Of a stretch of 64,000 nt of DNA, positions 1 to 64,000 are shown piece by piece (the first letter of the stretch is position 1; every line of letters starts with the position of its first letter). The position numbers and the translations under genes are program-made. This DNA is from Dickeya fangzhongdai (lineage in GTDB: Bacteria > Pseudomonadota > Gammaproteobacteria > Enterobacterales > Enterobacteriaceae): positions 930,001 to 994,000 of the forward strand of contig NZ_CP025003.1 in the NCBI RefSeq assembly GCF_002812485.1. Direction: 5' to 3'. A model generated the notes under the pieces. It worked only from the letters and a program-made list of their open reading frames with translations, was not told where the DNA came from and did not search any database.

Positions 1-114
1 GCGTTCACTAAGCAAAGGCGGCCGGGAATCGAGCGGCGCAGCCGACGCTGAACCGACAAAGACCGTACGGCATATAAATAGTGAAGACAGGAAAAACGCC
101 AGACACTGCATCAT
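1..114 (-). CDS. Secreted protein, N-terminal fragment (runs off window)
   Basis: The minus strand reads from an ATG at 112-114 into the window edge, giving 38 residues. They have the form of a Sec signal peptide: a short N-terminus, a hydrophobic stretch (LAFFLSSLFI) and a small-residue cleavage region (GSASAA) before APLDSRPP. The rest lies outside the window, so the family cannot be named. An AT-rich perfect palindrome 42-66 bp upstream of the start may be its operator. A second in-frame ATG at 109-111 is an alternative start. Confidence 0.55.
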   Translation of the reverse strand, partial: MMQCLAFFLSSLFICRTVFVGSASAAPLDSRPPLLSER

Positions 115-155
115 CTTTAGCCCACATCCGGAAAATTGATGTTAAGTTATACGTG

Positions 156-180
156 AAATAATAACAAATGGTTATTATTT
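156..180. promoter_or_regulatory. Perfect 10-bp inverted repeat, candidate operator
   Basis: Arms AAATAATAAC and GTTATTATTT are exact reverse complements around a 5-bp spacer. The site lies just upstream of the minus-strand signal-peptide gene. AT-rich palindromes of this size suit a Fur-type or other repressor site, but the match to the 19-bp Fur consensus is only about half, so the regulator is not assigned. Confidence 0.4.
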
Positions 181-219
181 TGTTTTCAGGATGTAAAAAT
201 GATGAATCATCGAATGTCG

Positions 220-417
220 CTACCGCGAAAGGATTTTTGTACCGTTGGCGATAATGACACGCTGTCGTTCGCTGCTGAGGCCATTGGGCGTGAGCTTGTT
301 TTGTGCGGTGATCTGGTTAAAGAGATGTGAGAGCAACGTCTCTGGACAGCCTTTGTTTTCGGCCGGCAGGGTGTTGGTACCATTGCCACCTGAGCAGTAA
401 AAGTAGGTGTCGCGCGA
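220..417 (-). pseudogene. Unrecognised open frame without a start, possible gene remnant
   Basis: On the minus strand, between stops at 418-420 and 220-222, lie 65 open codons. They read like ordinary protein: CSGGNGT, then ENKGCPETLLSHLF, then LSSERQRVIIANG. There is no ATG, GTG or TTG near the 5' end of the frame, so if it was a gene, its front is lost. I do not recognise the family. It sits in the decayed region downstream of ssrA, which fits a remnant, but chance openness cannot be excluded. Confidence 0.25.
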
Positions 418-506
418 TTATGCAATGTTATAGGCGCGTTCGCGGCTGTGTTAAGGGAAATTTTGTTATCAAGGGCGGGTATTTTGCCCTTGATAACATC
501 TATAGC

Positions 507-893
507 TTAGTCCGCTAGCGCATTCGTCACGGCTTCTGGCATGGAGGGACGGCCGTTGACCAGGCAAGTAGCGACAAAGGTGGCTTCTGCGTACGTTACG
601 CCATCAACCTTAATTTGCTGAACAAAATTGACGCGATTGCGCTTTTCGTTTTTTTCCAACTGACAGGTAACCTCTAACCGATCGCCTTTTTGCAGGCTTT
701 TACGGAAGCGCAGAGAATACTCAAGTACCATATAGACTTTGCCCTGCTTGAACTCCTCTTCAATATCAACGCCTAGCGATTCTTTCATGAACGCATGGCG
801 CGTCCACTCCATATAAAATGGGTAATAGAGACCGTCGACTACGCCCTGGAAATCGATATGGCTATCCTCAACCTCATAATGCTTTGAAAACAT
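507..893 (-). CDS. Hotdog-fold acyl-CoA thioesterase (FadM/YbgC-like)
   Basis: This 128-residue protein has the layout of 4-hydroxybenzoyl-CoA thioesterase-like hotdog enzymes. The N-terminal VEDSHIDFQGVVDGLYYPFYMEWTRHAFM holds the conserved D-x-Q-G-x-V-x-x-x-x-Y pattern, in which the Asp is the usual catalytic residue. Such enzymes hydrolyse acyl-CoA or acyl-carrier thioesters in the cytoplasm; the substrate cannot be read from sequence. It stands alone between decayed sequences, with no operon partner in the window, so a biosynthetic role is not indicated. Confidence 0.8.
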   Translation of the reverse strand: MFSKHYEVEDSHIDFQGVVDGLYYPFYMEWTRHAFMKESLGVDIEEEFKQGKVYMVLEYSLRFRKSLQKGDRLEVTCQLEKNEKRNRVNFVQQIKVDGVTYAEATFVATCLVNGRPSMPEAVTNALAD

Positions 894-1094
894 TTCTGTA
901 TCCTGGTCTGATTGTTACTCTAACAGGCTTGTTGATATACATTACTTAATCCACATAGTAAATGCGAAAATGTATCAATGTGATAAAAACAGCGAGGCGA
1001 GACTCAGGTGGGAGTCATGAAATACTATCAATAAAGTGGCGCCAGTATTTGTTATGGATTTATTTTCTCTGTTTTCAGAGCACAAAGAAGGCAA

Positions 1095-1248
1095 CAAAAT
1101 GGGATTAAAATAAAACTGGAAGAACGGGGTGGCTTCCCGGATTATTTTATTTTTACCAGTTATATGGATATAAATAAGTATCTACGATGTTTTTCTGGGC
1201 TTCCTCTGTGAATGCACCCGCTTTTTGGGAGTTCCGGGTTGTCCGCCG
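1095..1248 (-). pseudogene. C-terminal gene tail with its terminator, fused to an IS remnant
   Basis: The minus strand carries 31 open codons ending KAGAFTEEAQKNIVDTYLYPYNW at a stop at 1153-1155. This is followed by a GGAAG/CTTCC hairpin and a T-rich tract (about 1095-1150) that would serve as a terminator. Upstream the protein-like reading continues in another frame (YRLTADNPELPK), joined across an A5 run near 1230, as if one base had been gained there. The body of the gene is missing because sequence from about 1249 is an IS256-family transposase. The family of the lost gene is not recognised. Confidence 0.4.
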
Positions 1249-1734
1249 TCAGCCGGTACTGAGCAAAGGGAATAGATCAATCAATTCTGTTACCTGTATT
1301 TTAACCGCATCGGTGACTTTAGATATCAGCGTGGGCGACACATCCGCATCGCGCATCTCTTTGAAGGTAGCGACGATTTCCCGCGTGGTCATGCTTTTGG
1401 CATAGAGGGATAAAATCTGGTTGTCCATCTGTGTGATGCGTGTCTGAGTTTTCTTTATCAGTTGCGGCTCAAAGGTATTTTCGCGGTCACGTGGTGTGTT
1501 CAGTTCTATCTCGCCGTTATCGCAAAGCAATGTTTTTGACGAGTAACCATTACGGGTGTTGGTGCCGGTTTTAGGCGAATTTTTCTCATGTCCGAGATGG
1601 TCGGTCAGCTCAGCATTGAGTGACGCTTTGGCAGTTAACTTCATCAGTATGCGGGAAAACTGGTTGAGATCAGCTTCGGTTTTAAGGCCTTTAGCCAGTT
1701 CAGCCGCAAGAGCCTTGAGTTTCTTTTCGTCCAT
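1249..1734 (-). pseudogene. IS256-family transposase, N-terminal 161 residues only
   Basis: The protein starts MDEKKLKALAAELAKGLK and contains LTAKASLNAELTDHLGHEK, NTRNGYSSKTL and PRDRENTFEP. These are typical of the N-terminal third of IS256-group (mutator-type) transposases of about 400 residues. It stops after LIDLFPLLSTG, before the catalytic DDE region, so it cannot transpose. The stop coincides with the junction to an unrelated gene tail, which suggests deletion or recombination removed the rest. The ATG at 1732-1734 is a plausible native start. Confidence 0.85.
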
Positions 1735-2030
1735 CGTTTGCCAGTCTCCATTATTGGAATGAACATATCAGAAATAGGCAATTACACAATTTAAATTACA
1801 TTCTCAAAATTTTTTGGCTGATTTTATTTACTTCATCACCTAATATCTTATTTATTCAACAAATTCGCTCCTTCCCATATACGCTCCAGAACGTCTGTCA
1901 GATGATTGTCACTTAGATGTCTGCCATATGTCTGCCTACTGTCGTTAATATGGCGTGGTTTAAGCTCGGTGGGTGAGTCATTGTAATCTGCACACAAGAC
2001 ATGCCGTTCAGCACAAGAGAGGGAGCAAAC

Positions 2031-2531
2031 ATGACTGCTACTATATTTTCAAATACACCTTTATGGGTGTGGATTCTTTTTGTTTTTTTACTAAAAAGAG
2101 GTATCTCTGCACTACAACCCAGGAAAATCCCCCTGAACAGGCTTTTCATCATACCTGTGTTGTTTTTATCTGCAGGCATTTACCATCTAAATGGGTTTCA
2201 TTTTTACCCTACCATATTTACATATATGATTACATCAATCCTATCCTGTATTATTAGAACGTCATTATTGTGGGGATCACCTGTTGAATATGATGCATCC
2301 TCTGGTCTAGTCACTCGTACTGGAAGTCCTTTTGTTCTTGTTTTAATTCTTTTATCTTTTGTTTTTAAATTTACCATGACCTACCTTATGGAAACGGACT
2401 CAATGTTACTACTAAACTTTTCATTTCAATGTCTATGGGGCGCAGGTTTAGGTGTTGCCACTGGCTTATCATGGGGCGGTTTATTATATATGTATACAAT
2501 GGCTTTGTTGAATAAATCTAAGTTTTTATGA
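2031..2531 (+). CDS. Small multi-spanning membrane protein (DUF6622-like)
   Basis: Begins MTATIFSNTPLWVWILFVFL after a GAGAGGGAGC ribosome-binding region; an in-frame ATG at 2001 lacks a comparable site. The 166 residues contain about five hydrophobic segments and a short polar loop (EYDASSGLVTRTG). The opening, a small-residue start followed by THPLWVW-type text and a long hydrophobic helix, resembles the DUF6622 family of inner-membrane proteins of unknown function. The low GC content and the isolated position between insertion sequences suggest acquired DNA. The function is unknown. Confidence 0.6.
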   Translation: MTATIFSNTPLWVWILFVFLLKRGISALQPRKIPLNRLFIIPVLFLSAGIYHLNGFHFYPTIFTYMITSILSCIIRTSLLWGSPVEYDASSGLVTRTGSPFVLVLILLSFVFKFTMTYLMETDSMLLLNFSFQCLWGAGLGVATGLSWGGLLYMYTMALLNKSKFL

Positions 2532-2568
2532 ATGACAGGATCGGAGTGAACTTGTAAGTACGCCGGTT

Positions 2569-3363
2569 TTAGTTCCACACACTTTTTGATATTTCCGCGT
2601 TTTCCACCATCAGTCGGTATTCTTCCGGCGTCAGGTTATTCAGGGATTCATGGGGACGTTCACGGTTATATTCATGCAGCCAACGTTCCGTGATTTCCCT
2701 GACCTCATTCAGTGTTCTGAACAGGTAAAAATCCAGTATTTCTGTTCGGTACGTTCGGTTAAAGCGTTCGATAAAGGCATTCTGTGTCGGCTTGCCCGGT
2801 TTAATAAATTCCAGTGCTACACCATGCTCTTCCGCCCATTGTGCCAACGTCAGCGAAACCAGCTCCGGGCCGTTATCCATCCGCATCTTTAGCAGATACC
2901 TTCGGTTTGCCACTATCCTGTCCAACACCCGAACAACGCGTTGTGCCGGTATATTCAGGTCAATTTCTATCGCCAGCACTTCACGATTAAAATCATCCAC
3001 CACGTTAAACGTACGAAAACGTCTGCCGCATACCAGCGCATCATGCATAAAATCCACTGACCAGCTCTGATTCAGGTGTTCCGGCGTCGCCAATGGTGCT
3101 GGATCACGCACGGGCAAACGTTGCTTTCCTTTACGACGAAAATTCAGTTTCAGTAAGCAATAAATACGATGAACGCGTTTGTGATTCCATGCATGCCCCT
3201 GCCTGCGTAGCTTCTGGAACAACTTCTTGAAGCCGTATCGCGGATAGCGTTCCGCCATGTCGGTCAGTGCCTGAATGACCGGCTCATCACGCCGGGTGTC
3301 AGGCTGATAAAAATAGACCGTCCTGCTCAACGATAACGTCCTGCATGCCTGGCGGATGCTCAT
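2569..3363 (-). CDS. IS3-family transposase OrfB (DDE catalytic domain)
   Basis: The 264-residue OrfB has the HTH_21 region (PRYGFKKLFQKLRRQGHAWNHKRVHRIY) followed by an integrase core. The catalytic triad is visible in SVDFMHD, RMDNGPE and NAFIERFN, with 35 residues between the second Asp and the Glu (DD35E). In the intact element it would be made as an OrfAB fusion. orfA ends in A-AAA-AAG (3420-3427 region), a classic -1 slippery heptamer, and after the shift the frame runs open through ALKPAIKRELV into this protein. With orfA split, the fusion can no longer be produced. Confidence 0.9.
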   Translation of the reverse strand: MSIRQACRTLSLSRTVYFYQPDTRRDEPVIQALTDMAERYPRYGFKKLFQKLRRQGHAWNHKRVHRIYCLLKLNFRRKGKQRLPVRDPAPLATPEHLNQSWSVDFMHDALVCGRRFRTFNVVDDFNREVLAIEIDLNIPAQRVVRVLDRIVANRRYLLKMRMDNGPELVSLTLAQWAEEHGVALEFIKPGKPTQNAFIERFNRTYRTEILDFYLFRTLNEVREITERWLHEYNRERPHESLNNLTPEEYRLMVENAEISKSVWN

Positions 3364-3629
3364 CGTAAACTGCGCGGTCAGATAACTGACGAGCTCACGC
3401 TTTATCGCTGGTTTTAAAGCTTTTTTTCAATAACATCTTTGAGTGCCCGGCACTCCAGACTGAGATCGGCAAACATCTGTTTCAGTCGCCGGTTTTCGTC
3501 CTCCAGATCTTTCATCTTTTTGATATCAGAGGCTTCCATTCCGCCAAACTTCGCTTTCCAGTTAATGGGATGGACTACCTCCTCCCCCTGCGGTTAACTG
3601 TACGAAATATGCTCAACAGGAGAGTCACC

Positions 3630-4652
3630 ATGAATATCGTATTTCTGGGTATTGATCTGGCTAAAAATGTTTTCCAGCTTTGCGGATTAAACCAGGCTGG
3701 CAAACCGGTTTATACAAAACGTACCGGCCGAAAAGAATTACTCCAGACGGTGGCAAATATTCCTGCCTGTCTGATTGGTATCGAAGCGTCAACAGGGGCA
3801 TTTTACTGGCAACGCGAGTTTGAAAAACTGGGACATAAAGTAAAAGTCATCAGCCCACAGTATGTAAAACCTTTTGTTCGCGGGCAAAAAAATGACGGTA
3901 ATGATGCACAGGCGATAGCTGTGGCCCTTATGCAACCCACGATGCAGTTTGTTCCGCCTAAAAGTCCCGAACAGCAGGATATTCAGGCTCTGCACCGTGC
4001 AAGACAACGTATTGTCAATCATCGTACTGCAACCGTCTGTCAAATCAGAGGACTGCTGCTTGACCGGGGAATAACAATCGGTGCAGCGGTCTCAAGAGTT
4101 CGTCATGCAGTTCCGCTGATCCTTGAAGATGCAGAAAATGGTCTCAGTACCAGAATGCGCAGGACGATTGCAGAACTCTATGATCTCTTTAACGATCTTG
4201 GTCGTCGCATAAACTTTTTTGATAAAGAAATAGAGGCTGTGTTCAGGCAATCTGAAGCCTGCCAGCGCATTGCCAAAGTTAAAGGTATTGGTCCTAAAAC
4301 GGCAACGGCTGTTGTTGCCGCTATTGGCAAAGGAACTGAATTTAAAAATGGTCGTCACTTCGCCGCGTGGCTTGGTCTGGTTCCCCGGCAACACTCAAGT
4401 GGTGACAGGCAAGTTCTCATGAATATGACGAAAAAAGGCGACAAGCATCTGCGGACTCTTTTTATTCATGGTGCCCGCGCTGTCGTCAGGGTTGCCACGA
4501 ATAAGAATGATAGCTGTCTGCATCAGTGGGTTAATCAGTTGAGGGAACGGCGAGGGTTTAATAAAACGACCGTGGCGGTAGCTAACAAGAACGCGAGAAT
4601 AATCTGGTCGATGCTGAGAAATGATACAGAATATCAGGCAGCCGGAAGTTAA
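3630..4652 (+). CDS. IS110/IS1111-type DEDD transposase
   Basis: Starts at ATG 3630 (MNIVFLGIDLAKNVFQ) behind AGGAGAGTCACC; upstream in-frame codons reach into the inverted repeat and are unlikely to be used. The 340 residues hold the RuvC-like N-terminal domain with D9, E52, D89 and D92 in the right contexts (GID, IEAS, KNDGNDAQ), and the C-terminal Transposase_20 helix-hairpin region (GIGPKTATAVVAAIG). Enzymes of this group work with a structured noncoding RNA encoded in the element. Length and motifs look intact, so it is probably active. Confidence 0.92.
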   Translation: MNIVFLGIDLAKNVFQLCGLNQAGKPVYTKRTGRKELLQTVANIPACLIGIEASTGAFYWQREFEKLGHKVKVISPQYVKPFVRGQKNDGNDAQAIAVALMQPTMQFVPPKSPEQQDIQALHRARQRIVNHRTATVCQIRGLLLDRGITIGAAVSRVRHAVPLILEDAENGLSTRMRRTIAELYDLFNDLGRRINFFDKEIEAVFRQSEACQRIAKVKGIGPKTATAVVAAIGKGTEFKNGRHFAAWLGLVPRQHSSGDRQVLMNMTKKGDKHLRTLFIHGARAVVRVATNKNDSCLHQWVNQLRERRGFNKTTVAVANKNARIIWSMLRNDTEYQAAGS

Positions 4653-4853
4653 TTCCCAGCCAGAAAAGTTGCAGTGTACTGAGAAATGGTGACAGGTTGC
4701 ACCTGCACAATCGGAACCTGATTTTTATACTGGCCTCAGAGGCCGTCCAGTTGTTGAGGCGATCGTGTGCGGATTACCCATTTGGGCACAGGTTTTCCTG
4801 ATGCCGGATAGATGTAAGCAACAACCCAAAACCAGAATCAGTGCTTGCAAAAC
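4653..4853 (+). ncRNA. Candidate seekRNA/bridge RNA of the IS1111-group element
   Basis: In IS1111-group elements the target-choosing RNA is encoded between the transposase stop and the right end; this 200-bp noncoding stretch occupies that place. It contains TCCAGTTGT (4746-4754), identical to the nine bases spanning the reconstructed insertion point in orfA (TCCAGTT at 3557-3563 joined to GT at 4871-4872). It also contains ATAGATGTA (4808-4816), identical to the right element/flank junction (4865-4873). These are by-eye matches and RNA folding was not computed. Confidence 0.5.
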
Positions 4854-5116
4854 GGAGGTAGTCCATAGATGTAGTACGAAGCCTCGGATATTCCCGCTTC
4901 GCGGCAGACGTCTTTGACGGTACGTCCGGCTTCAACGGACTTCAAAACGGCGATGATCTGGTGCTCGGTAAATCGGGCTTTGCGCATAGCGATCTCCTCA
5001 ACGGGACATAATCAGTATGTCGGAAGATCTCTAAAAGTGAATGGTTCGGCTTGGTGGGATACTTATCATTCGGATTTAATTAGTTGGCTTCAGACTTCGC
5101 GGGACAAATTGAGGGC

Positions 5117-5151
5117 ACAAAAAAGCCCGCAGGGCTTGCGCCGTGCGGGCT
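5117..5151 (-). terminator. Rho-independent terminator of ssrA
   Basis: AGCCCGCA (5124-5131) pairs with TGCGGGCT (5144-5151). On the minus strand the stem is followed by a T run, 47 bp beyond the tmRNA 3' end. Confidence 0.9.
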
Positions 5152-5197
5152 CTTAGGACTTCATCGGATGACTCTGGTAATCACCGATGGAGAATTT

Positions 5198-5578
5198 TGG
5201 TGGAGCTGGCGGGAGTTGAACCCGCGTCCGAAATTCCTACACCGTCGGTACTACATGCTTAGTCTGGTCTTTACATTCGCTTGCCAGCTGCGGACAGACA
5301 CGCCACTAACAAACTAGCCTGATTGGATTTAACGCTTCAACCCCAGGCAGGGCATCCACGCGATCTCTTTTGGGTTTGACCTCTCTTGATCCCCGTCCTA
5401 AGAGCGGAGGCTAGGGAGAGAGGACACCTTCAGTTTCTTAGGCTGATTAAGCTGCGATAGCAGCAGGTGCGTAAGTTTCGTCGTTTGCGACTATTTTTTT
5501 GCGGCTTTTTACGAGGCCAACCGCCCCTCGGCATGCACCTTGGGTTTCGCGAATCCCGTCGAATCCAGAATCAGCCCC
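5198..5578 (-). ncRNA. ssrA: Transfer-messenger RNA (tmRNA)
   Basis: The 5' end GGGGCTGATTCTGGATTCGA and a 3' end of CTCCACCA form the tRNA-like part, including the T-arm read as GGTTCAA in minus orientation near 5217. The internal tag frame begins at GCA and reads ANDETYAPAAIAA then TAA, three residues longer than the E. coli tag but keeping the hydrophobic AA end needed for ClpXP. It lies 46 bp downstream of smpB, whose product delivers it to stalled ribosomes. The 3' end of ssrA is a common integrase target, and the decayed mobile DNA begins just past its terminator. Confidence 0.97.
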
Positions 5579-5624
5579 AAGATATTTCACTATTATAACA
5601 GAAAGATGACTCGCTAATCTACCG

Positions 5625-6107
5625 TTAGCGGGCGGCATTTTTCATGATGCGCGCTTTGTCCAACTTCCATTCGCGCTCTTTGATATCGTCACGTTTGTCG
5701 TGTTCTTTCTTACCCTTAGCTACGCCAATCTTGACCTTGCACCAGGCATTTTTCCAGTACAGCGACAGCGCCACTACCGTATAGCCTTCGCGGTTGACAC
5801 GACCGTACAACGAGTCCAGCTCGCGCTGGTTCAGCAGCAGTTTGCGGGTACGCGTCGGATCGCAGACCACGTGGCTGGAGGCGCCGTGCAACGGAGTGAA
5901 TGTGGCGCCGAAAAGGTAAGCTTCGCCATCACGCATCAACACATAGCTGTCGCTGATATTGGCTTTGCCTGCGCGCAGTGATTTGACTTCCCACCCCTGA
6001 AGTGCCAATCCCGCTTCAATCTCTTCTTCTATGAAGTATTCATGGCGGGCGCGCTTGTTGAGCGCAATGGTGGCAGAACCGGGTTTATGTGCTTTTTTCT
6101 TTGTCAT
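5625..6107 (-). CDS. smpB: tmRNA-binding protein SmpB
   Basis: The 160-residue protein matches SmpB over its length: [37 protein letters not shown], then [38 protein letters not shown], and a basic C-terminal tail ([17 protein letters not shown]). SmpB binds the tRNA-like domain of tmRNA and places its tail in the empty mRNA channel during trans-translation. The gene is directly upstream of ssrA on the same strand, the standard arrangement. Confidence 0.97.
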
Positions 6108-6262
6108 AGTGCCGTCATTATACTGGTTGTCGTCGTGAATGAAATCCCTCGCCGGGATTCATACCGTTCTTTGTGAACGGGTGCGATGCCCCTCGCAGAA
6201 TTTTTGTCTGACCGCTCATCGATGGTATTATTTTGCGCGTTTTATGAATCACGGAAAATTGT

Positions 6263-6697
6263 ATGCCTAAAATCAGCCGGTCTGCGCTGGTCCCGTTCAG
6301 TGCCGAGCAGATGTATAAATTAGTGAATGATGTCTCGTCTTACCCGGCCTTTCTGCCTGGATGCACTGGTAGCCGGGTACTGTCTTCCTCCGGGAGTGAA
6401 ATGACGGCGGCGGTTGATGTGTCTAAAGCCGGCATCAGCAAGACGTTTACCACCCGCAATACGCTTATTGATAACCAATGTATTTTAATGCAACTGGTGG
6501 ACGGTCCGTTCCGTCAGTTGACCGGCGACTGGCGTTTTACGCCGCTGAGCGATGATGCCTGTAAGGTCGAGCTGAATCTGGATTTTGAATTCAAGAATGT
6601 GTTGATTGAAATGGCATTCGGCAAGATTTTCAAAGAATTGGCCAACAATATGGTGCAGGCGTTCACCCAGCGCGCCAAAGAGGTCTATTGTGCCTGA
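6263..6697 (+). CDS. ratA: RatA, START-domain protein of the RatA/CoQ10-binding family
   Basis: A 144-residue START/SRPBCC protein: [34 protein letters not shown] and the C-terminal [24 protein letters not shown] are typical. In E. coli RatA was reported as a toxin blocking 70S ribosome association, while homologues (Coq10) bind ubiquinone; which role applies here cannot be read. It is transcribed away from smpB and overlaps rnfH by 8 bp, forming the usual ratA-rnfH pair. Confidence 0.93.
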
Positions 6698-6983
6698 GAT
6701 TCACGTGGAAGTGGTCTACGCGTTGCCGGAGCGTCAGTACTTACGACCGTTGACGCTGGAAGAAGGGAGCACGGCGGAGCAGGCTATTCAAGCATCCGGC
6801 CTGCTGGCCCTACGCCCGGATATCGACCTTGGCGTCAATAAAATCGGCATTTTTAGCCGCCCGGCGAAACTGACCGATGTTCTCAGCGATGGCGATCGGG
6901 TGGAAATTTATCGCCCGTTGCTGGCAGACCCTAAAGAGTTGCGTCGTCAGCGCGCGGAACGTTCAAAAAATAAGGCACGGTAA
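6690..6983 (+). CDS. rnfH: RnfH family ubiquitin-like protein
   Basis: A GTG at 6690, overlapping the ratA stop, gives 97 residues starting [16 protein letters not shown], the usual length of RnfH. The beta-grasp pattern is clear, with [31 protein letters not shown] and a basic end ([11 protein letters not shown]). Function is unproven; names come from association with rnf genes elsewhere. Its stop codon lies in the loop of the following terminator. Confidence 0.92.
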
Positions 6984-6998
6984 CGTGCCTTATTTTTT
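6965..6998. terminator. Bidirectional terminator between rnfH and bamE
   Basis: AAGGCACG and CGTGCCTT form a stem around a GTAA loop, with A and T runs on both sides, so it can end both converging units. Confidence 0.9.
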
Positions 6999-7038
6999 GG
7001 GGCCAGTCAGCGAGTGTTAGCCTCGCCGGGCTGTTCAC

Positions 7039-7383
7039 TTACTGCGTCTGCAACGTGGGCTTGTTGTCCACATTAGCCAGCTCGCCCTGACTGTTGAAGG
7101 TCAGAGTCAGCGTTTGCTGTTTCACGGCTTCGTGCCCCGGTTGCTGACGGAAGACGTAGTACCAGGTGTCTGATCCAAACGGATCCTGCAGCATGGGGGT
7201 GCCCAACGTGTAGATGACCTGCTGTTTGGTCATTCCGTTACGGATTTTGGCAACGTCAGCGGGTGCCAGATAGTTCCCCTGATTGATGTCAGGCCGATAG
7301 ACTATACGTTCCAACGTGGAACAACCGGCAGTCAACATAACAACAACCACCGCGGCGACGACAGTCAGCGTTTTACAGCGCAT
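7039..7383 (-). CDS. bamE: Outer-membrane assembly lipoprotein BamE (SmpA)
   Basis: Start at 7383 gives a lipoprotein signal ([21 protein letters not shown], with Cys21 to be acylated). The mature part reads [37 protein letters not shown] and [13 protein letters not shown], diagnostic of BamE. It is part of the BAM complex that folds beta-barrel proteins in the outer membrane. It lies downstream of recN in the same direction, as in E. coli. Confidence 0.95.
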
Positions 7384-7494
7384 AGTGATTACATTCCTTA
7401 AGGGCATAGGTTGCAGATGATAATAGACCTTGCCTGACTTGAAAACCTGCAAGACGTCTGTAAGACCGCGGGAATTCGAAAAAGTTGATCCTCA

Positions 7495-9156
7495 CTATGC
7501 CGCCAGCAATTCTCTGGCGTTCGCCAGCGTGTTTTTGGTGACGGCGGAACCGCCGAGCAGGCGCGCCAGTTCCTGCAGACGTTCGCGTTTACCCAGTGGC
7601 TGCATCAGCGTTTCGGTCGCCGCGCCGTCAGTGTGTTTGCTGACGAAGTAGTGGTGATGGCCGCATCCCGCTACCTGCGGCAGATGGGTGACGCACATTA
7701 CCTGAGTGGATTGCCCAAGCTGGCGCAGCATCTTGCCGACAATCGCCGCGGTCGGGCCGCTGATACCGACATCCACTTCGTCGAAAATCAGCGCCGGGGT
7801 ATCCATCTTACGGGCGGTAATGACCTGGATGATGAGTGCGATACGCGACAGCTCACCGCCAGAAGCCACTTTGATCAGCGGCTGATGCGGCTGGCCGGGG
7901 TTGGTGGTGACGCAGAACTCGATGTGGTCGGCGCCGTTGGCGGTCAGTGAGTCCGGGGTGAAGGTCACATCAATCGTGAAATGACCGTGCGGCATCGCCA
8001 GCTCATGCATATTGGTGGTGATCAATTCCGCCAGTTCGCTGGCGTGCTGGCAGCGTCGGGCGTGAAGTTGTTCGGCCACATGCAGGGCTTGCTGGTGGAA
8101 CTCTTGCACCGCGCGATTCAGGGTTTCGTGATCGCTTTCCTGTTGTTCCAGCAATTGTTGTTCCTGCAATAACTGCTGATGGAATGCGGGTAACTCTTCC
8201 GGCGTTACGTGATGCTTTCGCGCCAGCGTCAGTTGGCGCGACAGGCGTTGTTCCAGTTCGTACAGACGAATCGGGTCCATATCCATACGATCGCAGTAAT
8301 GGCGCAGTTCATCGCTGGCTTCGCTGATGTGAATACTGGCTTCTTCCAGCATGGAAAATACCCCGGAGAGTTTGTCATCCATGCTCACCAGCTCCGACAA
8401 TTGGTGCCTGGCGCTATGCAGCATGCTCAGCAGGTTCTGGTCTTCGCTTTCGCTGAGGATCTGCAACGTCTGCTGGCTGAGGGACATCAGTTGTCCGCTG
8501 TTGGCGAGCCGCTTGTATTCGACATCGATCTGTTCGTACTCGCCTGATTGGGGAGCAAACTCGTTCAGCTCTTTGAGCTGATATTGCAGCAATTCCCGGC
8601 GTGCTTCCCGCTCGATGGTTGCTTGCTGGTGCTGCGCCAGCTCGCGGCAGCTTTGATGCCACTGCTGCCAGATCTGGCGCATGGCGCTGAGCAGTTGTGA
8701 TTCATCGGCGTAGGCATCCAGCAGATGGCGCTGATGTTCCGGTTTTAGCAGCAACTGGTGGGCGTGCTGCCCATGAAGCTGAATCAGATGCTGACCCAGT
8801 TCGCGCAGTTGCGACAGCGGCACCGCCGTACCGTTGATGAAGGCGCGGGAGCGGCCGTCGGCGCTGATGACCCGGCGCAGCAGGCATTCGTTGTTGTCAT
8901 CAAGCTGGTTGTGTTCAAGCCAGCGCAGCGCGGCCGGGGTATCCGCCAGCGAGAAGCGGGCGCAGATGTCGGCGCGGCTGGCGCCGGGTCGAACCATGCT
9001 GGCGTCGGAACGGTTGCCGAGACAGAGGCCGAGGGCGTCAATAGCAATGGATTTCCCCGCCCCGGTTTCGCCGGTAATGACGCTCATCCCTGCCTGAAAG
9101 TCAATTTCCAGTTCGCGCACAATGGCGAAGTTACTGATTGTGAGTTGCGCCAGCAT
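7495..9156 (-). CDS. recN: DNA repair ATPase RecN
   Basis: With the start at 9156 ([20 protein letters not shown]) the protein is 553 residues, the E. coli length. It has the SMC-like layout: Walker A GETGAGKS near residue 30, long coiled-coil stretches in the middle, then the signature region [16 protein letters not shown] and Walker [14 protein letters not shown]. RecN acts in recombinational repair of double-strand breaks and tethers broken DNA. Two LexA boxes lie directly upstream, so SOS control is expected. Confidence 0.97.
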
Positions 9157-9181
9157 GATAGTGTCCTGTATGTAACAACAA

Positions 9182-9219
9182 CTGTTATTACGTACAGTAT
9201 AGACTGGTTTTTTGTACAG
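9182..9219 (-). promoter_or_regulatory. Two LexA (SOS) boxes upstream of recN
   Basis: CTGTTATTACGTACAG (9182-9197) is a perfect CTGT-N8-ACAG site. CTGGTTTTTTGTACAG (9204-9219) differs in one core base. They lie 26-63 bp upstream of the recN start, as in E. coli, where recN has multiple SOS boxes. Confidence 0.9.
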
Positions 9220-9239
9220 TAAAGTAGCCAGCGCCACTT

Positions 9240-10118
9240 TCAGAATAATTTTTTCGACCAGCCAAGCTTGCTACTCAATGTATTGAAATAACTGTAATTT
9301 TCAGGGTGAATCAGGTTCAGGTGATACTGGCTGCGTTGGATTAGCACTTCTTCGCCTTCCTGCACCGGCAGCGAGATCTGGCTGTCGCAACTGATTTCCA
9401 GATCCTGGGTGATGTGGGAAAACTTCAGCCGGATAGAGCTGCTGCTGTTGATCACCAGCGGCCGCGCCGACAAGGTGTGCGGGAACATCGGCACCAGCGC
9501 GATCGCATCCAGCGACGGAGTTAGAATCGGGCCGCCGCCGGATAGCGAATAGGCGGTGGAGCCGGTAGGCGTAGAGATGATCAGACCGTCGGAGCGCTGG
9601 GAAAACGCGAACTTGTCGTCAATATACACTTCAAATTCAATCATGTGCGCCACTTTACCCGGGTGCAGAACCACCTCGTTGATGGCGGTGCTGCTGCTGT
9701 TGGGGTGGTTGGCGCGGCACACCTGCGCCTCCAGCATAAAACGCTGTTCGCGGATGTAGCGCCCGGCCAGCACTTCGCTTAGCTGTTGCTGGGTATGATC
9801 CGGATCGAGATCGGTCAGGAAGCCGAGATTGCCGCGGTTGACGCCAATGACGTTGATATCGTAGCGCGACAGCACCCGCGCCGCGCCCAGCATGTTGCCG
9901 TCGCCGCCGACCACCACCGCCAGGTCCGCCTGCTGACCGATTTCCGACAGGCTGCCGGTGGCGGCGTCCGTTAGCTGCAACTCGCGGGCGATCTGTTGTT
10001 CGATCACCACGCGGTAACCCTGTGCGCGTAGCCAGTGATACAGCATTTCGTGGGTGGTCAAGGCATTTGGATGACGTGGATGACCGACAATGCCAATGCA
10101 GTTAAACGATCTGTTCAT
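9240..10118 (-). CDS. nadK: NAD kinase
   Basis: The 292-residue protein carries the NAD kinase motifs [27 protein letters not shown] and the conserved [15 protein letters not shown]. It phosphorylates NAD to NADP using ATP in the cytoplasm. It lies upstream of recN on the same strand and divergently from grpE, matching the enterobacterial order. Confidence 0.97.
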
Positions 10119-10200
10119 TTGGGTGCATTATCCTCATGAGAGCACCGGAGGCTCACGGTTTTTGGACCGATAGCCGGACCAATAATATGTGAGTGGTTCC

Positions 10201-10228
10201 CTTGAAACCCCGGTTTTGATCCCCATAA
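10201..10228 (+). promoter_or_regulatory. Sigma-32 (heat-shock) promoter of grpE
   Basis: CTTGAAA at 10201 and CCCCATAA at 10221 are separated by 13 bp, a near-perfect RpoH promoter, 44 bp before the grpE start. Confidence 0.9.
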
Positions 10229-10271
10229 TAAGCGAACTAGCGAGATGAATGCGAAAAACGCGGAGAATTTC

Positions 10272-10859
10272 ATGAGTAGTAAAGAACAGAAGTCGCCTGA
10301 CGAGCAAGTCTTGGATCAAAAAGGAGCAGCGGAAGGTCAGCAAGCGGATGCCGTACCAGAGACGACAGATGTCGCTGACCCGCGTGATGAGCGTATCGCA
10401 GAACTGGAAGCGCAACTGAATGATGCCCAGCAGCGTGAGCGTGAAAGCGCGTTGCGCGCCCGCGCCGAAATGGAGAACATCCGCCGCCGTGCCGAGCTGG
10501 ATGTGGAAAAAGCGCATAAATTCGCTCTGGAAAAATTTGCGGGCGAAATGCTGCCGGTGATCGACAACCTTGAACGTGCGCTGGAGATGGCGGACAAATC
10601 CAATGAAGCGCTGTCGGGCATGATTGAAGGGGTCGAACTGACGCTGAAAGCGATGCTTTCCGCCGTGAATAAGTTCGGCATCGACGTGGTGGCGGAAGTG
10701 AACGTGCCGTTTAATCCGGAAATTCATCAGGCCATGACCCTGCTGGAATCAGCCGATCACGCGCCGAACCATGTCATGATGGTGATGCAGAAGGGCTATA
10801 CCCTGAACGGTCGTTTGCTGCGCCCGGCGATGGTCGCGGTGTCCAAAGCCAAGGAATAA
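10272..10859 (+). CDS. grpE: Nucleotide exchange factor GrpE
   Basis: Start at 10272 ([13 protein letters not shown]), behind GGAGAATTTC, is preferred over an in-frame ATG at 10245. The 195-residue protein has an acidic, coiled-coil N-terminal half ([20 protein letters not shown]), the [37 protein letters not shown] core and the C-terminal beta domain ending [18 protein letters not shown]. It drives ADP release from DnaK. Confidence 0.97.
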
Positions 10860-11251
10860 TCGTTTCCGGCTTTCTCCGGGGAGCGGCCAGCAGGCTTCTT
10901 CCCGGATTGTGAATCTTCTTCCCGGATTGTGAATGTGGCCTTGTTGCTCTTTCCCTCCTTTTATTCCCCTTCGTTTTCTCTTGCTGGCTTCACGACAGCA
11001 TTTCCCGGTTGCTTACACCGTTTTTTCTGTCGTTATCGCATGGAAACCGTTTAGTCGCGTGATGCTGTACCGATCGTTTTTTTGTTTATATTTTGTTAAT
11101 CTTTACGTATTAAAACGTGTGTCGTTTGTCGGGTGAATGCATCATTATCATAACCTATCAGAGCAATCATCACTGCCATTCTAAATGCACTTGATAATCA
11201 TTATCAACTTTGCGAGAGTAATAAAACAATAGTGTTAGAAGGGTTACTCAT
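10860..11251. repeat. Intergenic stretch with a 20-bp perfect tandem duplication
   Basis: A 20-bp unit beginning CTTCTTCCCGGATT occurs twice in direct succession at 10895-10914 and 10915-10934, just after grpE. The rest of the 390 bp is AT-richer DNA without a supported gene. It ends in the mntH promoter region. Confidence 0.8.
11191..11207 (+). promoter_or_regulatory. Fur-like box upstream of mntH
   Basis: TTGATAATCATTATCAA is a perfect palindrome containing GATAATCATTATC, the core of the Fur consensus, 45 bp before the mntH start. No E. coli-type MntR site was recognised. Confidence 0.75.
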
Positions 11252-12487
11252 ATGCCGGGGAGTCGTGTAGTGGAGTCAGTCAGCCGTACGTCGCGGAAGC
11301 TCAAGCTTTCACTGATGGGGCCGGCTTTTATCGCGGCGATCGGTTATATCGATCCCGGTAATTTCGCCACCAATATTCAGTCGGGCGCCGCCTATGGATA
11401 TCAGCTGTTGTGGGTGGTGGTGTGGGCCAACCTGATGGCGATGTTGATTCAATTGCTCTCCGCCAAACTGGGGATCGCCACCGGCAAGAATCTGGCGGAG
11501 CATATTCGCGATCGTTTCCCGAAACCTGCTGTCTGGGCTTACTGGGTGCAAGCCGAAATCATCGCTATGGCGACCGACCTGGCGGAATTCATCGGCGCGG
11601 CGATCGGTTTTAAGTTATTGCTTGGCGTGTCGCTGCTGGAAGGTGCGATCCTCACCGGCATTGCCACTTTTCTGATCCTGACGCTGCAGCAACGTGGGCA
11701 AAAGCCGCTGGAGATGGTGATCGGCGGGTTGCTGCTGTTTGTGGCGGCGGCCTATATCGTCGAGTTGATTTTCTCTCGCCCGGAACTGTCGTCGCTGGCG
11801 AAAGGCATGGCGATACCGAGCCTGCCCAATTCCGACGCGGTGCTGCTGGCAGCCGGCGTACTGGGCGCGACCATTATGCCGCACGTAATTTACCTGCATT
11901 CATCGCTGACACAGCAACAAAGCAACATAACCCGCGCCGAACGTTATTCCGCCACCAAGGTGGATGTCGCGGTGGCGATGACCATCGCCGGGTTTGTGAA
12001 TCTGGCGATGATGGCGACGGCGGCGGCGGCGTTTCACTTCAGCGGCAACACCTCGATTGCCGAACTGGATCAGGCGTATCTGACGCTGAAACCCTTACTG
12101 GGGCAGGCGGCGGCGACTATTTTCGGCCTGAGTCTGGTGGTGGCGGGGCTGTCGTCCACCGTGGTGGGGACGCTGGCCGGCCAGGTGGTGATGCAAGGGT
12201 TTGTGCGCTTTCATATTCCGCTGTGGGTTCGCCGCGTGGTGACCATGCTGCCGTCTTTTATCGTGATTCTGTCCGGTATGAACCCGACCCGGGTGCTGGT
12301 GTTAAGCCAGGTGCTGTTGAGTTTCGGTATTGCGCTGGCGTTGATTCCGCTGCTGGTTTTTACCGGCAACCGCGAACTGATGGGGTGCCTGGTGAACAGT
12401 CGCCGGGTACAGAACCTTGGCAAGGTGATCGTCTGTATGGTGATTGCGCTCAACCTGTATCTGCTGCTGGATACGCTGCTGGGTTAA
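11252..12487 (+). CDS. mntH: NRAMP-type Mn(II)/Fe(II) proton symporter MntH
   Basis: The 411-residue protein has about 11 membrane helices. The metal-binding motifs of NRAMP are present: D34-P-G-N37 in helix 1 and M209-P-H211 in helix 6 ([12 protein letters not shown]). It imports manganese and some ferrous iron with protons across the inner membrane. The Fur-like box upstream links it to iron status. It stands alone and ends at a terminator. Confidence 0.96.
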
Positions 12488-12508
12488 CGCGCCCGCCTGT
12501 TCTTTGCG

Positions 12509-12546
12509 ACGCCTCCGCCGGTTATGGGCGGGGGCGTTTGTCTTTT
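12509..12546 (+). terminator. Terminator of mntH
   Basis: ACGCCTCCGCC pairs with GGCGGGGGCGT (one G-T pair), followed by a T-rich tract. Confidence 0.75.
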
Positions 12547-12640
12547 CGGTTCCGACTTTTCTGCTTTCATCTTACGATCACGTGCATTCCGGCAAGCTCC
12601 GTCCTATTATCTGGGACTGATTTTTTGATACAGAGATTCA

Positions 12641-13228
12641 ATGATGTCGTCGCCCATTACTATTCTTGATAAGCAACTGTTATCCGATCACTGGTTTGTG
12701 CTGCATAAATATGTGTTCGATTTGAAACGTAAGAATGGCGGCATAGTGCGCCAGATGCGGGAAGTGTATGACCGCGGCAACGGCGCCGCCATCCTGCTTT
12801 ACAACCGTGCCCGGGGGACGGTGGTGTTGACGAGACAGTTCAGGATGCCGACTTACCTGAATGGCAATGAAAGCGGGATGCTGCTGGAAGCGTGCGCCGG
12901 TTTGCTGGACGATCAGTCGCCGGAGCAGTGCATCCGAAATGAGGCGATCGAAGAAACCGGTTACCAGATCGGTGAAGTGGAAAAGTTGTTTGAAGCCTAC
13001 ATGTCGCCGGGCGGCATCACCGAGCTGGTGCATTTCTTTGCCGCGGAATATGACGATTCACAGCGTAAAACGAACGGCGGCGGTGTGGATGATGAGGATA
13101 TCGAAGTGTTGGAATTGCCGTTTAGCGAAGCGCTGGCGATGATCAAGGACGGTCGTATTCGTGATGGTAAAACCATCATGCTGCTGCAGCACGCGCAGAT
13201 TAAAGGTTGGTTCGCCAACGTGCGTTAA
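12641..13228 (+). CDS. nudK: GDP-mannose pyrophosphatase NudK (Nudix)
   Basis: A 195-residue Nudix hydrolase with the NudK pattern: [48 protein letters not shown], and a Nudix box at residues 87-107 ([21 protein letters not shown]). The first Glu position of the box (residue 93) is Ser, but the catalytic REAIEE-type core is present as NEAIEE. It hydrolyses GDP-mannose and related nucleotide sugars. ATGs at 12641 and 12644 are both possible starts. Confidence 0.9.
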
Positions 13229-13253
13229 CGGCATACGAAAACTGTAGATGACA

Positions 13254-13271
13254 AGGGGCCGGCAGGCCCCT
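13254..13271. terminator. Hairpin between converging nudK and talA
   Basis: AGGGGCC and GGCCCCT form a stem around GGCA. The T-rich tract after it is short, so termination strength is uncertain. Confidence 0.55.
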
Positions 13272-13294
13272 AGTTGTTTGTGGCGGAACCCTAT

Positions 13295-14245
13295 TTACAA
13301 CCGGGCGGCTAGCAAATCTTCCAGCTTCTGCTGGTCGGCGGCAAACAGGCGGATGCCTTCGGACAGTTTCTCCACCGCCATCGGATCCTGATTATGCTGC
13401 CAACGGAATTCGGTTTCCGACAGCGGCGCCGGCTGATGGAAGCCTTCGGTTGACGGGCTGAGAATGCGCTCCACCGGTGCGGTGCTGTTTTTTAGCTGTT
13501 CCAGTAACGGCGGGGCAATGGTCAGACGATCGCACCCGGCCAGCGCCAGAATCTGCTCCACCTTGCGGAAGCTGGCGCCCATCACGATGGTGCGATAGCG
13601 ATGCTGTTTGTAGTACTCGTAAATACGCCGCACCGACAGCACGCCCGGATCCTGTTCGGCATCGTAGTTGGCGGAGGGTTGTCTGGCCTGATACCAGTCG
13701 TAAATGCGGCCGACAAACGGCGAAATCAGATAGACGCCGGCTTCCGCACAGGCGCGGGCCTGCGCAAACGAAAACAGCAGCGTCAGGTTGCAGTTGATCC
13801 CTTCCTTTTCCAACTCTTCGGCGGCGCGGATCCCTTCCCAGGTGGCCGCCAGCTTGATCAGAATACGTGAACGATGTACGTCCTTTTCCTCGTACATCGC
13901 CACCAGTTTACGTGCTTTAGCTACACACATACCGCGATCAAACGACAAGCGGGCATCCACTTCGGTGGAGATCCGCCCGGGAATACTTTTCAGCACCTCG
14001 GCGCCGATGTTGACCGCCAGACGGTCGCTGGCGTTGATGAGCCGCGTTTCTCTGGATCCGCCCTGCTGGCGGGCGTAAGCCAGCGCATCGGCAAACAGCG
14101 GCTGGTAAGCGGGCAGGCTGGCGGCTTTTAGAATCAAGGATGGATTGGTGGTGGCGTCCTGCGGTGAAAAGTGGCGAATAGATTCGATATCGCCGCTATC
14201 TGCCACTACCACGGTGAATTGTTTCAATGCGTCTAGTTGGTTCAT
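13295..14245 (-). CDS. talA: Transaldolase
   Basis: Start at 14245 ([20 protein letters not shown]) gives 316 residues, the exact length of E. coli TalA. The Schiff-base lysine lies in [12 protein letters not shown], and DATTNPSLI and [11 protein letters not shown] are typical. It moves a dihydroxyacetone unit between sugar phosphates in the non-oxidative pentose phosphate pathway. The symbol talA rather than talB is chosen because maeB is its divergent neighbour, as in E. coli; tktB, which follows talA there, is absent. Confidence 0.9.
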
Positions 14246-14363
14246 GGCTTGGCTCCCTGAAGAGAAAATTGGCGGAATCACCCTGCAGGATTCTGTGGCG
14301 GAATGACATGCGTTTTTTCTGATTGCAGTCATCGGCAGGTTGATTATCCATGTCGTAACACGG

Positions 14364-14516
14364 GCTAAGAGCCTATCCCAATAGGGTTATTTTACTTGCC
14401 ATTTTGGACCTGGGCAGTGCTCGAAACCCTCACGTACTACGTGTACGTGAGGGTTCTGCGCGCTGTCCGAATCCAAACTGGCTGCGCCAATTACGCCTAT
14501 CGGGATAGGCTCTAAG
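14364..14516. repeat. About 153-bp palindromic element (MITE-like)
   Basis: The ends are inverted repeats of about 22 bp, with AGAGCCTATCCC at left and GGGATAGGCTCT at right, two mismatches in all. The centre is an inner palindrome CCCTCACGTA / TACGTGAGGG (about 14430-14453), and the arms between are also partly complementary. The whole element would fold into one long hairpin. It has no coding capacity and sits in the 517-bp gap between talA and maeB, which otherwise holds only the two promoters. Confidence 0.8.
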
Positions 14517-14762
14517 CATAGTCAATTCGTATCGGCTTGCGTGTGACGAGGGAAACGCCGGCAGCGATATCATCGGTATTTGGTCATGTTTGGTCGGGGA
14601 AATAGTCGTTATGGTGAGTGATTTTCACTCTCATTAATTAACTATATTAAGCGGTATTCCGGCGTGGATTTTGTAATGCTTCATGGTTTCGAAAATCACA
14701 GACACGGTACACTGGGTGACTCGCCACCCTACTAACAAAGCGATAAGACAAGGTAATAAACT

Positions 14763-17042
14763 ATGGATGAACAACTGAAGCAAAGCGCACTGGACTTCCA
14801 TCAATATCCGGTGCCGGGAAAAATCCAGGTCTCCCCGACCAAACCGCTGGCCACGCAGCGCGACCTGGCGCTGGCCTATTCCCCGGGCGTTGCTGCGCCT
14901 TGTCTGGAAATCGCTGAAGATCCGCTGGCGGCTTACAAATATACCGCGCGCGGCAATCTGGTGGCGGTGATCTCCAACGGTACCGCGGTGCTGGGCCTGG
15001 GCAACATCGGCGCGCTGGCCGGCAAGCCGGTAATGGAAGGCAAAGGGGTGCTGTTCAAGAAGTTTTCCGGCGTCGATGTGTTTGATATCGAAGTGGATGA
15101 ACAGGATCCGGACAAGCTGATCGATGTGATCGCCGCGCTGGAACCCACCTTCGGCGGCATCAACCTGGAAGATATCAAGGCGCCGGAGTGCTTCTACATC
15201 GAGCAGAAGCTGCGTGAGCGCATGAAGATTCCGGTATTCCACGACGACCAGCACGGTACCGCCATTATCTGTACCGCGGCGGTGCTTAACGGCCTGCGCG
15301 TGGTGGAAAAACAGATTTCCGACGTTCGGCTGGTGGTATCCGGCGCGGGCGCGGCATCCATCGCTTGCCTGAACCTGCTGGTGGCGCTGGGTCTGAAACA
15401 TGAAAACATCGTGGTGTGCGATTCCCGCGGCGTGATCTACAAAGGCCGCGAAGCCAACATGGCGGAAACCAAAGCGGCGTACGCCATTGACGATAACGGC
15501 AGTCGTTCGCTGTCCGATGTTATCCCGAACGCGGACATTTTCCTCGGCTGTTCCGGTCCGGGCGTGCTGACGCAGGACATGGTGAAAACCATGGCGCCGC
15601 GCCCGCTGATCATGGCGCTGGCTAACCCGGAGCCGGAAATTCTGCCGCCGCTGGTGAAAGAAGTGCGCCCGGACGCCATCGTGTGCACCGGTCGTTCCGA
15701 CTACCCGAATCAGGTCAACAACGTACTGTGTTTCCCGTTCATCTTCCGCGGCGCGCTGGATGTGGGCGCGACCACCATCAACGAAGAGATGAAGCTGGCC
15801 TGCGTGCACGCCATTGCCGATCTGGCGCTGGCGGAGCAGAGCGAAGTAGTGGCGTCCGCCTATGGCGATCAGGACCTGTCCTTTGGGCCGGAATATCTGA
15901 TTCCTAAACCGTTCGATCCCCGTCTGATCATCAAGATCGCGCCGGCGGTAGCGAAAGCGGCGATGGAATCCGGCGTGGCGACCCGTCCGATTGAAAACTT
16001 CGATGATTACATCGAAAAACTGACGCAGTTCGTCTACAAAACCAACCTGTTCATGAAACCTATCTTCTCTCAGGCCCGCACCCAGCCGAAACGCGTGGTA
16101 CTGGCGGAAGGGGAAGACCCGCGCGTGCTGCACGCCACACAGGAACTGGTGTCGCTGGGGCTGGCGTTCCCGGTGTTGATCGGTCGCCCGGGCGTGATCG
16201 AAAAACGCATCCAGAAACTGGGCTTGCAGATCGCTATCGGCAAGGACTTCGAGGTGGTGAACAACGAGTCCGACCCGCGTTTCAAAGCCTACTGGACCGA
16301 ATATTTCGAGATGATGAAACGCCGCGGCGTGTCTCAGGAGCAGGCGCAGCGCGATATGCGCGGCAACCCGACGCTGATCGGCTCCATCATGGTTCACCGC
16401 GGCGAAGCGGATGCGATGATCTGCGGTACGGTCGGTAACTATGAAGAGCACTTCAACGTGGTGGAGAAAGTGTTCGGCTACCGTGACGGCGTGCATGTGG
16501 CGGGAGCGATGAACGCGCTGCTGCTGCCGAGCGGCAACACCTTTATCGCCGACACCTACGTCAACCCGGATCCGACCCCGGAACAGCTGGCGGAAATCAC
16601 CCTGATGGCGGCCAGCACCGTGCGCCGTTTCGGCATTGAGCCGAAAGTGGCGTTGCTGTCGCATTCCAGCTTCGGCACCTCCGATTCGCCGACGGCGAAG
16701 AAAATGCGCGCCACGCTGGCACTGGTGAACAAGATGGCGCCGGAGCTGCAAATTGACGGCGAAATGCACGGCGACGCCGCGTTGGTGGAAGCCATTCGTC
16801 GTGAGCAGATGCCGAACAGCCCGCTGAAAGGCGCGGCCAACATCCTGATCATGCCGAACATGGAAGCCGCCCGCATCAGCTACAACCTGCTGCGCGTCTC
16901 GTCTTCCGAAGGCGTAACCGTCGGGCCGGTACTGATGGGCGTTGCCAAGCCGGTACACATCCTGACGCCGATCGCCTCCGTGCGCCGTATCGTCAACATG
17001 GTGGCGCTGGCGGTGGTGGAAGCACAAACCGCGCCGCTGTAA
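14763..17042 (+). CDS. maeB: NADP-dependent malic enzyme (malic domain plus PTA-like domain)
   Basis: The 759-residue protein has the N-terminal malic enzyme domain ([22 protein letters not shown], the NAD(P) fold [13 protein letters not shown]) to about residue 430. A C-terminal domain related to phosphotransacetylase follows ([33 protein letters not shown]). It decarboxylates malate to pyruvate with NADP reduction; the PTA-like part is regulatory in E. coli. It is transcribed divergently from talA and ends at a strong terminator. Confidence 0.97.
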
Positions 17043-17073
17043 TCCGGCAAGGTAGCCTGTAACGAAAAGACTA

Positions 17074-17100
17074 AACCGGCAGGGTGACCTGCCGGTTTTT

Positions 17101-17102
<2 letters not shown>
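17074..17102. terminator. Terminator of maeB
   Basis: AACCGGCAGG and CCTGCCGGTT form a 10-bp stem around GTGA, followed by T7. It also lies at the 3' end of the converging yaiI. Confidence 0.92.
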
Positions 17103-18521
<1,419 letters not shown>

Positions 18522-18687
18522 TTATTGCAGCCTTAGTATATCGAAATTCGGCAGGCCGCCCATCGCCGGTAAATGCCGTCGATGTGAATCGATGCCATTG
18601 CTGAAAAGTGTATGACGAAGATGTTGCGTCTGCGGTGAATCACGGGATAATCGAGTATCACCTATTGACTCTAGATGGCGAGCAGCG

Positions 18688-19113
18688 ATGGAAATCCGCG
18701 TATTCAGGCAAGATGACTTTGAAGAAGTGATTACCCTTTGGGAACGCTGTGATTTGCTGCGCCCCTGGAATGACCCGGAAATGGATATTGAGCGCAAGCT
18801 CAACCATGATCCCGACCTGTTTCTGGTAGCAGAAGTGGGCGGCGAGGTGGTCGGCTCAGTGATGGGCGGATATGACGGTCACCGCGGTTCGGCCTACTAT
18901 CTGGGGGTGCATCCGGATTACCGCGGCCGCGGCATCGCCAATGCGCTGATCAGCCGTCTGGAGAAAAAACTGATCGCGCGCGGTTGCCCGAAGATCCACC
19001 TGATGGTGCGTCAGAGCAACACGGCCGTCATCAGCATGTATGAAAAGATGAATTACGACATGGTCGACAGCATCACGCTGGGTAAACGCCTGATTGAAGA
19101 CCAGGAGTATTGA
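18688..19113 (+). CDS. ypeA: GNAT acetyltransferase YpeA
   Basis: The 141-residue GNAT protein reads [30 protein letters not shown], with the acetyl-CoA loop [18 protein letters not shown] and the final [20 protein letters not shown], closely matching YpeA. The acceptor substrate is not known. Beside hemF it marks the enterobacterial hemF-ypeA-yfeY neighbourhood, here opened by the iron-acquisition operon that follows. Confidence 0.93.
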
Positions 19114-19318
19114 CCGTTCCCATCTGGCCGCGTTTGCGCGCCGTCAGTCGATGACGGGGAGAGGCCGCCTTATCTCCGTCTGACGCCGACCGATATCCCG
19201 CCTGCCTGCTGCATTTTCTCTTTCTGTTTCTGTCCGCGCCTCCGCGCAATTTTCTCATTAGTGGTGTTTTGCCTGTCCAAAAGGTCAGGTTTGTACTGAC
19301 GTGCTGTAAAAATTCATT

Positions 19319-19356
19319 GATAATGGATATCATTTGTAAAATAATTCTCATTATCT
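19319..19356 (+). promoter_or_regulatory. Two adjacent Fur-like boxes upstream of the fus-like operon
   Basis: GATAATGGATATCATTTGT (19319-19337) and the following AATAATTCTCATTATC (about 19340-19355) each resemble the Fur consensus GATAATGATAATCATTATC. They lie about 110 bp before the first gene of the operon, in the 349-bp gap after ypeA, which otherwise holds no gene. Iron repression of the operon is inferred. Confidence 0.75.
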
Positions 19357-19462
19357 ATAAAGGGATGTTTCTGCTTGTTTTGGGATGGGAATCAGGGGCG
19401 CCGCCGTCGTTGTCCTGTCCATAATTTGATACTTATTTCTATAAATAAAACATGGTATTACG

Positions 19463-20335
19463 TTGAAAGCTACACATTCTCTTCTGTTGTCCGTCGGGGT
19501 ACATCTGTCGGTGGTCTGGGCCTTGTTGTGGGGGTATGCGCCTCACGAGCAACTGGTGTTGCAGGCCGGGCGTGCCGGAGAAAGCGTGACGGGCATGCAT
19601 GTCACCTCGTTCTCCGCCCACGCAGTGCGGCTGCTTTCCGCAAGCACCGCAACATCGCCTGCCGACGAGCCGGTTACGGCCACCAGAGTGACGCCGGTAG
19701 CTGTGGCGCCAGCGGTAATGCGGCCGCTGCCGGTGAATGAGCGCGCCGTGGTGACGGCTACGTCTTCCGATCCTGCTGTGACGACACGCCCGCCAAAACC
19801 GACGGAGAAAACCCGCGAATCCTCACGCCCGCCAAAAGATCCTGTGCCGGTGAAGGAAAAAGCGGACGTCAAAAAAACACCCGCCTCTCCACGCAGTGAA
19901 ACTCGTGATACGCCGACGCCTGTGGCAGACGCGGCGAGTCCGGCTGAGCCGGGAAATCGCGCAACGGCGTCAGCGCCCGCCAGCGCATCGGCAGGCGGCC
20001 AGGCCGCACCGGCGGGCGAGAGTACGCAAGGGCAGGCGCATCAGGGCGCGGGCAATAGCCAGACCGGCACGCTGAAGGCGTTGCAACGACGGGTGAATTA
20101 CCCCGTGCGCGCGCGCTCGATGGGGGTGGAAGGCCAGGTTCGACTGCGGTTCGACGTCACGGCCAGCGGCACGGTCACCAATATTCGGGTGTTGTCGGAG
20201 AACCCTGACGGGATGTTTAGCAGCGACGTTATCAAAGACATGGCGCGCTGGCGTTATCAGGCCGATTCACCGGTTGCCGACCAGACGGTATCCGTCATTT
20301 TTCGGCTGAATGGCCATATCGAACTTCAGAATTGA
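19463..20335 (+). CDS. TonB-like energy transducer (FusB-like)
   Basis: The frame opens with TTG at 19463, giving MKATHSLLLSVGVHLSVVWALLW. This is a signal anchor with the S-x3-H pattern (Ser10, His14) typical of TonB helices that contact ExbBD. A long Pro/Ala/Lys/Thr-rich periplasmic linker (about residues 50-200) follows, then a TonB C-terminal domain: NYPVRARSMGVEGQVRLRFDV and MARWRYQ. It should energise the receptor encoded next. The ribosome-binding site before the TTG is weak. Position and partners suggest the role of FusB, the dedicated TonB of ferredoxin uptake. Confidence 0.82.
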   Translation: MKATHSLLLSVGVHLSVVWALLWGYAPHEQLVLQAGRAGESVTGMHVTSFSAHAVRLLSASTATSPADEPVTATRVTPVAVAPAVMRPLPVNERAVVTATSSDPAVTTRPPKPTEKTRESSRPPKDPVPVKEKADVKKTPASPRSETRDTPTPVADAASPAEPGNRATASAPASASAGGQAAPAGESTQGQAHQGAGNSQTGTLKALQRRVNYPVRARSMGVEGQVRLRFDVTASGTVTNIRVLSENPDGMFSSDVIKDMARWRYQADSPVADQTVSVIFRLNGHIELQN

Positions 20336-20377
20336 TTTTTTTGTTTTCAATATCATCAGGGTACAGGAAATAATTAC

Positions 20378-22942
20378 ATGAATAAGCATCTCTATTTGAT
20401 GATGATACTCGGCGTATCATCAACGGCGACGGCTGCCGAACAGACGACTCGGACAGAAAATACCTCTGCTGGTAAACCGGCGGCAGAAAAGAAAAATACC
20501 GATGAGGATACCATCCTGGTTCGCTCCACTCCCACCAGCCAGACGATGGGAACCCAGGTGATTACCAGCGAGCAGATTCAGCGTCGGCCGACACGTAACG
20601 GCAGCGTCACGGAATTATTGCGCTCCAACCCAAACGTGCGTTTTTCTAATAGCCTCGACAGCAGCCAGACGCCCGGTGAACTGGCGCCGGAAAACGTGTC
20701 GTTTCATGGCGAGAAGTTTTACCAAAATAACTACATGATCGACGGGTTATCCAACAATAACGTCATCAACCCCGGCGCGAATAATGGCGAACTGAGCAAT
20801 ACACCGGATGGATATTCACCAACCGACCTGCCTGCCGGCGGCGCGCAATCATTCTGGATTAACTCGGAGTTGATCGAGCAATTACAGGTATTCGACAGCA
20901 ATATCTCCGCGAAATATGGCGACTTTACCGGCGGCGTGGTCGATGCCAAATTAAAAGACCCGAAACTGGACCGCGCTTCCGGCAGGGTTTCTTATCGCAC
21001 CACCCGCGACAGCTGGACCCGTTATCATATTGACGACGATATTGAAGGTGACTTTTATTCAGCCAGCCAGCTCTATTATCAGCCGAAATTCCGCAAGAAT
21101 TTTTATTCCGCCACCTTTAATCAGCCATTAAGCGACAAGGCCGGATTTATTTTTGCCTATAACCGCCAGCAGTCGTCGATCCCGTTTTATAACAGCGTCA
21201 TGGACGAATGGGTCACGCAGAAGCGCGAGGCGGAAACCTATTTGCTCAAAGGCACTTATCTGGCGGATAACGGCGATATTTTCCGCCTGACCGGTATGTA
21301 CGCGCCGCATGAATCCGGCTATTACAAAAAAGACATCAAAAACGGCGGCTATACCAATACCGGCGGCGGCTATCGCGGCAATATCGAGTGGGAACACAAT
21401 GCGGACTGGGGGAAAGTGAGCAGTCTGGCGGGTTACCAGTTTGAGGAAAACCGCATCGAGCATGAGGGCGATACCTATCAGTCCTGGTATCGCTATAACC
21501 GCACATCCCGGTTTGTTTCCAATGTTGTGGACTGGGGTACGGGGGTAGCGGGTAACTCCCAGCTATCGGGAATCGGTGGTTATGGCAAATATGCCACAGA
21601 AAAACAGACCTTCACGTTCAAACAGGATTACGAGCTCAACCCGCTGGCGTTGTGGGGCACCAGCCATCAGTTGGATATGGGCTGGCAGGTAGATTCTTAC
21701 CGCGCGCAATATCGCCGTTTTAGCAATGTGTATACCAGTCGTAATACGCCCACCATCAGCACCAGCGTGGTGTGCCAGGCCGGCGACGACTTCTGTATTA
21801 ATGGCGAGCAGTATTACCGCAATCGCAATCTGTTCCCGGCGCGTCAGGTGGAAGGCAATTACGTCAACTATGCGGTGTATTTGCAGGACAGCGTCAGTTA
21901 CCAGAACCTGGAAGTGACGCCGGGCGTGCGCCTGCAGTATGACGATTACCTGAAAAACCTGAACATCGCCCCACGTCTGGCGGCGTCTTACGATGTGTTT
22001 GGCGATCGCTCCACCCGTGTTTTCGGCGGCGCCAACCGTTACTACGCCCAGAACATGCTGGCGTACAAACTGCGCTCCGGGATCAACGAGTCGGTAGTGC
22101 AGAGTCGTACCAGCGCCGGCAGCAGCTGGACCAGCAGTAATACCAGTTATGGCAGTTATGACTACGATATTTCCGACCTGAAAACGCCGTACAGCGACGA
22201 GCTGTCGCTGGGGCTGTCGCAGCGGGTGTACGACACCGTGTGGACGCTGAAATGGGTTAATCGCCAGGGGCGTAACCAGTTCGGCCGCAGCAATGGAACC
22301 GATGACAGCGGTCAACGCTATTACTACCTGACCAATGATGCCCGCACCGAAGGCAATACGCTTTCGCTGACGGTGGAACCTATCAGCCCGTATAAACTGA
22401 AATACGCCGATGTTCGCTGGGGGCTGAGCGCCAGCATGGCGGATAACAAGACCAGCTCACAGCTTTACTACGACCAGGGAAACCTGGACGACAGCAAGGT
22501 GATTTTCAAAGGCCGCCTGACCGATCGTCGTGACATGGACGCGCTTGACTACAACACCCCGTGGTCGGTGGCGTTGAATATCAACACCTATTTCCCGGCC
22601 ATTCGTCTTAACTGGGATCATAACCTGGCCTATACCTCCGGTTACAAAGGCTACCGTACCTCCAGCGTTACCTGCTCCGGCAGTTCCAGCAGCGTCAGCG
22701 CCTGCGGCGATTATACCGGTAGCGCCACGCTGTATACCGAGCGCCAGTATCAGGATTACGTCTCCTACGACTGGCGATTCAACTACTCCTTGCCCACCTA
22801 TAAAAACCAGTCGCTGGACCTGACGCTGGATGTGATCAACGTGCTCGACAACGTGATCGCCACCTCGCAGGAGACTTCCGGCAATACGGTGACCTACAAG
22901 CTGGGTCGTCAGTTCTGGCTGGGTGTGGCTTACAACTGGTAA
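20378..22942 (+). CDS. TonB-dependent outer-membrane receptor (FusA/YddB-like)
   Basis: The 854-residue precursor has a signal peptide ending near ATAA (residue 20), a TonB box DTILV at residues 44-48, and a plug domain (TSEQIQRRPTRNGSVTELLRSNPNVRF, NNYMIDGLSNNN). A 22-strand-type barrel rich in Tyr and Trp follows, ending in a strand that closes GRQFWLGVAYNW. A paired-Cys extracellular loop (VVCQAGDDFC) is visible. It is the importer of the operon; the substrate is unproven, but neighbours suggest an iron-sulfur protein such as plant ferredoxin rather than a siderophore, since no siderophore genes accompany it. Confidence 0.9.
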   Translation: MNKHLYLMMILGVSSTATAAEQTTRTENTSAGKPAAEKKNTDEDTILVRSTPTSQTMGTQVITSEQIQRRPTRNGSVTELLRSNPNVRFSNSLDSSQTPGELAPENVSFHGEKFYQNNYMIDGLSNNNVINPGANNGELSNTPDGYSPTDLPAGGAQSFWINSELIEQLQVFDSNISAKYGDFTGGVVDAKLKDPKLDRASGRVSYRTTRDSWTRYHIDDDIEGDFYSASQLYYQPKFRKNFYSATFNQPLSDKAGFIFAYNRQQSSIPFYNSVMDEWVTQKREAETYLLKGTYLADNGDIFRLTGMYAPHESGYYKKDIKNGGYTNTGGGYRGNIEWEHNADWGKVSSLAGYQFEENRIEHEGDTYQSWYRYNRTSRFVSNVVDWGTGVAGNSQLSGIGGYGKYATEKQTFTFKQDYELNPLALWGTSHQLDMGWQVDSYRAQYRRFSNVYTSRNTPTISTSVVCQAGDDFCINGEQYYRNRNLFPARQVEGNYVNYAVYLQDSVSYQNLEVTPGVRLQYDDYLKNLNIAPRLAASYDVFGDRSTRVFGGANRYYAQNMLAYKLRSGINESVVQSRTSAGSSWTSSNTSYGSYDYDISDLKTPYSDELSLGLSQRVYDTVWTLKWVNRQGRNQFGRSNGTDDSGQRYYYLTNDARTEGNTLSLTVEPISPYKLKYADVRWGLSASMADNKTSSQLYYDQGNLDDSKVIFKGRLTDRRDMDALDYNTPWSVALNINTYFPAIRLNWDHNLAYTSGYKGYRTSSVTCSGSSSSVSACGDYTGSATLYTERQYQDYVSYDWRFNYSLPTYKNQSLDLTLDVINVLDNVIATSQETSGNTVTYKLGRQFWLGVAYNW

Positions 22943-22950
22943 TGGTCTGA

Positions 22951-22981
22951 CGCCGGGAACGGGTGCGTCCCGTTCCCGGCG
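22951..22981 (+). other. Strong hairpin without T tract between receptor and protease genes
   Basis: A perfect 13-bp stem (CGCCGGGAACGGG, loop TGCGT, complement) lies 8 bp after the receptor stop and lacks a following T run. It may stabilise the upstream mRNA or reduce read-through, setting more receptor than downstream proteins. This role is inferred. Confidence 0.6.
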
Positions 22982-23041
22982 ATAACACAGTGATTGCCTG
23001 AGATATCCCGTCGGTTTTACATACCCATGATTGAGCGATTA

Positions 23042-25816
23042 ATGAGAAAAATGACTTCCCGCTGGATAGGTACGATAGCGTTCTGTCTGTTCAGCGCGCT
23101 GGCCTCAGCGCAAACCGTCACCAGCCCGTTGCCGGTGATCACCGAAGGGCAACTGGACAATGGCCTGCGTTACACCATTGTGCCGCTGGCCGGGCAGCAG
23201 CAACGGCTGGACATCCGGCTGAGCGTTGAATCCGGTTCGCTGGACGAGCAGGATGACGAGTCCGGCGTAGCGCATATGGTGGAGCACATGGTGTTTCGCG
23301 CCACGCGGGATTATCCGGCCGGTCTGGCGCAGACGTTGGGCCAGCAGGGCTGGGTTCGCGGTCAGCATTACAATGCGATGACCAATTACGAGCGCACGGT
23401 TTACATGCTGAGCCCGCCTGCCGGCAAGCCGTCTCTGGGGCTGGCGTTGAACGTGCTGGCGCAGATAGCCGGGCAGGCGCGCTTCGAGCCGGAGGACTGG
23501 CAGCGCGAGCGCCAGGTGATTCTGGAGGAGTGGCGCGGCAAGCTCGGTGTGGCGGAACGCATGAATCAACAGCGGGTGGCCGCTATCCGGCATGACTCCC
23601 GCTATCCCGATCGTCCGGTCATCGGTTCCGAAAGCGCGATCCAGACCACGCCGGTGACGGTGCTGCGCAATTTTTACGCCCGCTGGTATCACCCGCGGAA
23701 TATGCGCCTGATCGTGATCGGCGACCTGCAGCCCGAACAGGTGAAACAGGCGATTACGCAGGCGATGGGCACGCTGCCGGACGGCAAAATACCGCAGCGG
23801 GATCGGTATGAACCCGCATTGCGCCCGCAACTGCATGTGGTGCGCCTGCAGGACAGCCAGAGCAGCGTCAGCCAGGTGTCGTTCGTGTTCCGTTTTGATG
23901 ACGGGGCGGCCAGAGCGACAGACGAGCAGGGGCTGCGCCACCGTTTGATCAACCAGATCGCGCTGGACACCCTGAGCCGGCAGGTGCAGCGTCAACCGAT
24001 CGCTCCGGCAACGGCGGTTAGCAGTCTGGTGGTGCGCAAGTCCGACATCGGGCGTACCACGGTGGCGCTGGGGCTGTTCGCCTCGGTGCTGCCGGACGGC
24101 CACCCACAGGGGGTGACCGTGCTGTTGCAGGAGATTGCGCGCCTGCGCCATTACCCGCTCTACGAATCCGATATCGCGGCCGTCAAAGATGAGATCCGCC
24201 AGTCGGCGGAGAAGATGGCGGCGACGTCGGAACAGCGCGAGTTTTCCGACTGGGTGCAGCAACTGGTGGTGTCCTGGCAGCAGGAGCGTCCTTATACCGG
24301 CAAACAACAGCTGGGGCAGCAGGTTCTGGCGGTGCTGAAAACCATTACCGCAGCGGATATCAATGCCTGCCTGCAGCGCTGGCTGTCATCGCCCGATCAA
24401 CTGGTGCAGTTCAGTGTTCCCGGCACTCTGCCGTTCACGCCGCCGTCGGCGGCCGATATTGAGCAACAGCGTCAGCAGGCGGCTCGCAGCGAGCTGGCGC
24501 CGCTACAAAAGCCTGTTGTGCGGGTAGCGCCGGCGTTGCCTGCGGCTGAAGGCCGTGGCGAGATCACCGGCGTGCGAGCGTTCCCTGAGCAGAAGGTGGA
24601 AGAGTGGCAACTGAGCAACGGCGATCGGCTGGTATGGCTGCGCAGCGCTCAGGCCGGCAAATCAGTGTCGCTGGCTGTGCAGTCGCCGGCCGGTTTTATG
24701 GCGCCGGGACGCGAGCCGTGGCTGTCCCAACTGGCCGGTCAGTTGATCAGCCAAAGCGGGCCGGCTGGCTGGAAAGGCCGGGATCTGAACGACTGGAAAA
24801 AAGAGCGGCGGCTATCGCTCAGTCTGGATTATCAGCCGGATGAACTGCGTTGGAGCGGCAGCGTCAGCCCGGACAAGCTGGACGCGCTGTTGCATCTCTA
24901 TCATGCGATGAATCGGTCGGCCGCTATTGATGAAAACGATATGCGCGATAGCCTGTCGGTGCTGAAGCGGCAACAGGTTACCCGCGAGCAGAGCGTTGGC
25001 TTCCGACGGGAGCGGGAGAGCGCCGAGCTGCAGTTCGGCAACGCGCCGACGCCTTTCCCGACGCCGACACAGCTGGATACCGTCACCACCGAACAGTTGG
25101 CGGATCAGTGGCGGCAGACCGTGGCGGCGCCGGTGACCTATTACCTGCTGGCGGACCTGCCGGCGGAGCAGTTGCGTCCGCTGGTGGAGCGCTATCTGGC
25201 TTCGCTGCCGCGTCAGGCTGGCGCGGAAAGCCCACAGCATCTGGCGCTGGCGGGGAAACGCGAGCGTGTCTCCGCCATCAATCTGGAACCGAAGGCGGAT
25301 ATCTACCTGTGGAGCTTCTCGCCGCAGACATGGACGCCGCAGCAGGCGGTGCAGGTGAATATCGCCTCCCGGCTGGCGGCCCGCTATCTCAAGGCCAGCC
25401 TGCGGGATGACGCGCAGGGAATTTATAACCTGAGGATGGAAAGCCGTCTGAATGATAAAAGTCAGCGTATTGAAACGTCGCTGCGTTTTACCACCTCGCC
25501 GCAGCGGGCGCAGGAATTGAGACGCAACGCGCAGCAGGTGCTGGAAACGCTGGCGGCGCGCATCACGCCGCAGGATGTGGAGCAGGAGCGCAAGCAGTTT
25601 ATCCACGGCGAGCGCGCTCGCCAGCAGGACAGCACCACCCTGATGTCGCGGCTGATGCTGAGTTACCGGAACTATCATGATCCCCGCTATCTGACCCAAC
25701 TGGATAGTCTGGCGCCGGCGATTACGTTTGAAGCGGTGCGCGATGCGGCGTCCCGGCTGTGGCATCCGCAGAATCAGGTGCTGTATATCACGTTGCCGCA
25801 GGAGAAAAAATCGTGA
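23042..25816 (+). CDS. Periplasmic M16 zinc protease (FusC/PqqL-like)
   Basis: From ATG 23042 the 924-residue precursor has a signal peptide (RWIGTIAFCLFSALASA) and the inverted zinc motif HxxEH at residues 78-82 (AHMVEHMVF), with the third ligand in ERQVILEEW about 80 residues on. Two M16 halves follow, about 500 and 400 residues; only the first has the catalytic motif, as in FusC and PqqL. Such enzymes degrade imported ferredoxin in the periplasm to free iron. An upstream in-frame ATG at 23027 is an alternative start. Confidence 0.88.
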   Translation: MRKMTSRWIGTIAFCLFSALASAQTVTSPLPVITEGQLDNGLRYTIVPLAGQQQRLDIRLSVESGSLDEQDDESGVAHMVEHMVFRATRDYPAGLAQTLGQQGWVRGQHYNAMTNYERTVYMLSPPAGKPSLGLALNVLAQIAGQARFEPEDWQRERQVILEEWRGKLGVAERMNQQRVAAIRHDSRYPDRPVIGSESAIQTTPVTVLRNFYARWYHPRNMRLIVIGDLQPEQVKQAITQAMGTLPDGKIPQRDRYEPALRPQLHVVRLQDSQSSVSQVSFVFRFDDGAARATDEQGLRHRLINQIALDTLSRQVQRQPIAPATAVSSLVVRKSDIGRTTVALGLFASVLPDGHPQGVTVLLQEIARLRHYPLYESDIAAVKDEIRQSAEKMAATSEQREFSDWVQQLVVSWQQERPYTGKQQLGQQVLAVLKTITAADINACLQRWLSSPDQLVQFSVPGTLPFTPPSAADIEQQRQQAARSELAPLQKPVVRVAPALPAAEGRGEITGVRAFPEQKVEEWQLSNGDRLVWLRSAQAGKSVSLAVQSPAGFMAPGREPWLSQLAGQLISQSGPAGWKGRDLNDWKKERRLSLSLDYQPDELRWSGSVSPDKLDALLHLYHAMNRSAAIDENDMRDSLSVLKRQQVTREQSVGFRRERESAELQFGNAPTPFPTPTQLDTVTTEQLADQWRQTVAAPVTYYLLADLPAEQLRPLVERYLASLPRQAGAESPQHLALAGKRERVSAINLEPKADIYLWSFSPQTWTPQQAVQVNIASRLAARYLKASLRDDAQGIYNLRMESRLNDKSQRIETSLRFTTSPQRAQELRRNAQQVLETLAARITPQDVEQERKQFIHGERARQQDSTTLMSRLMLSYRNYHDPRYLTQLDSLAPAITFEAVRDAASRLWHPQNQVLYITLPQEKKS

Positions 25817-27474
25817 AACCGTTCCTGCAGGCTTTTGCCCTGTTGTGCCGTCCGTTCTGGCTTAACCGGCGTTACTGGCAAAGCTGGATGCTGCTGGCTG
25901 CTATCGTGGCGATGGGCGGCAGCATTGTTTACCTCAACGTCCGCATCAATGACTGGAGCAAAACCTTTTATGATGCGCTGGGGGCATTCGACAGCGGCTT
26001 GCTTTACCGCCTGATCAAGGAATATTGCCTCTATATCCTGATTTATATCGGCGTCTTCGTGTATCAGGAATGGCTGACCAAACTGCTGATTATTCGCTGG
26101 CGCGAACAGATGACGGCGGCGTTTATCGACAGCTGGCTGGCGAAGCGCGCCTTTTATCGCCTGTCGCTGAGCGGCCGGGTGGATAACCCGGACCAGCGCA
26201 TCGCGCAGGATGTCGACCTGTTCGTCACCCAAACGGTGCGGCTGTTGGTGTCGTTTATCATCACCTTCGCCCAGCTGTTCTCGTTCCTGCTGATCCTGTG
26301 GGATCTTTCCGGCGTGCAGCAGTTCACGCTGTGGGGGCACAGCGTGACCGTCAGCGGTTATCTGGTATGGGTAGCGGTGATCTATACCTTGCTGGGCAGC
26401 CTGATTACCCAGTGGATCGGCAAACGGCTGCATGGCATCAACTACCATAAACAGCAGGCGGAAGCGGATTTCCGCGCCTCGCTGCTGCGCAAACACGACA
26501 GCGCGGAGCAGATTGCGCTGTACGGCGGCGAGCGGCAGGAAAAGCGCCAACTGGGCGGTTATTTTTCGTCGATCGTCAGCAACTGGCGTTCGCTGATGAA
26601 TGCCGAGCGCAACCTGGGCCTGTTTACCGTCGGCTATACCCGCGTCAGCCTGATTGTGCCGGTATTCGCCGCGCTGCCCGCGTTTCTCAGCAAGACCGTC
26701 ACGCTCGGCGGGCTGATGCAGATTCGCAGCGCGTTCGGGCAGGTGCACAGCGCGCTGAGCTGGTTTATTCGGGTGTATTACTCGCTGGTGGAACTCTCCG
26801 CCAGCATGACGCGTCTGGATCAGTTCCGGCGGGAAATCGAGGCGCATCAGGATACGGCGATACCTGTCGTACAAGGTGAGCAACTGCAGGTGGAGCGGCT
26901 CAGTTTCTCCACCCCGCAGGGACAACCGCTGCTGCGCAACGTGACGTTCCAGTGCGCGCCCGGCAGTTGGAACCGGCTTTCCGGCCACAGCGGGCTGGGG
27001 AAATCGACCCTGCTGCGCACGCTGGCCGGGTTGTGGCCCTATTACCACGGCGCCTGGCAGGCCGGGCGCGGCCATTCGTTGCTGTTGCCGCAACAAAGCT
27101 ATCTGGGGCAGGGAGCGCTGGCGGAGGTAATTTGTTATCCGCGGGCGCCGCTGGACGATGAAGCGGCGTTGCGTCGGGTGTTGGATCAGGTTGGTCTGGG
27201 CGACTGGGGCGACCGATTACAGCAGCAGATGAACTGGGATCGGGTGTTCTCCGGCGGCGAACGGCAGCGGCTGGCGCTGGCGCGGGCGCTGGTCAACCGT
27301 CCGGATCACCTGTATCTGGACGAGGCCACCAGCCATCTCGACCAGCATGCGGCCCGGCACCTGCTGGGGGTGATCCGACAGGCATTGCCGGATTGCACCG
27401 TGATCGCGGTAACTCACCAGCAGGAATTGGCCGATCTGTTCCATTATCACATCGATCTGGCTGCTTTCCGCTAA
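25813..27474 (+). CDS. SbmA/BacA-type ABC transporter, membrane and ATPase fused (FusD/YddA-like)
   Basis: A GTG at 25813 overlaps the protease stop (GTGA), showing coupling, and gives 553 residues. The first 330 residues are an SbmA/BacA-like membrane domain (RRYWQSWMLLAAIV, LTKLLIIRWREQMTAAFIDSWL, NPDQRIAQDVDLF). The ATPase domain has Walker A GHSGLGKST, signature FSGGERQRLALARAL and Walker B HLYLDEATSHLD. As in yddA beside pqqL in E. coli, it probably moves peptides or breakdown products; the direction is not certain. Confidence 0.88.
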   Translation: MKPFLQAFALLCRPFWLNRRYWQSWMLLAAIVAMGGSIVYLNVRINDWSKTFYDALGAFDSGLLYRLIKEYCLYILIYIGVFVYQEWLTKLLIIRWREQMTAAFIDSWLAKRAFYRLSLSGRVDNPDQRIAQDVDLFVTQTVRLLVSFIITFAQLFSFLLILWDLSGVQQFTLWGHSVTVSGYLVWVAVIYTLLGSLITQWIGKRLHGINYHKQQAEADFRASLLRKHDSAEQIALYGGERQEKRQLGGYFSSIVSNWRSLMNAERNLGLFTVGYTRVSLIVPVFAALPAFLSKTVTLGGLMQIRSAFGQVHSALSWFIRVYYSLVELSASMTRLDQFRREIEAHQDTAIPVVQGEQLQVERLSFSTPQGQPLLRNVTFQCAPGSWNRLSGHSGLGKSTLLRTLAGLWPYYHGAWQAGRGHSLLLPQQSYLGQGALAEVICYPRAPLDDEAALRRVLDQVGLGDWGDRLQQQMNWDRVFSGGERQRLALARALVNRPDHLYLDEATSHLDQHAARHLLGVIRQALPDCTVIAVTHQQELADLFHYHIDLAAFR

Positions 27475-27593
27475 CCCTTCTCCCTTCGGCCGGGGTGACG
27501 TTTTTCTCGGGATGAACGTTTCCCCGGCCCGTCTGAACAATGGTAATCTTGACGGCATGTACGCGCCGTGGATTAACCGGCGCGAATTTTCAC

Positions 27594-27621
27594 GGCACTT
27601 TCTGCCGGCGGCGCACTCAAA
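27594..27621 (+). promoter_or_regulatory. Candidate sigma-E promoter of yfeY
   Basis: GGCACTT at 27594 and TCAAA at 27617 with a 16-bp spacer differ from the RpoE -35 (GGAACTT) in one base. yfeY is known in E. coli as an RpoE-regulated lipoprotein gene, which supports the reading. Confidence 0.5.
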
Positions 27622-27684
27622 GAGCCAGCGCTATGGCAGGGCCGGCTCGTTGAGTCGGCGCCGTTTTATGTTGAGGAGTCGAGA

Positions 27685-28275
27685 GTGACAAAAGTGCGTC
27701 CGTTGTTTCTGGCTTTCCCGTTATTGCTGGCGGGGTGCAGTACCCTTTCCAGTTTTTCCTGGTCCAGTTTGTCGCCGTTCAACTGGTTCGGCCATCGTTT
27801 GACGGTATCGGACGCCGGCGTCGGGGACATTAATGCCAAAACGCCGATGCTGGAGTCAGCGTTGAACGACGCGCTGAACGGTGACTATCGCCTGCGCGGC
27901 GGTATGGAAACCCGCAACGGCAAGCTGGTATCGATCTATGAAGCGCTCAAGGATGACAGCGTCAGGCTGGAAATCAGCGGCGCGCCGAAAGGCCAGGTCA
28001 AACAGGTGGCGGTGATGGACAAGGCGATCGCCAGCGAATGGGGCGTGAAAATCGGCGATGAATTCAGTTCGCTTTACAGCAAGGCGTTTGGCCTCTGCCA
28101 GCCGGGACAAGGCGCGGATGCCCGCAGCGTTGAATGCGTGGCGCCGCAGGGTAAACACGTCAGCTACCTGTTCTCCGGCGACTGGAGCGGTCCGGAAGGG
28201 CTGATGCCGTCCGATGATATTCTCAAAAACTGGAAGGTCAGCAAAATCGTCTGGCATGCGCAGGAACGAGAATAA
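27685..28275 (+). CDS. yfeY: RpoE-regulated lipoprotein YfeY
   Basis: GTG start behind GAGGAGTCGAGA. The 196 residues begin with a lipoprotein signal (LFLAFPLLLAGC, Cys18) followed by PFNWFG and match YfeY throughout: ALNDALNGDYRLRGGMETRNG, GVKIGDEFSSLYSKAFGLC and the end GPEGLMPSDDILKNWKVSKIVW. Function is unknown; in E. coli it belongs to the envelope-stress regulon and is next to yfeX. Here it is separated from yfeX by the glycosyltransferase and transposon region. Confidence 0.93.
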   Translation: MTKVRPLFLAFPLLLAGCSTLSSFSWSSLSPFNWFGHRLTVSDAGVGDINAKTPMLESALNDALNGDYRLRGGMETRNGKLVSIYEALKDDSVRLEISGAPKGQVKQVAVMDKAIASEWGVKIGDEFSSLYSKAFGLCQPGQGADARSVECVAPQGKHVSYLFSGDWSGPEGLMPSDDILKNWKVSKIVWHAQERE

Positions 28276-28721
28276 TTAATCAGTATTATTTATTAATGCA
28301 TGGCCGGGATGAGGTTGTCCCGGTTCATGCCGCCGCCGCGTTTGGCGCTGTAATGCAATTTTTATCAGATTTATTGTTGAAGTTTGTTAAAGAATTTGGC
28401 GCTTATTCTATGCTGAATTACTGAAAAATCCCCTGATGACTCACTACTTTTATTACCTTTCATCATCGTTCCCTCCACGTCCTGTTCCACTGGTTTGTCA
28501 TTTCTTCTGAATATGATCCGGATCGCATCCGGTGCTGTATCTGCGCCGGCCTGACGCTAACATATAAATCTGCATACAGATTGCCGACATGAGGCGCTGT
28601 GTACGGCCGGCAGCCGACAGCGGTACCGTTGGCTGCGGATATCACCTGTACAGGAAGTCAGATGTGCGCATTCGCATCGCGTCTGGATCCGCACACCGAT
28701 AATGATCAATAAGGAGTTTTG
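28276..28721. other. Intergenic region upstream of the glycosyltransferase gene
   Basis: No gene is supported in these 446 bp. A GC-rich stem (CCGGGAT...GTCCCGG) lies just after yfeY. AATCTGCATACAGATT (28567-28582) is a 6-bp-arm palindrome that could be an operator. AAGGAG at 28711 is the ribosome-binding site of the following gene. Confidence 0.5.
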
Positions 28722-28892
28722 ATGTCCCACATCCTGATGGCCGCGGTGGCAACGCCGGGGCATGTTTATCCTATGCTGACCATTGCCCGTCATCTGCTGA
28801 CCAAAGGGCACCGGGTAACCCTGTTCAGCGGCGCGTTGTTTCGTGAGCAGGCGCAGGCCGCCGGCGTTGGATTTGTCGCGTTCGACGAACAG
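28722..28892 (+). pseudogene. GT1-family UDP-glycosyltransferase, 5' part (cut by transposon)
   Basis: The first 57 codons from ATG 28722 (MSHILMAAVATPGHVYPMLTI) are the N-terminal nucleotide-fold entry of macrolide/zeaxanthin-type glycosyltransferases. The reading is broken by the Tn3-family element after AACAG and resumes in the same frame at 41550. Any translation product would run about 11 codons into the transposon inverted repeat and stop. Confidence 0.9.
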
Positions 28893-28924
28893 GGGTCCGC
28901 TTGGAAAACGGAAATTATCCTACG

Positions 28925-31909
28925 CTAAGCCTGTTTTTTGTACATATTACTATTCACTGAGCGTAATGCGCGGTATTTACCCTGTCCCAGTTTGAGGTTC
29001 GTTCTCCAGACGTAATCCCCGCTCAGGTTGATATGTTCCCATCCCAGTGGTGACAGATGGGTAATCAGTTGCTCATTAATCGGGATCCCTTTTCGTCTCA
29101 AAGAATCTATCGCTCTTTCTATATATACCGTATTCCACAGTGAGATCGCCGCAGTCAGCAACGTCAGACCGCTGGCTCGATAGCTCTGATTCTCCAGCCC
29201 CCGATCTCTGATTTCACCCAGCCGATGCATAAAGACCGCTCGCGCAAGGGCATTGCGAGCCTCACCTTTATTCAGCCCCGCCTGTACGCGTCGACGCAGT
29301 AAAGGATCCCTGAACCAGTCCAGCATAAACAATGACCTTTCGATGCGGCCAATCTCTCTCAGCGCCTTTGCCAGACCATTCTGCTTCGGATAGCTTGCCA
29401 GCTTTTTCATCATCAGTGATGCTGTTACCGTTCCCTGCTTTATAGAACTTGCCAGACGCAGCACCTCATGCCAGTGGGTTTCAATTTCCTTTAGATTCAG
29501 GCTGGTTGTCGAGATGATTGACTGAAGCCCCTGATACAACTCAGCTTTTCCATGAATAAACAGCCGTTTGTCATGAAGATCCCGGATCCTTGGCGCAAAA
29601 GCGAATCCGAGCAGATGCATTAGCGCAAAAACATGCTCAGTGAAACCTGCTGTGTCGGTGTAATGCTCTGTAATTTCCAGATCAGTTTCGTGGTACAGCA
29701 GACCATCAAGTACGTGTGTTGAATCCCGCACGCGGCTGATAACTTTGGTGTAAAACGGGCTGTATTGGTCCGAAATATGCGTATAAATCTGCACGCCTGG
29801 ATCCTGACCGTATTTAAGATTGACCTGACCAGCATAACGCCCGTGACTCCCCACCCGAAAGTTCTGTCCATCAGACGATGACGTTGTTCCATCGCCCCAG
29901 AATGCCGCCAGAGGGCTTTTTTTCTGGGCATTGACCAACTCGGCCAGCGCAGCTGAATAGGTTTCATCCCTGATGTACCAGGCCTGAATGCCCTCGAGTG
30001 ACGATTTGGTCGTTCCCGGACAGGATTCGGCCATTTTTGTCAGTCCAAGGTTGATACCATCGGCCAGGATGGTGGTCAGTAACAACTTTCTGTCTTTAGG
30101 TCTGACGTGATTGTTTTTGAGATGTGTGAAATGGCGGGTAAAACCAGTCCAGCCGTCCACTTCATCCAGCATTTCAGTAATTTTAGGGTGAGGGAGCATG
30201 CCATAAACCAGATCGCCAAAAGGGGATGCTGCTGAAGGGACACTGTTATCCAGCGGGGTAATTTTCACGCCTTTATCCGATATATCAACATCGGGTAAAT
30301 CACCGGCCAGCGCCATCGCGTTAACTTCTTCCAGACGCGATGCAAGAAGCGTCAAACGGCTCTTGATGTATTCATGGCAATCGGCCGGAACAGCAAGGGG
30401 TAACTGGTTATCCCGGAGTGATTTTTCAAAATCGTCTGACGGGATCAGATAATCATCGAAATTCCTGTAGCGGCGTGACCCCTTTACCCAGATGTCACCT
30501 GAACGTAAGGCTCCCTTCAGTTCATTCAGCACGCAAAATTCGTAATATTTTCGGTCAATGCCGGTGGGGGTGATCACAACCTTTCTCCAGCTTTCCGGGA
30601 TGAACCCGATTGGCGCGGAAGGCGGTACTTTTCGGAGTTGTTTTCTATACATATCTCTGACGGTATCCAATGCGTCACTGAGCTGCATTGCGGCGGGTGC
30701 AGCCCTGAACTGCAACACGGACAGCATCCGGGGGGCGTATTTACGCAGCGTACTGTATTTTTCTGTGATCAGATGCAACGGGTCGAAGTTGTCCTTACGT
30801 GACAGGAACCGCGTCTCTTCCACGCTGTTGATGAATTCCTGCCAGGGAAGGACGTCTTCTATTGCGGCCCAGGGATCTTCCCCGGACTCTCTGGCGTTAA
30901 GTAATGCCTGTCCGACGGTAACGTATTGCTTCAGTTTACTCTGAATCAGCTTTCCCGTTTGCTGGAGCCGCTCGGCCTGAGTACGTTTTGCCCTGCTGAA
31001 CAGACTACTCAGAATACGCTCGTGCAGATCAATAACTTCGTCAGTCAGGGTGGATCTGGCCTCCGATATGATACAAACCAGCGAGGCATAACGGCGAACA
31101 TCCGTGAATCTTGCCAGATCCCGGCTACTCATTTTCCTGCCTTCGCGTGCGAGTTTCAGGAGTCGGTTCTGGTGAACGGAAAGTGCAATGCCGTCAGGGA
31201 GTGCCAGCGACTCAATCGCATTTAACCGGTCGATATGTTGCAGGACATTTTTACCATTAATTTTTCCCGGAGGCTGGAGCAGCCAGGCCAGCCGTGAAGG
31301 TTGCTCACCCTCAGATACCAACAGACGGTCCAGTGCCGCTTTATGCCCTGGTTCAAGCTGCGCGGTAAGCGCAGAAAAAACCGCCCTGTCGGCAAGTGTT
31401 GTTGCTTCGGCCAGGGTTCGTTCGATCACTTCAACAGAGGGGAAAATAACCTTATTATTGTGGAGCCAGGAGAGCATTTCCTCCGCAAGTAAAAAACCTC
31501 TGTCTGTCCGCATGGCGTGGGGATAAAGGTGGCGAATACAGGTTTTTTGCAGCGCCCGGTTAAAAGGGGATAATTCCAGGTAGCGGTAGAGTTCAGCCAG
31601 ATGTTCCCAGCGGGTGACCTCTCTTGATGCATACTCGGCCCACAAATCAGACTGGACTTTCAAATGAGCCGCCAGCCTGAAGACAACACAGTCGTGAGGT
31701 GAAATACTTTTGTCGGGAGGAAACCCTGGTCCTCGCAAATAACAGAGTAAAACTGCAAAGCCCAGACGGTTAGCTGGCCTGCGGTGTTTATTAATGAGCG
31801 CGAGGTCATGTTCACTCAGAAAGCACATGCGCGTCAGAAATACGTCATCATCCGGCACAATCAACAAGCGTTCTTTTTCTTCACTACTGAGCATTTGTCT
31901 CCGTGGCAT
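28925..31909 (-). CDS. tnpA: Tn3-family transposase TnpA
   Basis: Start at 31909 (MPRRQMLSSEEKERLL) gives 994 residues, normal for the family. Typical parts are the N-terminal DUF4158-like region (FLTRMCFLSEHDLALINKHRRPANRLGFAVLLCYLRGPG) and the DDE domain with FWGDGTTSSSDGQ, YTHISDQYSPFYTKVI and the late ALARAVFMHRLGEIRDR. Its stop codon lies inside the left inverted repeat. It appears intact, so the element may still move. Confidence 0.95.
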   Translation of the reverse strand: MPRRQMLSSEEKERLLIVPDDDVFLTRMCFLSEHDLALINKHRRPANRLGFAVLLCYLRGPGFPPDKSISPHDCVVFRLAAHLKVQSDLWAEYASREVTRWEHLAELYRYLELSPFNRALQKTCIRHLYPHAMRTDRGFLLAEEMLSWLHNNKVIFPSVEVIERTLAEATTLADRAVFSALTAQLEPGHKAALDRLLVSEGEQPSRLAWLLQPPGKINGKNVLQHIDRLNAIESLALPDGIALSVHQNRLLKLAREGRKMSSRDLARFTDVRRYASLVCIISEARSTLTDEVIDLHERILSSLFSRAKRTQAERLQQTGKLIQSKLKQYVTVGQALLNARESGEDPWAAIEDVLPWQEFINSVEETRFLSRKDNFDPLHLITEKYSTLRKYAPRMLSVLQFRAAPAAMQLSDALDTVRDMYRKQLRKVPPSAPIGFIPESWRKVVITPTGIDRKYYEFCVLNELKGALRSGDIWVKGSRRYRNFDDYLIPSDDFEKSLRDNQLPLAVPADCHEYIKSRLTLLASRLEEVNAMALAGDLPDVDISDKGVKITPLDNSVPSAASPFGDLVYGMLPHPKITEMLDEVDGWTGFTRHFTHLKNNHVRPKDRKLLLTTILADGINLGLTKMAESCPGTTKSSLEGIQAWYIRDETYSAALAELVNAQKKSPLAAFWGDGTTSSSDGQNFRVGSHGRYAGQVNLKYGQDPGVQIYTHISDQYSPFYTKVISRVRDSTHVLDGLLYHETDLEITEHYTDTAGFTEHVFALMHLLGFAFAPRIRDLHDKRLFIHGKAELYQGLQSIISTTSLNLKEIETHWHEVLRLASSIKQGTVTASLMMKKLASYPKQNGLAKALREIGRIERSLFMLDWFRDPLLRRRVQAGLNKGEARNALARAVFMHRLGEIRDRGLENQSYRASGLTLLTAAISLWNTVYIERAIDSLRRKGIPINEQLITHLSPLGWEHINLSGDYVWRTNLKLGQGKYRALRSVNSNMYKKQA

Positions 31910-31989
31910 AAATGCTTCCCCTGCACATAGTTCATTAAAGTTATCATTCGCACTGACCGAAACCGGTCGGTTTCGTACACCGCTTACAG

Positions 31990-32062
31990 CAAATGTCCGA
32001 AACTTAGTGAAATTAATTTCGGACACACGTTATAATTCGGACACCTATTTCGTACGGAAAGT
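31990..32062. promoter_or_regulatory. res site and divergent tnpA/tnpR promoters
   Basis: TGTCCGAAA (31994-32002) and TTTCGGACA (32017-32025) are inverted copies, and a third ATTCGGACAC follows at 32035-32044, all in the gap between tnpA and tnpR. Multiple inverted resolvase half-sites here define a Tn3-type res region, where TnpR also represses both genes. Confidence 0.75.
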
Positions 32063-32067
32063 TTCCC

Positions 32068-32652
32068 ATGTCACGTGTTTTTGCCTACTGCAGGGTCTCA
32101 ACTCTGGAACAGACCACAGAAAACCAGCGTCGTGAAATTGAAGCGGCGGGTTTTGCCATCAGATCCCAACGACTTATTGAGGAGCATATCAGTGGCTCGG
32201 TTGCTGCCAGCGAACGCCCCGGATTTATCCGGTTGCTAGATCGCATGGAAAATGGGGATGTACTGATTGTCACCAAACTTGACCGTCTGGGTCGTAATGC
32301 GATGGATATCCGAAAAACAGTAGAGCAACTGGCGGCTTTAGATATTCGCGTTCATTGTCTCGCACTCGGAGGCGTTGACTTGACCAGTCCGGCCGGAAAA
32401 ATGACTATGCAGGTAATTTCTGCTGTAGCGGAGTTTGAGCGGGATTTGCTGCTTGAGCGAACGCATTCAGGTATTGCGAGGGCAAAAGCGGCTGGAAAAC
32501 GCTTCGGTCGCCCTCCCATCCTGAGCGAGGAACAAAAGCAAACAGTGACAGAGCGCCTAAATGCTGGCATCAGTATCAGTGCTATTGCCCGGGAATTTAA
32601 TACCACCCGCCAGACTATCCTTCGGGTAAAGGCTGGATTGCTGCAAGAGTGA
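32068..32652 (+). CDS. tnpR: Serine resolvase TnpR
   Basis: The 194-residue protein has the serine recombinase catalytic domain with YCRVST (nucleophile Ser11), DRLGRNAMD and [26 protein letters not shown]-terminal Hin-like HTH follows ([21 protein letters not shown]). It resolves cointegrates at res. It is divergent from tnpA. Confidence 0.95.
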
Positions 32653-32768
32653 GCGGCTGGGAAGATTATAAAAAAATCAAATGGTTATTATGAAATAAAA
32701 CAGCCTTCTGGGTTCTTTTCCCCCTATTTTTTATAAAAGAGTAGACAAAAGAGGTTCGCGATATTAAC

Positions 32769-32786
32769 CTACCAACTAGATGGTTG
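32769..32786. promoter_or_regulatory. Operator O1 of the transposon regulon (osmC promoter)
   Basis: CTACCAACTAGATGGTTG matches 17 of 18 positions of the palindrome CTACCA(A/T)CTAG(A/T)TGGTAG found at all four cargo promoters. It lies 50 bp before the osmC-like gene. Confidence 0.8.
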
Positions 32787-32836
32787 GCACTGATTACACC
32801 AGCTATAACTTTTATCAAGAAATTACAGGAGCCATT

Positions 32837-33394
32837 ATGTCTACTACCGTTAAACCTTCTGCAGACGCAGCTGCGATCCACAATACCCGTGAAGCAGTTC
32901 GCAGCCAGCCTGGCCTGGGTAACCTGACTTTCCAGATGAAAGCCCGTTCCAGCGGCGGATTAACCGTTCGCACAGAGACCGGCGCCACAATCCAGAACGG
33001 CGTTATCGATACCAGCCGCGTGGGGAAATTTTCTAATATCGGTGATGAACCCGCAGGTTTACTCGGCACCGATACCGGCATGAGCCCGACTGAATACATC
33101 ATGCAGGCGCTGGCTGGCTGTTATACCGCCACCCTCACCATGATGGCTGCTGAAAAAGGGATCGACCTGGACGGTATCGAGCTGGATCTTAATTTCGATA
33201 TCAACCTCAACGGCTTCCTTGGGCTGGACAGCAACGTGCGTAAAGGTGCGAAATCTATTCGCGTCGATGTTCACCTTACGAGCAAGACCGCCAGTCGCGA
33301 GGAGTTAGAAGCGCTGGTCAGCGAAATGCAAAAGAATTCGCCAATCCACGATACTCTGGCTAATCCGGTTGAAATGATTACACGCCTGGCGTGA
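32837..33394 (+). CDS. OsmC-family protein
   Basis: ATG 32837 follows CAGGAGCC. The 185 residues have the OsmC fold markers: SPTEYIMQALAGCYTATLTMMAAEKGIDLDG and HDTLANPVEM. Cys95 sits at the first conserved position, but the usual second Cys is Ser (NSPIHDTL), so a classical two-Cys peroxidase cycle is not supported. A single-Cys thiol role, with help from the transposon's thioredoxin or AhpD, is a possibility. First cargo gene, its own operator upstream. Confidence 0.88.
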   Translation: MSTTVKPSADAAAIHNTREAVRSQPGLGNLTFQMKARSSGGLTVRTETGATIQNGVIDTSRVGKFSNIGDEPAGLLGTDTGMSPTEYIMQALAGCYTATLTMMAAEKGIDLDGIELDLNFDINLNGFLGLDSNVRKGAKSIRVDVHLTSKTASREELEALVSEMQKNSPIHDTLANPVEMITRLA

Positions 33395-33500
33395 TGTCAG
33401 AGATGTAATGCTGCCATTCAGAATGCAGGATGGCAGTGACGTTCAGCTCTGCACGATACTGAGTCAGTGATACAACTTGCTACGGAAAAATAGCAACAAT

Positions 33501-33524
33501 ATAATCTATCAACTAGTAGATTAT
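33501..33524. promoter_or_regulatory. Operator O2 of the transposon regulon (tetR promoter)
   Basis: ATAATCTA and TAGATTAT are perfect 8-bp arms around TCAACTAG. The inner CTATCAACTAGT resembles the other operators, with the shared CTAG centre but more divergent flanks (12 of 18). It lies 12 bp before the tetR start, which fits autorepression. Confidence 0.75.
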
Positions 33525-33535
33525 ATGGAGTAATT

Positions 33536-34117
33536 ATGACAACCATGACACGGGAACGGCTGCTCAGCGAAGCAGAACACCTGATGCGCGAAAAAGGGTA
33601 TTCAGCATTCAGCTATGCTGATTTATCAAAAATAGTGGGTATCACCAAGGCCAGTATTCATCACCATTTCCCGACCAAAGATATTCTGGGTGAGCAGGTG
33701 GTAATACAGGCGTTCTCTGATACGCAACGCGTATTTGAGCAGATAGAGGCTACTGAGAAAAGCGCGGAGAAAAGAATTGCGGCCTACATCGATATCTTCG
33801 CGCAAAGCCATAAAGCTTCACTACTGCCACTGTGTTGTGCGTTGTCAGCGGAGACCGCCAATCTGCCTCAGGCAATTACTGTACAGACATCACTTTATTT
33901 CGATATGCAAATCGAGTGGCTCACAAAAGTCGTCAGGGCGGGCATGGAGTCAGGTGAGTTTTCATCCCATGCCGAACCATCAGATATTGCTTTGATGATC
34001 ATTAATGTCTGTGAAGGCTCAAGCGTAGTGGCGCATGCAACGGCCAGACCCGAAGTCTTCACCAACAGCCTTAAGTATATAAAACTGCTTCTTAATACCC
34101 CACATTCAGGAGAATGA
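33536..34117 (+). CDS. TetR-family repressor of the cargo genes
   Basis: ATG 33536 follows GGAGTAATT. The 193-residue protein has an N-terminal TetR HTH (YSAFSYADLSKIVGITKASIHHHFPTKDIL) and a helical ligand domain with three Cys in the body, one pair near residues 99-100 (LPLCCALSAE). Such thiols could sense oxidants or electrophiles directly, as NemR does. It is followed at 4 bp by the ahpD-like gene. It is the only regulator on the element and the likely reader of the four shared operators. Confidence 0.9.
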   Translation: MTTMTRERLLSEAEHLMREKGYSAFSYADLSKIVGITKASIHHHFPTKDILGEQVVIQAFSDTQRVFEQIEATEKSAEKRIAAYIDIFAQSHKASLLPLCCALSAETANLPQAITVQTSLYFDMQIEWLTKVVRAGMESGEFSSHAEPSDIALMIINVCEGSSVVAHATARPEVFTNSLKYIKLLLNTPHSGE

Positions 34118-34121
34118 CACT

Positions 34122-34460
34122 ATGCTGGACTGGAACAACTATCGCTCAGAGTTAATGCAACGTTTAGGCGAGTTGGGCAAACTGACCCCCGAGACCATGA
34201 AAGGCGTGGTTGCCCTGGGCAACGCAGGTAACAAAACTGACCTTTTAGGCGCAAAAGTGCGTGAACTCATTGCCCTGGCGTGCGCAGTCACAACTCGCTG
34301 CGACGGCTGCATTGCTTTTCACGCCGACGCCGCTGTGAAAGCCGGTGCAACCGACGCTGAAATTGCTGAAGCGCTGGGCGTGGCGATTAACCTCAACGCT
34401 GGCGCTGCGGTCATTTATTCAGCCCGCACTCTGGATGCCGTCGGTCAGGCACGCGGTTAA
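34122..34460 (+). CDS. AhpD-like carboxymuconolactone decarboxylase family protein
   Basis: The 112 residues show the AhpD core with C60-D-G-C63 and His67 (TTRCDGCIAFHADAAVKAGAT). This is the redox-active CxxC-x3-H of alkylhydroperoxidase D-like proteins. Members reduce peroxides or recycle thiol partners. It is co-transcribed with tetR (4-bp gap, AGGAG site) and ends at a terminator. Confidence 0.9.
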   Translation: MLDWNNYRSELMQRLGELGKLTPETMKGVVALGNAGNKTDLLGAKVRELIALACAVTTRCDGCIAFHADAAVKAGATDAEIAEALGVAINLNAGAAVIYSARTLDAVGQARG

Positions 34461-34479
34461 GTATTAATAAATTCCACGT

Positions 34480-34505
34480 TAAAAGGGCATTACTGCCCTT
34501 TTTTT
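34480..34505. terminator. Bidirectional terminator between ahpD-like and thioredoxin genes
   Basis: AAAAGGGCA and TGCCCTTTT pair around TTAC, with T or A runs at both sides. It overlaps the 3' end of the thioredoxin gene. Confidence 0.9.
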
Positions 34506-34819
34506 ATGTCCGTAATCGCCTGAGCATATACCGATGCAGGTTTCACACCCGGTATGCGTTTAACTAATTGCCCTTCATGAAATATCAGCACAGACGGTAG
34601 CCCCCAGATCTCGTATTTGGTTGTCAGCACCGGTGCCTGATCTACATTGACTTTCCCCACCTGTATATCTCCATCGAGCCGGTCTGCAAACTGGCTGAAC
34701 ATCTCTTCGCTGGCCTGACAGGGCGGACACCAGGGCGCAGAAAAACGTACCACCGATATACCCTTGTACTGTTCTATCTGGCGAAAATTATCTTCGTTAT
34801 AGGATGTTAACGTACGCAT
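34490..34819 (-). CDS. Thioredoxin-fold protein
   Basis: Start at 34819 (MRTLTSYNEDNFRQI) gives 109 residues. The active site is C31-P-P-C34 in VRFSAPWCPPCQASEEMF, and the cis-Pro loop is WGLPSVLIF. CPPC instead of CGPC should alter the redox potential. No signal peptide is seen, so it is cytoplasmic. It faces the old yellow enzyme gene across operator O3 and probably reduces partner proteins encoded on the element. Confidence 0.92.
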   Translation of the reverse strand: MRTLTSYNEDNFRQIEQYKGISVVRFSAPWCPPCQASEEMFSQFADRLDGDIQVGKVNVDQAPVLTTKYEIWGLPSVLIFHEGQLVKRIPGVKPASVYAQAITDIKKGQ

Positions 34820-34895
34820 GGTGATGACCTCGAAAAATGAGTGACGATTCAGAAAAGGCAGCATTAAGACAAAAAAACACGGCATGCCCATTGAC

Positions 34896-34913
34896 CTACC
34901 TACTAGACGGTTG
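34896..34913. promoter_or_regulatory. Operator O3 of the transposon regulon (divergent trx / oye)
   Basis: CTACCTACTAGACGGTTG matches 15 of 18 consensus positions, including the CTAG centre, and lies between the divergent thioredoxin and old yellow enzyme genes. Confidence 0.75.
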
Positions 34914-35031
34914 GTATATTGCCACCCATCAGATGTTTATGCAACTCCAGTGCGCGACGTCCGGTCGGTGATACTACCGGGCTGTACAAATCCCTGTCGG
35001 GATACTCCTTTTTGTTTCTGTGAGGTATACG

Positions 35032-36138
35032 ATGAGTAAGCTTTTCACCCCCTACAATCTGTCTGGCCTGGCGTTAAAAAACCGTGTAGTCATGGCACCG
35101 ATGACCCGCACCCGCACCATGAATGACGTGCCGGATGAGGTCGTGGCTTTGTACTATGCACAGCGTGCTTCTGCTGGCCTGCTCATCACCGAAGGGATGC
35201 CGGTTTCAGAAGAAGGCCGGGGTTACCTCTATACCCCTGGTATCTACAACGACGAACACGTCCAGGGCTGGCGTAAGGTGACACAAGCGGTTCACGCCAA
35301 AGGTGGCCGTATTTTCGCGCAGCTCTGGCACGTCGGCCGTATGTCTCACGTCTCTCTTCAGCCAGGCCACATAGCGCCGGTTTCAGCGGGCACCGTTCAG
35401 GCGGTCAATACCACCGTTTTTGCGCTGACCGAATCCGGAGAACCGGGCCCGGTTGTACCAAGCCAGCCACGCGCGCTGGAAACGCATGAAGTGAAACGCA
35501 TCACGGCAGACTTCGCGCACTCCGCGCGCCTGGCGATGGAAGCCGGTTTTGACGGCGTGGAAATCATGGCGGCAAACGGATTCATCTTTGACCAGTTCCT
35601 CAGTAGCGAACTGAACACCCGCACCGACGAATACGGCGGTTCGGTGGAAAACCGTCAGCGTTTCCTGCTGGAGACCATTGACGCCGTGGCGGAAGCCGTG
35701 GGTAACAGCCACGTTGCCGTGCGCCTGTCACCGTTCGGCCGCATTTATGACCTCGCGCCGTATGAAGGTGAAGATCAAACCTGGTCAGCCATCACCGACG
35801 CGCTCGGTCAGCGGGAGCTGGCCTACGTACACCTTTACTATCAGCCGGTGTACACCAAAGCGCCACTTCCGGAAGGATTCCGCCGCCGTTTTCGCAACAC
35901 GTTTAAAGGCACCATCATCGCTGCCGGCGGTTTTACCCGTGATATCGCAGAGCAGGCTCTGGAAGATGATGAGCTGGATCTGGTGGCATTTGGTGTGCCC
36001 TACATCGCTAACCCGGATCTGGTTGAAAGAATGCAAAACGGCTGGCCGCTGGCTGAAAGTGACCGCGCCACCTACTACGGCGTCAGTGGTTCCCCGGAAA
36101 AAGGCTATACCGATTACCCGGTCTGGCAGGCGCAATAA
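35032..36138 (+). CDS. Old yellow enzyme family flavin oxidoreductase with altered active site
   Basis: ATG 35032 follows TGAGGTATAC. The 368-residue protein has the OYE/NemA barrel: KNRVVMAPMTRTRT, AQLWHVGRMSH, LNTRTDEYGGSVENRQRF and AAGGFTRDIAEQAL. The substrate-binding pair and proton donor, usually H-x-x-N-x-Y or H-x-x-H-x-Y, here read M179-A-A-N182-G-F184. So the His and the proton-donating Tyr are both lost. FMN binding looks intact. Reduction of a thiosulfinate, disulfide or nitro group, which needs less proton delivery to carbon, is a reasonable guess; ordinary ene reduction would be impaired. Confidence 0.92.
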   Translation: MSKLFTPYNLSGLALKNRVVMAPMTRTRTMNDVPDEVVALYYAQRASAGLLITEGMPVSEEGRGYLYTPGIYNDEHVQGWRKVTQAVHAKGGRIFAQLWHVGRMSHVSLQPGHIAPVSAGTVQAVNTTVFALTESGEPGPVVPSQPRALETHEVKRITADFAHSARLAMEAGFDGVEIMAANGFIFDQFLSSELNTRTDEYGGSVENRQRFLLETIDAVAEAVGNSHVAVRLSPFGRIYDLAPYEGEDQTWSAITDALGQRELAYVHLYYQPVYTKAPLPEGFRRRFRNTFKGTIIAAGGFTRDIAEQALEDDELDLVAFGVPYIANPDLVERMQNGWPLAESDRATYYGVSGSPEKGYTDYPVWQAQ

Positions 36139-36203
36139 ATCCCATACGGTCGCGGTTCTCTGATAAGTGAGATCCGACCGCCCAAGGTCTTTGAGGAATC
36201 ATT

Positions 36204-36905
36204 ATGCAAACGCTGAAACCCACCCTTACCATCGATATCTGGTCAGATTTGGTCTGCCCGTGGTGCTGGATTGCTAAAAAAAAATTTGAACAGGGTCTGA
36301 ATCGCTTTGAATTTCGCGACCAGGTGGTGATCCGCCATCACAGCTACCGTCTGGCCGGTGGTACTCCCGCGATGCCTTTTAAGGATGCCATCGTTAAAAA
36401 GCTGGGCAGTCAGCATTCAGCGGATCTGATGATGAATCAGGTAGGTACTGCCGGTAGGTCTGAAGGCCTGATCTACAACTTCGACGGCATGATGTTTGGT
36501 GATACAGAAGATGCACATACCCTGCTGGTTGCTGCGCGTAAGGCCGGAATTGCGGACGCGGTGGAAGAACGTTTTTATCACGGCAGTATCACCGAAGGTC
36601 GCTCTCTCTTTGATCGTCAGCAGCTCGTTGCAATGGCCGTAGAAGCCGGTATGCCGAAAGCTGACGCTGAAGCCGCCCTGGAAAATGATGATTTTCGCGC
36701 CACCGTTTCCGACGATGAAGCGCATGCACAGTCTATTGGCCTCAGCGGTGTTCCGGTTTTTGTGATGAACGAAAAATATGCCATCAGCGGGGCTCAGGCA
36801 GCAGATAACTTTTTGAATGCCCTGCGTCAGGTATGGGATGAACAGCAAACCGAATTTTCAGCCACTGCGGGTCAGACCTGCGGAACGGATGGCTGCAGTA
36901 TTTAA
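36204..36905 (+). CDS. DsbA/FrnE-family thiol oxidoreductase
   Basis: The 233 residues contain the DsbA-like active site C18-P-W-C21 (WSDLVCPWCWIAKKKF) without a signal peptide. The helical insert and cis-Pro loop SGVPVFVMNEKYAISGAQAADNFLNAL are typical of cytoplasmic FrnE/2-hydroxychromene isomerase-like proteins. The C-terminus ends TCGTDGCSI, adding a CxxxxC pair. Second gene of the operon after the old yellow enzyme, probably handling mixed disulfides. Confidence 0.9.
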   Translation: MQTLKPTLTIDIWSDLVCPWCWIAKKKFEQGLNRFEFRDQVVIRHHSYRLAGGTPAMPFKDAIVKKLGSQHSADLMMNQVGTAGRSEGLIYNFDGMMFGDTEDAHTLLVAARKAGIADAVEERFYHGSITEGRSLFDRQQLVAMAVEAGMPKADAEAALENDDFRATVSDDEAHAQSIGLSGVPVFVMNEKYAISGAQAADNFLNALRQVWDEQQTEFSATAGQTCGTDGCSI

Positions 36906-36970
36906 TCCGTCAACCGCCGGCAGTTTCACTATGCCGGCAACGTCTTACCCACCAGTAATGGAGTCAGAAA

Positions 36971-37744
36971 ATGAACACTTTTTTCAAAGGTAAAAAACTG
37001 CTCGTCGTCGGCGGTACCAGCGGCATGGGTCTGGCCGTCGCACGTATGGTACTGGAAGCGGGCGGCAGTGTCGTGCTGACCGGGAATAAAAAAGACAAAG
37101 CCGAAGCGGTGCAAAAAGAACTGAGCCCTCTGGGACCGGTTGCGGTCATCGCGGCGAACCTGATGACCGAAGAAGGTATGGAAACTATCCGTCGGGAAAT
37201 TAATGCCCGCCACCGCGATATCAGCCTGATGGTGAATGCCGCCGGGATCTTCATGCCGAAAGGCTTTACCGAGCACAGCTTTGCCGATTATGACATGTAT
37301 CTTGCGCTGAACCGCGCCACGTTCTTTATTACGCAGGATGTCGTGAAGAACATGCTTGCCGCGAAGATCGAAGGGTCTATCGTCAATGTCGGTTCGATTG
37401 GCGCCCAGGCAGCACTCGGTGACTCGCCGGCCTCGGCCTATTCAATGGCAAAAGCGGGTCTGCATGCCCTGACGCGTAATCTGGCGATTGAGCTGGCCAG
37501 CGCGGGTATTCGTGTCAACGCTGTGTCTCCCGGGATTGTTCATACGCCGATATACGAAGGCTTCATGGACAAAGCGGATATCGCAGATGCTATGAAGTCG
37601 CTGAACGATTTCCACCCGCTGGGACGCGTCGGAACTGCCGAAGATGTGGCAAACACTATTCTCTTCCTGTTGTCTGACAAAACCTCATGGGTGACGGGCG
37701 CTATCTGGGATGTCGATGCGGGCATCATGGCGGTCAGACGATAA
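36971..37744 (+). CDS. Short-chain dehydrogenase/reductase
   Basis: The 257 residues show the classical SDR fold: GGTSGMG nucleotide motif at 14-20, NAAG, catalytic Ser in VGSIGA, and Y157-SMA-K161, with the SPGIVHTPIYEG loop. The substrate is unknown; relatives reduce carbonyls with NAD(P)H. Last gene of the oye-dsbA-sdr operon, followed by a terminator. Confidence 0.92.
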   Translation: MNTFFKGKKLLVVGGTSGMGLAVARMVLEAGGSVVLTGNKKDKAEAVQKELSPLGPVAVIAANLMTEEGMETIRREINARHRDISLMVNAAGIFMPKGFTEHSFADYDMYLALNRATFFITQDVVKNMLAAKIEGSIVNVGSIGAQAALGDSPASAYSMAKAGLHALTRNLAIELASAGIRVNAVSPGIVHTPIYEGFMDKADIADAMKSLNDFHPLGRVGTAEDVANTILFLLSDKTSWVTGAIWDVDAGIMAVRR

Positions 37745-37763
37745 CCCCGTGACGCTGGCATAA

Positions 37764-37790
37764 GCCGCCCCTTAAGGGCGGCATTTTTTT
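37764..37790 (+). terminator. Terminator after the SDR gene
   Basis: GCCGCCC and GGGCGGC pair around CTTAA or similar, then T7. Confidence 0.9.
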
Positions 37791-37929
37791 GTCGCCAGAA
37801 ATGTCATCAGCAGGCTTCACTAAGAATATTCACGATCTGTTCATCCGTGCCTTTTGTGTTCCCGGCACAGGGTGTTATGCCGGGTTCTGACGACATCCTG
37901 ACAGGACAAAACGGCCAGAGAGAAAGGGG

Positions 37930-39153
37930 TTATACACGATGAGGAGCCGGTATCCGCAGTACCTGTGAAATTCTTTTCATCCCTGCTGTCAGCATACTCC
38001 GTGGGCAGGCCAGATTTAACCGGATATATCCGTCCCCATTGTCGACAAACAGCAAGCCCCCTTCAAGAAGGACCCCTGACTCCCGGGCAAAATACAGCGA
38101 TAAATCCTCACCTGCGGTGTCGGGCAGGTAGCGGCTAATATCTATCCAGGCCAGATATGTCCCTTCGGGGATCGAGAACCTGGTTTCGGGTAAATAGCTT
38201 TTGAGATAGTCGTGCAGGTACTGGAAATTTCCGTCAATATATTCCCTCAGATGGACAAGCCAGTCATCACATTCACTCCACGCCGCTTTGTTTGCTGCCA
38301 GGCTCAGCGGAGAGATGAACTCGTCGTGTCTGAGACGCCACTCGCTTCTGACACCGGGATCCGGAATAATGATATTTGCCAACAAATTCCCGGCCAGATT
38401 GAATGTTTTACTCGAGGACATGCAGGTAATAATGCGTGTGGAATCAGGGAAAAGAGAGGCGGCCGGTGTATGACCGATGCCGCTTCGGGACAGGTCGCAG
38501 TGAATTTCGTCAGATACCACCCAGATGTCATTGGCCAGGCAAATTTCAATAATCCGCTTAAGTTCATCAGGCCGCCAGACTCGTCCGGTCGGGTTATGCG
38601 GATTACACAGGAAAAGAATTTTCACACGTAAATCGGCCTGACTGGCTTTGCGTGCAAAGTCTTCCCAGTCAGGTTCCCAGCCGCCTGCTGATTTTTTTAA
38701 CGCCGAGTACACCACGCGACGCTGACTGTATTCACCCGCCTTTTTAAACGGGCCATATGAAGGCGTCATGATAAGAATACTGTCATCCTTGTCGGTCAGA
38801 AGCGGGACGAGACGGTTCAGCGCGGGAATAATGCCCGGAGACAGCACAATGTCTTCCGTTTTGAAACGGTGACCATATTGTCGCTCACACCAGCTGCCAA
38901 AGATCTCATAGTATTCTTCGTCGTAGATTTTAGTGTAGCCGAGTATTTTTCTATCCAGACGGTCTCTGATGGCCTGAAGAATCGGCTCTGGTGTGGCAAA
39001 AGCCATGTCAGCAACCCAGAGGTTGATTAGCCCTTCTGCCGGATACCGCATTGCAAATTCGGACTGTCCCGAAAACAGGTATTCCCGCCAGCCGTCCACG
39101 GTGAGACTGTCTGTTTTCTCTCTGCTTACGTACCCATCAAAATCATATTTCAT
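37930..39153 (-). CDS. PLP-dependent C-S lyase/aminotransferase (MalY/PatB-like)
   Basis: The 407-residue fold-type I enzyme begins YDFDGYVSREKTDSLTVDGW and carries LWVADMAFATPEPI, NPHNPTGRVW, Asp215 in VVSDEIHCDLS and the PLP lysine K249 in SSSKTFNLAGN. MalY and PatB cleave cystathionine, cysteine S-conjugates and similar C-S bonds. In a thiol-stress cassette this suits breakdown of cysteine conjugates such as S-allyl or mixed-disulfide adducts. It lies 133 bp downstream of the EamA gene on the same strand and may share its promoter. Confidence 0.9.
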   Translation of the reverse strand: MKYDFDGYVSREKTDSLTVDGWREYLFSGQSEFAMRYPAEGLINLWVADMAFATPEPILQAIRDRLDRKILGYTKIYDEEYYEIFGSWCERQYGHRFKTEDIVLSPGIIPALNRLVPLLTDKDDSILIMTPSYGPFKKAGEYSQRRVVYSALKKSAGGWEPDWEDFARKASQADLRVKILFLCNPHNPTGRVWRPDELKRIIEICLANDIWVVSDEIHCDLSRSGIGHTPAASLFPDSTRIITCMSSSKTFNLAGNLLANIIIPDPGVRSEWRLRHDEFISPLSLAANKAAWSECDDWLVHLREYIDGNFQYLHDYLKSYLPETRFSIPEGTYLAWIDISRYLPDTAGEDLSLYFARESGVLLEGGLLFVDNGDGYIRLNLACPRSMLTAGMKRISQVLRIPAPHRV

Positions 39154-39286
39154 TTCATAAACCTGCCTTAGGTGTAGTCAGAAACGTCGACCTCAGTATT
39201 CCTGTCAGTCTGATGCCGGAGCGGGAAAACTGGCTCGTGTGATTAACATAAGAGAATCATCACAACTGCATGAATTAATTGCGTTA

Positions 39287-40156
39287 TTAAGGTTTTCTCG
39301 CCTTTGTCATCGGCTGACGGGGGGATTTCTCGCGTGTCACCATCACAATGCCAGTCAGCACCGCCAGGGCAGAAAATATCGTTCTGACCGTCAGTGATTC
39401 ATCCAGGAATACCACACCCCCTAGCATTGCCAGACAGGGAACGCTGAGCTGAAGGGTACTGGCGGTGATAGAGCCGAGAGAGGGTAAAAGGGTATACCAC
39501 AATACATATGCACCGGCTGAGGCGGCGGCACCGGACAGCAATGACAAAGCAATGCCCGCAGCATCATAGTGACCCTGCTTCATAAACAGCAACGAAAGAG
39601 CGAGAGCCATCGGCGTGGCGAGTACAAAATTTGCCGCCGTTGAAGCCCCGGCCGCCTGGCCCGCCCTCCCCCTGACGGAATAGGCGGCCCAGGCTAATCC
39701 GGCAACGATCATCATAAGTGCACTGTAAAGCGGCGGTGCCTTCGCCCCGGGTAACAGCAGGGCAGCAATTCCCGTCAGAGCCAGAACTAAACCGCCAGCC
39801 CGCATAGCGGAGAGTGATTCTCCTTTGAATAATCCGTGGATCACCATCGCAAACTGTACGGCACCAAAAAGTAACAGCGCACCCGCCCCGGTATCGAGAT
39901 GGATATAGGCGACAGAGAACAGCACCGCATACGCCATGAGGTAAAACCCGCTCAGCGGACGCCACAGGGATAATGTGGTCCTGGCGTGATAAAAGAGGAA
40001 GGGGGACAGGACGAATGCACCACTGGCCAGCCTGAGGCTGCTGAATGAAAGGGGATCAATGTGACCTCCCTGCAGGGCCAGACGACACAGAATGGAGTTT
40101 GCCGCAAATGCCAGCATTGCCACTGATATTTTAAGAATGAGCGCGCACCTGGCCAT
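39287..40156 (-). CDS. EamA/DMT-family exporter
   Basis: Start at 40156 (MARCALILKISVAMLAFAANS), behind GAGGACTTCTC, is preferred to an ATG at 40192 that lies in the operator. The 289 residues form about ten helices in two EamA repeats (AFAANSILCRLALQGGHIDPLSFSSLRL; AYSVRGRAGQAAGASTAANFVLATPMALALS). DMT exporters release metabolites such as amino acids and cysteine derivatives. Together with the C-S lyase it may clear products of conjugate breakdown. Confidence 0.9.
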   Translation of the reverse strand: MARCALILKISVAMLAFAANSILCRLALQGGHIDPLSFSSLRLASGAFVLSPFLFYHARTTLSLWRPLSGFYLMAYAVLFSVAYIHLDTGAGALLLFGAVQFAMVIHGLFKGESLSAMRAGGLVLALTGIAALLLPGAKAPPLYSALMMIVAGLAWAAYSVRGRAGQAAGASTAANFVLATPMALALSLLFMKQGHYDAAGIALSLLSGAAASAGAYVLWYTLLPSLGSITASTLQLSVPCLAMLGGVVFLDESLTVRTIFSALAVLTGIVMVTREKSPRQPMTKARKP

Positions 40157-40185
40157 TCGAGAAGTCCTCACAAAAGTCTTGTAAA

Positions 40186-40203
40186 CTACCATCTAGTTGG
40201 TAG
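40186..40203. promoter_or_regulatory. Operator O4 of the transposon regulon (divergent eamA / hydrolase)
   Basis: CTACCATCTAGTTGGTAG is an 18-bp palindrome with one mismatched pair, the best copy of the set. It lies 30 bp upstream of the EamA start and 195 bp before the hydrolase gene. Confidence 0.85.
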
Positions 40204-40397
40204 CATAGCGTAAGTGATCACCGAACAGGAAGCAATAATCAGCTTTCAAACTGGAAGGTGAGGACAGGCATTCGGAATGAATTCTTTTTCACATCCACAG
40301 TGGAGGACGGAAAACGCGCTATGCCAGATGCAGAGCAGAAGACTATTTTTCTCCTGCGATCAAACATATGACATCAGTTTAAGGCCCGGAATATCCT

Positions 40398-41150
40398 ATG
40401 AAAAAACTAAAATTTACGTTCAAAAATGCGGCGGGTGAAGAACTGGCCGGATTGCTTGAACTTCCTGAAAATCCTAAAGCGTTTGCGCTGTTAGCTCATT
40501 GTTTTACGTGTGGCAAAGACCTCAAAGGCGCGGCGCGTATTGCGCGGAAACTGACAGAGAATGCTATCGCCGTTCTCCGGTTTGATTTTACTGGTCTGGG
40601 AAACAGCGAAGGGGATTTTTCCAACACCAACTTCTCATCCAATATTTCGGACCTGCTTTGCGCGGTAGATTATCTCCGCCGACAGTACGAAGCGCCTTCT
40701 TTGCTCATCGGTCATAGCCTGGGTGGATCGGCCATCCTGTCTATCGCCGGCGAAGTTCCTGAGGCAAAGGCCGTTGTCACCATAGGATCACCCGGAGAAC
40801 TGACACACGTAAAACGTCTTTTTAAGGATGATGTTGAAAACATTAACCAGCATGGAGCCTATCCGGTTGAGCTGGCCGGGCGGGTATTTACGTTAAAGAA
40901 ACAGATGCTGGACAATATTCAGGAACACAAAATCGCTCATAAGGTGTTCGCCATGAACAAGCCTCTGCTGATTTTTCATGCGACTGAAGATGATACCGTG
41001 TTAATTGAGCAGGCCGAGAAAATATTCAAAGCAGCTAAGCATCCCAAGAGTTTCATTTCCCTGGGTAAGGCTGATCACCTTCTGACACATGCTCAGGATG
41101 CTGAATACGTTGCCGATATCATTATCTCGTGGAGCGAATGTTACCTATAA
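40398..41150 (+). CDS. Alpha/beta hydrolase (domain usually fused to OsmC)
   Basis: The 250 residues contain LLAHCFTCGKDLKGAARIARKL, RFDFTGLGNSEG, the nucleophile elbow GHS107LGG, and the Asp and His regions HATEDDTV and GKADHLL. This text closely resembles the N-terminal half of the roughly 400-residue hydrolase-OsmC fusion proteins of proteobacteria. Here the protein stops at SWSECYL and the OsmC half is absent, while a separate OsmC gene lies at the other end of the cargo. Confidence 0.88.
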   Translation: MKKLKFTFKNAAGEELAGLLELPENPKAFALLAHCFTCGKDLKGAARIARKLTENAIAVLRFDFTGLGNSEGDFSNTNFSSNISDLLCAVDYLRRQYEAPSLLIGHSLGGSAILSIAGEVPEAKAVVTIGSPGELTHVKRLFKDDVENINQHGAYPVELAGRVFTLKKQMLDNIQEHKIAHKVFAMNKPLLIFHATEDDTVLIEQAEKIFKAAKHPKSFISLGKADHLLTHAQDAEYVADIIISWSECYL

Positions 41151-41184
41151 ACAGAGTAAATGCGTTCAAACTCGTAGCGCTGAG

Positions 41185-41500
41185 GGCGATTTTCTGCAGA
41201 GATCGGACGCTGTTTATGCTGGACTGATTTTGCGATAAAGGCTTAGGCCGATGCATACAGGCGGGGCTGAATAAGGGTGAGGCCCTTGGGCGAGCATCCT
41301 TCATGCACCGGCTGAATGAAATCAGGGATCTGGGGGTGGGAGGATCAGCGTTACCACGCCACCGGCGCTGACACTACATACGGCGGCGATAACACTCTGG
41401 AATACGGTTTATATAGAAAGAACCATTGAGCCGCTTAAGCAAAAAGGAGTCCCTGTTAATGAACTGCTGGTCTCTCATCCTTCTCCACTACTGTACAAAA
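41185..41500 (+). pseudogene. Decayed tnpA 3' tail next to the right inverted repeat
   Basis: The plus strand contains degraded copies of the TnpA C-terminal text: GAGATCGGACGC, QAGLNKGEA, then ASFMHRLNEIRDLG and the DNA of LWNTVYIER, with frameshifts, small deletions and stops. It runs in the opposite direction to the intact tnpA but has the same relation to its nearby inverted repeat. So the cargo is bracketed by two tnpA-end modules, one intact and one dead. Confidence 0.85.
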
Positions 41501-41549
41501 TATAGTCTTAGCGTGGGATAATTTCCGTTTTCCAAGCGGACCCCAACAG

Positions 41550-42653
41550 ATCGATTTTGACTACCGCTACCTGGAACGCCATTTTCCCAAACGCGCCACT
41601 CTGCCGCCCGGCAACGCGCAGATGGCGCTGGCGCTGCGCGAATTCTTTTCCGCGCCTATCCCGTTGATCGACCGACAATTGCGCGCGGTGCTGGCGCAAA
41701 CTCAGCCGGACGTAGTGATGGCGGAAAACTGTTTCTACGGCATTCTGCCGCTGCTGGCCAGCGAGGATCGCCCGCCGGTGATCGGCATCGGCGTGACGCC
41801 GCTGTCTTTCTCTTCCCGCGATTCGATCTTTTACGGGCCGCGTATTCCGCCTGCGCTGTTGCCGCCGGATTTGACCCGCGAGCAACTGATCGACGAAGAG
41901 ACCCGCGGGCTGATCGCCGGCGTGAAGGAGGCGTTCGATACGGTGATGGTGCAGTCGGGACAGCTGCCGCTATCCGCACCCTTTACCGACGCGCTGATCA
42001 GCGGTTGCGACCGCTTCCTGCAATTGTCCACCACCGAACTGGAATATCACCGCGATGATTTGCCGTCGTGCGTACGCTTTGTGGGGCCGTTACCGTTGAA
42101 GGTGGCGGAACAGGACGCGGAACACGCGCTGTGGGATCCACAGGACACCCGGCCGCTGGTGATTGTGTCGCAGGGAACGCTGGCGAATGTGGATTTGCAG
42201 CAATTGATTGGCCCGACATTACGCGCGCTGGCTAATCTGCCCGTTCGGATGCTGGCGACCACCGGCGGCCGACCGGTGGAAGAACTGGCCGCCTCGGCGC
42301 CGGAAAACGCGCGGGTATGCCGCTTTGTCTCGCTGGAACACTGGTTGCCGAAGGCGGCGCTGCTGATTACCAACGGGGGATACGGTTCGCTCAACGCGGC
42401 GTTGTCTCACGGCGTGCCGTTGATTGTGGCCGGAACGGGAGAAGACAAACTGGAAACCGCGGCGAGAGTGGTGTTTGCCGGCTGCGGGTTGAATCTCGGC
42501 ACCAGCACGCCGGGCGAGCAGCAGATTGCCGAGGCGGTGATGCGCATCCTCGATCAACCCGGTTATACCCAGCGGGCGCGTTGGGTACAGGCGGACTGCG
42601 CGCGTCATCATGCGCTGGAGGCGATCGCGGAAGAAGTGGGGGCGATCGGGTAA
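41550..42653 (+). pseudogene. GT1-family UDP-glycosyltransferase, 3' part
   Basis: Continues the frame broken at 28892 (IDFDYRYLERHFPKRATL), giving 424 residues when joined. The C-terminal domain has VIVSQGTLANVDLQQLIGPTLRAL and the donor-binding region HWLPKAALLITNGGYGSLN, then GVPLIVAGTGEDK, as in MGT/zeaxanthin glucosyltransferase relatives. The intact enzyme would transfer a sugar from UDP to a small acceptor. Codon use matches the host backbone, unlike the transposon. Confidence 0.9.
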
Positions 42654-42718
42654 GCGCTTGCCAGTGTGTGCGGTTGGCTTTGATTGACTGATCTTCTTGA
42701 GTAACTGATATTGACGGC

Positions 42719-42750
42719 AAAACCACCGCCATCCGCGCGGTGGTTTTTTT
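42719..42750. terminator. Terminator after the glycosyltransferase
   Basis: AAACCACCGC and GCGGTGGTTT pair around CATCC-G bases and are followed by T run. Confidence 0.9.
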
Positions 42751-42803
42751 CACCCCGATGCGGCGGTATGGCGAATTATCTCTGTCTGCGTGTCGGCGGA
42801 TAT

Positions 42804-43091
42804 TCAGGCTGAGGGCTGTGGTTTATTGGCGGTATTGCGCATCAGTTTTTTACGATCAACCCAGGTATTGGTTTGGGGATCATAATAACGGCTCGGCCAT
42901 ATTTCTTCAGGTTTAACGCCTAATGCGTTGGCGATCAGCAATTCCCCTTTCGGCCAGGGGCGATATAACGCGTTTGCCAGTGTGCTTGAACTTAATCCTG
43001 CTTCTCGTGAGACCGCTGAGAGTGATGTCCCTTTCTTCCTCAATGCAGCAATGATATCGGCGGAATGCCAGTCCATTCTCCTTGAGCGCAT
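42804..43091 (-). CDS. Ner/Nlp-like HTH transcriptional regulator
   Basis: The 95 residues (DWHSADIIAALRKKGTSLSAVSREAGLSSSTLANALYRPWPKGE, then IANALGVKPEEIWPSRY) are typical of the Ner family: phage Mu Ner, and SfsB/Nlp in enterobacteria. In E. coli Nlp affects maltose genes; targets here are unknown. ATGs at 43091 and 43076 are both possible. Confidence 0.88.
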   Translation of the reverse strand: MRSRRMDWHSADIIAALRKKGTSLSAVSREAGLSSSTLANALYRPWPKGELLIANALGVKPEEIWPSRYYDPQTNTWVDRKKLMRNTANKPQPSA

Positions 43092-43452
43092 GACTTATCC
43101 TCGATGCTTGTGGCTGATTACTATTTTGTTTGTGACAGACTTTTACTATTACACACTTTTATAGGTAAAAAATACTCTTGAATTAAATTTAATTTAATAA
43201 AATTAGGGATATTATGTGCCCGAACAGGATGGAGTCAGATTTGTACCTAATTACATTAAGGAACCAGGAAGTGATGTGTTTGATATATTTCATGAGTGAA
43301 AATATATTGAATGCGATTGGTTGTGAAAGTATGAGGGGTAAAATAAATTCAATAATATATATTTAATTATAAATTAATTATCGAATTAATAATTGGTGTT
43401 GCTGAATGCCAGTGCTATCACCAGATTTGGCAAAAGATATTTGTTAAACAGG
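43092..43452. other. AT-rich intergenic region
   Basis: No gene is supported in 361 bp. The stretch is clearly AT-richer than its neighbours, especially 43180-43200 and 43335-43390, as is common at silenced (H-NS bound) promoters. It should hold the promoters of the ner-like gene and of the luxR-permease pair. Confidence 0.5.
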
Positions 43453-44142
43453 ATGTCGTTTGTAATGACCGCTAACCACGATTATTTACGCTCGTTTATT
43501 CCCTTGCTGGACGGGCTGAGTGAGCCATGGGGAATCAAGGATCTGGCGTCTCGTCATGTATATATGAACACGCCGGCGTACAGTTACACCAATACGCCGG
43601 TGAAATTTGATATTGATGGAAAGTTCGACGAAGAATTTCCGCTCGCCTGGGCGGAATTATCGGGTGATTTCATTGAGCACGATCAGCGAACGGAGAGCCG
43701 TGCCGAACGGGTTACCGTCATTGAAACCCATTACTGGTTTGGCAAAGCGGAGCTGTCGCCGTTTATCAGTGAAAAAATTCCTCTCTTTAATCCGGCACGA
43801 GAATGTGTGGGCATTTTGTGGAATGCCCGGCCGATGACCACATTGTCACCGCTTATTCATGTTGATCGACGTAAACCCACGGTACTGAAAACCGAAATAA
43901 CCACCGATCTGTTCACTCGTGCTGAACTGGATACGCTCTTTCTGGTGTTGCGGCGTTTTTCCAGTAAGGAAATCGCGAAGAGGTTTAACCTGTCCAGCCG
44001 GACGATCGAAAATAGAATACAAAACATGTACCAAAAAGCTGGCGTGCATTCGTTCAATCAGTTTGAAGAGTTCTGTTATCAACAGGGGCTGGACGGCTTT
44101 ATACCTCACTCATTGCTGACCAAAGGCATTTTATTTATCTAG
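43453..44142 (+). CDS. LuxR-type HTH regulator with PAS-like N-terminus
   Basis: From ATG 43453 (or 43465, MTANHDYLRSFIPLLDG) the protein has about 229 residues. The N-terminal part (SEPWGIKDLASRHVYMNTPAYSYTN) looks PAS-like. A C-terminal LuxR HTH is present (LVLRRFSSKEIAKRFNLSSRTIENRIQNMYQKAGVHSFNQFEEFC). There is no receiver domain or acyl-homoserine-lactone domain. It lies 15 bp before an NCS1 permease gene and probably controls it; the signal is unknown. Confidence 0.85.
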   Translation: MSFVMTANHDYLRSFIPLLDGLSEPWGIKDLASRHVYMNTPAYSYTNTPVKFDIDGKFDEEFPLAWAELSGDFIEHDQRTESRAERVTVIETHYWFGKAELSPFISEKIPLFNPARECVGILWNARPMTTLSPLIHVDRRKPTVLKTEITTDLFTRAELDTLFLVLRRFSSKEIAKRFNLSSRTIENRIQNMYQKAGVHSFNQFEEFCYQQGLDGFIPHSLLTKGILFI

Positions 44143-44157
44143 CAAGGACAAGCAGCA

Positions 44158-45468
44158 ATGGAAAACATTGATGATTATCCGGTGAGCCGGGTTCCGACGT
44201 CGGTGCGGCTGCCATTTTTCAATGTGGCTTTGGTTCATATTGGCATGCTCACCGCACTGGACCAGTTTATGTTGGGGGCGGTGCTGGGTCATTCGATGAC
44301 GCTCGGCGAGGCTTTTCTGGCGATAGCCATCGGCAGCGCGATTTTCGGCGTCGTCACGCTGGGGTTGGGTTACGCGGGCATGAAGGAAGGATTGTCCGGC
44401 AGTCTGTTGGCGCGCTGGTGCGGGTTTGGCCGGATGGGCGCGGTGTTTATCGGCGCGATTATCGCCGTCAGCCTGTTGGGCTGGTTTGGTGTACAAAACG
44501 CGGTGTTTGCCAAATCGCTTAATTTTGCGTTGGGCGATCGGCTGGGATTTGGCTGGTCGGCGGCGCTTTCCGGCTGCGCGCTGACGCTACTGGTCACCTT
44601 CGGTTTCAGTGCCTTACGCTACACCGCCAGAATTGCGGTGCCGCTGTTTATCATGGTGGTCGGCTATATTTCGACCATGACGCTGACCGGGCACAATATT
44701 ACCGAGTTGCTGCAAAAGAGCGTATCCGGCGAGGCTATTTCGGTGAGCGCCGGTGCGACCATGGTGGTCGGCGGTTGTATTGTGGCCAGTCTGATTACTC
44801 CTGACATGACGCGTTATTCTCGCCGCGGGCGGCATGTTTTCTGGATCACGATGCTGTCGATCATGATCGGTGAATTTGTCGTCAATGGGCTGGCGATCCT
44901 GATTGCCCGCGCGCTCAATACCGCCGACATCGTGACGATCATGTCGCAGACGGCAGGTGGTATCGGGCTGATTACCGTGATTTTCTCTACCTTGCGCATC
45001 AACGACATCAATCTGTATTCATCGTCGTTGGGCATCGCCAATGCGGTGGAAGGCATCACCGGCAGAAAGCTGAGCTACAAGTCCATCACATTGCTGATTG
45101 GTTTTATCGGCACTTTTCTGTCGGTTATCGGCATTCTGGATCGGTTTGTGGATTTCCTGACATTGCTGGGGGTGTTCTTCCCGCCGGTTATCGGGGTGAT
45201 GCTGGTGGATTACTATATTCTGCGCACCAGCCGGAAGTTGCTGGACGAAAGCCGCCGGCATGGCGAACTGCCGGATGCAGGCAGCACGCCATACGTCGGT
45301 TGGTCGGCGATTATCGCCAGTCTGGCGGGGAGCGCCGTCGGGTTGTTCACCGAATGGGGGATCCCGGCGCTTAATTCGCTGCTGGCGGCCAGTTTGCTGT
45401 ACTGGTTAATCAAGGTGACGCTACCGACAGTGAAATCCATCCGGGGTGGGTTGCGGCCCCTTGGTTGA
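44158..45468 (+). CDS. NCS1-family nucleobase permease (CodB-like)
   Basis: The 436 residues form about 12 helices with NCS1 markers: LPFFNVALVHIGMLTALDQFMLGAVLGHSMT, GLGYAGMKEGLSGSLLARWCGFGR and ITPDMTRYSRRGRHVFW. Family members bring cytosine, purines, hydantoins or thiamine-like compounds in with protons or sodium. No deaminase gene is adjacent. It forms a unit with the LuxR-type gene upstream. Confidence 0.88.
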   Translation: MENIDDYPVSRVPTSVRLPFFNVALVHIGMLTALDQFMLGAVLGHSMTLGEAFLAIAIGSAIFGVVTLGLGYAGMKEGLSGSLLARWCGFGRMGAVFIGAIIAVSLLGWFGVQNAVFAKSLNFALGDRLGFGWSAALSGCALTLLVTFGFSALRYTARIAVPLFIMVVGYISTMTLTGHNITELLQKSVSGEAISVSAGATMVVGGCIVASLITPDMTRYSRRGRHVFWITMLSIMIGEFVVNGLAILIARALNTADIVTIMSQTAGGIGLITVIFSTLRINDINLYSSSLGIANAVEGITGRKLSYKSITLLIGFIGTFLSVIGILDRFVDFLTLLGVFFPPVIGVMLVDYYILRTSRKLLDESRRHGELPDAGSTPYVGWSAIIASLAGSAVGLFTEWGIPALNSLLAASLLYWLIKVTLPTVKSIRGGLRPLG

Positions 45469-45677
45469 TCATTCTTGCGAAAACAGTCACCTATGCTTTC
45501 CATCGTTATCGGTAAGGTTATCCTGTTATCGTTAACATCGTCTGATATCATGTGATCAGAATTGGGGCGTGGTGGTCACGCCTCATGCCCTTATTGATAG
45601 AGCAGCATTGAGATAGCAGCCCGGCATGGCTTGCCGGCGCGAGAGAAACTGCACTGAGTAATGTGAGGAAGCAACAG

Positions 45678-46577
45678 ATGACACAAATTCAAAGCGGTAT
45701 TTTGCTGGAGCATCGCCGTTTTGCCATTTTCATGGAGGCTATGGTACAGGGAGAATTTGATGCCATCCGCCAGGGGTGTAAGAAGTTCTGTCAGGCGCTG
45801 GCCGAGTTGCAGCAACGTTTCCCCGACGCGGGTCTTGGCGCGGTAATCGCCTTTGGCTACGACGTCTGGCGCGAGCTGGATTGCGACAATAGCGCGCAGG
45901 AACTCAAACCCTTCACGCCGCTGGGCAACGGGCTGGCGCCCGCCACTCAGCGCGACATGCTGATTCACATCCAGTCGCTGCGTCATGACGTCAACTTTTC
46001 GCTGGCGCAGGCGGTGCTGGCGGCGTTCGGCAACACCATCAACATCGAAGAAGAAACCCACGGCTTTCGCTGGGTGGAAGACCGCGATCTGAGCGGTTTT
46101 GTCGATGGCACCGAAAACCCGCAGGGCGACGCCCGGCGTGACGTCGCCATCGTGCCGGACGGGCAGGCGGGCGAAGGCGGCAGCTATGTGTTTGTCCAAC
46201 GCTGGGAGCATAATCTGCGCCAGTTGAATCGCATGAGCGTGGAACAGCAGGAACAGATGATCGGCCGCACCAAACAAGATAACGAAGAATTGTCGTCCGA
46301 GTCGCGGCCGGTGACTTCGCACCTGAGCCGCGTCGACCTCAAGGAAGACGGCAAGGGGTTGAAAATCCTGCGTCAGAGCCTGCCTTACGGCACCGCCAGC
46401 GGCAAGCACGGCCTGTATTTCACCGCCTACTGCGCCCGTCTCTACAACATTGAACAGCAACTGCTGAGCATGTTTGGCGACCGTGACGGCAAACGCGACG
46501 ATATGTTGCGCTTTACCCGCGCGGTCAGCGGCAGTTACTTCTTTGCCCCTTCGCTTGATCGTTTGTTATCGCTATAA
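45678..46577 (+). CDS. yfeX: Dye-decolourising heme peroxidase YfeX
   Basis: ATG 45678 behind GAGGAAGCAACAG gives 299 residues, the E. coli length. The Dyp motif [12 protein letters not shown] and the proximal heme histidine in TSHLSRVDL are present, as is [17 protein letters not shown]. It is a cytoplasmic Dyp-type peroxidase using hydrogen peroxide; iron release from heme has been proposed but disputed. In E. coli it neighbours yfeY; here the glycosyltransferase, transposon and permease lie between. Confidence 0.95.
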
Positions 46578-46658
46578 CAGAATCCGGTTTTGCTACAGGC
46601 AGGCACTGTATCGCGGTGCCTGTTTCTTTGGCGTCCTCTGACGACCCGGAGAGAGAAT

Positions 46659-47540
46659 GTGACCACGCTTGAGCACTGCGTCGGCAATACGCCGCTGATT
46701 AAATTACAACGTCTGGCCCAGCATACCGGCAGCGAAATCTGGCTGAAGCTGGAGGGCAACAATCCGGCCGGCTCGGTGAAGGACCGGGCCGCGCTGTCGA
46801 TGATCCAGCAGGCGGAACGCCGGGGCGAGATTGCGCCGGGCGACACGCTGATTGAGGCTACCAGCGGCAACACCGGCATCGCGCTGGCGATGGTGGCGGC
46901 GATGAAAGGTTACCGACTGCGTCTGCTGATGCCGGAAAACATGAGCCTGGAACGGCAGGCCGCGATGCGCGCCTACGGGGCGGAACTGCTGCTGGTCAGC
47001 CGACAGCAGGGAATGGAAGGCGCGCGCGATCTGGCCCAGCAGATGGCGCAGGCGGGCGAAGGCAAGTTGCTCGACCAGTTCAACAATCCGGACAATCCGC
47101 TGGCGCACTTCACCACCACCGGCCCGGAAATCTGGCGGCAGACGCAGGGCCGCCTGACCCATTTCGTCTCCTGCATGGGCACCACCGGCACCATCACCGG
47201 CGTTAGCCGCTACCTGAAAAGCCAGAGTGAGACGGTTTGCACCGTCGGCCTGCAACCGCAGGACGGTAGCCAGATCCCAGGGATCCGTCGCTGGTCGCCG
47301 GACTATATGCCGGGTATCTTTCAGCCGCAGTTGGTGGACCGGATTATGGATATGTCGCAGCAGGAGGCGGAAACCACCATGCAGCAACTGGCGCGGGTGG
47401 AAGGGGTATTCTGCGGCGTCAGCTCCGGCGGCGCAGTGGCGGGGGCGCTGCGCATCGCCGCCGAACAGCCCGGCAGCCTGATCGTCACCGTGGTGTGCGA
47501 TCGCGGCGATCGCTATCTTTCCACCGGCGTGTTTGGCTAA
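46659..47540 (+). CDS. cysM: Cysteine synthase B
   Basis: GTG 46659 behind GGAGAGAGAAT gives 293 residues. The PLP lysine is in NPAGSVKDRAA, the phosphate loop is [11 protein letters not shown], and CGVSSGGAVAGAL is conserved. CysM makes cysteine, or S-sulfocysteine from thiosulfate, from O-acetylserine. The short RWSPDYMPGIF-type loop distinguishes it from CysK. cysK lies 9 kb downstream in the window, as in E. coli. Confidence 0.95.
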   Translation: MTTLEHCVGNTPLIKLQRLAQHTGSEIWLKLEGNNPAGSVKDRAALSMIQQAERRGEIAPGDTLIEATSGNTGIALAMVAAMKGYRLRLLMPENMSLERQAAMRAYGAELLLVSRQQGMEGARDLAQQMAQAGEGKLLDQFNNPDNPLAHFTTTGPEIWRQTQGRLTHFVSCMGTTGTITGVSRYLKSQSETVCTVGLQPQDGSQIPGIRRWSPDYMPGIFQPQLVDRIMDMSQQEAETTMQQLARVEGVFCGVSSGGAVAGALRIAAEQPGSLIVTVVCDRGDRYLSTGVFG

Positions 47541-47555
47541 GCGCCACGCCTGTGT

Positions 47556-49502
47556 TTATTCCCGCTCCAGCGCGTGGATCGGTTGCAGACGGGCCGCGCG
47601 CCGCGCCGGGAAGAAGCCGAAAATCACACCAATCAGGCTGGAGCAGAGAAACGCCGCCACCATCGAGGCGGCGGAATAAAGGAATGTCACGCCGCTGACA
47701 TGGCTGGCGATCGCGCCGGCCAGCAGCGACAGCATCACGCCCAATACTCCGCCGCACAGACACACCAACACCGCCTCAATCAAAAATTGCTGCATGATGT
47801 CGCCGGTGCGCGCGCCGACCGCCATGCGGACGCCGATCTCCCGCGTGCGTTCGGTCACCGACACCAGCATGATGTTCATAACGCCGATGCCGCCCACAAT
47901 CAACGAAATCAGCGCGATGGCGGACACCAGCAGCGTCATGGTGGCGGTGGTCTGCCGGATGGTTTGACGGATGCTGTCGGTGTTCATGACGAAGAAATCC
48001 TTGTTGCCGTGCTGGCGCGTCAGAATCTGGGTGATGCCCTGTTGCGCTACGCTCAGGTCGATATTGTCTTTAACCCGCACGGTAATGCTGCGCAGGTATG
48101 ACTGACCGACCATGCGGCGCATCACGGTGGTATAGGGCACCCAGATATTCAGGTTTTCATCGCTGCCGAAGCCGGACTGTTTGCGGGTGGCGACGCCGAT
48201 GATGCGACAAGGCAGGGTGCCGAGAAAAATCACCTGTCCCAGCGGGTTCTCGCCGTTGGGGAACAGCTTATTGCGGGTGTTCTGATCGATGACCGCCTCC
48301 TGCGTCAGACGTTCAACGCTAAGCGGCGAGAACCCGTCGCCTTCCGACAGGACATAGCCGCGCACGGTGAAGAACTGCTCGCCCACGCCGCTGACGCTGA
48401 CCGATACCGCTTTATTGGCGTAACGCAGCGTCACCGATGTCGAGACGGTGGGGGTGACGCTGTGGATGTAGGGTTGCTGTTCCAGCGGGCGCAGGTCGTT
48501 GACGCGCAGCGTCTGAATGGCGGCGGAGCGCATGTCGCCGAAATCCTTACCGGGAAAGATCTCCAGCGTGCTGGTGCCCATAGCGTTGATGTGTTCCAGC
48601 ACCTGTTGCTGCGAGCCTTTGCCGAGCGCTACCACCGACACCACCGAGGCGATGCCGATAATAATCCCCAGCATGGTCAGGAAGGTACGCATCCGCTGGG
48701 CGTTCATGGCGCGCAGCGCCATCCTGAAGGCATTCTGCAGCCGGTCGTACCCGCTGGTCAGCGTTTTGGCCGGTAGCGGCGCCGGGGGCGTCGGCGTTGC
48801 CGGCGTCATGTCGTCGGCCGTGTTGCGGTCGGCCACGATTTCACCGTCGTGAATCTCGATGATGCGGCCGGCCATTTGGGCGATGCGCATATCGTGGGTG
48901 ACCAGCACGATGGTGTGCCCTTGCTGATGCAACTCATGAAGAATCGACAGCACTTCCTCGCCGCTGGCGCTGTCGAGCGCGCCGGTAGGTTCGTCCGCCA
49001 GAATCACCTGACCGCCGTTAATCAACGCGCGGGCGATGCTGACGCGCTGTTGTTGTCCGCCCGACAGCTGGTTGGGCGAGTCCTGCAGGCGACCGGCGAG
49101 ACCCAGCCTCGTCAGCAGGGCGGCGGCGCGCTGGCGGCGTTCGTGGCGAGCCTGACCGGCATACACCGCCGGCATTTCCACGTTATCGCCCACGTTCAGG
49201 TCATTAAGCAGATGATAACGCTGGAAGATGAACCCGAAGTGCTCGCGGCGCAACGCGGCAAGCTGGTCGTCATTCAGGGTCAGGGTGGAGACGCCGGCTA
49301 CCTGATAATCCCCCTGAGTCGGTTTATCCAGGCAGCCGAGGATATTCATCAGCGTGGACTTGCCGGAGCCGGACGCGCCGACAATCGCCACCATTTCACC
49401 GGCATGAATCGTCAGGTTGATGTTTTTCAGCACATCGACGCGTTGTTCACCGTTGATAAAACTGCGGTGGACCTGGCGCAGCGCTAACAGAGGCGCGCTC
49501 AT
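47556..49502 (-). CDS. macB: MacB-type ABC transporter (ATPase plus permease)
   Basis: The 648 residues hold an N-terminal ATPase (Walker [10 protein letters not shown], signature [15 protein letters not shown], Walker [13 protein letters not shown]). A MacB membrane domain with four helices and a large periplasmic part follows ([25 protein letters not shown], ending [19 protein letters not shown]). With MacA and TolC it forms a tripartite pump that exports macrolides, peptides or lipids from the periplasm. It follows macA at 3 bp. Confidence 0.92.
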
Positions 49503-49505
49503 GGC

Positions 49506-50723
49506 TTAAAATCCCATCGGCGGCGGTGGCGGGGACGACGCGCTGCTGCCGTCGCTTGCCGTCTGCTGGCTGATCACCACTTCCTCGCCGGGCAGCACGC
49601 CGGAAATCAGCTGGATATAGGCGTTGTCGCTGATGCCGGTGGTCACTTCGCGCAGCGCCGGCCGGCCTTGCGGCTGGGTCACCTGAACAAACAGTTTTCC
49701 CTGACGGTTAATCAGCGCGCTGACCGGTGCCACGATGGCGTGTTTCGCTTCGGACAACAGAATATAGACCTGCGCGGTCATAGAAATACGCAGGGTTTCG
49801 TCCGGGTTGTCGACATCGAACAGGCCGTTGTAGTAGATGGCGGAGCTGGAGGAACTGCTGCTGGCGCTGTTGCTGGTGGTGCCGCTGCCACTGGTGCTGC
49901 TGCTTTCGCTGCTGATGGATTCCGGCGCCGGTTCGATGGCGCGCAGCACCGCCTGATAGCGCTTGTTCGGGTTGCCGAGAATAGTGAACCACACCGGCAT
50001 GCCGGTCCTGACGTTGATAACGTCCGCTTCCGAGATTTTGGCTTCGATCGTCATGGTGTCGAGGTTGGCGACCTTGGCGATAGTCGGCGCGCTCTGCACC
50101 GCGTTGACGGTTTGTCCTTGTTCCACCGGCAGCGCCACCACGGTGCCGTTCATCGGCGAGACGATCTTGGTGTAACCCAGATTGACCTGCGCGGTGTTGA
50201 CGGCGATTTTCGCCCGTACAATCTGGGCGTCCAGCGCGTCGATATCGGCCTGCGTGGCTTCCAGCGTGGCTTTGGCGCTGTCGTAATCCGCCCGCACGCC
50301 GACGCCTTTTTGCATCAGATTTTGCTGGCGTTGCCAACTGAGCTGGTTATTACGCAGCGTGGCCTGCCTGGAGGCGCGTTGCGCCTGAATGTTATCCAGT
50401 GCCGCCTTGCTGTCCCGCAGCGCGTTCTGCTGGGTTAAATCGTCGATTTCGGCCAGCAACTGCCCCTGTTTCACCTTGTCGCCCAGCGATACATGCAACG
50501 CTTTGATTTGCCCGGAAACCTGCGCGCCGACGCTAACCAGTTTACGCGCGTTGACGGTACCGTCGGCCAGCACAGTCTGTTGCAGATCGCGGACATCCAC
50601 CGTGGCCGTAATATAATTCGGCGGGGGGGCCGGCCGGGACAGGCGAAAGACGACGAACAGGGTAATGGCGGCAAGGCCGGCCAAAAGCCACCAGAAACGG
50701 CTGGAGCTGGGTCGGAATCTCAT
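49506..50723 (-). CDS. macA: MacA-type periplasmic adaptor
   Basis: Start at 50723 (MRFRPSSSRFWWLLAGLAAI) gives 405 residues with one N-terminal helix. The HlyD/MacA layout follows: lipoyl halves (VSVGAQVSGQIKALHVSLGDKVKQGQLL; VALPVEQGQTVNAVQ), a hairpin helix region and a beta barrel. A low-complexity Ser/Thr/Gly insert at about residues 280-300 (SESSSTSGSGTTSNSASSSS) breaks the barrel region and is unusual. The ribosome-binding site is distant, so the start is not certain. Confidence 0.9.
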   Translation of the reverse strand: MRFRPSSSRFWWLLAGLAAITLFVVFRLSRPAPPPNYITATVDVRDLQQTVLADGTVNARKLVSVGAQVSGQIKALHVSLGDKVKQGQLLAEIDDLTQQNALRDSKAALDNIQAQRASRQATLRNNQLSWQRQQNLMQKGVGVRADYDSAKATLEATQADIDALDAQIVRAKIAVNTAQVNLGYTKIVSPMNGTVVALPVEQGQTVNAVQSAPTIAKVANLDTMTIEAKISEADVINVRTGMPVWFTILGNPNKRYQAVLRAIEPAPESISSESSSTSGSGTTSNSASSSSSSSAIYYNGLFDVDNPDETLRISMTAQVYILLSEAKHAIVAPVSALINRQGKLFVQVTQPQGRPALREVTTGISDNAYIQLISGVLPGEEVVISQQTASDGSSASSPPPPPMGF

Positions 50724-50933
50724 CAAAACAAAAGCATCCTTGGCTAAGTAAAACGCCGAAACGAAGAACCGGGACAAAATACGCGACGTATCCCTGAATC
50801 AGGGAACACGGGCTGCGTATAATTTACCCGTCATCCCGCTTCGAATGCGTTATGTTTCGAACAGTGAAAGGTAAGGATTCCGTAAATGGTGCTGCGCAGA
50901 TTGCAACCAGCCCTGACAATAGGAGCGGTAACA

Positions 50934-51632
50934 ATGCATGGGAATGAAAGTATGAAAATTTTACTGGTAGACGATGACGCTGAACTGGGGCACATGCTGT
51001 GTGAATACCTCACGGCGGAAGGGTTCAGCACTTCACAGGTGATGACCGGCAAGGAAGGAGTGGACGGCGCCATGTCCGATCAGTATACCGCGATGATTTT
51101 GGACATCATGCTGCCGGATATGAGCGGAATTGACGTACTGCGGCAAGTACGTCGCAACCGCTCGATTCCCATCATTATGTTGACGGCCAAGGGCGATAAC
51201 ATCGATCGCGTGATCGGGCTGGAAATGGGCGCGGATGATTATGTGCCGAAGCCCTGCTATCCGCGCGAGCTGGTGGCGCGTCTGCGTGCGGTGCTGCGCC
51301 GTTATGAAGACAAGGCGGAAAAAAGCGAGGACACCGGGACGGTGAACTACGGCGAGCTGGCGATCTGCCCTTCTACCCGCAGCAGCGAGTGGCGCGGCAA
51401 GGCGTTTGATCTTACCGCTTCGGAATTCAACCTGCTGGAGCTGCTGATGCGCTCGTCCGAGCGGGTGGTGACCAAGGATGAGCTGTCGGAGAAATGCCTG
51501 GGACGCCGCCGGGAGGCCTATGACCGCAGCGTGGATGTACATATTAGCAATATTCGTCAAAAGCTGGCGGCGCTGGATGGGTGTAACCTGACCATCGAGA
51601 CGGTGCGCAGCGTCGGATACCGGATCCGTTAA
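50934..51632 (+). CDS. CpxR-like OmpR-family response regulator
   Basis: ATG 50934 follows a strong AGGAG (8-bp spacing); an internal ATG at 50952 starts the conserved MKILLVDDD. The receiver has the phosphorylated Asp57 in MILDIMLPDMSG and Lys in VPKPCYPREL. The C-terminal winged helix ends IRQKLAALDGCNLTIETVRSVGYRIR. It is divergent from macAB and co-transcribed with the kinase, so control of the pump is a natural guess. It is closer to CpxR than to PhoP in sequence feel but is not the canonical cpxR locus. Confidence 0.9.
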   Translation: MHGNESMKILLVDDDAELGHMLCEYLTAEGFSTSQVMTGKEGVDGAMSDQYTAMILDIMLPDMSGIDVLRQVRRNRSIPIIMLTAKGDNIDRVIGLEMGADDYVPKPCYPRELVARLRAVLRRYEDKAEKSEDTGTVNYGELAICPSTRSSEWRGKAFDLTASEFNLLELLMRSSERVVTKDELSEKCLGRRREAYDRSVDVHISNIRQKLAALDGCNLTIETVRSVGYRIR

Positions 51633-51634
51633 TC

Positions 51635-53053
51635 ATGCATGGAAGGCTGTTCTGGAAGATCCTGCTCGGTTTGTGGCTGACGTTTTTCGTCATTTCACAG
51701 CTGCTGTGGGTAGGCTTCTCGTTTTACGGCGGGCGTAACGAGCCGCCGGAAGTTCGTCTGGGAAGACACACCATGTCGTTGCAAATGGCGCTGGCGACGC
51801 AGGCGTTGCGTCAGGGCGGCATGGCTGAACTAGGGCGCACGCTGGCCGACTGGCCGAAGAGCGAACGTGGTTACATCAATGTCTCGATTATCGGCGACAA
51901 CGAGGACGTGGCCGGGATAGGCGCCGAACCGCCGCCGGAAATGGGGATGCTGGGCGAACCGCCCGGACGCCCGGGGCCGGGGTTCGGACCGGGGCCAATA
52001 CCTGGGCCGGGCGGAATGCCGGAACGGCCGGACGCCGCGTCGTTACAGGTAGTGGAAGGCCCTGACGGGCAGCGCTACCGGGTGAGTTTCAATACCGCTC
52101 GCTGGCGGCAGGATTTGATGCCGGAGAACGGTCCGGCGCCGATGCCGTTTTTCCTGCATTTGCCGCCGCCGATGATCTGGATTGGCGCGCTGGGCGGGTT
52201 GCTGTTCAGCGGTATGCTGGCGTGGAACCTGGCGCGTCCGCTGGGCCGGTTGCGGGCCAGCTTCGAGCGTGTCGCGCAGGGCGACCTGTCGGTACGGCTT
52301 TATCCGTCGATGCGCCGCCGCCATGATGAGATCGGCGATGTGGCGCGCGACTTTGACGCTATGGTTGGTCGCCTGTCGGTATTGGTAGGTGCGCGCGAGC
52401 AACTGCTGCACGACGTCTCCCACGAATTGCGATCGCCGCTGGCTCGGCTGCAACTGGCGATCGGGCTGGCGCGTCAGAACCCTGACAACGTGGAAAACGC
52501 CTTGCAGCGCATCGAGCGTGAAGCGGAACGGATGGACAAGATGATCGGCGAAGTGCTGACGCTGTCCCGCGCGGAAAACAACGCGGTCAACACCGAAGAG
52601 TATTTCGACCTGCTCGGGCTGGTGAATGCGGTGGTCAACGATGCGCGTTATGAAGCGCAGGTGCCGGGCGTGGACATTGCACTCAATATTAGCGATTACG
52701 ATGATTACACCGTCAAAGGCTCGGCGGAGCTGATGCGGCATGCGCTGGATAACATCATTCGCAATGCGCTGCGTTTCTCTTCGCGCGGTCAGCAGGTGCT
52801 GGTCACGCTGTCACGGGATGAGAAAGAGTGGTGCGTCGGCGTAGCGGACCGCGGGCCGGGCGTGGAAGAAAGCAAACTCTCCAGTATTTTCGATCCTTTC
52901 ATGCGCATCGATTCGCCGCAGTCGGGCAAAGGGTACGGGTTGGGGCTGGCCATCGCCCGCAAGGCGGTAGTGGCGCACGGCGGCCGCATCGAAGCGGAGA
53001 ACCGGGAGCAGGGCGGGTTGCAGATCCGTATTTGCATCCCTCGCTGGCAATAG
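51635..53053 (+). CDS. CpxA-like sensor histidine kinase with Pro/Gly-rich sensor region
   Basis: Two helices (about residues 8-28 and 180-200) enclose a periplasmic domain that contains a run of Pro and Gly (about residues 95-132: GEPPGRPGPGFGPGPIPGPG). HAMP follows (RPLGRLRASFERVAQGDLSVRL), then the dimerisation helix with His263 in HDVSHELRSPLARLQ, N box LDNIIRNAL, and G boxes DRGPGVEE and GKGYGLGLAIAR. It starts 3 bp after the regulator stop. The low-complexity sensor part is distinctive; the signal is unknown. Confidence 0.9.
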   Translation: MHGRLFWKILLGLWLTFFVISQLLWVGFSFYGGRNEPPEVRLGRHTMSLQMALATQALRQGGMAELGRTLADWPKSERGYINVSIIGDNEDVAGIGAEPPPEMGMLGEPPGRPGPGFGPGPIPGPGGMPERPDAASLQVVEGPDGQRYRVSFNTARWRQDLMPENGPAPMPFFLHLPPPMIWIGALGGLLFSGMLAWNLARPLGRLRASFERVAQGDLSVRLYPSMRRRHDEIGDVARDFDAMVGRLSVLVGAREQLLHDVSHELRSPLARLQLAIGLARQNPDNVENALQRIEREAERMDKMIGEVLTLSRAENNAVNTEEYFDLLGLVNAVVNDARYEAQVPGVDIALNISDYDDYTVKGSAELMRHALDNIIRNALRFSSRGQQVLVTLSRDEKEWCVGVADRGPGVEESKLSSIFDPFMRIDSPQSGKGYGLGLAIARKAVVAHGGRIEAENREQGGLQIRICIPRWQ

Positions 53054-53142
53054 CCTTGTTGGAATGGATTTGCTGGAGACAGTCTCGCGTGGTCGCCGGC
53101 GGCTTGATCAGGGCTGATGATGATTACGTGGCGCGAAGAAAC

Positions 53143-53170
53143 AAAAACGGCACCCGAAGGTGCCGTTTTT
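53143..53170. terminator. Bidirectional terminator between kinase gene and crr
   Basis: AAAAACGGCACC and GGTGCCGTTTTT pair around CGAA, with A and T runs serving both converging units. Confidence 0.92.
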
Positions 53171-53186
53171 CATGACGGAAAGTCGC

Positions 53187-53696
53187 TTACTTCTTGATGC
53201 GAATAACCGGGGTTTCCCCAACGACAACGGTACCGCTCAGTTTGGTCAGCTCTTTGATCTCGTCCATATTGGAGATCACGACCGGGGTCAGGGTAGACTT
53301 GGCTTTCTCTTCCAGCAACGGCAGATCAAACTCGATCACCACGTCGCCTTTTTTGACGCGCTGCCCTTCTTCCGCGATACGTTTAAAGCCTTCGCCTTTC
53401 AGTTCAACGGTATCAATACCGAAGTGAACGAAGAGCTCGATGCCATTGTCTGATTCGATGGAAAAAGCATGGTTGGTTTCGAAGATTTTACCAATGGTGC
53501 CGTCCACCGGCGCGACCATTTTGTTACCGCTAGGTTTGATAGCGATGCCATCGCCGACGATTTTCTCTGCGAATACCACATCAGGCACGTCTTCGATGTT
53601 GACGATTTCACCGGATAACGGGGCAATGATTTCGATGCTGCCGGTTTCTTTTTTGTCATCAGAAACCAGAGATTTCAGTTTATCGAACAAACCCAT
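53187..53696 (-). CDS. crr: Glucose-specific PTS enzyme IIA
   Basis: The 169 residues match EIIA-Glc. His75 and the phosphorylated His90 lie in [25 protein letters not shown], and the amphipathic N-terminus is [14 protein letters not shown]. It passes phosphate to EIIBC-Glc and controls adenylate cyclase and inducer exclusion. Third gene of ptsH-ptsI-crr. Confidence 0.97.
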
Positions 53697-53737
53697 GATT
53701 TTCTCCTAAGCATTAATATTGGGTCAGCACAGCGGTA

Positions 53738-55465
53738 TCAGCAAAGCGTCTTTTCTTTAATGAACCGGCTTACCAGACTGCTTAACTCTTCAGCTGTCGG
53801 CTGGGCTAATGCCTGCTCCGCCAGCGCTTTCGCATCTTCGTAGTTGGCATTGCGAATAATTTTCTTGATGCGAGGAATCGAGATGGCACTCATGCTGAAT
53901 TCATCCAGACCCATCCCCAGCAGCAGTAGTGTAGCACGTTCGTCGCCCGCGAGTTCACCGCACATGCCTGTCCACTTGCCTTCGGCATGCGACGCGTCGA
54001 TCACCTGCTTGATCAGGGTCAACACGGCCGGAGACATCGGGTTATAGAGATGAGAAATCAGCTCATTCCCGCGATCTACAGCCAGAGTATACTGGGTTAA
54101 GTCATTTGTCCCAATACTAAAGAAGTCGACTTCCTTCGCCAGATGGTGGGCGATGGCCGCCGCGGCCGGGGTTTCCACCATCACGCCGACTTCGATTGTT
54201 TCGTCGAACACCTTGCCTTCCGCCCGCAACTGGCCTTTGAGCATCTCCAGTTCGGCTTTCAGCGTACGCACTTCTTCCACCGAAATGATCATCGGGAACA
54301 TGATGCGCAGTTTGCCAAACGCGGACGCACGCAGAATAGCGCGCAGCTGCGAATGCAGAATTTCCTTGCGATCAAGGCAGATACGAATCGCGCGCCAGCC
54401 AAGGAACGGGTTCTCTTCCTTCGGCAGATCCATGTACGGCAGGTCTTTGTCGCCGCCGATGTCCATCGTACGCACGATCACCGCCTGAGCGCCCATCGCT
54501 TCCGCGACGGCTTTGTAAGCCTGGAACTGCTCTTCTTCGGTCGGCAGGGCATCGCGGTCCATGAACAGGAATTCGGTGCGATACAGGCCCACGCCTTCCG
54601 CGCCGTTACGCTCAGCGCCGGCGACGTCGCGCACGGTGCCGATGTTGGCGCACACTTCCACCTGATGACCGTCCAGCGAGATGGCCGGCAGATCTTTCAG
54701 TTTGGCGAGTTCGTATTTCTCGGTGTTGTACTGTTCCTGAACGGCCTTGAGCTGGTCAATGGTGGCCTGATCAGGATTCTGGTAAATCTTGTTGTTTACC
54801 CCGTCCAGAATGATGAAATCGCCGTTCTTGATTTTCTGGGTGGCGTCGGTGGTGCCCACGATGGCCGGCAGCTCCAGCGAGCGCGCCATGATCGAGGTAT
54901 GGGACGTACGTCCGCCGATATCGGTAATGAAACCCAGCACCTTGTTCAGGTTCAACTGCGCGGTTTCGGACGGGGTCAGATCCTTGGCAATCAGAATCAC
55001 TTCGTCCTGGATGTCGCCCAGGTCGACGATGTGCAGGCCCAGAATGTTTTTCAGCAGGCGCTTGCCGATGTCGCGCATGTCTGCGGCGCGCTCTTTCAGG
55101 TATTCGTCATCCAGCTCTTCCAGCGCTTTCGCCTGGGTCTCGATGACGGAAAACGCCGCCGCGTCCGCGGACGCGTGGTCGTCTTTAATCAGGGAGATGA
55201 TTTCCTGCTCGAACTCCTCATCTTCCAGCAGCATGATATGCCCTTCGAAGATGGCTTCTTTCTCTGGCCCCAGCGTTTCAGCCGCTTTTTGCTTGATCGC
55301 TTCCAGCTGTTTTGAGGCTTTGGCGCGACCCGTCAGGAAGAGTTCGATTTCCTGATCGACCTGGTCTGCAGAGATTTTTTTCCGGTTGACGACAATCTCG
55401 TCATCTTTCAGTAGCAGCGCCTTACCAAAAGCAATTCCCGGTGATACTAATATGCCTGAAATCAT
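53738..55465 (-). CDS. ptsI: PTS enzyme I
   Basis: The 575-residue protein has the phosphorylated His in [21 protein letters not shown], the PEP-binding core ([46 protein letters not shown]) and the catalytic Cys in [10 protein letters not shown]. It autophosphorylates from PEP and phosphorylates HPr. It lies 47 bp after ptsH. Confidence 0.98.
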
Positions 55466-55512
55466 AACCCTACCTTACTTGATTCTGATGTTCACTAAAG
55501 AGAGCGGGCCGT

Positions 55513-55770
55513 TTACTCAAGCTCAGCCATCAGTTTAACCAGATGTTCAACGGCTTGCTGCTCGTCTTCACCTTCGGCGGAAATGGTGACCACGGTACCT
55601 TGGGTCAGACCGAGGGTCTGCAGTTTGAACAGGCTCTTGGCGCTGGCGCTTTTGCCGTTGGAGGTAACGGTGATTTCAGAGGTGAATCCTTTGGCTTCTT
55701 TCACGAACTGTGCGGCGGGACGAGTGTGCAGGCCATTTGGCGCGGTAATCGTTACTTCTTGCTGGAACAT
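55513..55770 (-). CDS. ptsH: Phosphocarrier protein HPr
   Basis: Start at 55770 ([22 protein letters not shown]) gives 85 residues, the standard length, with the phosphorylated His15 in GLHTRPA and regulatory-site-like KSLFKLQTL. It is the first gene of the PTS operon. Confidence 0.98.
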
Positions 55771-56116
55771 TCTGTTTTCCCCAACTTGTTGGATTAGGTT
55801 CATGTTGTGGAACTAAAGTTTAGTGTATGTACTGAACTTTAGCCTGTTTGGTTGCCCTGAATGGTTCAGGACAGGCCGGGATGCGGTTGAGGAAAACGGT
55901 GTGCGCTTACCCCTGGTTAACGTCGACATGGCCCCGTGTTGTTGATCCTGCGATTGATGAAGCGTCCGGCCGTGCTGCTCCATGTCGCTGGAATGATATC
56001 CGTATGTGGGGGCCTCGACGGATATTAATTTCACGCATCAAAATAATTGTTCGGTTAAATACTAAACCTGACCGTGAAAAGCAATGTGTAAGTAACAGAA
56101 AGTTTGAACTCGGCCA
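55771..56116. other. Intergenic region upstream of ptsH
   Basis: About 350 bp with no supported gene. It should hold the pts promoters on the minus strand. I could not assign individual -10/-35 or CRP sites with confidence. Confidence 0.5.
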
Positions 56117-56146
56117 CAAAAAAGCACCCCGCAGGGTGCTTTTTTA
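56117..56146 (-). terminator. Terminator of cysK
   Basis: AAGCACCC and GGGTGCTT pair around CGCA with a run of T on the minus strand, 51 bp after the cysK stop. Confidence 0.9.
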
Positions 56147-56197
56147 ACTTTTAAATCACATTTTCGGCCAGGGGAAACTTATTCGACTAGGAGAAAC

Positions 56198-57166
56198 TTA
56201 CTGCTGCAGTTCCTGTTCGGTGAACAGATCGGCAAACAACGCCGTACTGAGGTAACGTTCGCCGGAAGAGGGCAGGATCACCACGATGGTTTTGTTGGCG
56301 AATTCCTCCTCCTTCAGCAGGTTCAGAGCGGCCGCTACCGCTGCGCCCGAAGAGATACCCGCCAGAATGCCTTCTTCTTCCATCAGACGACGCGCGGTGT
56401 GGATAGCGTCTTCGTTGGTGACGCGCTCAACGCGATCGACCAGCTTCAGATCCAGGTTGGCGGGAATGAAACCGGCGCCGATCCCCTGGATCTTGTGCGG
56501 GCCGGGTTTGATTTCTTCGCCGGCCAGTGCCTGGGTGATGACCGGAGAGTCGGTTGGCTCAACGGCAACAGAGATGATGGCTTTACCCTTGGTGTTCTTG
56601 AGGTAACGGCTAACGCCGGTCAGCGTGCCGCCGGTGCCCACGCCGGCAATAAAGACGTCGACTTCGCCGTCGGTGTCTTCCCAGATTTCCGGGCCGGTGG
56701 TTTTTTCGTGAATTTCCGGGTTGGCCGGGTTACTGAACTGCTGCAGCAGCAGGTAGCGTTGCGGGTCGCTGGCCACGATTTCTTCGGCTTTGGCAATCGC
56801 GCCTTTCATGCCTTTGGCGCCTTCGGTCAGCACCAGATTGGCGCCCAGCGCCTTGAGCAGCTTGCGACGTTCGATACTCATGGTTTCCGGCATGGTCAGC
56901 GTCAGTTTATAACCACGCGCCGCCGCCACATACGCCAGTGCAATACCGGTATTACCGCTGGTCGGTTCTACGAGTTCGATGCCGGGTTTCAGCACGCCAC
57001 GCTTTTCGGCATCCCAAATCAGGTTGGCGCCGATGCGGCATTTTACGCTGAAGCTCGGGTTACGTGACTCCACCTTAGCCAGAATACGCCCATTGCCGAT
57101 GCGATTCAGACGAACCAGCGGCGTATGGCCGATAGTGAAAGAATTGTCTTCGTAGATCTTACTCAT
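56198..57166 (-). CDS. cysK: Cysteine synthase A
   Basis: The 322-residue protein has the PLP lysine in [13 protein letters not shown], the [17 protein letters not shown] loop and [12 protein letters not shown]. It joins O-acetylserine and sulfide to give cysteine. The C-terminal end (LFTEQELQQ) is that of CysK. It lies between cysZ and the pts operon as in E. coli. Confidence 0.97.
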
Positions 57167-57324
57167 AGCCCGTCCTTAATAACTGTATGAAATTTTTGCG
57201 AACCTTAGAGAGAATACTCGTTCGGGACAGCCAGTGAAGTAAAGAATCGCTATATCGATATGTTCTGAAGAAATATATTTTCATCAATATCCAGTTATAG
57301 AACAGGTTACTGTCGCCGTCTTGA

Positions 57325-58095
57325 TCAGGACCGATGCAGCGTAGCGGAAAGATGACGGTAACGATCCACCCACAAGGCCGTAGCGCCGCAGACGGCTACC
57401 GGCATGATCAACAAATTCAACAAGGGCACCATGGTGCACAGGCTGACCAGCGCGCCAAACTGCAGATTGGTCAGCTTGTTCTGCCGCAGCGCCTGGCGCA
57501 TGGCTGAAAAACCGACTTTGTGGTTGTCGAACGGGTAATCGCAATACTGAATCGCCAGCATCCAGGCGCCAAACAGGAACCACACCACCGGCACCACCGT
57601 CTGGCCGATGCCGGGCACGAAATACAGCAACAGCAACACCAGCACCCGCGGTAAATAATAGGCCAGTTTTTGAATTTCGCGCCGCATGATGCGGGGAACG
57701 TCTTTGGCGATATCGAGGATGCCGCTGGCCGGCAGCGGCTGACCGGTCAGCCGTGCTTCCAGTTGTTCCGCCAGCAGGCCGTTGAACGGCGCGGCAATCA
57801 GGTTGGTGATAGTGCTGAAGAAATAGCTGAACACCAGCAGCACGGAGAGGGTCACCAGCGGCCAGAGCAGGTAGCTCAGCCACTGCAGCCAATCCGGCAC
57901 ATGGGTCATCAATTGCGGTATCCAGGTGCCGAGTTGGCGGAACAACCACCAGAAGGCGCCGCCCATCAGCAGGATATTAACCAGCATGGGAAGAATGACA
58001 AAACGGCGGATGCCGGGCAGTGAGAGAAGTTGCCAGCCTTTCAGAAAGTAATGCAGGCCGCTGTGTTTGGGATCAAGGTGTTGCGTATAAGACAT
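57325..58095 (-). CDS. cysZ: Sulfate transporter CysZ
   Basis: The 256 residues contain four main hydrophobic helices and CysZ text: [46 protein letters not shown], and [19 protein letters not shown]. It imports sulfate for cysteine synthesis and precedes cysK on the same strand. Confidence 0.95.
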
Positions 58096-58317
58096 GGTGC
58101 TGTTCTCACCCTATGATATGCAGGTTACGGCATCATATCGGGATGATTTTCAGCTGGCTAGTTGCGATTTGCATGAAAAAACGGCAAAAAAATGCCCGCT
58201 GTCGATCTTTATTATCATAAACTAGCGCCCAGACTTGCACTTGGGTACACAGGCAAATACAGTTAGAGGTATGTGTATTTGCCGTAGTGGCAACGTATTG
58301 GAATAACTGGGATAGCA

Positions 58318-59253
58318 ATGATGCAGGACCTGCGTCTGATCTTGATTGTTGTTGGCGCGATCGCAATTATAGCACTGTTACTGCACGGTCTTTGGACAAG
58401 CCGTAAGGAACGCTCGTCCCTTTTCCGCGATCGTCCGGTAAAACGCCTGAAGCCAAAGCGTGATGACGCCCCGCTGGAAGAGCTTGACGAAGGGGTCGGC
58501 GAGGTGCGGGTAACGCATTCCCGCGGCCAGCAGAATCCTTCGTCCGGCAACTATGCGCCTTCGGGCGAGCGTTCAGCGCCGTCCTTCGGGCAGGAACCGG
58601 CGGCCTATGATCCATTGCTGGATGACGTCGAGCCGCAAGCGCCGTTGCGTCAACCCGTTCAGCCTGCGGCGCCGCGCGCCGAGCCTCAGTCCGCTCCCCA
58701 GTATCAGCAACCGCAGCCGGTATCCGAATCGGCTGCGCGCATTGTCGACGAAACCACGCCGGAAACGTATGACCGGCAACCCGAGCCGGCGGCGCCTGAA
58801 GCGCCTGCGACCGCACAACATGAATCGCAGCAGGAGGCCGTGCTGGTGCTGCATGTGGCGGCTCATCAGGGCGGCGTGATCGGCGGCGAATTGTTGTTGC
58901 AAAGCGTATTGCAGTCCGGTTTCCAGTTCGGCGAAATGAACATTTTCCATCGTCACGTCAACCCTGCAGGCAGCGGCCCGGTGCTGTTCAGCCTGGCCAA
59001 CATGGTCAAACCCGGTTCTTTCAACGTAGAAGCGATGTCCGAGTTCACTACGCCGGGCGTGTCGATTTTCATGATGGTGCCGTCTTACGGCGACGCCAGC
59101 CAGAATTTCAAGCTGATGCTGCAGTCGGCTCAGCGTATCGCTGATGACGTGGGCGGCGTGGTGCTGGACGATGAGCGTCGTCTGGTGACGCCGCAGAAAG
59201 TGGAAGCCTATAAAGCTCGTATTCGTGCGGTACTCAAGGCTAATGGCGAATAA
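58318..59253 (+). CDS. zipA: Cell division protein ZipA
   Basis: The 311 residues begin [20 protein letters not shown], the membrane anchor, then a charged segment ([21 protein letters not shown]) and a Pro/Gln/Glu-rich linker. The FtsZ-binding domain follows ([37 protein letters not shown]). It anchors FtsZ at the inner membrane. In E. coli ligA follows directly; here a transporter gene does. Confidence 0.96.
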
Positions 59254-59301
59254 CGTTCAGGGCGAATAACGGCGAATGTGTTGTTAATTCTTATACTTTT
59301 C

Positions 59302-59331
59302 AGAAGCCTCCGTCCGCGGGGGCTTTTTACT
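59302..59331 (+). terminator. Terminator of zipA
   Basis: AGCCTCCG and CGGGGGCT pair (one G-T) around TCCG and are followed by T5. Confidence 0.85.
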
Positions 59332-59416
59332 TTCATCGTGAGCGTCCTGGCGGCGTTCACGTTCAGTGTGTCGGCGCAGGGCGAGATGCGCGCCGGCCGG
59401 CGACAAGGTGCAGACA

Positions 59417-60670
59417 GTGGGCGGCAGTAATACGTTAAAACAGGAATTGGGGCTGGTTCAGGGCATCGGGTTGTTGTCGACCTCGTTGCTGGGGACCGGC
59501 GTGTTTGCCGTACCCGCACTGGTGGCGGAGCAGGCGCGGGGCGATAGCCTGTGGGCCTGGCCGCTGCTGATTGCGCTGGTGTTTCCGATTGCCATCGCTT
59601 TTGCGTCGCTTGGCCGGCACTTTCCGAATGCCGGCGGCGCGGCGCACTTTGTTCGGCTGGCGTTTGGCCCGCGACTAGCCAGGGTCACCGGTTGGTTGTT
59701 CTTGTCCGTCATCCCGGTCGGTTTGCCTGCGGCGATGCAAATCGCGGCCGGTTTCTGGCAGGCGGCCTTTGGCCTCAATGCCGGCGGTTTGCTGCTGGTG
59801 CAATTGCTGACGCTGGCCGTGATTTGGCTGCTGGGAATGCGTAGTGCCGGCTCCAGCGCCACGGTACAGACGCTGATTGCGCTGCTGGTGGTCTTGCTGG
59901 TGGCGGCGATCTGGTGGCAGGGTCGGATTACGCCGTCCCAGATTTCGTGGCCTGCGCTGGCGGACATTAATGGAGCGAAGATGCTGGATGCGCTGGCGGT
60001 GATGTTCTGGTGCTTCGTCGGGCTGGAAGCCTTTGCCCATCTGGCGACGGAGTTCAAATCGCCCGAACGGGATTTTCCTCGAGCGTTGCTGATCGGCATG
60101 CTGCTGGCGGGCGCCGTTTACTGGGGATGTACTGTCGCGGTGCTGCATTTCGGGGCTTATGGCCCTCATCAGGCGGCTACCGCATCTTTGCCCAGTATTG
60201 TGGTGCGTTTGTTCGGCGATCATGCCTTGTGGCTGGCCTGCATCGTGGGTTATCTCGCCTGTTTCGCCAGTGTGAATATCTATACTCAGGGTTTTGCCCG
60301 GCTGGTGTGGTCACAGGCGCCTGAAGAAAGCCGTCTGGCCCAGCTATCGGCATCGCGTACGCCGGTGAATGCGTTGTCGCTGGTGGTGGCTTGCTGTTTG
60401 ATCTGCTGTCTGATCATTTACTGGCTGAACCTGCCGCTGTCCGAACTGATTGTTTACGCCAACGGCATTTTCATTTTGATTTATCTGCTGTGCATGCTGG
60501 CGGGCTGGCGTCTGTTGCGCGGGCGTTCCCGCGTAATGGCGATCATCGGCAGCGTCCTGTGCGCGGCGCTGTTGCTGACGCTCGGCTGGAAGTCGTTGTA
60601 TGCGTTGGGGATGCTGGCGGCGCTATGGCTGATGCTGCCGGCCAGGCGCGAGGCGGTGACGGCTGACTGA
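59417..60670 (+). CDS. yjeH: YjeH-type amino acid (methionine/branched-chain) exporter
   Basis: GTG 59417 gives 417 residues, close to E. coli YjeH (418). The text LKQELGLVQGIGLLSTSLLGTGVFAVPAL and MFWCFVGLEAFAHLATEFKSPERDFPRALLIG is nearly the same. An APC-family inner-membrane protein reported to export methionine and branched-chain amino acids. Its place after zipA, where ligA is normally found, is unusual. Confidence 0.9.
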   Translation: MGGSNTLKQELGLVQGIGLLSTSLLGTGVFAVPALVAEQARGDSLWAWPLLIALVFPIAIAFASLGRHFPNAGGAAHFVRLAFGPRLARVTGWLFLSVIPVGLPAAMQIAAGFWQAAFGLNAGGLLLVQLLTLAVIWLLGMRSAGSSATVQTLIALLVVLLVAAIWWQGRITPSQISWPALADINGAKMLDALAVMFWCFVGLEAFAHLATEFKSPERDFPRALLIGMLLAGAVYWGCTVAVLHFGAYGPHQAATASLPSIVVRLFGDHALWLACIVGYLACFASVNIYTQGFARLVWSQAPEESRLAQLSASRTPVNALSLVVACCLICCLIIYWLNLPLSELIVYANGIFILIYLLCMLAGWRLLRGRSRVMAIIGSVLCAALLLTLGWKSLYALGMLAALWLMLPARREAVTAD

Positions 60671-60716
60671 AAGCAGACAGGGCGGCAAGCCCTGTCTGGC
60701 GTCGCGCCGGCGGGAA

Positions 60717-61001
60717 TTATTGCGGATCGGCTGGCGACTGTTGCGTCGGTTCGTTGCCGGCGGCTTTTGCTTCCAGCGCGCTCAGACGCTGTTCCAGCAG
60801 TGCCAGTTTCTCGCGGGTTCGCAGCAATACCTGGGTTTGCACGTCAAACTCTTCGCGGCTGACCAAATCCAGCTTGCCCAGCTGTGATTGCAGAATCTGA
60901 CGGATTTTCTTCTCTACATCCTCGCCAAATTCCCGGATGCCTTTCGGCATGGATTCCTGCACCTGACGGGCAATCTGCTCTAACTTTTTCGGGTCAATCA
61001 T
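60717..61001 (-). CDS. ubiK: Ubiquinone biosynthesis accessory factor UbiK (YqiC)
   Basis: The 94 residues ([32 protein letters not shown], then a long coiled coil [30 protein letters not shown]) are typical of UbiK. It forms a trimer that supports the Ubi complex for ubiquinone synthesis. It is divergent from ribB as in E. coli. Confidence 0.95.
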
Positions 61002-61168
61002 GACGCTTTCCTGAACTGTTTGACGAATGGCGAATATAACCCAAGTGTAATGCCAGACTAGCGTTGTATAAACAAAAAGTGATTTTCATACGATGAATTT
61101 TGCGATCCATAAGCGGGGTTAGAGATTGCCCGTCCCTCCAGTTAGCGCTATAGTAATCCTGCTTATTC

Positions 61169-61322
61169 TCAGGGCGGGGCGTAATTCCCCACCGGCGGTA
61201 AACCAGTTTGCGCCATCAGGCCGGCTGGAAGCCCGCGAGCGCTCAGACGATATCGTTTGAGGTCAGCAGATCCGGTGTAATTCCGGGGCCGACGGTAATA
61301 GTCCGGATGGGAGAGAGTAACG
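61169..61322 (+). promoter_or_regulatory. FMN riboswitch (RFN element)
   Basis: The conserved elements are in order: AGGGCGGGGCG, CCCCACCGGCGGT, AGCCCGCGAGCG, GTCAGCAGATCCGGTG, TTCCGGGGCCGACGGT and AGTCCGGATGGGAGAGA. It fills most of the 447-bp gap between ubiK and ribB. A later hairpin region (about 61325-61375) is the probable expression platform. FMN binding should switch ribB off. Confidence 0.97.
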
Positions 61323-61448
61323 GTTTCTGACAGGTTTGCGCCTGCACGCGTTATTTTTGCGTTTTTGCCGCTGTTTTTCAGTGCAAAAACGACTCCTCAA
61401 GTTCGCCCTGATTCTGGTAATCCATATTAATAATGAGGTTTTTTTACC

Positions 61449-62102
61449 ATGAATCAGACTTTACTTTCCGAATTTGGTACTCCCGCTGAACGTGTTGAAC
61501 GTGCGCTGGATGCGTTGCGTCACGGCCGTGGCGTGATGGTGTTGGACGATGAAGACAGGGAAAACGAAGGTGACATGATTTTCCCGGCCGAAACCATGAC
61601 CGTTGAACAGATGGCGCTGACCATTCGTCACGGCAGCGGCATCGTGTGCCTGTGCCTCACCGAAGAACGCCGTCAAAAGCTGGAGCTGCCGATGATGGTG
61701 GAACACAACTCCAGCCATTATCAGACTGCGTTCACCGTCACGATTGAAGCCGCCGAAGGCGTTACCACCGGCGTATCCGCCGCTGACCGTCTGACCACGG
61801 TTCGCGCGGCGACTGCCGATGATGCTCGCCCGAGCGACCTGAACCGTCCCGGTCATGTGTTCCCGCTGCGCGCGCAGCCGGGCGGCGTGCTGGCGCGCGG
61901 CGGTCATACCGAAGCCACTGTGGATTTGATGCGTCTGGCTGGGTTCAAACCGTTCGGCGTGCTGTGCGAACTGACCAATGACGATGGCTCTATGGCCCGC
62001 GCGCCGGAAGTGATCGCATTTGCGAAACAGCACGATATGCCGGTACTGACCATTGAGGATTTGGTGGCCTACCGTCAGGCGGCTGAGCGTAAAGCCAGCT
62101 GA
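61449..62102 (+). CDS. ribB: 3,4-dihydroxy-2-butanone 4-phosphate synthase
   Basis: The 217 residues carry the DHBP synthase motifs [31 protein letters not shown] and [22 protein letters not shown]. It makes the four-carbon unit of riboflavin from ribulose 5-phosphate. No GTP cyclohydrolase II domain is fused. It is controlled by the upstream FMN riboswitch. Confidence 0.97.
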
Positions 62103-62134
62103 TTATCAGACGGCGCGCCGTCGACTCTTCTTCC

Positions 62135-62168
62135 TGCAGGGCCGGTTTTCCGGCCCTGATTTTTTTCA
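62135..62168 (+). terminator. Terminator of ribB
   Basis: AGGGCCGG and CCGGCCCT pair around TTTT, followed by GATTTTTTTC. Confidence 0.9.
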
Positions 62169-62178
62169 GGCGTCAGGT

Positions 62179-63042
62179 TCAGGCTGGTTTCCGCGCCAGC
62201 AGTGTGGCAAAGCGCAGTTTGATGCGGTTACCGTTGGCGTCGGTTTTGTGCAGTTCTCCCACATCCTCGTTGTATTTCACGATTTCCCAGTCACGGTAAT
62301 AGTCGTGCAACTCGTTGTGCCCGAAGGTGAACGAGAACGGCATCGGGCAGGGGAAGTCGTCGGTGGACATGGCGGCGACGATCAGGTTATAGCCCCCGGC
62401 GACGGTGTGCTCCTGCATATTGCTGATAATCGCCGGGATGCGCGCTCGTTCCAGAAACATGAACACCACTGTCGACAGGATGAAATCGTACTGGTGACGA
62501 ATATCGGCCTGATTGATGTCGTGGACGAACGCCTCAATCCGGCTGAGCGGCTCATCAGCGATGATGCTATTGAGCTTATCAATGCTCATGACGTTCTTGT
62601 CGCAGGCGGTGACGTCAAACCCTTTCAGGTTCAGGTAGAGCGCGTTGCGCCCGCCGCCACAGCCCAGATCCAGCGCTTTTCCCGGCTGCACATGACGCAC
62701 AGCGTTGATCACTTCCGAGTGGGTGCGCGTCAGCTCATATTTTTTGTGGTAATAGTCTTCTGCCGTGCAGTAAAACCCCAACTGGCATTCCAGATCGTCT
62801 GAAAACGAGACGATGCGATGCCAGCACTGCGGTTCAATGTAGGGCGGCTGCTGTTGTGGCGAGAAGTGGAAGCGTTCTTTGGTGTCGCCCTGTTCTGTCA
62901 GCAGGTCGAAAGTCAGCTCGCCTTTTAAAATATGTAGCTTTGCCCAGGTGCCTTCTTTGGTGTTGTGTTTTTCCTGGAATGCCGCTGGCAGCGTGCTGCT
63001 GTTCCATACCGGCATGTGTTTATAGCAAATCAGTTCTTGCAT
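62179..63042 (-). CDS. tehB: TehB-type SAM-dependent methyltransferase with N-terminal DUF1971 domain
   Basis: The 287 residues combine an N-terminal cupin-like DUF1971 domain ([34 protein letters not shown]) with a methyltransferase domain ([29 protein letters not shown]). This is the long TehB form. TehB detoxifies tellurite by methylation in E. coli; the native role is unclear. No tehA lies beside it. Confidence 0.92.
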
Positions 63043-63069
63043 AAAGACCTCGTGCGTCCGCGTATCCCG

Positions 63070-63188
63070 CTATATCCGTCATACTTCACGTTGCAGATGC
63101 GTTGGCGGCGTTCAAACCGGCGTAAGCCGATTTGCCACTCACCCAGTCGCCGCCTTTCTGCAACTCGAATTGTTTGGGGGACATTCTA
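63070..63188. repeat. Palindromic intergenic repeat (YPAL-like)
   Basis: CATACTTCACGTTGCAGATG near 63081 and CTGCAACTCGAATTGT near 63157 are imperfect inverted copies at the two ends of about 120 bp of noncoding DNA. The inner arms (GGCGGCG and CGCCGCC) also match. The form and text are those of dispersed palindromic repeats common in Yersinia, Serratia and soft-rot bacteria. It fills the tehB-norW gap. Confidence 0.65.
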
Positions 63189-63283
63189 TTAATCACGCAA
63201 TGGTGTGACCAGAAATATGTATTATAAATACATGAAATAACGCTGCTGCCTGCATGGTGCCGTTGCTATCGACATGATGCGGC

Positions 63284-64000
63284 TCATGATGACAATTGCC
63301 GTAACAGCGGAAAGGCTTCTTTCATGCGATCGCCCCCCACGACGAACCCCCGCAACTGCTCTCCCACCACACCTTTTGCCACCATCCCGCCATGATCCGC
63401 GACGAGGTGCCAGACCAGTTCCGGGTTCTGCGTTTCGCCAGCCAGCTGTAATGGAAACAACGGGGTTTTCACTTTAATCAGCATCGCGGGCAGGGTGAGG
63501 GAACCGTTCCCTTCCGGCACATGCTTGACCGCGCTATTACCGGTGCTGGCTGCGATAATGCTGTTGGCTGCGATACTGGCGGTCAACTGAATCGGTTGTA
63601 AAAAGGGCAGCAGCTTGCCGTTGATTTCAGCGCAGTCTCCCAGCGCGTAAATATGCGGATCAGAGCTACGCAGCTGGCTGTCGGTCACGATGCCGCGATT
63701 AACCGCCAGTCCGGCGGCAGCGGCCAGCGAGGTATTGGCGCGCAATCCGATGGCGGAGATCACTTCGTCGACTTCCAGCGTGCGCCCGGACATCAACGTG
63801 ACTTTCAGGCCAGCGTCGGTTTTTTCCAGTTGCTGAAGTCCGGTATTGAGCATCAGTTCCACGCCTTGTTGCAGCAAGGCGGCTTGCAGCCGGGCGCTGA
63901 TTTCGACGGGCAGCAACGCAGAAAGAAGGTGCGATGCCCGATCCACCAGGGTGATCTGCTTACCGGCCAGCGCCATATCCATCGCCAGTTCGCTGCCGAT
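63284..64000 (-). CDS. norW: NorW, NADH:flavorubredoxin reductase, C-terminal part (runs off window)
   Basis: The frame is open to the window edge (IGSELAMDMALAGKQITLVDRASHLLSALLPVE). DPHIYALGDCAEINGKLLPFLQPIQL and LPAMLIKVKTPLFPLQLAGETQNPEL follow, matching NorW closely to its end DRMKEAFPLLRQL. It passes electrons from NADH to the NorV flavorubredoxin, which reduces nitric oxide under anaerobiosis. norV is expected just outside the window. Confidence 0.93.
   Translation of the reverse strand: MGSELAMDMALAGKQITLVDRASHLLSALLPVEISARLQAALLQQGVELMLNTGLQQLEKTDAGLKVTLMSGRTLEVDEVISAIGLRANTSLAAAAGLAVNRGIVTDSQLRSSDPHIYALGDCAEINGKLLPFLQPIQLTASIAANSIIAASTGNSAVKHVPEGNGSLTLPAMLIKVKTPLFPLQLAGETQNPELVWHLVADHGGMVAKGVVGEQLRGFVVGGDRMKEAFPLLRQLSS

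What the first reader, a model, noticed from the sequence alone, without database searches (positions are those of the whole stretch)
28893..41544. Self-contained thiol/electrophile defence cassette on a Tn3-family transposon, resembling allicin (thiosulfinate) tolerance clusters
Ten cargo genes all belong to thiol and redox families: OsmC, AhpD (CxxC), Trx (CPPC), OYE, DsbA/FrnE (CPWC), SDR, MalY/PatB C-S lyase, EamA exporter, hydrolase and one TetR. From general knowledge, the alt cluster of onion-pathogenic Pantoea ananatis and the allicin-resistance islands of Pseudomonas PfAR-1 are built from the same families. Here the set lies between intact Tn3-type ends with a 5-bp duplication and an intact transposase and resolvase, so it could travel as one unit. 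It suggests exposure to Allium or other sulfur-electrophile plants.
Basis: partly seen in the sequence, partly recalled or inferred. Interest (0 to 1): 0.9.

Follow-up and report, generated by a model that had tools for sequence, protein, structure and literature searches.

The report
Allicin-tolerance-type genes on a transposon
A plant-rotting bacterium carries, inside a self-moving piece of DNA, a set of genes related to those that let onion pathogens survive the sulfur poisons of garlic and onion, and near-identical copies of the set sit on hundreds of sequenced plasmids, many from human and wastewater bacteria.

Summary
Window 28893-41544 is a complete Tn3-family transposon with ten cargo genes. 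Nine are orthologues of the allicin-tolerance (alt) cluster of the onion pathogen Pantoea ananatis PNA 97-1R (57-88% identity); six of these keep its order and orientation. All seven genes shared by the three validated alt clusters are present. The TetR protein has AltR's three cysteines at positions 100, 101 and 159. Four AltR-type operators precede the cargo transcription units (0.08 expected by chance).

The host is almost certainly Dickeya fangzhongdai JS5T from a pear tree (exact chromosome size), so Allium exposure is not supported for this strain, although the species also rots onion. The transposon interrupts a glycosyltransferase gene. Three other copies examined each have a different 5-bp target duplication.

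The cargo core lies at 80% coverage or more on 471 of 72,556 plasmid records and in 114 of 5,426 complete E. coli genomes. Of 60 plasmid rows listed, 30 name humans, 10 water or sewage, none Allium. None of the papers listed in my searches describes an alt cluster as a transposon. The phenotype is inferred from orthology, not shown.

Best reading: a transposable, AltR-controlled thiosulfinate-tolerance module. Why it spread among clinical plasmids is open.

The parts
28888..28892 (.). left copy of 5-bp target-site duplication AACAG
   Evidence: uninterrupted site in same-genus genomes
28893..28929 (+). left terminal inverted repeat (37 of 38 bp; one G short)
28925..31909 (-). tnpA, Tn3-family transposase (994 aa, start by comparison with the annotated copy in L003)
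31910..32067 (.). tnpA-tnpR intergenic region, presumed res site; the place where tnpA modules change between copies
   Evidence: identity to L003/L065 jumps from about 75% to 92-100% near 31950; res itself inferred
32068..32652 (+). tnpR, serine resolvase
32765..32786 (+). AltR-type operator upstream of osmC
32837..33394 (+). osmC (altJ by inference)
   Evidence: start as annotated in homologue L003
33502..33523 (+). AltR-type operator (core of a perfect 10-8-10 palindrome, 33499-33526) just before altR
33536..34117 (+). altR, TetR-family regulator with Cys100, Cys101, Cys159
34122..34460 (+). ahpD / carboxymuconolactone decarboxylase family (altE), CDGC
34490..34819 (-). thioredoxin-like (altD), CPPC; longer ORF to 34891 possible
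   Evidence: start as in homologue L003
34896..34917 (+). AltR-type operator in the divergent trx/oye intergenic region
35032..36138 (+). alkene / N-ethylmaleimide reductase, OYE family (altA)
   Evidence: start as in homologue L003
36204..36905 (+). DsbA/FrnE-family oxidoreductase (altC), CPWC
36971..37744 (+). SDR oxidoreductase (altB)
37930..39153 (-). PatB-type PLP C-S lyase (altI)
39287..40156 (-). EamA/DMT exporter (altH)
   Evidence: start as in homologue L003
40182..40203 (+). AltR-type operator upstream of eamA
40398..41150 (+). alpha/beta hydrolase; also present in the EcWSU1 and Pectobacterium polonicum alt-type clusters
41177..41489 (+). decayed 3' end of a second, inverted tnpA (pseudogene fragment)
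41507..41544 (-). right terminal inverted repeat, 38 bp
41545..41549 (.). right copy of target-site duplication AACAG
28722..28892 (+). 5' part of the interrupted host glycosyltransferase gene
41550..42653 (+). 3' part of the interrupted host glycosyltransferase gene

Best explanation
A Tn3-family unit transposon whose cargo is a complete alt-type thiosulfinate-tolerance cluster.

Proposed working: AltR represses its own and the cargo promoters. A thiosulfinate modifies AltR Cys100 and relieves repression. AhpD, DsbA/FrnE and thioredoxin reduce mixed disulfides on proteins and small thiols. OYE and SDR reduce electrophilic products. OsmC handles organic peroxides or persulfides. PatB cleaves S-conjugates and EamA exports thiol products. 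The hydrolase's role is unknown.

Shown here: gene content, orthology, synteny, conserved cysteines and operators, low dN/dS, and mobility (four distinct insertion sites with target duplications). Inferred from P. ananatis and PfAR-1 work: inducer and phenotype. The enzyme-by-enzyme steps are my inference from family knowledge. The transposon probably formed when two related, inversely oriented Tn3-type elements bracketed an alt cluster and the right-hand one decayed (inferred from the residual tnpA end).
For: Nine cargo proteins are 57-88% identical to P. ananatis PNA 97-1R alt; altR-ahpD-trx(-)-oye-dsbA-sdr has the same order and orientation. Cargo AltR is 69% identical to P. ananatis AltR, above the 35-47% similarity published among AltRs of the three validated clusters (a different alignment method). 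All seven genes shared by the three validated clusters (altA, B, C, E, R, I, J) are present. Cys100/101/159 are conserved and Cys100 is the sensing residue in PMC13178969. Four operator matches, expected 0.08, 0 of 100 shuffles with 4 or more; such boxes occur in all 16 other alt loci scanned. In PfAR-1, ahpD or dsbA alone raises allicin resistance; altC/altE pairs from diverse clusters raised thiosulfinate tolerance. Nei-Gojobori dN/dS 0.01-0.15 against P. polonicum (10 genes) and Buttiauxella (8 genes). Target duplications AACAG, TTGTC, TATTA and TTATT in four copies.
Against: No tolerance assay. gor and the second thioredoxin-like gene of P. ananatis alt are absent from the element. The host strain came from pear, and none of the 60 listed plasmid records names Allium. 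Genome-wide, the operator pattern has 5 places against 7 for the reversed-pattern control, so only its clustering in the element is informative. Not every promoter keeps a close box in every cluster: P. polonicum altR, the EcWSU1 trx/oye genes and E. persicina eamA have only two-mismatch boxes, and one EcWSU1 match lies inside an unrelated gene. Some copies have lost patB and part of eamA (L007, L009, L021), so not all ten genes are needed everywhere. dS is above 2 for altR and ahpD against P. polonicum, so those ratios are rough.
Confidence: 0.85

Rival explanations
1. The cassette is a general reactive-electrophile or oxidant defence (bleach, quinones, NEM-like compounds, hypothiocyanite), and thiosulfinates are only one of several inducers. 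This would better fit its abundance on human and wastewater plasmids.
For: AltR is described as NemR-like, and the OYE scores best against the N-ethylmaleimide reductase model, though below its cut-off (361 of 403 bits). Of 60 plasmid rows listed, 40 are human or water and none Allium.
Against: P. ananatis AltR was de-repressed by allicin and methicin but not by NEM, diamide or H2O2, and PfAR-1 clusters did not protect against H2O2 or NEM (PMC13178969). The cysteines and operators here match that AltR.
Confidence: 0.15
2. In clinical plasmids the transposon is a neutral passenger that spread with successful plasmids and is not currently selected. This is compatible with the best explanation of what the genes do.
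For: IS4321/IS5075 sits at one or both ends of four plasmid copies (L006, L007, L085, L086), which probably hinders transposition. The patB-eamA deletion allele occurs in three loci. Antibiotic-resistance genes lie within 14-15 kb in 2 of 5 records looked at for this (L007 and L085 of L007, L084-L087).
Against: 471 records hold 80% or more of the core (open frames were not checked record by record). dN/dS between the window and the Kosakonia copy is 0-0.28 over ten genes, on few changes. The Dickeya copy is chromosomal; whether the Vibrio, Tatumella and Kosakonia replicons carry resistance genes was not checked.
Confidence: 0.3
3. The copy in this genome is a non-functional relic.
For: The left inverted repeat lacks one G.
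Against: All twelve ORFs are open, active-site cysteines are present and four operators are present.
Confidence: 0.04

Closest known systems
alt cluster of Pantoea ananatis PNA 97-1R (NZ_CP020945.2, L036)
   Same: Nine orthologous genes; six-gene block in identical order and orientation; AltR Cys100/101/159; operators before osmC, altR, the trx/oye pair and eamA.
   Different: P. ananatis also has gor and a second thioredoxin-like gene, lacks the hydrolase, keeps osmC next to gor-patB-eamA, and shows no TnpA or TnpR hit in the 19.3-kb stretch fetched.
alt-type cluster of Enterobacter ludwigii EcWSU1 (pEcWSU1_A, L037)
   Same: All ten cargo families, 61-89% identity, including the hydrolase; named as an alt homologue in PMC7988079.
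   Different: Interleaved with LysR, 6-phospho-beta-glucosidase, AraC and YbhB genes; a second thioredoxin; no TnpA or TnpR hit.
Ten-gene cluster of Pectobacterium polonicum (L012)
   Same: Same ten genes in the same order, 82-97% identity: the nearest non-transposon form with all ten genes that I saw.
   Different: Lies among conjugative-element-type genes (TraI_2 relaxase, ArdC-like), without tnpA or tnpR in the 20.6 kb fetched.
Allicin-resistance regions of Pseudomonas PfAR-1
   Same: Shared families osmC, sdr, tetR, dsbA, trx, oye, ahpD.
   Different: kefC, kefF and 4-ot are absent here; sequences not compared.
Near-identical Tn3 elements on Enterobacterales plasmids (e.g. NZ_CP063426.1, L003)
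   Same: Full length at 94% identity; same right end with decayed tnpA.
   Different: tnpA only 77-87% identical per 500-bp bin; the change lies at the presumed res site.

Membership tests
alt (thiosulfinate-tolerance) cluster | The seven genes shared by the three validated clusters (altA, B, C, E, R, I, J) | tested here: met
   7 of 7 present; gene list, letter-to-product mapping (altJ = osmC inferred), homology
alt (thiosulfinate-tolerance) cluster | Orthology rather than shared fold families | tested here: met
   57-88% identity to P. ananatis for nine genes; 15 of 15 genome loci with TetR identity of 60% or more have ahpD next to altR; the 13 weaker loci were not examined
alt (thiosulfinate-tolerance) cluster | AltR with the essential Cys100 | tested here: met
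   Cys100, 101 and 159 at the same positions (paper)
alt (thiosulfinate-tolerance) cluster | AltR operators at cluster promoters | tested here: met
   4 found, 0.08 expected; binding itself not tested
alt (thiosulfinate-tolerance) cluster | Confers tolerance to thiosulfinates | not testable with these tools
   needs an assay
alt (thiosulfinate-tolerance) cluster | gor and second thioredoxin-like gene (in P. ananatis; gor not in B. gladioli) | tested here: not met
   absent from the element; not shared by all validated clusters, so not treated as defining
Tn3-family transposon | TnpA with Tn3 DDE domain, serine resolvase, ~38-bp repeats beginning GGGG, 5-bp duplication | tested here: met
   left repeat one G short
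Tn3-family transposon | res site between tnpA and tnpR | tested here: inconclusive
   module-change breakpoint lies there; the site itself was not mapped
PfAR-1 resistance region | kefF-kefC and 4-ot within the congruent set | tested here: not met
   none among the cargo; not filed here

The most novel reading that the evidence does not exclude
Thiosulfinate tolerance has become an autonomous mobile trait. A Tn3-family alt transposon circulates among human, animal, water and plant Enterobacterales and beyond (Vibrio), is kept functional by exposure to Allium organosulfur compounds in food, gut, feed or sewage, and gives the plasmids that carry it an advantage there, resistance plasmids included.
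Probability: 0.35. Interest if true: 0.85.

Novelty: new variant of a known kind. Interest (0 to 1): 0.62.

Why it matters
alt clusters have been studied as virulence traits of onion pathogens, with the puzzle that they look horizontally acquired yet are kept within genera (PMC12306174). A transposon carrying the whole module gives a concrete vehicle for transfer. Its abundance on clinical and wastewater plasmids makes testable whether dietary or environmental thiosulfinates select for plasmids, and how a soft-rot pathogen acquires genes against Allium chemistry.

Tried and rejected

Limits: structure prediction, Rfam and the large protein database were not used because orthology was already clear. 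PfAR-1 and B. gladioli sequences were not fetched. A search of 58 relatives with the whole cargo DNA matched 29, but apart from the window's own genome and G028 (several cargo genes at 67-73%) these were single short or partial matches, mostly in the OYE gene. Eight paper searches touched on alt clusters, transposons or plasmids; I saw only the listed rows (2 to 20 per search, titles and starts of abstracts), and none describes an alt cluster as a transposon. PMC12306174 has no word beginning 'transpos' in its main text but reports K. pneumoniae and E. coli hits, so its authors may hold this cluster without having noted the transposon.
Full report
1. What is there. Window 28893-41544 is flanked by inverted repeats (53-nt arms, 92% complementary) and a 5-bp duplication AACAG. 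The insertion splits a glycosyltransferase gene (28722-28892 and 41550-42653). In genomes G003, G007 and G008 of the same genus the two flanks align as neighbours overlapping by 3-5 bases, i.e. without the element; in G006 they lie within a few bases. The other four genus genomes had no match to the right flank.

2. Host. The assembly has 5,032,447 bases in two contigs; contig 2 is 5,284 bases and matches plasmid pLN1 of Dickeya fangzhongdai at 99.8% (E. coli and Salmonella plasmids match it at about 99% too). The remainder, 5,027,163 bases, equals the size given for D. fangzhongdai JS5T, pear tree, China, 2009 (PMC6329079 Table 1, passages seen). That paper notes a region at 0.9 Mb present only in JS5 among its strains; the element lies at 958,893-971,544 and may be part of it. 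The species is also reported from onion and Welsh onion (PMC9649655, passages). AltR itself is found in 1 of 9 genus genomes, the window's own (weak TetR paralogues in seven others, none in one), and at E <= 1e-40 in 7 of 391 family genomes, the window's own included.

3. Orthology with alt. Against P. ananatis PNA 97-1R (L036): osmC 71%, altR 69%, ahpD 88%, trx 75%, oye 80%, dsbA 67%, sdr 87%, patB 61%, eamA 57%. The block altR-ahpD-trx(-)-oye-dsbA-sdr is collinear. The letters altA (alkene reductase), altB (SDR), altC (DsbA), altD (thioredoxin), altE (carboxymuconolactone decarboxylase family), altH, altI and altR come from PMC8417944 (passages); altJ = OsmC is my inference. The seven genes shared by the three validated clusters (PMC12306174, section read in part) are all present. 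gor and the second thioredoxin-like gene are absent. All ten genes occur in EcWSU1 (61-89%; named as an alt homologue in PMC7988079, passages) and, in the same order, in Pectobacterium polonicum (82-97%), there among conjugative-element-type genes and with no TnpA or TnpR hit. Of 28 genome-collection loci found with AltR, 15 have 60% identity or more and all 15 carry ahpD beside altR; the other 13 are 29-38% relatives and were not examined for context.

4. Regulation. AltR has cysteines at 100, 101 and 159, as published for P. ananatis AltR, and L036, L037, L012, L011 and L003 keep all three. The published operator consensus with at most one mismatch occurs four times in the window, upstream of osmC, altR, trx/oye and eamA (expected 0.08; 0 of 100 shuffles reach 4). 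Genome-wide there are five places, four of them these, against seven for the reversed-pattern control; the clustering, not the total, is the signal. Such boxes occur in all 16 other alt loci scanned (2-5 matches each, some overlapping in register; one of the 16, L003, is a copy of this element, and one EcWSU1 match lies inside an unrelated gene). Some promoters keep only two-mismatch boxes: P. polonicum altR, EcWSU1 trx/oye, E. persicina eamA. The spacer is partly conserved (A at position 10 in 26 and T at position 13 in 22 of 30 distinct boxes from 8 loci), which fits the authors' suggestion that the 'AltR box' and 'IR2' are one operator but does not prove it.

5. Selection. dN/dS of the cargo genes is 0.013-0.145 against P. 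polonicum (10 genes; dS above 2 for altR and ahpD) and 0.012-0.091 against Buttiauxella (8 genes; patB and the hydrolase had no match there). Against L036 two genes and against L037 four genes had saturated dS and no ratio.

6. Mobility and make-up. Copies in Kosakonia (TTGTC), Tatumella (TATTA) and Vibrio furnissii (TTATT) have their own duplications. In these three copies tnpR and cargo are 92-100% identical to the window per 500-bp bin while tnpA is about 77-87% identical; the change lies near 31950, between tnpA and tnpR, as expected for exchange at res (inference). In Enterobacter ECL352 tnpA is 86-93% identical, and in Citrobacter freundii pRHBSTW-00355_2 the tnpA-tnpR stretch is 99.8% identical. 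The right end holds a decayed inverted tnpA 3' end in all seven transposon loci compared for it (L003, L006-L010, L021), which suggests formation from two inversely oriented related transposons around an alt cluster (inference).

7. Distribution. Full query: 65 of 1,539 matching plasmid records hold 80% or more in one place; most of the other matches are to the tnpA-tnpR part, which alone matches 1,413 records. Core 33395-37744: 536 of 72,556 plasmid records match and 471 hold 80% or more; by identity 22 at >=99%, 480 at 95-99%, 1 at 90-95%, 16 at 80-90%, 17 at 60-80%. In complete E. coli genomes 122 of 5,426 match, 114 with 80% or more; 108 places on plasmids, 22 on chromosomes. Of the 60 rows listed (spread over the ranking; four of them, H235 and H237-H239, are other alt types or a fragment), 30 name Homo sapiens or human, 10 water or sewage, one sprouts, none Allium. 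By contrast, of 16 records holding 80% or more of the Pantoea-type cluster, 10 name Allium cepa. Public plasmid collections are biased towards clinical isolates. Within 14-15 kb of the cassette, 2 of 5 records looked at for this carry antibiotic-resistance genes (L007, L085), one more carries arsenic genes (L086) and two show neither (L084, L087).

8. Function. Shown elsewhere, not here: PfAR-1 ahpD and dsbA each raise allicin resistance (PMC7119367, section read); altC/altE pairs from diverse genera raise thiosulfinate tolerance of a P. ananatis alt deletion (PMC12306174, section read); AltR answers thiosulfinates but not NEM, diamide or H2O2 (PMC13178969, discussion read in part). I infer the same for this cassette.

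9. Novelty. alt clusters are known; the transposon form is not described in any paper listed by eight searches of an open-access library (listed rows only, by title and abstract start). The library misses most subscription journals, among them the 2020 study by Stice et al. that described the P. ananatis and E. ludwigii clusters (cited; the DOI I recalled was not held). PMC12306174 reports K. pneumoniae as the predominant species for one recovered cluster, which may be this one. Its main text has no word beginning 'transpos', nor has PMC7988079; PMC13178969 has one, about a reporter construct.

Noticed in passing
L060 (contig C2, 5,284 bases): The genome's second contig is a small plasmid; its 99.8% match pLN1 (L064) is typed mobilizable and annotated with the Kiwa anti-phage gene kwaA and a kwaB-like gene.
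   Followed up: partly
L005, L017, L019, L020, L022, L037: A second alt type in Klebsiella, Raoultella, Enterobacter, Serratia and Rahnella with the same core genes; the annotated copies L005 and L037 have LysR, 6-phospho-beta-glucosidase, AraC-type and YbhB genes interleaved.
   Followed up: partly
L012:9049-17879: Pectobacterium polonicum carries the same ten genes in the same order without the transposon, next to a TraI_2 relaxase gene, i.e. probably on a conjugative element: a candidate donor type.
   Followed up: partly
L006, L007, L085, L086: IS4321 or IS5075 lies at one or both ends of these plasmid copies; in L006 and L007 the alignment to the window stops about 20 bp inside both ends, i.e. 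within the inverted repeats, which probably hinders transposition.
   Followed up: partly
window 37952-39805 (deleted in L007, L009, L021): Three loci share the same deletion removing patB and part of eamA, so these two genes are dispensable in some lineages.
   Followed up: partly
L006:12462-17560: In Enterobacter ECL352 patB is split by a block annotated as an ExeA-like ATPase, an IS481-type transposase, a recombinase and a few cargo genes; a similar block is annotated in L084.
   Followed up: no
L066:10001-20015: A Leclercia plasmid from garlic rhizosphere soil carries a transposon with closely related tnpA-tnpR (96.7%) next to chromate and arsenic genes; no OsmC, AhpD-type, alkene reductase or DsbA gene is annotated in the 23.7 kb fetched.
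   Followed up: no
L036, L004, L015, L016 and other alt loci: The AltR box and the so-called IR2 box may be one operator with a partly conserved spacer, found before osmC, altR, trx/oye and eamA across alt clusters.
   Followed up: partly
L075, L076 (G346, G267): AltR homologues at 80-82% identity in two family genomes are reported with one TAA inside the matched stretch; cause not examined.
   Followed up: no
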